Positions 1-8,805 of a stretch of DNA of 8,805 nt are shown in pieces. Every line of letters begins with the position of its first letter. The stretch's first letter is position 1. A program made the position numbers and the translations under genes. The stretch covers positions 1 to 8,805 of the forward strand of contig DGBM01000315.1 in assembly GCA_002384765.1 (NCBI GenBank), given 5' to 3'. The notes under the pieces are model-generated. The model did no database searches, was not told the DNA's origin, and saw only the letters and a list, made by a program, of their open reading frames with translations. This stretch comes from Demequinaceae bacterium UBA4004. GTDB lineage: Bacteria; Actinomycetota; Actinomycetes; Actinomycetales; Demequinaceae.

Positions 1-65
1 GAAAACTGGGAGCGGTTGTCCGTCAAGACCTTTTCGGTCAAGGCGGGACGCTGTGCGATCAGCAC
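1..65 (-). CDS. rpoA: RNA polymerase alpha subunit, N-terminal fragment
   Basis: Only the first 21 codons are in the window; the gene continues beyond position 1. Read from the GTG at 65-63, the peptide starts (M)LIAQRPALTEKVL and runs on through DNRSQF, which matches the conserved opening of actinobacterial RpoA, the subunit whose N-terminal domain dimerises to seed core RNA polymerase assembly. The start is fixed by an AAAGGA Shine-Dalgarno sequence at 78-73, seven bases upstream. It follows rpsK on the same strand, as in the alpha operon, but rpsD, which lies between them in Escherichia coli, is absent; this is also the arrangement in Streptomyces. The identity rests on a short peptide plus context, but both agree well. 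The upstream 161 bp are unusually rich in hairpins (separate entry). Confidence 0.88.
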   Translation of the reverse strand, partial: MLIAQRPALTEKVLTDNRSQF

Positions 66-226
66 TTTCCTATCCTTTCCGAGCACCCGCTATTTGATGC
101 TCGAACCTGCCGGCTGTCCGTTCCGGCAAGTGTCAACGTCGGTAAATCTTGGGTAGAGGCACCTTGCGGTGCTAGGGAGGCACGCGTGCCTGGCCGCCGC
201 ACCATGGGGCGCGGCGGCGTCAGCAA
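66..226 (-). promoter_or_regulatory. Structured rpsK-rpoA intergenic leader with four consecutive hairpins
   Basis: Between the rpsK stop and the rpoA start the sequence can form four hairpins in a row. They are an 8-bp perfect stem at 193-200/211-218, a 14-bp perfect palindrome at 178-191 (core ggcacgcgtgcc), a 5-bp stem with a GCAA tetraloop in the transcript at 159-172, and a 6-bp stem at 108-113/123-128. None is followed by a T-run on the minus strand, so none is a classic intrinsic terminator. A TTGACA hexamer lies at 136-131 but has no matching -10. The structures are seen directly; a role in RNA processing, decay or control of rpoA expression is inference. Confidence 0.5.
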
Positions 227-616
227 CTAACCGCGACGACGCTTGGGGGGGCGGCAGCCGTTGTGAGCCTGAGGAGTGACGTCCTTGATGGAGGTCACTT
301 CGAGCCCAGCGGCCGTCAGAGAACGGATCGCGGTGTCACGGCCGGAGCCGGGACCCTTGACGAACACGTCCACCTTGCTCATGCCAGCATCCTGCGCCTT
401 GCGCGCAGCTGCCTCGGCGGCCATCTGAGCGGCGTACGGGGTCGACTTGCGTGAACCCTTGAAACCAACCTGACCCGAGGACGACCACGACACCACGGCG
501 CCCGAGGGGTCCGTGATCGACACGATCGTGTTGTTGAAAGTCGACTTGATGTGTGCTTGACCGTGAGCGACGGTCTTCTTCAGCTTCTTTCGAGGCTTGC
601 GTACGGGTGCAGCCAT
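227..616 (-). CDS. rpsK: 30S ribosomal protein S11
   Basis: This 129-residue protein is the S11 subunit of the 30S platform, which contacts 16S rRNA near the E site and the Shine-Dalgarno duplex. The length is normal for the family. The N-terminus is basic (residues 1-14, KPRKKLKK), the core carries [15 protein letters not shown] at about 22-36, and the strongly conserved C-terminal block runs from [13 protein letters not shown] (88-100) through [17 protein letters not shown] (113-129), ending in the usual Arg-rich tail. The ATG at 616 lies only three bases after the rpsM TAG stop, so the two genes are almost certainly translationally coupled. Downstream, a structured gap separates it from rpoA. 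Identification is secure. Confidence 0.98.
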
Positions 617-619
617 GGC

Positions 620-988
620 CTACTTCTTCCTTCCGGCGACGGTCTTTTTGGGTCCCTTGCGGGTGCGCGCGTTCGTCTTGGTGCGCTGACCACGGACCGG
701 CATGCCACGACGGTGGCGCAGACCCTGATAGTTGCCAATCTCGACCTTGCGGCGAATGTCGCCCTGCACCTCGCGGCGCAGGTCTCCCTCGATGACAAAG
801 TTCGCCTCGATGTAATCGCGCAGTGCCACGAGCTGTTCGTCGGTGGCGTCCTTCACGCGAAGGTCGGCGTCGACTCCGGTGGCGGCCAGGATCTGGTGGG
901 ACCTGGTGCGGCCGATGCCAAAGATGTAAGTCAGGGCGATCTCCATGCGCTTGTCGCGAGGCAGATCGACTCCAACGAGTCTTGCCAT
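620..988 (-). CDS. rpsM: 30S ribosomal protein S13
   Basis: This 122-residue protein is S13 of the 30S head, which forms intersubunit bridges with L5 and 23S rRNA and whose C-terminal tail reaches the P-site tRNA. Characteristic features are [20 protein letters not shown] at the start, the helix-hairpin-helix-like [14 protein letters not shown] (21-34), the RNA-binding block [19 protein letters not shown] (85-103) and a basic tail ([12 protein letters not shown]). Length is typical. The ATG at 988 has a GGAG eight bases upstream (minus strand GGAGTAGAGAAAATG). A 125-bp gap with two hairpins separates it from rpmJ, while only three bases separate its stop from rpsK. Identification is secure. 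Confidence 0.98.
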
Positions 989-1113
989 TTTCTCTACTCC
1001 ATACGTAGTCGGAGGTCTGTCGCTGAGGCTTCCCGCTGGTGATGGTGCGGGCCGCGGCCTCCGAGCCGCGGGTTCCGGTTTCCCGGTGCCTCAACGAGGT
1101 CTGTATCGGTTGT
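989..1113 (-). promoter_or_regulatory. rpmJ-rpsM intergenic region with two hairpins
   Basis: This 125-bp gap is long compared with most junctions in the operon. The transcript can form a 4-bp CCGG stem capped by a GAAA tetraloop (1075-1086), followed by a 7-bp CCGCGGC/GCCGCGG stem with a 6-base loop (1052-1071). The string ACAGACCTC also occurs twice on the minus strand, near 1104-1096 and again just before the rpsM ribosome-binding site around 1017-1009. I find no convincing -35/-10 pair and no T-run terminator. The position directly before rpsM is where the alpha operon of E. coli carries its S4-binding leader, but I see no evidence of homology to that element; regulation here is a guess. 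Confidence 0.4.
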
Positions 1114-1227
1114 CTAGCCCTGACGCTGCTTGTGGCGCAGGTTCTCGCAGATGACCATCACTCGGCCATTGCGGCGAATCACCTTGCACTTTTCGCAGAT
1201 GGGCTTGACGCTCGGCTTCACCTTCAT
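1114..1227 (-). CDS. rpmJ: 50S ribosomal protein L36, zinc-ribbon (C+) form
   Basis: This 37-residue reading frame ([19 protein letters not shown], then [18 protein letters not shown]) is L36, the smallest bacterial ribosomal protein, which sits on 23S rRNA in the 50S subunit. The three cysteines and histidine of the zinc ribbon are all present: C11, C14, C27 and H32, so this is the zinc-binding C+ type rather than the cysteine-free paralogue made under zinc limitation in some actinobacteria. The length equals the family norm. The ATG at 1227 has a GAGGA about eight bases upstream. It lies 45 bp after infA, in the canonical infA-rpmJ-rpsM order. A short 6-bp GC hairpin (1247-1252/1260-1265) lies in that gap. 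Confidence 0.97.
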
Positions 1228-1272
1228 GGTTGGTTTCCTCGACCGACGCCGGCATCACACCGGCGGCGGCGC

Positions 1273-1494
1273 TTATTTGTAGCGGTAGACGATGCGCCCG
1301 CGGGACAGGTCATAAGGACTCAGCTCCACCACTACGCGGTCCTCCGGAAGGATCCGGATGTAGTGCTGGCGCATCTTGCCTGAGATGTGGGCTAGTACGA
1401 GGTGACCGTTCGTCAGTTCCACACGGAATGACGCGTTCGGCAACGCCTCAACTACTGAGCCTTCTACCTCAATGACGCCGTCTTTCTTGGCCAT
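1273..1494 (-). CDS. infA: Translation initiation factor IF-1
   Basis: This 73-residue protein is IF-1, an OB-fold factor that binds the 30S A site and helps IF-2 and IF-3 select the initiator tRNA. The sequence is colinear with actinobacterial IF-1 throughout: [12 protein letters not shown] at the start, [14 protein letters not shown] (19-31), the RNA-binding [15 protein letters not shown] (36-50) and the C-terminal [18 protein letters not shown]. No gap or extension is visible. The ATG at 1494 is the only start that gives the family N-terminus, yet its ribosome-binding site is poor: GGAG with only three intervening bases. A good sigma70-type promoter lies about 50 bp upstream, so infA probably begins a transcript continuing into rpmJ, rpsM, rpsK and rpoA. 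Confidence 0.98.
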
Positions 1495-1551
1495 GAACTC
1501 CGCTAACGTCGATGAATGGGTGTGCAGGCGCGCAAAAACGCCCGACCGTCG

Positions 1552-1580
1552 AGAATACCTGAGATGTGGTGAAGTCTCAA
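1552..1580 (-). promoter_or_regulatory. Predicted housekeeping promoter of the infA-rpmJ-rpsM-rpsK-rpoA unit
   Basis: On the minus strand a -35 hexamer TTGAGA (1580-1575) and a -10 hexamer TATTCT (1557-1552) are separated by exactly 17 bases. They match the sigma70 consensus in 5 of 6 (TTGACA, one mismatch allowing for the A at the last place: T-T-G-A-g-A) and 4-5 of 6 positions (TATAAT versus TATtcT gives four). It is the best promoter-like sequence I found in the window and lies in a gene-free 140-bp gap with lower GC than its surroundings. Transcription would start near 1545, giving an untranslated leader of roughly 50 bases before infA. The call is from sequence only. Confidence 0.7.
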
Positions 1581-1634
1581 ATCGATCGCGCGCATACGGC
1601 GTCCTGCCGCGCGGGCGAGCGACCCCGCGTGAGG

Positions 1635-2048
1635 CTAGCGGTAGGCGTTGCGCAGACGCTGGACCGCTAGATCGGAGATCTGCTGATTGCGGTGGTCCGC
1701 GAGCGCCCTGACCACCGAGGACGGGGTGCGCACGTTGCGCACCAGCGCCTCAAGAACCGTGGTGTCGTGGTCGTGGCCCAAAGAGATGAGCGCGCCAGCG
1801 GGGCAATCGGTCCTGGCTGCGACCGCCGCGCGCACTCTCGCGTCGCGGTGCACCGCGAACGGAAGCAAGGCCGAACCCGTGAGTTCGGGGTCGAGGGCGC
1901 GAAGAACATCGTCGGATGCGTCGCGTGCCGGGGGAAGTACCACTATCGCTCTTTTCACCCATTCGACGGGGCGCCCGTCACCCCGTACGTTGTGCCCAGC
2001 GTAGGACGGATGCGTGTGCCATTTCGACCTTTGTGAGAAATTAGACAT
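1635..2048 (-). CDS. Unrecognised protein with 26-residue variant leucine-rich/HEAT-like repeats (second of pair)
   Basis: I cannot assign a function. The 137-residue frame has a helical repeat of 26 residues in its C-terminal half: V72 (in [14 protein letters not shown]), V98 ([14 protein letters not shown]) and I124 ([11 protein letters not shown]) occupy equivalent places, each preceded by a loop rich in Asp/His. The pattern resembles the leucine-rich repeat variant (LRV) family, which forms a curved solenoid, though no cysteine cluster is present. It shares period and pattern with the gene just upstream (2106-2687), suggesting duplication. The ATG at 2048 has no clear Shine-Dalgarno sequence, and codons 1-40 use more A/T in third position than the rest, so the true start may be internal, for example the GTG codons at 1958 or 1943. 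It ends 140 bp before infA. Confidence 0.7.
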
Positions 2049-2105
2049 TTCTGCGGCGGGGCGAACCCGGGCCGAGGAATCGGCGCCGTCGCGGGGACGA
2101 CAGTG

Positions 2106-2687
2106 CTATGACGTTGCGCTGATCGCCAGGCCGTGCGTGCCTGGCATGGGGGCATGCGCCAGCTCCATGGCGGCGCCGTGCGACGGGAAGCGCGACGGCC
2201 GCGCGATCGATTCCTCGGCGACCGCCGCGGTGGTGCCTCGCTCCCGCAGCTCGGGAAACCTCGCGTCCTCGTCTCGAGGGTCTTCGACGCGCGGCAATCG
2301 GATCGCGTCGTTGCGTCGCGCGGACGCCAGCCTGCGCACCTCGGAGCGGCGGTGACGTGTCAGGCCGTCAACGATCTCGAACGAGATGCCGGGGTTGGTG
2401 AGCAATGCGGTCAGGACCACCTGGCTTCTGTCCGAACTGAGGTCCTCAAGCACTGACCTCACGGTGTGGGCATTTGCCGCGAGCGCCGCGCGCACCTCGG
2501 TCGCACCGTCTTGGGCGAGCAACGCCTGAATCCCCAGGGGGACATCGTCGCGACTCGCGATCGTCTCGCGGACAACCCGGTTTCGAGACTGGGCGAGCAG
2601 AGCGATGTGAGTGCGGTGCAATCCGCGCGTCGCGGCGTCGAGCACCTCGACGCTCGCGCCCGGCGCCTGCGAGAATCCACGTGCCAT
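2106..2687 (-). CDS. Unrecognised protein with 26-residue variant leucine-rich/HEAT-like repeats (first of pair)
   Basis: Function unknown. The 193-residue protein contains at least four units of a 26-residue helical repeat, with equivalent valines at 39 (RVVRETIASRDDVP), 65 (EVRAALAANAHT), 91 (VVLTALLTNPGIS) and 117 (EVRRLASARR), between intervening leucine-rich helices such as LGIQALLAQD and RSVLEDLSSD. This is the pattern of the leucine-rich repeat variant (LRV) solenoids, known in general as protein-binding scaffolds. Residues from about 126 to 193 form a charged, probably disordered tail. No signal peptide, membrane segment or cysteine cluster is visible. The ATG at 2687 has AAGGGG seven bases upstream, a fair ribosome-binding site. 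It stands 230 bp after map and 57 bp before its apparent paralogue, in a place where adk-map-infA order is usually uninterrupted. Confidence 0.8.
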   Translation of the reverse strand: MARGFSQAPGASVEVLDAATRGLHRTHIALLAQSRNRVVRETIASRDDVPLGIQALLAQDGATEVRAALAANAHTVRSVLEDLSSDRSQVVLTALLTNPGISFEIVDGLTRHRRSEVRRLASARRNDAIRLPRVEDPRDEDARFPELRERGTTAAVAEESIARPSRFPSHGAAMELAHAPMPGTHGLAISATS

Positions 2688-2869
2688 GGTCGAGCCCCTT
2701 GGGTAGCCGACGGGGCCGTGGTGGCCGCGCCTCGCCTTTCGGTGGTCAGGCTGATGCCTTCCCCTCAGCGGATGCTCTAGTCATACATTTGGGACAAGTC
2801 GGTCCGCGACTTTTCGACCTCAATTGTGAGAATGTCCACACGGACCGCCGCGACATGCCTACTCAACAC

Positions 2870-2897
2870 CACATTGGGGGGCACACATTGGGGGGCA
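2870..2897. repeat. Perfect tandem duplication of a 14-bp G-run motif
   Basis: The 14-base string cacattggggggca occurs twice head to tail at 2870-2883 and 2884-2897 with no mismatch. Each copy carries a run of six G on the plus strand. Two more G-runs follow at 2905-2909 and 2921-2925, so the plus strand has four G-runs of five or six within 50 bases, a layout compatible with a long-loop G-quadruplex on the template strand of the operon. The repeat is seen directly; any structural role is inference. Confidence 0.85.
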
Positions 2898-2903
2898 GAG
2901 AGT

Positions 2904-2927
2904 TGGGGGCGCCCCCACTAGGGGGCG
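2904..2927 (-). promoter_or_regulatory. Mutually exclusive hairpins at the map stop codon
   Basis: Two inverted repeats share one arm. In the first, gggggcg (2921-2927) pairs with cgccccc (2910-2916), a 7-bp stem with a 4-base loop that contains part of the map TAG stop. In the second, 2904-2917 is a perfect 14-bp palindrome (tgggggcgccccca). Because the 2911-2916 segment is needed by both, the transcript can adopt only one at a time. No T-run follows, so it is not a standard terminator. A role in 3'-end formation or attenuation after map is inference. Confidence 0.5.
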
Positions 2928-3727
2928 ACGGGAGAAACCCGATACGCGGCCAACTCCGCGGCGCCCCCGTCATGAGCCGTCAACACCCAGATTCCGTCGT
3001 CGTGAATCGCAATGGAATGTTCCCAATGCGCGGCTCGCGACCCGTCTGCCGACACTACGGTCCAGTCGTCCTCGAGCACCGTGGACTCCCCCGTGCCCAC
3101 GACGAACATGGGCTCGATAGCTAGACACATGCCGGCTTTGACCTTGGGCTGACGCCCTCGCGTGCGGTAGTTGAGAACTTCGGGCGCCTGATGCATCGCC
3201 GTCCCGATGCCGTGCCCCACATAGCCCAGCAATGGGTGAAGTTGTGCGGCACCGGCAACGTCCTCAATCGCCCCCGCAACCTCGTCAAGCCGGTCCGCGG
3301 TCGCCAATGCGGCGATGCCCGCCCACAGTGCCACTCTGGTCTGTTCGACCAGGTGCGTGTCCTGGCCGCCACGGGGCGCACCGGCGATCACCGTCACCGC
3401 CGCGTCGCCATGCCACCCATCGACGATCGCTCCGCAGTCGATGGAGACGATGTCGCCGTCCTCGATGACCCGGGGCCCGGGTATCCCGTGGACCACCTCA
3501 TCATTCACCGAGACGCAACTGACTGCGGGAAAGCCGTAGTAGCCCAAGAAGTTCGATTCTGCGCCCGCCCCCTCGATCACACGGCGAGCGGCCGCATCCA
3601 CGTCAGCGGTGGTCGCCCCCACGACGGTGGCAGCCGACGCGGCTGCGAGGGCGTCGGCCACGATGCTGCCCGCGCGAGCCATGACCCGCATCTGGGGCCT
3701 GGTCTTGTACTCGACGCCGCGTGCCAC
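2918..3727 (-). CDS. map: Type I methionine aminopeptidase
   Basis: This 269-residue protein removes the initiator methionine from nascent proteins, using a two-metal centre in the pita-bread fold. All expected ligands and helpers are visible: H80 (in VVHGIPG), D97 (VSIDCG), D108 (GWHGDAA), H172 (GHGIGTAMHQAPE), H179, E205 (LAIEPM) and E236 (HWEHSIAI). The length fits the short cytosolic type I enzymes, with a modest C-terminal tail after about residue 250. The start is a GTG at 3727, six bases after the adk stop. It gives the family-like N-terminus VEYKTRPQMRVMARAG, but its AGGAG overlaps the adk TAG and leaves only three bases of spacing. The adk-map pair is standard in actinobacteria; the downstream side is unusual because two repeat-protein genes precede infA. 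Confidence 0.97.
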   Translation of the reverse strand: MARGVEYKTRPQMRVMARAGSIVADALAAASAATVVGATTADVDAAARRVIEGAGAESNFLGYYGFPAVSCVSVNDEVVHGIPGPRVIEDGDIVSIDCGAIVDGWHGDAAVTVIAGAPRGGQDTHLVEQTRVALWAGIAALATADRLDEVAGAIEDVAGAAQLHPLLGYVGHGIGTAMHQAPEVLNYRTRGRQPKVKAGMCLAIEPMFVVGTGESTVLEDDWTVVSADGSRAAHWEHSIAIHDDGIWVLTAHDGGAAELAAYRVSPVAP

Positions 3728-3733
3728 AGGCTC

Positions 3734-4300
3734 CTACCGGGCGCGCAGGGCGTCGACCAGGCGATCGGTGACGGCGTCGACTTCGCCGATGCCATCCACC
3801 TTCACCAGGAGTCCTTGACCCTCGTAGTAGGCCACGACGGGCGCGGTCGTCTCCGCGTAGACCGAGAGGCGCTTGCGAATGACGTCCTCGGTGTCGTCCA
3901 CCCGACCCTCGATCTCGGCGCGCTTGAGGAGCCTTCTGGCAATCTCGTCACTGTCTGCGACGAGCTCCACCACCGCATCGAGCGCGGCGCCGTGATCGGC
4001 GAGCATTCCGTCGAGTTCCACCGCCTGCTCGGGATTGCGCGGGTAGCCGTCCAGCAGGAACCCCGCCGTAACGTCGTGCTCCGCCAGACGGTCGCGCACC
4101 ATGTCATTGGTGACGTCGTCCGGCACCAACGCACCGTGGGACATGTACTCCTGCGCCTTACGACCCAACTCGGTCTCACCCTTCACGTTGGCACGGAAGA
4201 TGTCGCCGGTGGAAATAGCGGGCACATGGTAGGCGTCCGCCAGCCGCGCCGCTTGTGTTCCCTTGCCAGCCCCAGGGGGGCCCACGAGTACCAGACGCAT
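3734..4300 (-). CDS. adk: Adenylate kinase, short-LID form
   Basis: This 188-residue cytosolic enzyme interconverts ATP plus AMP and two ADP. The P-loop GPPGAGKGTQ is at residues 7-16, the AMP-binding region includes STGDIFRANV (30-39), and the conserved FLLDGYPRNPEQ is at 81-92. The lid is the short type (GRVDDTEDVIRKRL, 132-145) without a zinc-binding insertion, as in other actinobacterial adenylate kinases. The ATG at 4300 overlaps the secY TAA by one base (TAATG), which suggests translational coupling to secY; no strong ribosome-binding site precedes it. The longer upstream open frame in the same phase lies inside secY and is not coding. It lies in the usual secY-adk-map order. Identification is secure. 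Confidence 0.98.
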   Translation of the reverse strand: MRLVLVGPPGAGKGTQAARLADAYHVPAISTGDIFRANVKGETELGRKAQEYMSHGALVPDDVTNDMVRDRLAEHDVTAGFLLDGYPRNPEQAVELDGMLADHGAALDAVVELVADSDEIARRLLKRAEIEGRVDDTEDVIRKRLSVYAETTAPVVAYYEGQGLLVKVDGIGEVDAVTDRLVDALRAR

Positions 4301-5601
4301 TACTTCAAGAACCCTTCGTAGCGGCGTTGCTCCAACTGGGCCTGAATGCGCTTGACGGTGTCGAGACCCACACCCACGAGGATCAGGATCGTGACGCCAC
4401 CCAACGGTATGGACGTATTGAGTCCCAGGAACACGAGCGCCAGCATCGGCAACAAAGCGACGATTGCGAGGTAGATCGAGCCCGCCGCGGTGATGCGCGA
4501 GAGGACGTAATCGAGGTAGTCGGCCGTCGGCTGTCCGGGTCGGATGCCGGGAACGAAGCCACCGTACTTCTTCATGTTGTCGGCAACCTCGGTGGGGTTG
4601 AACGTGATCGCCGTGTAGAAGTAGGCGAAAAACACGATCAACAAGATGTAGAACGAAATGTGAAGCGGCGAGTCGGTGCGCGTCACGTTGTTCTGCAGCC
4701 AGACCACCCAGCTGGACGGGTTGTCGCCAGCGAACTGCACAATCACGTAGGGCAACTGCAGGAGCGACGACGCAAAGATCACGGGGATCACGCCCGCCAT
4801 GTTGATCTTCAGCGGGATATACGTGGAAGACCCACCGAGCATGCGGCGGCCGACCATACGCTTCGCGTACTGGACCGGAATGCGGCGCTGCGACTGCTCG
4901 ACGTAGACCACGGCTGCGATGACAGCGAAGATCACGAGCAGGATCACGATGGTGTTGCGCACGCGGTCCGAACTCTGCCAAATGGTGGTGATGGCGCCGG
5001 GGAACGACGACGCGACCGAGGTGAAGATCAAGAGCGACATGCCGTTGCCGATGCCCCGCTCGGTGATGCGCTCACCCATCCACATGATGAGCACGGTGCC
5101 CGCGGTCATGGTCAGCACCATCGTGGTGATCACGTTCCACGACTGGTCGGGAACGATCTCCGAAGGGCAACCGGGGAAGAACACACCGTTGCGGGCCATC
5201 GTCACGTACGAGGCCGACTGCAAAGCGGCGAACCCCACCGTGATGTAGCGGGTGTACTGAGTCAGCTTCGCCTGGCCGTCGGCGCCCTCCTTCTGGAGGG
5301 CTTCGAAGCGAGGAATGAGGACGCGCAGCAGCTGCACCATGATCGACGCGGTGATGTACGGCATGATGCCGAGCGCGAAGACCGAGAGCTGGAGCAGCGC
5401 TCCGCCGGAGAAGAGATTGAGGATCTGCAGCGGACCGCCGTCAGCACTGTTCGTCGAAATGCACTGCTGGACGTTGCCGTAGTCAACACCCGGGGTCGGC
5501 ACAGCCACGCCAAGTCGGTAGATCGCGAGAATACCGAGCGTGAAAAGAAGCTTCTTGCGCAGATCCGGTGTGCGGAACGCGCTGAGAAAGCCTGAAAGCA
5601 T
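4300..5601 (-). CDS. secY: Preprotein translocase subunit SecY
   Basis: This 433-residue integral membrane protein forms the channel of the Sec translocon, working with SecE/SecG, SecA and ribosomes. About ten hydrophobic segments can be picked out, beginning at roughly 18-36 and 70-92 and ending near 400-415. Family blocks include the start (LSGFLSAFRTPDLRKKLLFT), GERITERGIGNGMSLLIF (176-193), QYAKRMVGRRMLGGSSTYIP (244-263), the pore-lining GVIPVIFASSLLQLP (270-284) and the cytoplasmic-loop motif GGFVPGIRPGQPT (347-359), with its conserved arginine at 354 next to the SecA/ribosome contact. The length is typical. The ATG at 5601 has GGAGG four bases upstream. A 14-bp hairpin lies in the 56-bp gap after rplO, and the stop overlaps the adk start. 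Confidence 0.98.
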   Translation of the reverse strand: MLSGFLSAFRTPDLRKKLLFTLGILAIYRLGVAVPTPGVDYGNVQQCISTNSADGGPLQILNLFSGGALLQLSVFALGIMPYITASIMVQLLRVLIPRFEALQKEGADGQAKLTQYTRYITVGFAALQSASYVTMARNGVFFPGCPSEIVPDQSWNVITTMVLTMTAGTVLIMWMGERITERGIGNGMSLLIFTSVASSFPGAITTIWQSSDRVRNTIVILLVIFAVIAAVVYVEQSQRRIPVQYAKRMVGRRMLGGSSTYIPLKINMAGVIPVIFASSLLQLPYVIVQFAGDNPSSWVVWLQNNVTRTDSPLHISFYILLIVFFAYFYTAITFNPTEVADNMKKYGGFVPGIRPGQPTADYLDYVLSRITAAGSIYLAIVALLPMLALVFLGLNTSIPLGGVTILILVGVGLDTVKRIQAQLEQRRYEGFLK

Positions 5602-5620
5602 GAGTCCTCCGTTAAGGGGG

Positions 5621-5654
5621 CGTCGCGGGTCCGGCGCTTACCGGACCCGCGACG
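5621..5654 (-). promoter_or_regulatory. Strong hairpin in the rplO-secY gap
   Basis: A perfect 14-bp inverted repeat (5621-5634 against 5641-5654, arm cgtcgcgggtccgg) encloses a 6-base loop. It begins three bases after the rplO stop and ends about 10 bases before the secY Shine-Dalgarno sequence. The stem is very GC-rich and would be highly stable in the transcript. It is followed on the minus strand by CCCCCTTAACGG rather than a T-run, so it is not a consensus intrinsic terminator. A role as attenuator, processing site or 3'-end protector that lowers secY relative to the ribosomal genes is inference. Confidence 0.7.
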
Positions 5655-5657
5655 AGC

Positions 5658-6410
5658 CTAGCCCTCGTTGACGGTGCCGCCAGCCGCCTCGATCTTGGTC
5701 TTCGCGCTACGCGAAACCGCATCGGCGTCCACGAGGGTCACCTTCACCGCGATCTCGCCGTCGCCAAGCACCTTGACGGGCAGGTTGTTTCGAACCGCAC
5801 CCTTCTCGATCAGGTCGGCCTTGGTCACCTTGCCGCCCTTGGGGAACAGCTCGGCCAGCTGGTCGAGATTGACCACCTGGTAACGCACCTTGAACGGGCT
5901 CTTGAAGCCGCGCAACTTGGGGATCCGCATGTGCAGGGGCGTCTGACCGCCCTCGAACGCTGCAGGCACCTGGTAGCGAGCGCCCGTGCCCTTGGTACCG
6001 CGGCCGGCCGTCTTGCCCCGCTTGCCACCCTCACCGCGACCCACGCGGATCTTGGCAGCGTGTGAGCCTGGCGCGGGACGCAGGTGGTGCATCTTCAGCG
6101 TCGTCACCTTGGGCTGCTCCGCGCTGGGAGTCGCCTTAGCGGCGGCCGACTTCGCGGCGGCCTTGGTGGCCGCGGCCGACTTGGCCGTGGCCGTGGTCGC
6201 CTTGGCCGGAGCCGTCTCGGCAACAGCCTGCTTGGAAGCGGCCGCCTTGGCCGGAGCCTTGTCAGCAGCCGGCTTCTTCGCAGCCGTCGCCTTGGCAGCA
6301 GGCTTCTTGGCAGGTGCCTTGTCGGCAGCCGGCTTCTTCGCAGCCGTCGCCTTGGCAGCAGGCTTCTTGGCAGGCGCCTTCTTGGGCGTCGCCTCGTTTT
6401 CCTCGGCCAT
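5658..6410 (-). CDS. rplO: 50S ribosomal protein L15 with long Ala/Lys/Pro-rich N-terminal extension
   Basis: L15 is a late-assembling protein of the 50S subunit that binds 23S rRNA. Residues from about 102 to 250 form a normal L15: [20 protein letters not shown], the Gly/Arg-rich [18 protein letters not shown] (128-145), [13 protein letters not shown], and the C-terminal [20 protein letters not shown] block. Residues 1 to about 101 are an extra low-complexity extension made almost only of Ala, Lys, Pro, Thr and Ser, resembling histone H1 tails, including a 20-residue unit ([20 protein letters not shown]) repeated in tandem. The family norm is near 145-155 residues, so this is about 100 longer. 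I chose the ATG at 6410, which has a perfect AGGAGG seven bases upstream and overlaps the rpmD stop by one base; the GTG at 6413 is too close. The frame is open throughout, so the extension is translated with L15. Confidence 0.96.
6256..6374. repeat. 60-bp tandem duplication inside the L15 extension
   Basis: Positions 6256-6314 and 6316-6374 are identical over 59 bases except for one substitution (A at 6264, G at 6324), with a repeat period of exactly 60 bp. The duplication encodes two copies of a 20-residue Ala/Lys/Pro unit. Near-identity at the DNA level, including silent positions, indicates a recent duplication or ongoing homogenisation, and suggests the copy number may vary between strains. 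Confidence 0.9.
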
Positions 6411-6592
6411 CACTCGACCTCCTCCACGGTCACCAAGTGGTTGACCGCCTTGACCATCCCGCGAATCTCGGGACGGTCTTCCTTCACGACAATGTCACCA
6501 ACGCGCTTCAGACCGAGCGAGCGCAAGGTCTCGCGGTGCTGAGGCTTGGTGCCGATCTCCGAACGCTTCTGCGTCACCTTCAAGCGTGGCAT
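6410..6592 (-). CDS. rpmD: 50S ribosomal protein L30
   Basis: This 60-residue protein is L30, a small 50S protein with a ferredoxin-like fold that binds 23S rRNA. The sequence [20 protein letters not shown], then [38 protein letters not shown], follows the family along its whole length, with the typical SxIG...RxTLRxLGL and RGMxxxVxHLVxVEE elements, and the length is normal. The start at 6592 overlaps the rpsE TAA by one base (TAATG), fixing the start and implying coupling; there is no strong ribosome-binding site of its own. The end overlaps the rplO start by one base and carries the AGGAGG that serves rplO. The longer in-phase frame extending upstream to 6781 overlaps rpsE and is not real. 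Confidence 0.97.
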
Positions 6593-7161
6593 TACTTCAA
6601 CCCCGCAGCCTTGGCGCGCAGCATCGCTGCCGGCGCCACATCCTCGACGGGCAGGCCGCGACGGGCGGCGACAGCCTCCGGCTGCTCGAGACGCTTCAAC
6701 GCAGCCACAGTCGCGTGGACGATGTTGATCGCGTTCGAGGAGCCCAGCGACTTCGTCAACACGTCGTGGATGCCCGCGCACTCCAGCACGGCACGCACCG
6801 GGCCGCCGGCGATCACGCCGGTACCGGGCGATGCCGGACGTAGGAACACCACGCCGGCCGCGGCCTCACCCTGCACGATGTGCGGGATGGTGCCCTGAAT
6901 GCGGGGCACGCGGAAGAACGAACGCTTCGCCTCCTCGACACCCTTGGAGATAGCGGACGGCACCTCCTTGGCCTTTCCGTAGCCGACGCCGACGTTGCCT
7001 TCGCCATCGCCCACCACGACGAGCGCGGTGAAGCTAAAGCGTCGGCCGCCCTTGACCACTTTGGAAACGCGGTTGATGGTGACAACGCGCTCAATGAACT
7101 TGGACTCGGGCTCGTTGCCACGACGGTTGTTGTCGCGACGCCCGCTGTTGTTCTCAGCCAT
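6592..7161 (-). CDS. rpsE: 30S ribosomal protein S5
   Basis: S5 sits on the solvent side of the 30S subunit, helps hold the mRNA entry channel and contributes to decoding accuracy. The 189-residue product has a basic, probably disordered N-terminus ([16 protein letters not shown]), the dsRNA-binding-like S5 domain with [20 protein letters not shown] (21-40) and [20 protein letters not shown] (41-60), and the C-terminal domain with [19 protein letters not shown] (119-137) and [16 protein letters not shown]. The open frame extends up to 7299 inside rplR, but the ATG at 7161 is right: it gives the family N-terminus, starts 25 bp after the rplR stop, and has AAGGA five bases upstream, with a further GAGGAG. 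The stop overlaps rpmD by one base. Confidence 0.98.
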
Positions 7162-7186
7162 GTCTATCCTTCGCTCCTCGTCCCGG

Positions 7187-7558
7187 CTACAGGGCCAGGC
7201 CACCCTCTCGGGCGCCGTCGGCCACCGCCGCAACGCGACCGTGGTACTTGTTTCCGCCACGGTCGAAGACGACCGCCTCGATGCCTGCCGACTTGGCACG
7301 CTCGGCGACGAGCTGGCCGACCTTGGTGGCCTTGGCAGTCTTGTCGCCCTTCAGCGCGCGCACGTCGGCCTCGAGGGTCGACGCCGATACGAGCGTCTTG
7401 CCTGCCGTGTCGTCGACAACCTGCGCCACCATGTGACGCGCGGAACGCGTCACGACGAGGCGCGGGCGGACGGACGTGCCGGCGATCTTCTTGCGCAGGC
7501 GGAAGTGACGACGCGTACGCGAAATCGCCTTCCCCTTGCCCTTCACCGTAATACCCAT
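7187..7558 (-). CDS. rplR: 50S ribosomal protein L18
   Basis: L18 binds 5S rRNA together with L5 and attaches it to the 50S central protuberance. The 123-residue protein has a basic N-terminus ([20 protein letters not shown]), the [20 protein letters not shown] block (31-50), a central [18 protein letters not shown] helix and the conserved end [26 protein letters not shown]. Length is normal. The ATG at 7558 overlaps the rplF TAA stop by one base, in the context GAAGTAATG, and no clear ribosome-binding site precedes it, so translation probably depends on termination of rplF. It is followed 25 bp later by rpsE. Identification is secure. Confidence 0.98.
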
Positions 7559-8097
7559 TACTTCTTACCCGTCTTTCCGGCCTTGCGGCGAACCAGTTCG
7601 CCTGCATAGCGGACACCCTTGCCCTTATAGGGCTCGGGCTTGCGAATCTTGCGAATGTTGGCCGCGACTTCGCCCACCTGCTGCTTGTCGATACCCGACA
7701 CGGAGAACTTGGTGGGTGATTCCACGGTGAACGTGATTCCCTCAGGCGCCGCGACGGGCACGGGGTGCGAGAAGCCCAGGGCGAACTCGAGGTCCGAGCC
7801 CTTGGCCACCACGCGGTAACCGGTGCCGACAATCTCAAGCTTCTTCTCGTAACCTTCGGTCACACCCTTGACCATGTTGGCCAACAGGGTGCGCGTCAGG
7901 CCGTGAAGCGACTTCGAGATGCGCTCGTCGTTCGGGCGCTTGACATCGATCACTGCGTCGCCCATTTCGGCGACGATGGGGGACGCGACGGTGTGATGCA
8001 AGGTGCCCTTAGGGCCCTTCACAGTCACGGCTGCGCCGTCGATGGTGACATCCACTCCGGAGGGAACCGGAACGGGGAGCTTGCCGATGCGAGACAT
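7558..8097 (-). CDS. rplF: 50S ribosomal protein L6
   Basis: L6 is a two-domain 50S protein near the factor-binding site and sarcin-ricin loop, needed for late subunit assembly. The 179-residue length is typical. The N-terminal [20 protein letters not shown], the VKGPKGTL motif (27-34), [20 protein letters not shown] (65-84) with LEIVGTGYR (88-96), and the family signature [14 protein letters not shown] (154-167) are all present, followed by a basic tail ([10 protein letters not shown]). The ATG at 8097 is 17 bp after the rpsH stop and has AAAGGAGAG with about six bases of spacing, one of the better ribosome-binding sites here. The stop overlaps the rplR start. Confidence 0.98.
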
Positions 8098-8114
8098 AGA
8101 TCTCTCCTTTCCGG

Positions 8115-8513
8115 CTACCAGACGTAGGCAACGACTTCGCCGCCCACGCCCTTCTTTTCGGCCTCGCGGTCCGTGAGCAGACCGGAGGAAGTGGACAGAA
8201 TCGCCACGCCGAGTCCACCAAGCACCTTGGGGAGGTTGGTCGACTTTGCGTAGACGCGCAGCCCGGGCTTCGAGATGCGGCGCACACCCGCGAGCGAACG
8301 CTCACGGTTGGGGCCGTACTTCAGAGACAGCGTGAGCGTCTTACCCACCTCGGCGTCTGCGACGGCGGAGCCATTGATGTATCCCTGCTCCTCGAGGATC
8401 TTGGCGATGTTCGCCTTGAGCTTCGAATGGGGCATGGACACGGAGTTGTGGTACGCCGTGTTGGCGTTGCGCAGACGCGTCAGCATGTCTGCGATTGGGT
8501 CAGTCATTGTCAT
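8115..8513 (-). CDS. rpsH: 30S ribosomal protein S8
   Basis: S8 is a primary 16S rRNA-binding protein of the 30S platform and, in E. coli, the translational repressor of the spc operon. The 132-residue protein has the actinobacterial start [18 protein letters not shown], the central [16 protein letters not shown] (31-46), and the C-terminal signature [20 protein letters not shown] (103-122), ending GGEVVAYVW. Of two in-frame ATG codons, the one at 8513 is preferred, since AGAGG lies eight bases upstream; ATG 8507 would be fourteen away. It follows rpsN after a 73-bp gap, the longest among the first seven junctions. I cannot show an S8-binding site in the gap. Confidence 0.98.
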
Positions 8514-8586
8514 GACTTATGCCTCTTTCTCGCGCCGGTTTCCCTGCCGGGACCTGTCGCGTAATGGTTCTTCTCGTTCTCGGGGA

Positions 8587-8772
8587 TCACCAGGACGACT
8601 TGGTCACACCGGGCAGGTCGCCGGCGTGGGCCAGCTCGCGCAGGCAGATGCGACAGACGCCGAACTTGCGGTAGACCGAACGGGGCCGACCGCAGCGCTG
8701 GCAGCGGCTGTATTCGCGCACGCCGAACTTGGCCTTGCGGGCCTGCTTGACCTTGAGTGCTGTCTTAGCCAT
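8587..8772 (-). CDS. rpsN: 30S ribosomal protein S14, zinc-binding type (S14Z)
   Basis: This 61-residue protein is the short zinc form of S14, located in the 30S head. The zinc ribbon is complete: C24, C27, C40 and C43 in [20 protein letters not shown], followed by the conserved [18 protein letters not shown] end. The longer, cysteine-free S14 paralogue that some actinobacteria make when zinc is scarce is not in this window; its presence elsewhere is unknown. The ATG at 8772 lies nine bases after the rplE stop, with GAGG overlapping that stop about seven bases upstream. Some databases name the zinc form rpsZ. The order rplE-rpsN-rpsH is standard. Confidence 0.98.
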
Positions 8773-8781
8773 GCGTCAGCC

Positions 8782-8805
8782 TCACTTCTTCTTCTTGGAG
8801 TAGAA
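8782..8805 (-). CDS. rplE: 50S ribosomal protein L5, C-terminal tip (partial)
   Basis: Only the last seven codons and a TGA stop are present, reading FYSKKKK; the gene continues past 8805. The identification comes chiefly from position, since rplE always precedes the zinc-type rpsN in actinobacterial spc operons, and a C-terminus of this kind would need to follow the usual aromatic L5 end. L5 binds 5S rRNA and contacts the P-site tRNA and S13. The lysine-rich tail could be a lineage-specific extension, but that cannot be judged from so little sequence. Confidence 0.65.
   Translation of the reverse strand, partial: FYSKKKK

What the first reader, a model, noticed from the sequence alone, without database searches (positions are those of the whole stretch)
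1635..2687. Two paralogous solenoid-repeat genes inserted in the adk-map-infA ribosomal cluster
The sequence shows two adjacent same-strand genes whose products share a 26-residue helical repeat (valines at 39, 65, 91, 117 in the first; V72, V98, I124 in the second). This looks like the leucine-rich repeat variant family. In many actinobacteria map is followed directly by infA, so the insertion of a paralogous pair of unknown function into one of the most conserved operons is the least expected content of the window. Co-transcription with map could tie them to translation or protein maturation, but that is inference.
Basis: partly seen in the sequence, partly recalled or inferred. Interest (0 to 1): 0.7.

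Follow-up and report, generated by a model that had tools for sequence, protein, structure and literature searches.

The report
Family-specific helical-repeat gene cluster before infA
Two neighbouring genes beside the ribosomal-protein genes of a Demequina bacterium encode small helical-repeat proteins; one to six such genes sit at this spot in all 47 genomes of its family that were searched and in none of 60 other relatives looked at, they are kept by selection, and their job is unknown.

Summary
The window is the spc operon of a Demequina. Between map and infA lie two genes for small all-helical solenoids with a 26-residue repeat. B passes Pfam's LRV cut-off. A does not, but it is a paralog with a similar predicted fold. 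B probably starts at the GTG at 1943 (102 aa), not at 2048.

The pair is one state of a family-wide cluster. All 47 genomes of the family carry 1-6 LRV genes here (most often three, A-C-B). A, B and C are under purifying selection. None of 60 infA-upstream regions from other families of the order has one.

'Inserted into one of the most conserved operons' is too strong. A promoter-like site stands 54-61 nt before infA in 44 of 45 distinct family sequences, so this looks like a boundary between transcription units, and other relatives have unrelated genes there. In two genomes map is missing from the site while LRV genes remain.

Best reading: cytoplasmic peptide- or protein-binding adaptors, partner unknown. 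A role in translation is unproven; one lead is an LRV gene upstream of rplM in 14 distant genomes. A lineage-specific set of a known protein kind.

The parts
2106..2687 (-). gene A, 193 aa: LRV/HEAT-like alpha-solenoid core followed by a conserved PELRER motif and a low-confidence tail
   Evidence: 70 homologs; AF2 model; profile A score 225 bits
2286..2630 (-). repeat core of A, about residues 20-134, 26-residue period
2238..2255 (-). PELRER motif of A (residues 145-150); P145 and E146 invariant, L147, R148 and R150 nearly invariant in the 68-row alignment
   Evidence: LRV PF01816 24.1 bits, cut-off 21.6; starts of relatives; AF2 model; 1lrv best fold match
1552..1580 (-). promoter-like site of infA: TTGAGA-17-TATTCT, between B and infA
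   Evidence: 1 found, 0.1 expected; 44 of 45 distinct family sequences have such a site 54-61 nt before infA
1273..1494 (-). infA (IF-1), flanking gene
   Evidence: protein 98.6-100% identical in the 19 loci
2918..3727 (-). map (methionine aminopeptidase), flanking gene

Best explanation
A and B are members of a Demequinaceae-specific set of small, probably cytoplasmic LRV/HEAT-like alpha-solenoid adaptor proteins. Shown: a 26-residue repeat; a confident all-helical solenoid prediction; a split into groups A, B, B' and C that recur across the family; 1-6 copies per genome; purifying selection on A, B and C; and a fixed position between the secY-adk-map genes and infA, which has its own conserved promoter-like site. 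Inferred: each solenoid's concave face binds a short peptide or a protein partner, and the conserved motifs in the flexible tails (PELRDR and APVRGF in A, APRP in C, PFRGF in long B) are docking sites, perhaps for each other or for a shared partner. The partner and process are unknown. The position puts the genes next to operons expected to be strongly expressed, which may be all that it means.
For: Period and paralogy. Pfam LRV for B, LRV_2 for B' of L006 and for array ORFs of four relatives. AF2 models; fold matches to 1lrv, alphaRep and PP2A-A/HEAT proteins. 47 of 47 family genomes match the B profile, some only through A or C. The map/adk-infA region of all 47 holds at least one LRV ORF; 135 LRV ORFs above 60 bits lie in 47 distinct loci, window included and G231 excluded. 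Four clades A, B, B', C (supports 0.41, 0.88, 0.90, 0.98). dN/dS in orthologous comparisons: B 0.03-0.26, A 0.11-0.30, C 0.12-0.28. Tail motifs: 30 of 49 A ORFs with the PEL..R type, 27 of 49 with APVRGF-like, 28 of 34 C ORFs with APRP.
Confidence: 0.6

Rival explanations
1. Translation-linked factors: the LRV proteins bind the ribosome, IF-1, nascent chains or methionine aminopeptidase and act in assembly or maturation, and their place between map and infA reflects this.
For: Fixed position in the family. C and B cores are basic (median pI 10.7 and 10.0). In a distant group an LRV gene lies upstream of rplM on the same strand in 14 of 14 genomes that I picked because they had LRV hits, 144-254 bp away in 7 of them and 2.6-6.2 kb away in 7.
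Against: infA has its own promoter-like site downstream of the LRV genes. The genes do not follow map: it is missing from the site in L058 and L138 while they stay. The A core is acidic (median pI 6.1). The rplM-linked LRV protein is only remotely similar (hhalign probability 66%). Location alone is weak evidence.
Confidence: 0.2
2. Neutral location: an ancestral LRV gene landed by chance at a permissive boundary between two transcription units and multiplied by tandem duplication; the function has nothing to do with the neighbours.
For: The boundary is permissive: in 10 of 37 other genomes with map upstream, 1.45-3.4 kb separate map and infA, 9 of them with a coding-like ORF, and in L042 about 4.8 kb of unrelated genes sit inside the LRV cluster itself. 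Other LRV genes lie elsewhere in the same genomes.
Against: None of the 47 family genomes lacks the cluster at the site, although content and copy number vary.
Confidence: 0.5
3. Spurious ORFs or decaying gene remnants in GC-rich DNA.
For: The window's B ORF has an inflated start, and many overlapping GC-rich ORFs exist here.
Against: dN/dS well below 1, 70, 94 and 159 homologs in three searches, 26-residue period and GC3 of about 0.8, confident models.
Confidence: 0.01
4. A phage-defence or conflict module that uses variable solenoid receptors.
For: Variable copy number and an insertion inside the cluster of one genome.
Against: No PADLOC match beyond one at E 0.012 for B; strong conservation of B; no toxin, nuclease or ATPase partner noticed among the cluster ORFs that I read; present in all 47 genomes of the family.
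Confidence: 0.04

Closest known systems
Leucine-rich repeat variant (LRV), Pfam PF01816; solved example PDB 1lrv
   Same: 26-residue helical repeat; B passes the Pfam cut-off and its best Foldseek match is 1lrv (TM 0.71 of the query, rmsd 2.4, E 0.13)
   Different: Only 102 aa; no cysteine cluster (one Cys in B, none in A by reading; the Fe-S cluster of the 1lrv protein is recalled); free-standing and tandemly multiplied between map and infA
LRV_2, Pfam PF25591
   Same: B' of L006 passes its cut-off (29.3 against 27) and three A orthologs come close (20.8-25.3); array ORFs of G222, G121, G209 and G213 pass it
   Different: Window A and B do not match it; the strongest LRV_2 hit is another protein, with DUF7937, 534 aa (L120)
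HEAT / alphaRep / PP2A-A type solenoids
   Same: Overall curved stack of helix pairs
   Different: Pfam HEAT models stay below cut-off; repeat of 26 rather than about 30-47 residues (the latter recalled)
DUF2336, Pfam PF10098
   Same: Weak match of the repeat part of long B, B' and one A ortholog
   Different: Below cut-off; only about the first quarter of that profile is matched

Membership tests
LRV (PF01816) | tandem 26-residue repeats | tested here: met
   A and B: lag-26 self-similarity, 0 of 1000 shuffles as high
LRV (PF01816) | score above Pfam's cut-off, gene B | tested here: met
   24.1 against 21.6 bits; ortholog in L014 26.5
LRV (PF01816) | score above Pfam's cut-off, gene A | tested here: not met
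   window A: no family; three A orthologs 14.5-17.7 bits. Some A homologs do carry a precomputed PF01816 (e.g. P0043, P0053). Window A is therefore filed as an LRV-like paralog, not as an LRV member
LRV (PF01816) | helical solenoid like 1lrv (handedness not measured) | tested here: met
LRV (PF01816) | alternation of alpha and 3-10 helices (recalled for 1lrv) | not testable with these tools
   the DSSP output shows only H, E and other
LRV (PF01816) | N-terminal cysteine cluster with [4Fe-4S] as in the 1lrv protein (recalled; not part of the Pfam model) | tested here: not met
   no Cys in A, one in B, by reading the translations
LRV_2 (PF25591) | score above Pfam's cut-off | tested here: not met
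   window A and B: no hit; three A orthologs 20.8-25.3 and B of L014 12.4 bits against 27. In relatives it is met by B' of L006 (29.3) and by array ORFs of G222, G121, G209 and G213
HEAT (PF02985, PF13646) | score above Pfam's cut-off | tested here: not met
   18.4 of 23.5 and 15.0 of 27.7 bits in orthologs; no hit for window A or B
Known anti-phage system component (PADLOC) | match to a defence protein model | tested here: inconclusive
   only PDC-S70 at E 0.012 for B among five proteins scanned

The most novel reading that the evidence does not exclude
Small LRV solenoids are an overlooked class of translation-linked adaptors in Actinomycetales. In Demequinaceae an expanded set (A, B, B', C) is kept at the boundary between the map and infA units. 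In a distant small-genome group a single LRV protein is kept upstream of rplM-rpsI. Both would bind ribosomal proteins, initiation factor or nascent chains through the solenoid and conserved tail motifs.
Probability: 0.15. Interest if true: 0.75.

Novelty: new member of a known kind. Interest (0 to 1): 0.4.

Why it matters
LRV proteins have been known structurally since the 1990s (1lrv was released in 1997), and I recall no settled function for them. A family in which every searched genome keeps LRV genes at one spot, and which includes cultured type strains, gives a tractable way to find what such solenoids bind. If the link to ribosomal operons proved functional, it would add a new class of factors to a very well studied process.

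Tried and rejected
Co-transcription with map: not testable here. Upstream of A, one search printed no promoter-like site for any row, but its start-finder picked a wrong start in WIN, L023 and L054 and none in L001, L048 and L059. A looser pattern hit 6 of 44 rows. A block that looks conserved by eye (GTTAC ... GCAA ... TAGCGT, about 45-55 nt before A) is present in many relatives but was not tested statistically.

Rfam: no match in the window. PADLOC: nothing convincing. NCBIfam hits for A, B and their L014 orthologs (bPGM, PGMB, BcsQ, DdfA) are far below cut-offs and taken as noise, as is the HalOD1 hit of B. PDB by sequence, for A only: SKP1 at E of 1 or more.

Papers: seven searches, listings only; no paper was opened. 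13 and 14 returned none. 42 and 80 listed immunology and gut-microbiome papers, 43 two ubiquitin-ligase papers, 78 one general paper on alpha-solenoids (PMC3837014) among unrelated ones, 79 Demequina genome and species papers among unrelated ones. I saw nothing on this cluster; that claim reaches no further than these searches of an open-access library.

Rows dropped or limited: (14 pairs) I disregard A and C comparisons where the profile picked different paralogs or no true C exists (A: L001-L049 0.50, WIN-L049 0.38; C: L010-L011 0.37, L001-L049 0.52, WIN-L001 0.29, WIN-L049 0.43). G231 (L138) was analysed apart. In one search the script reports one best site per sequence and printed 30 of the outgroup sequences; none of these 30 had its best site at 54-61 nt. 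Outgroup regions were clipped by contig ends in two cases (L115 719 bp, L091 2668 bp). In some searches the tool scored only part of the first-look candidates, so the counts of genomes with LRV hits are lower bounds.

Full report
What is there. The window is the minus-strand spc operon end of an actinobacterium (from the window's right end, among others rpsH, rplF, rplR, rpsE, rplO, secY, adk, map, then infA, rpsM, rpsK, names by reading). The nearest protein for gene A is 99% identical and named from 'Demequina sp.' (P0001).

Distribution. A pattern scan of one genome per species found 19 loci, 18 titled Demequina and one an unnamed actinobacterium; each has LRV ORFs between map and infA. Nineteen of these are the loci; I fetched the region of the other 28 (27, G231). 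In 44 of the 47 LRV ORFs lie between map and infA on one contig; in one of these (G225, L052) infA is about 4.5 kb beyond the last LRV gene. In one (G228) a contig break falls between map-A and C-infA. In two (G163 = L058, G231 = L138) map is not found at this site and the order is adk-LRV-infA. Copy number per distinct locus (47 loci: window plus 46 genomes): 1 in 4, 2 in 10, 3 in 24, 4 in 7, 5 in 1, 6 in 1; the contig-broken G228 is among the single-copy ones, and G231, with two, is not in this count. The commonest order is A-C-B; the window has no C. A tree of 135 cores separates A, B, B' and C with two misplaced leaves (supports 0.41, 0.88, 0.90, 0.98). Since the groups recur across the family, I infer that the paralogs are older than its radiation; the A clade is weakly supported.

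Outgroups. Of 198 genomes sampled from the order, 14 are in the family. Sixty infA-upstream regions from 60 of the other 184 contain no LRV hit by tblastn or by the A/B/C profiles. The combined profile A5 finds an LRV-like protein somewhere in 27 of the 184 (a lower bound): 10 on another contig than infA and 17 on the same contig at 12.9 kb or more. In the 60 regions map directly precedes infA (154-362 bp) in 27, lies 1.45-3.4 kb away in 10, and was not found in 23.

Selection. Pairwise dN/dS for orthologous comparisons is 0.03-0.26 (B), 0.11-0.30 (A) and 0.12-0.28 (C), against 0.03-0.16 for map; infA has dN 0 in all 14 pairs (dropped comparisons are listed under Tried and rejected). A and C evolve faster than map, B about as slowly or somewhat faster. 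B' was not measured.

Transcription units. The only promoter-like site found in 1200-3000 is TTGAGA-17-TATTCT, 57 nt before infA (0.1 expected). It, or a related site (often TTGAGA-17-TATAGT; spacer 18 in two), stands 54-61 nt before infA in 44 of 45 distinct family sequences under a looser rule. The LRV genes therefore probably lie upstream of infA's own start. Whether they are the 3' end of the secY-adk-map unit or have their own promoter is open.

Function. No membrane segment or export signal is evident in A or B by reading (no predictor was run). Conserved tail motifs and the long low-complexity extension of B in five genomes (L020, L036, L041, L043, L057) fit adaptors that dock peptides. 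The translation hypothesis gets one independent lead: in 14 of 14 genomes that I picked for having LRV hits and small size (0.8-2.7 Mb; identity as Bifidobacteriaceae or similar is my guess) an orthologous LRV protein lies upstream of rplM on the same strand, 144-254 bp away in 7 and 2.6-6.2 kb in the other 7. In L135 the neighbours are confirmed as rplM and rpsI. That protein is only remotely similar to the Demequina set. Against it stand the separate infA promoter-like site and the independence from map.

Verdict. The feature is real and the fold call is right. It is a lineage-specific paralog set of a known repeat-protein kind at what looks like an operon boundary.

Noticed in passing
L135:4877-3080 (-) and 13 further genomes (G009, G025, G041, G057, G072, G100, G114, G128, G142, G156, G170, G184, G196): An LRV protein (open frames 213-295 aa) lies upstream of rplM on the same strand in 14 of 14 genomes of a distant small-genome group picked for having LRV hits; rpsI was confirmed next to rplM only in L135.
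   Followed up: partly
L042 (G218), between LRV genes A and C, about 1936-6730 of the locus: About 4.8 kb of genes that read like a SipW-type signal peptidase and secreted TasA-like proteins (recognised by eye, not scanned) sit inside the LRV cluster.
   Followed up: no
L020, L036, L041, L043, L057: In five genomes B has a low-complexity N-terminal extension of roughly 200-420 aa that begins with a PFRGF-type motif, echoing the APVRGF tail of A.
   Followed up: partly
upstream of A in many Demequina loci (e.g. L002, L004, L014, L017): A noncoding block GTTAC ... GCAA ... TAGCGT about 45-55 nt before A's start looks conserved by eye, possibly a promoter or regulator site; not evident in the window.
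   Followed up: partly
L130:2789-3226 (+), L134:2706-3146 (-): A further single LRV protein of about 145 aa lies elsewhere in Demequina genomes beside genes that read as xseA and ispH (by eye).
   Followed up: partly
L120:79-1683 (+): A 534 aa protein with DUF7937 (PF25592) followed by a C-terminal LRV_2 domain, away from the cluster.
   Followed up: no
L076, L081, L105: In three other genomes the gene between map and infA reads like rlmN (radical-SAM rRNA methyltransferase), by eye only.
   Followed up: no
L058 (G163), L138 (G231): map is not found in the spc cluster of two family genomes (1.9 and 1.1 Mb); adk is followed directly by LRV genes and infA.
   Followed up: partly
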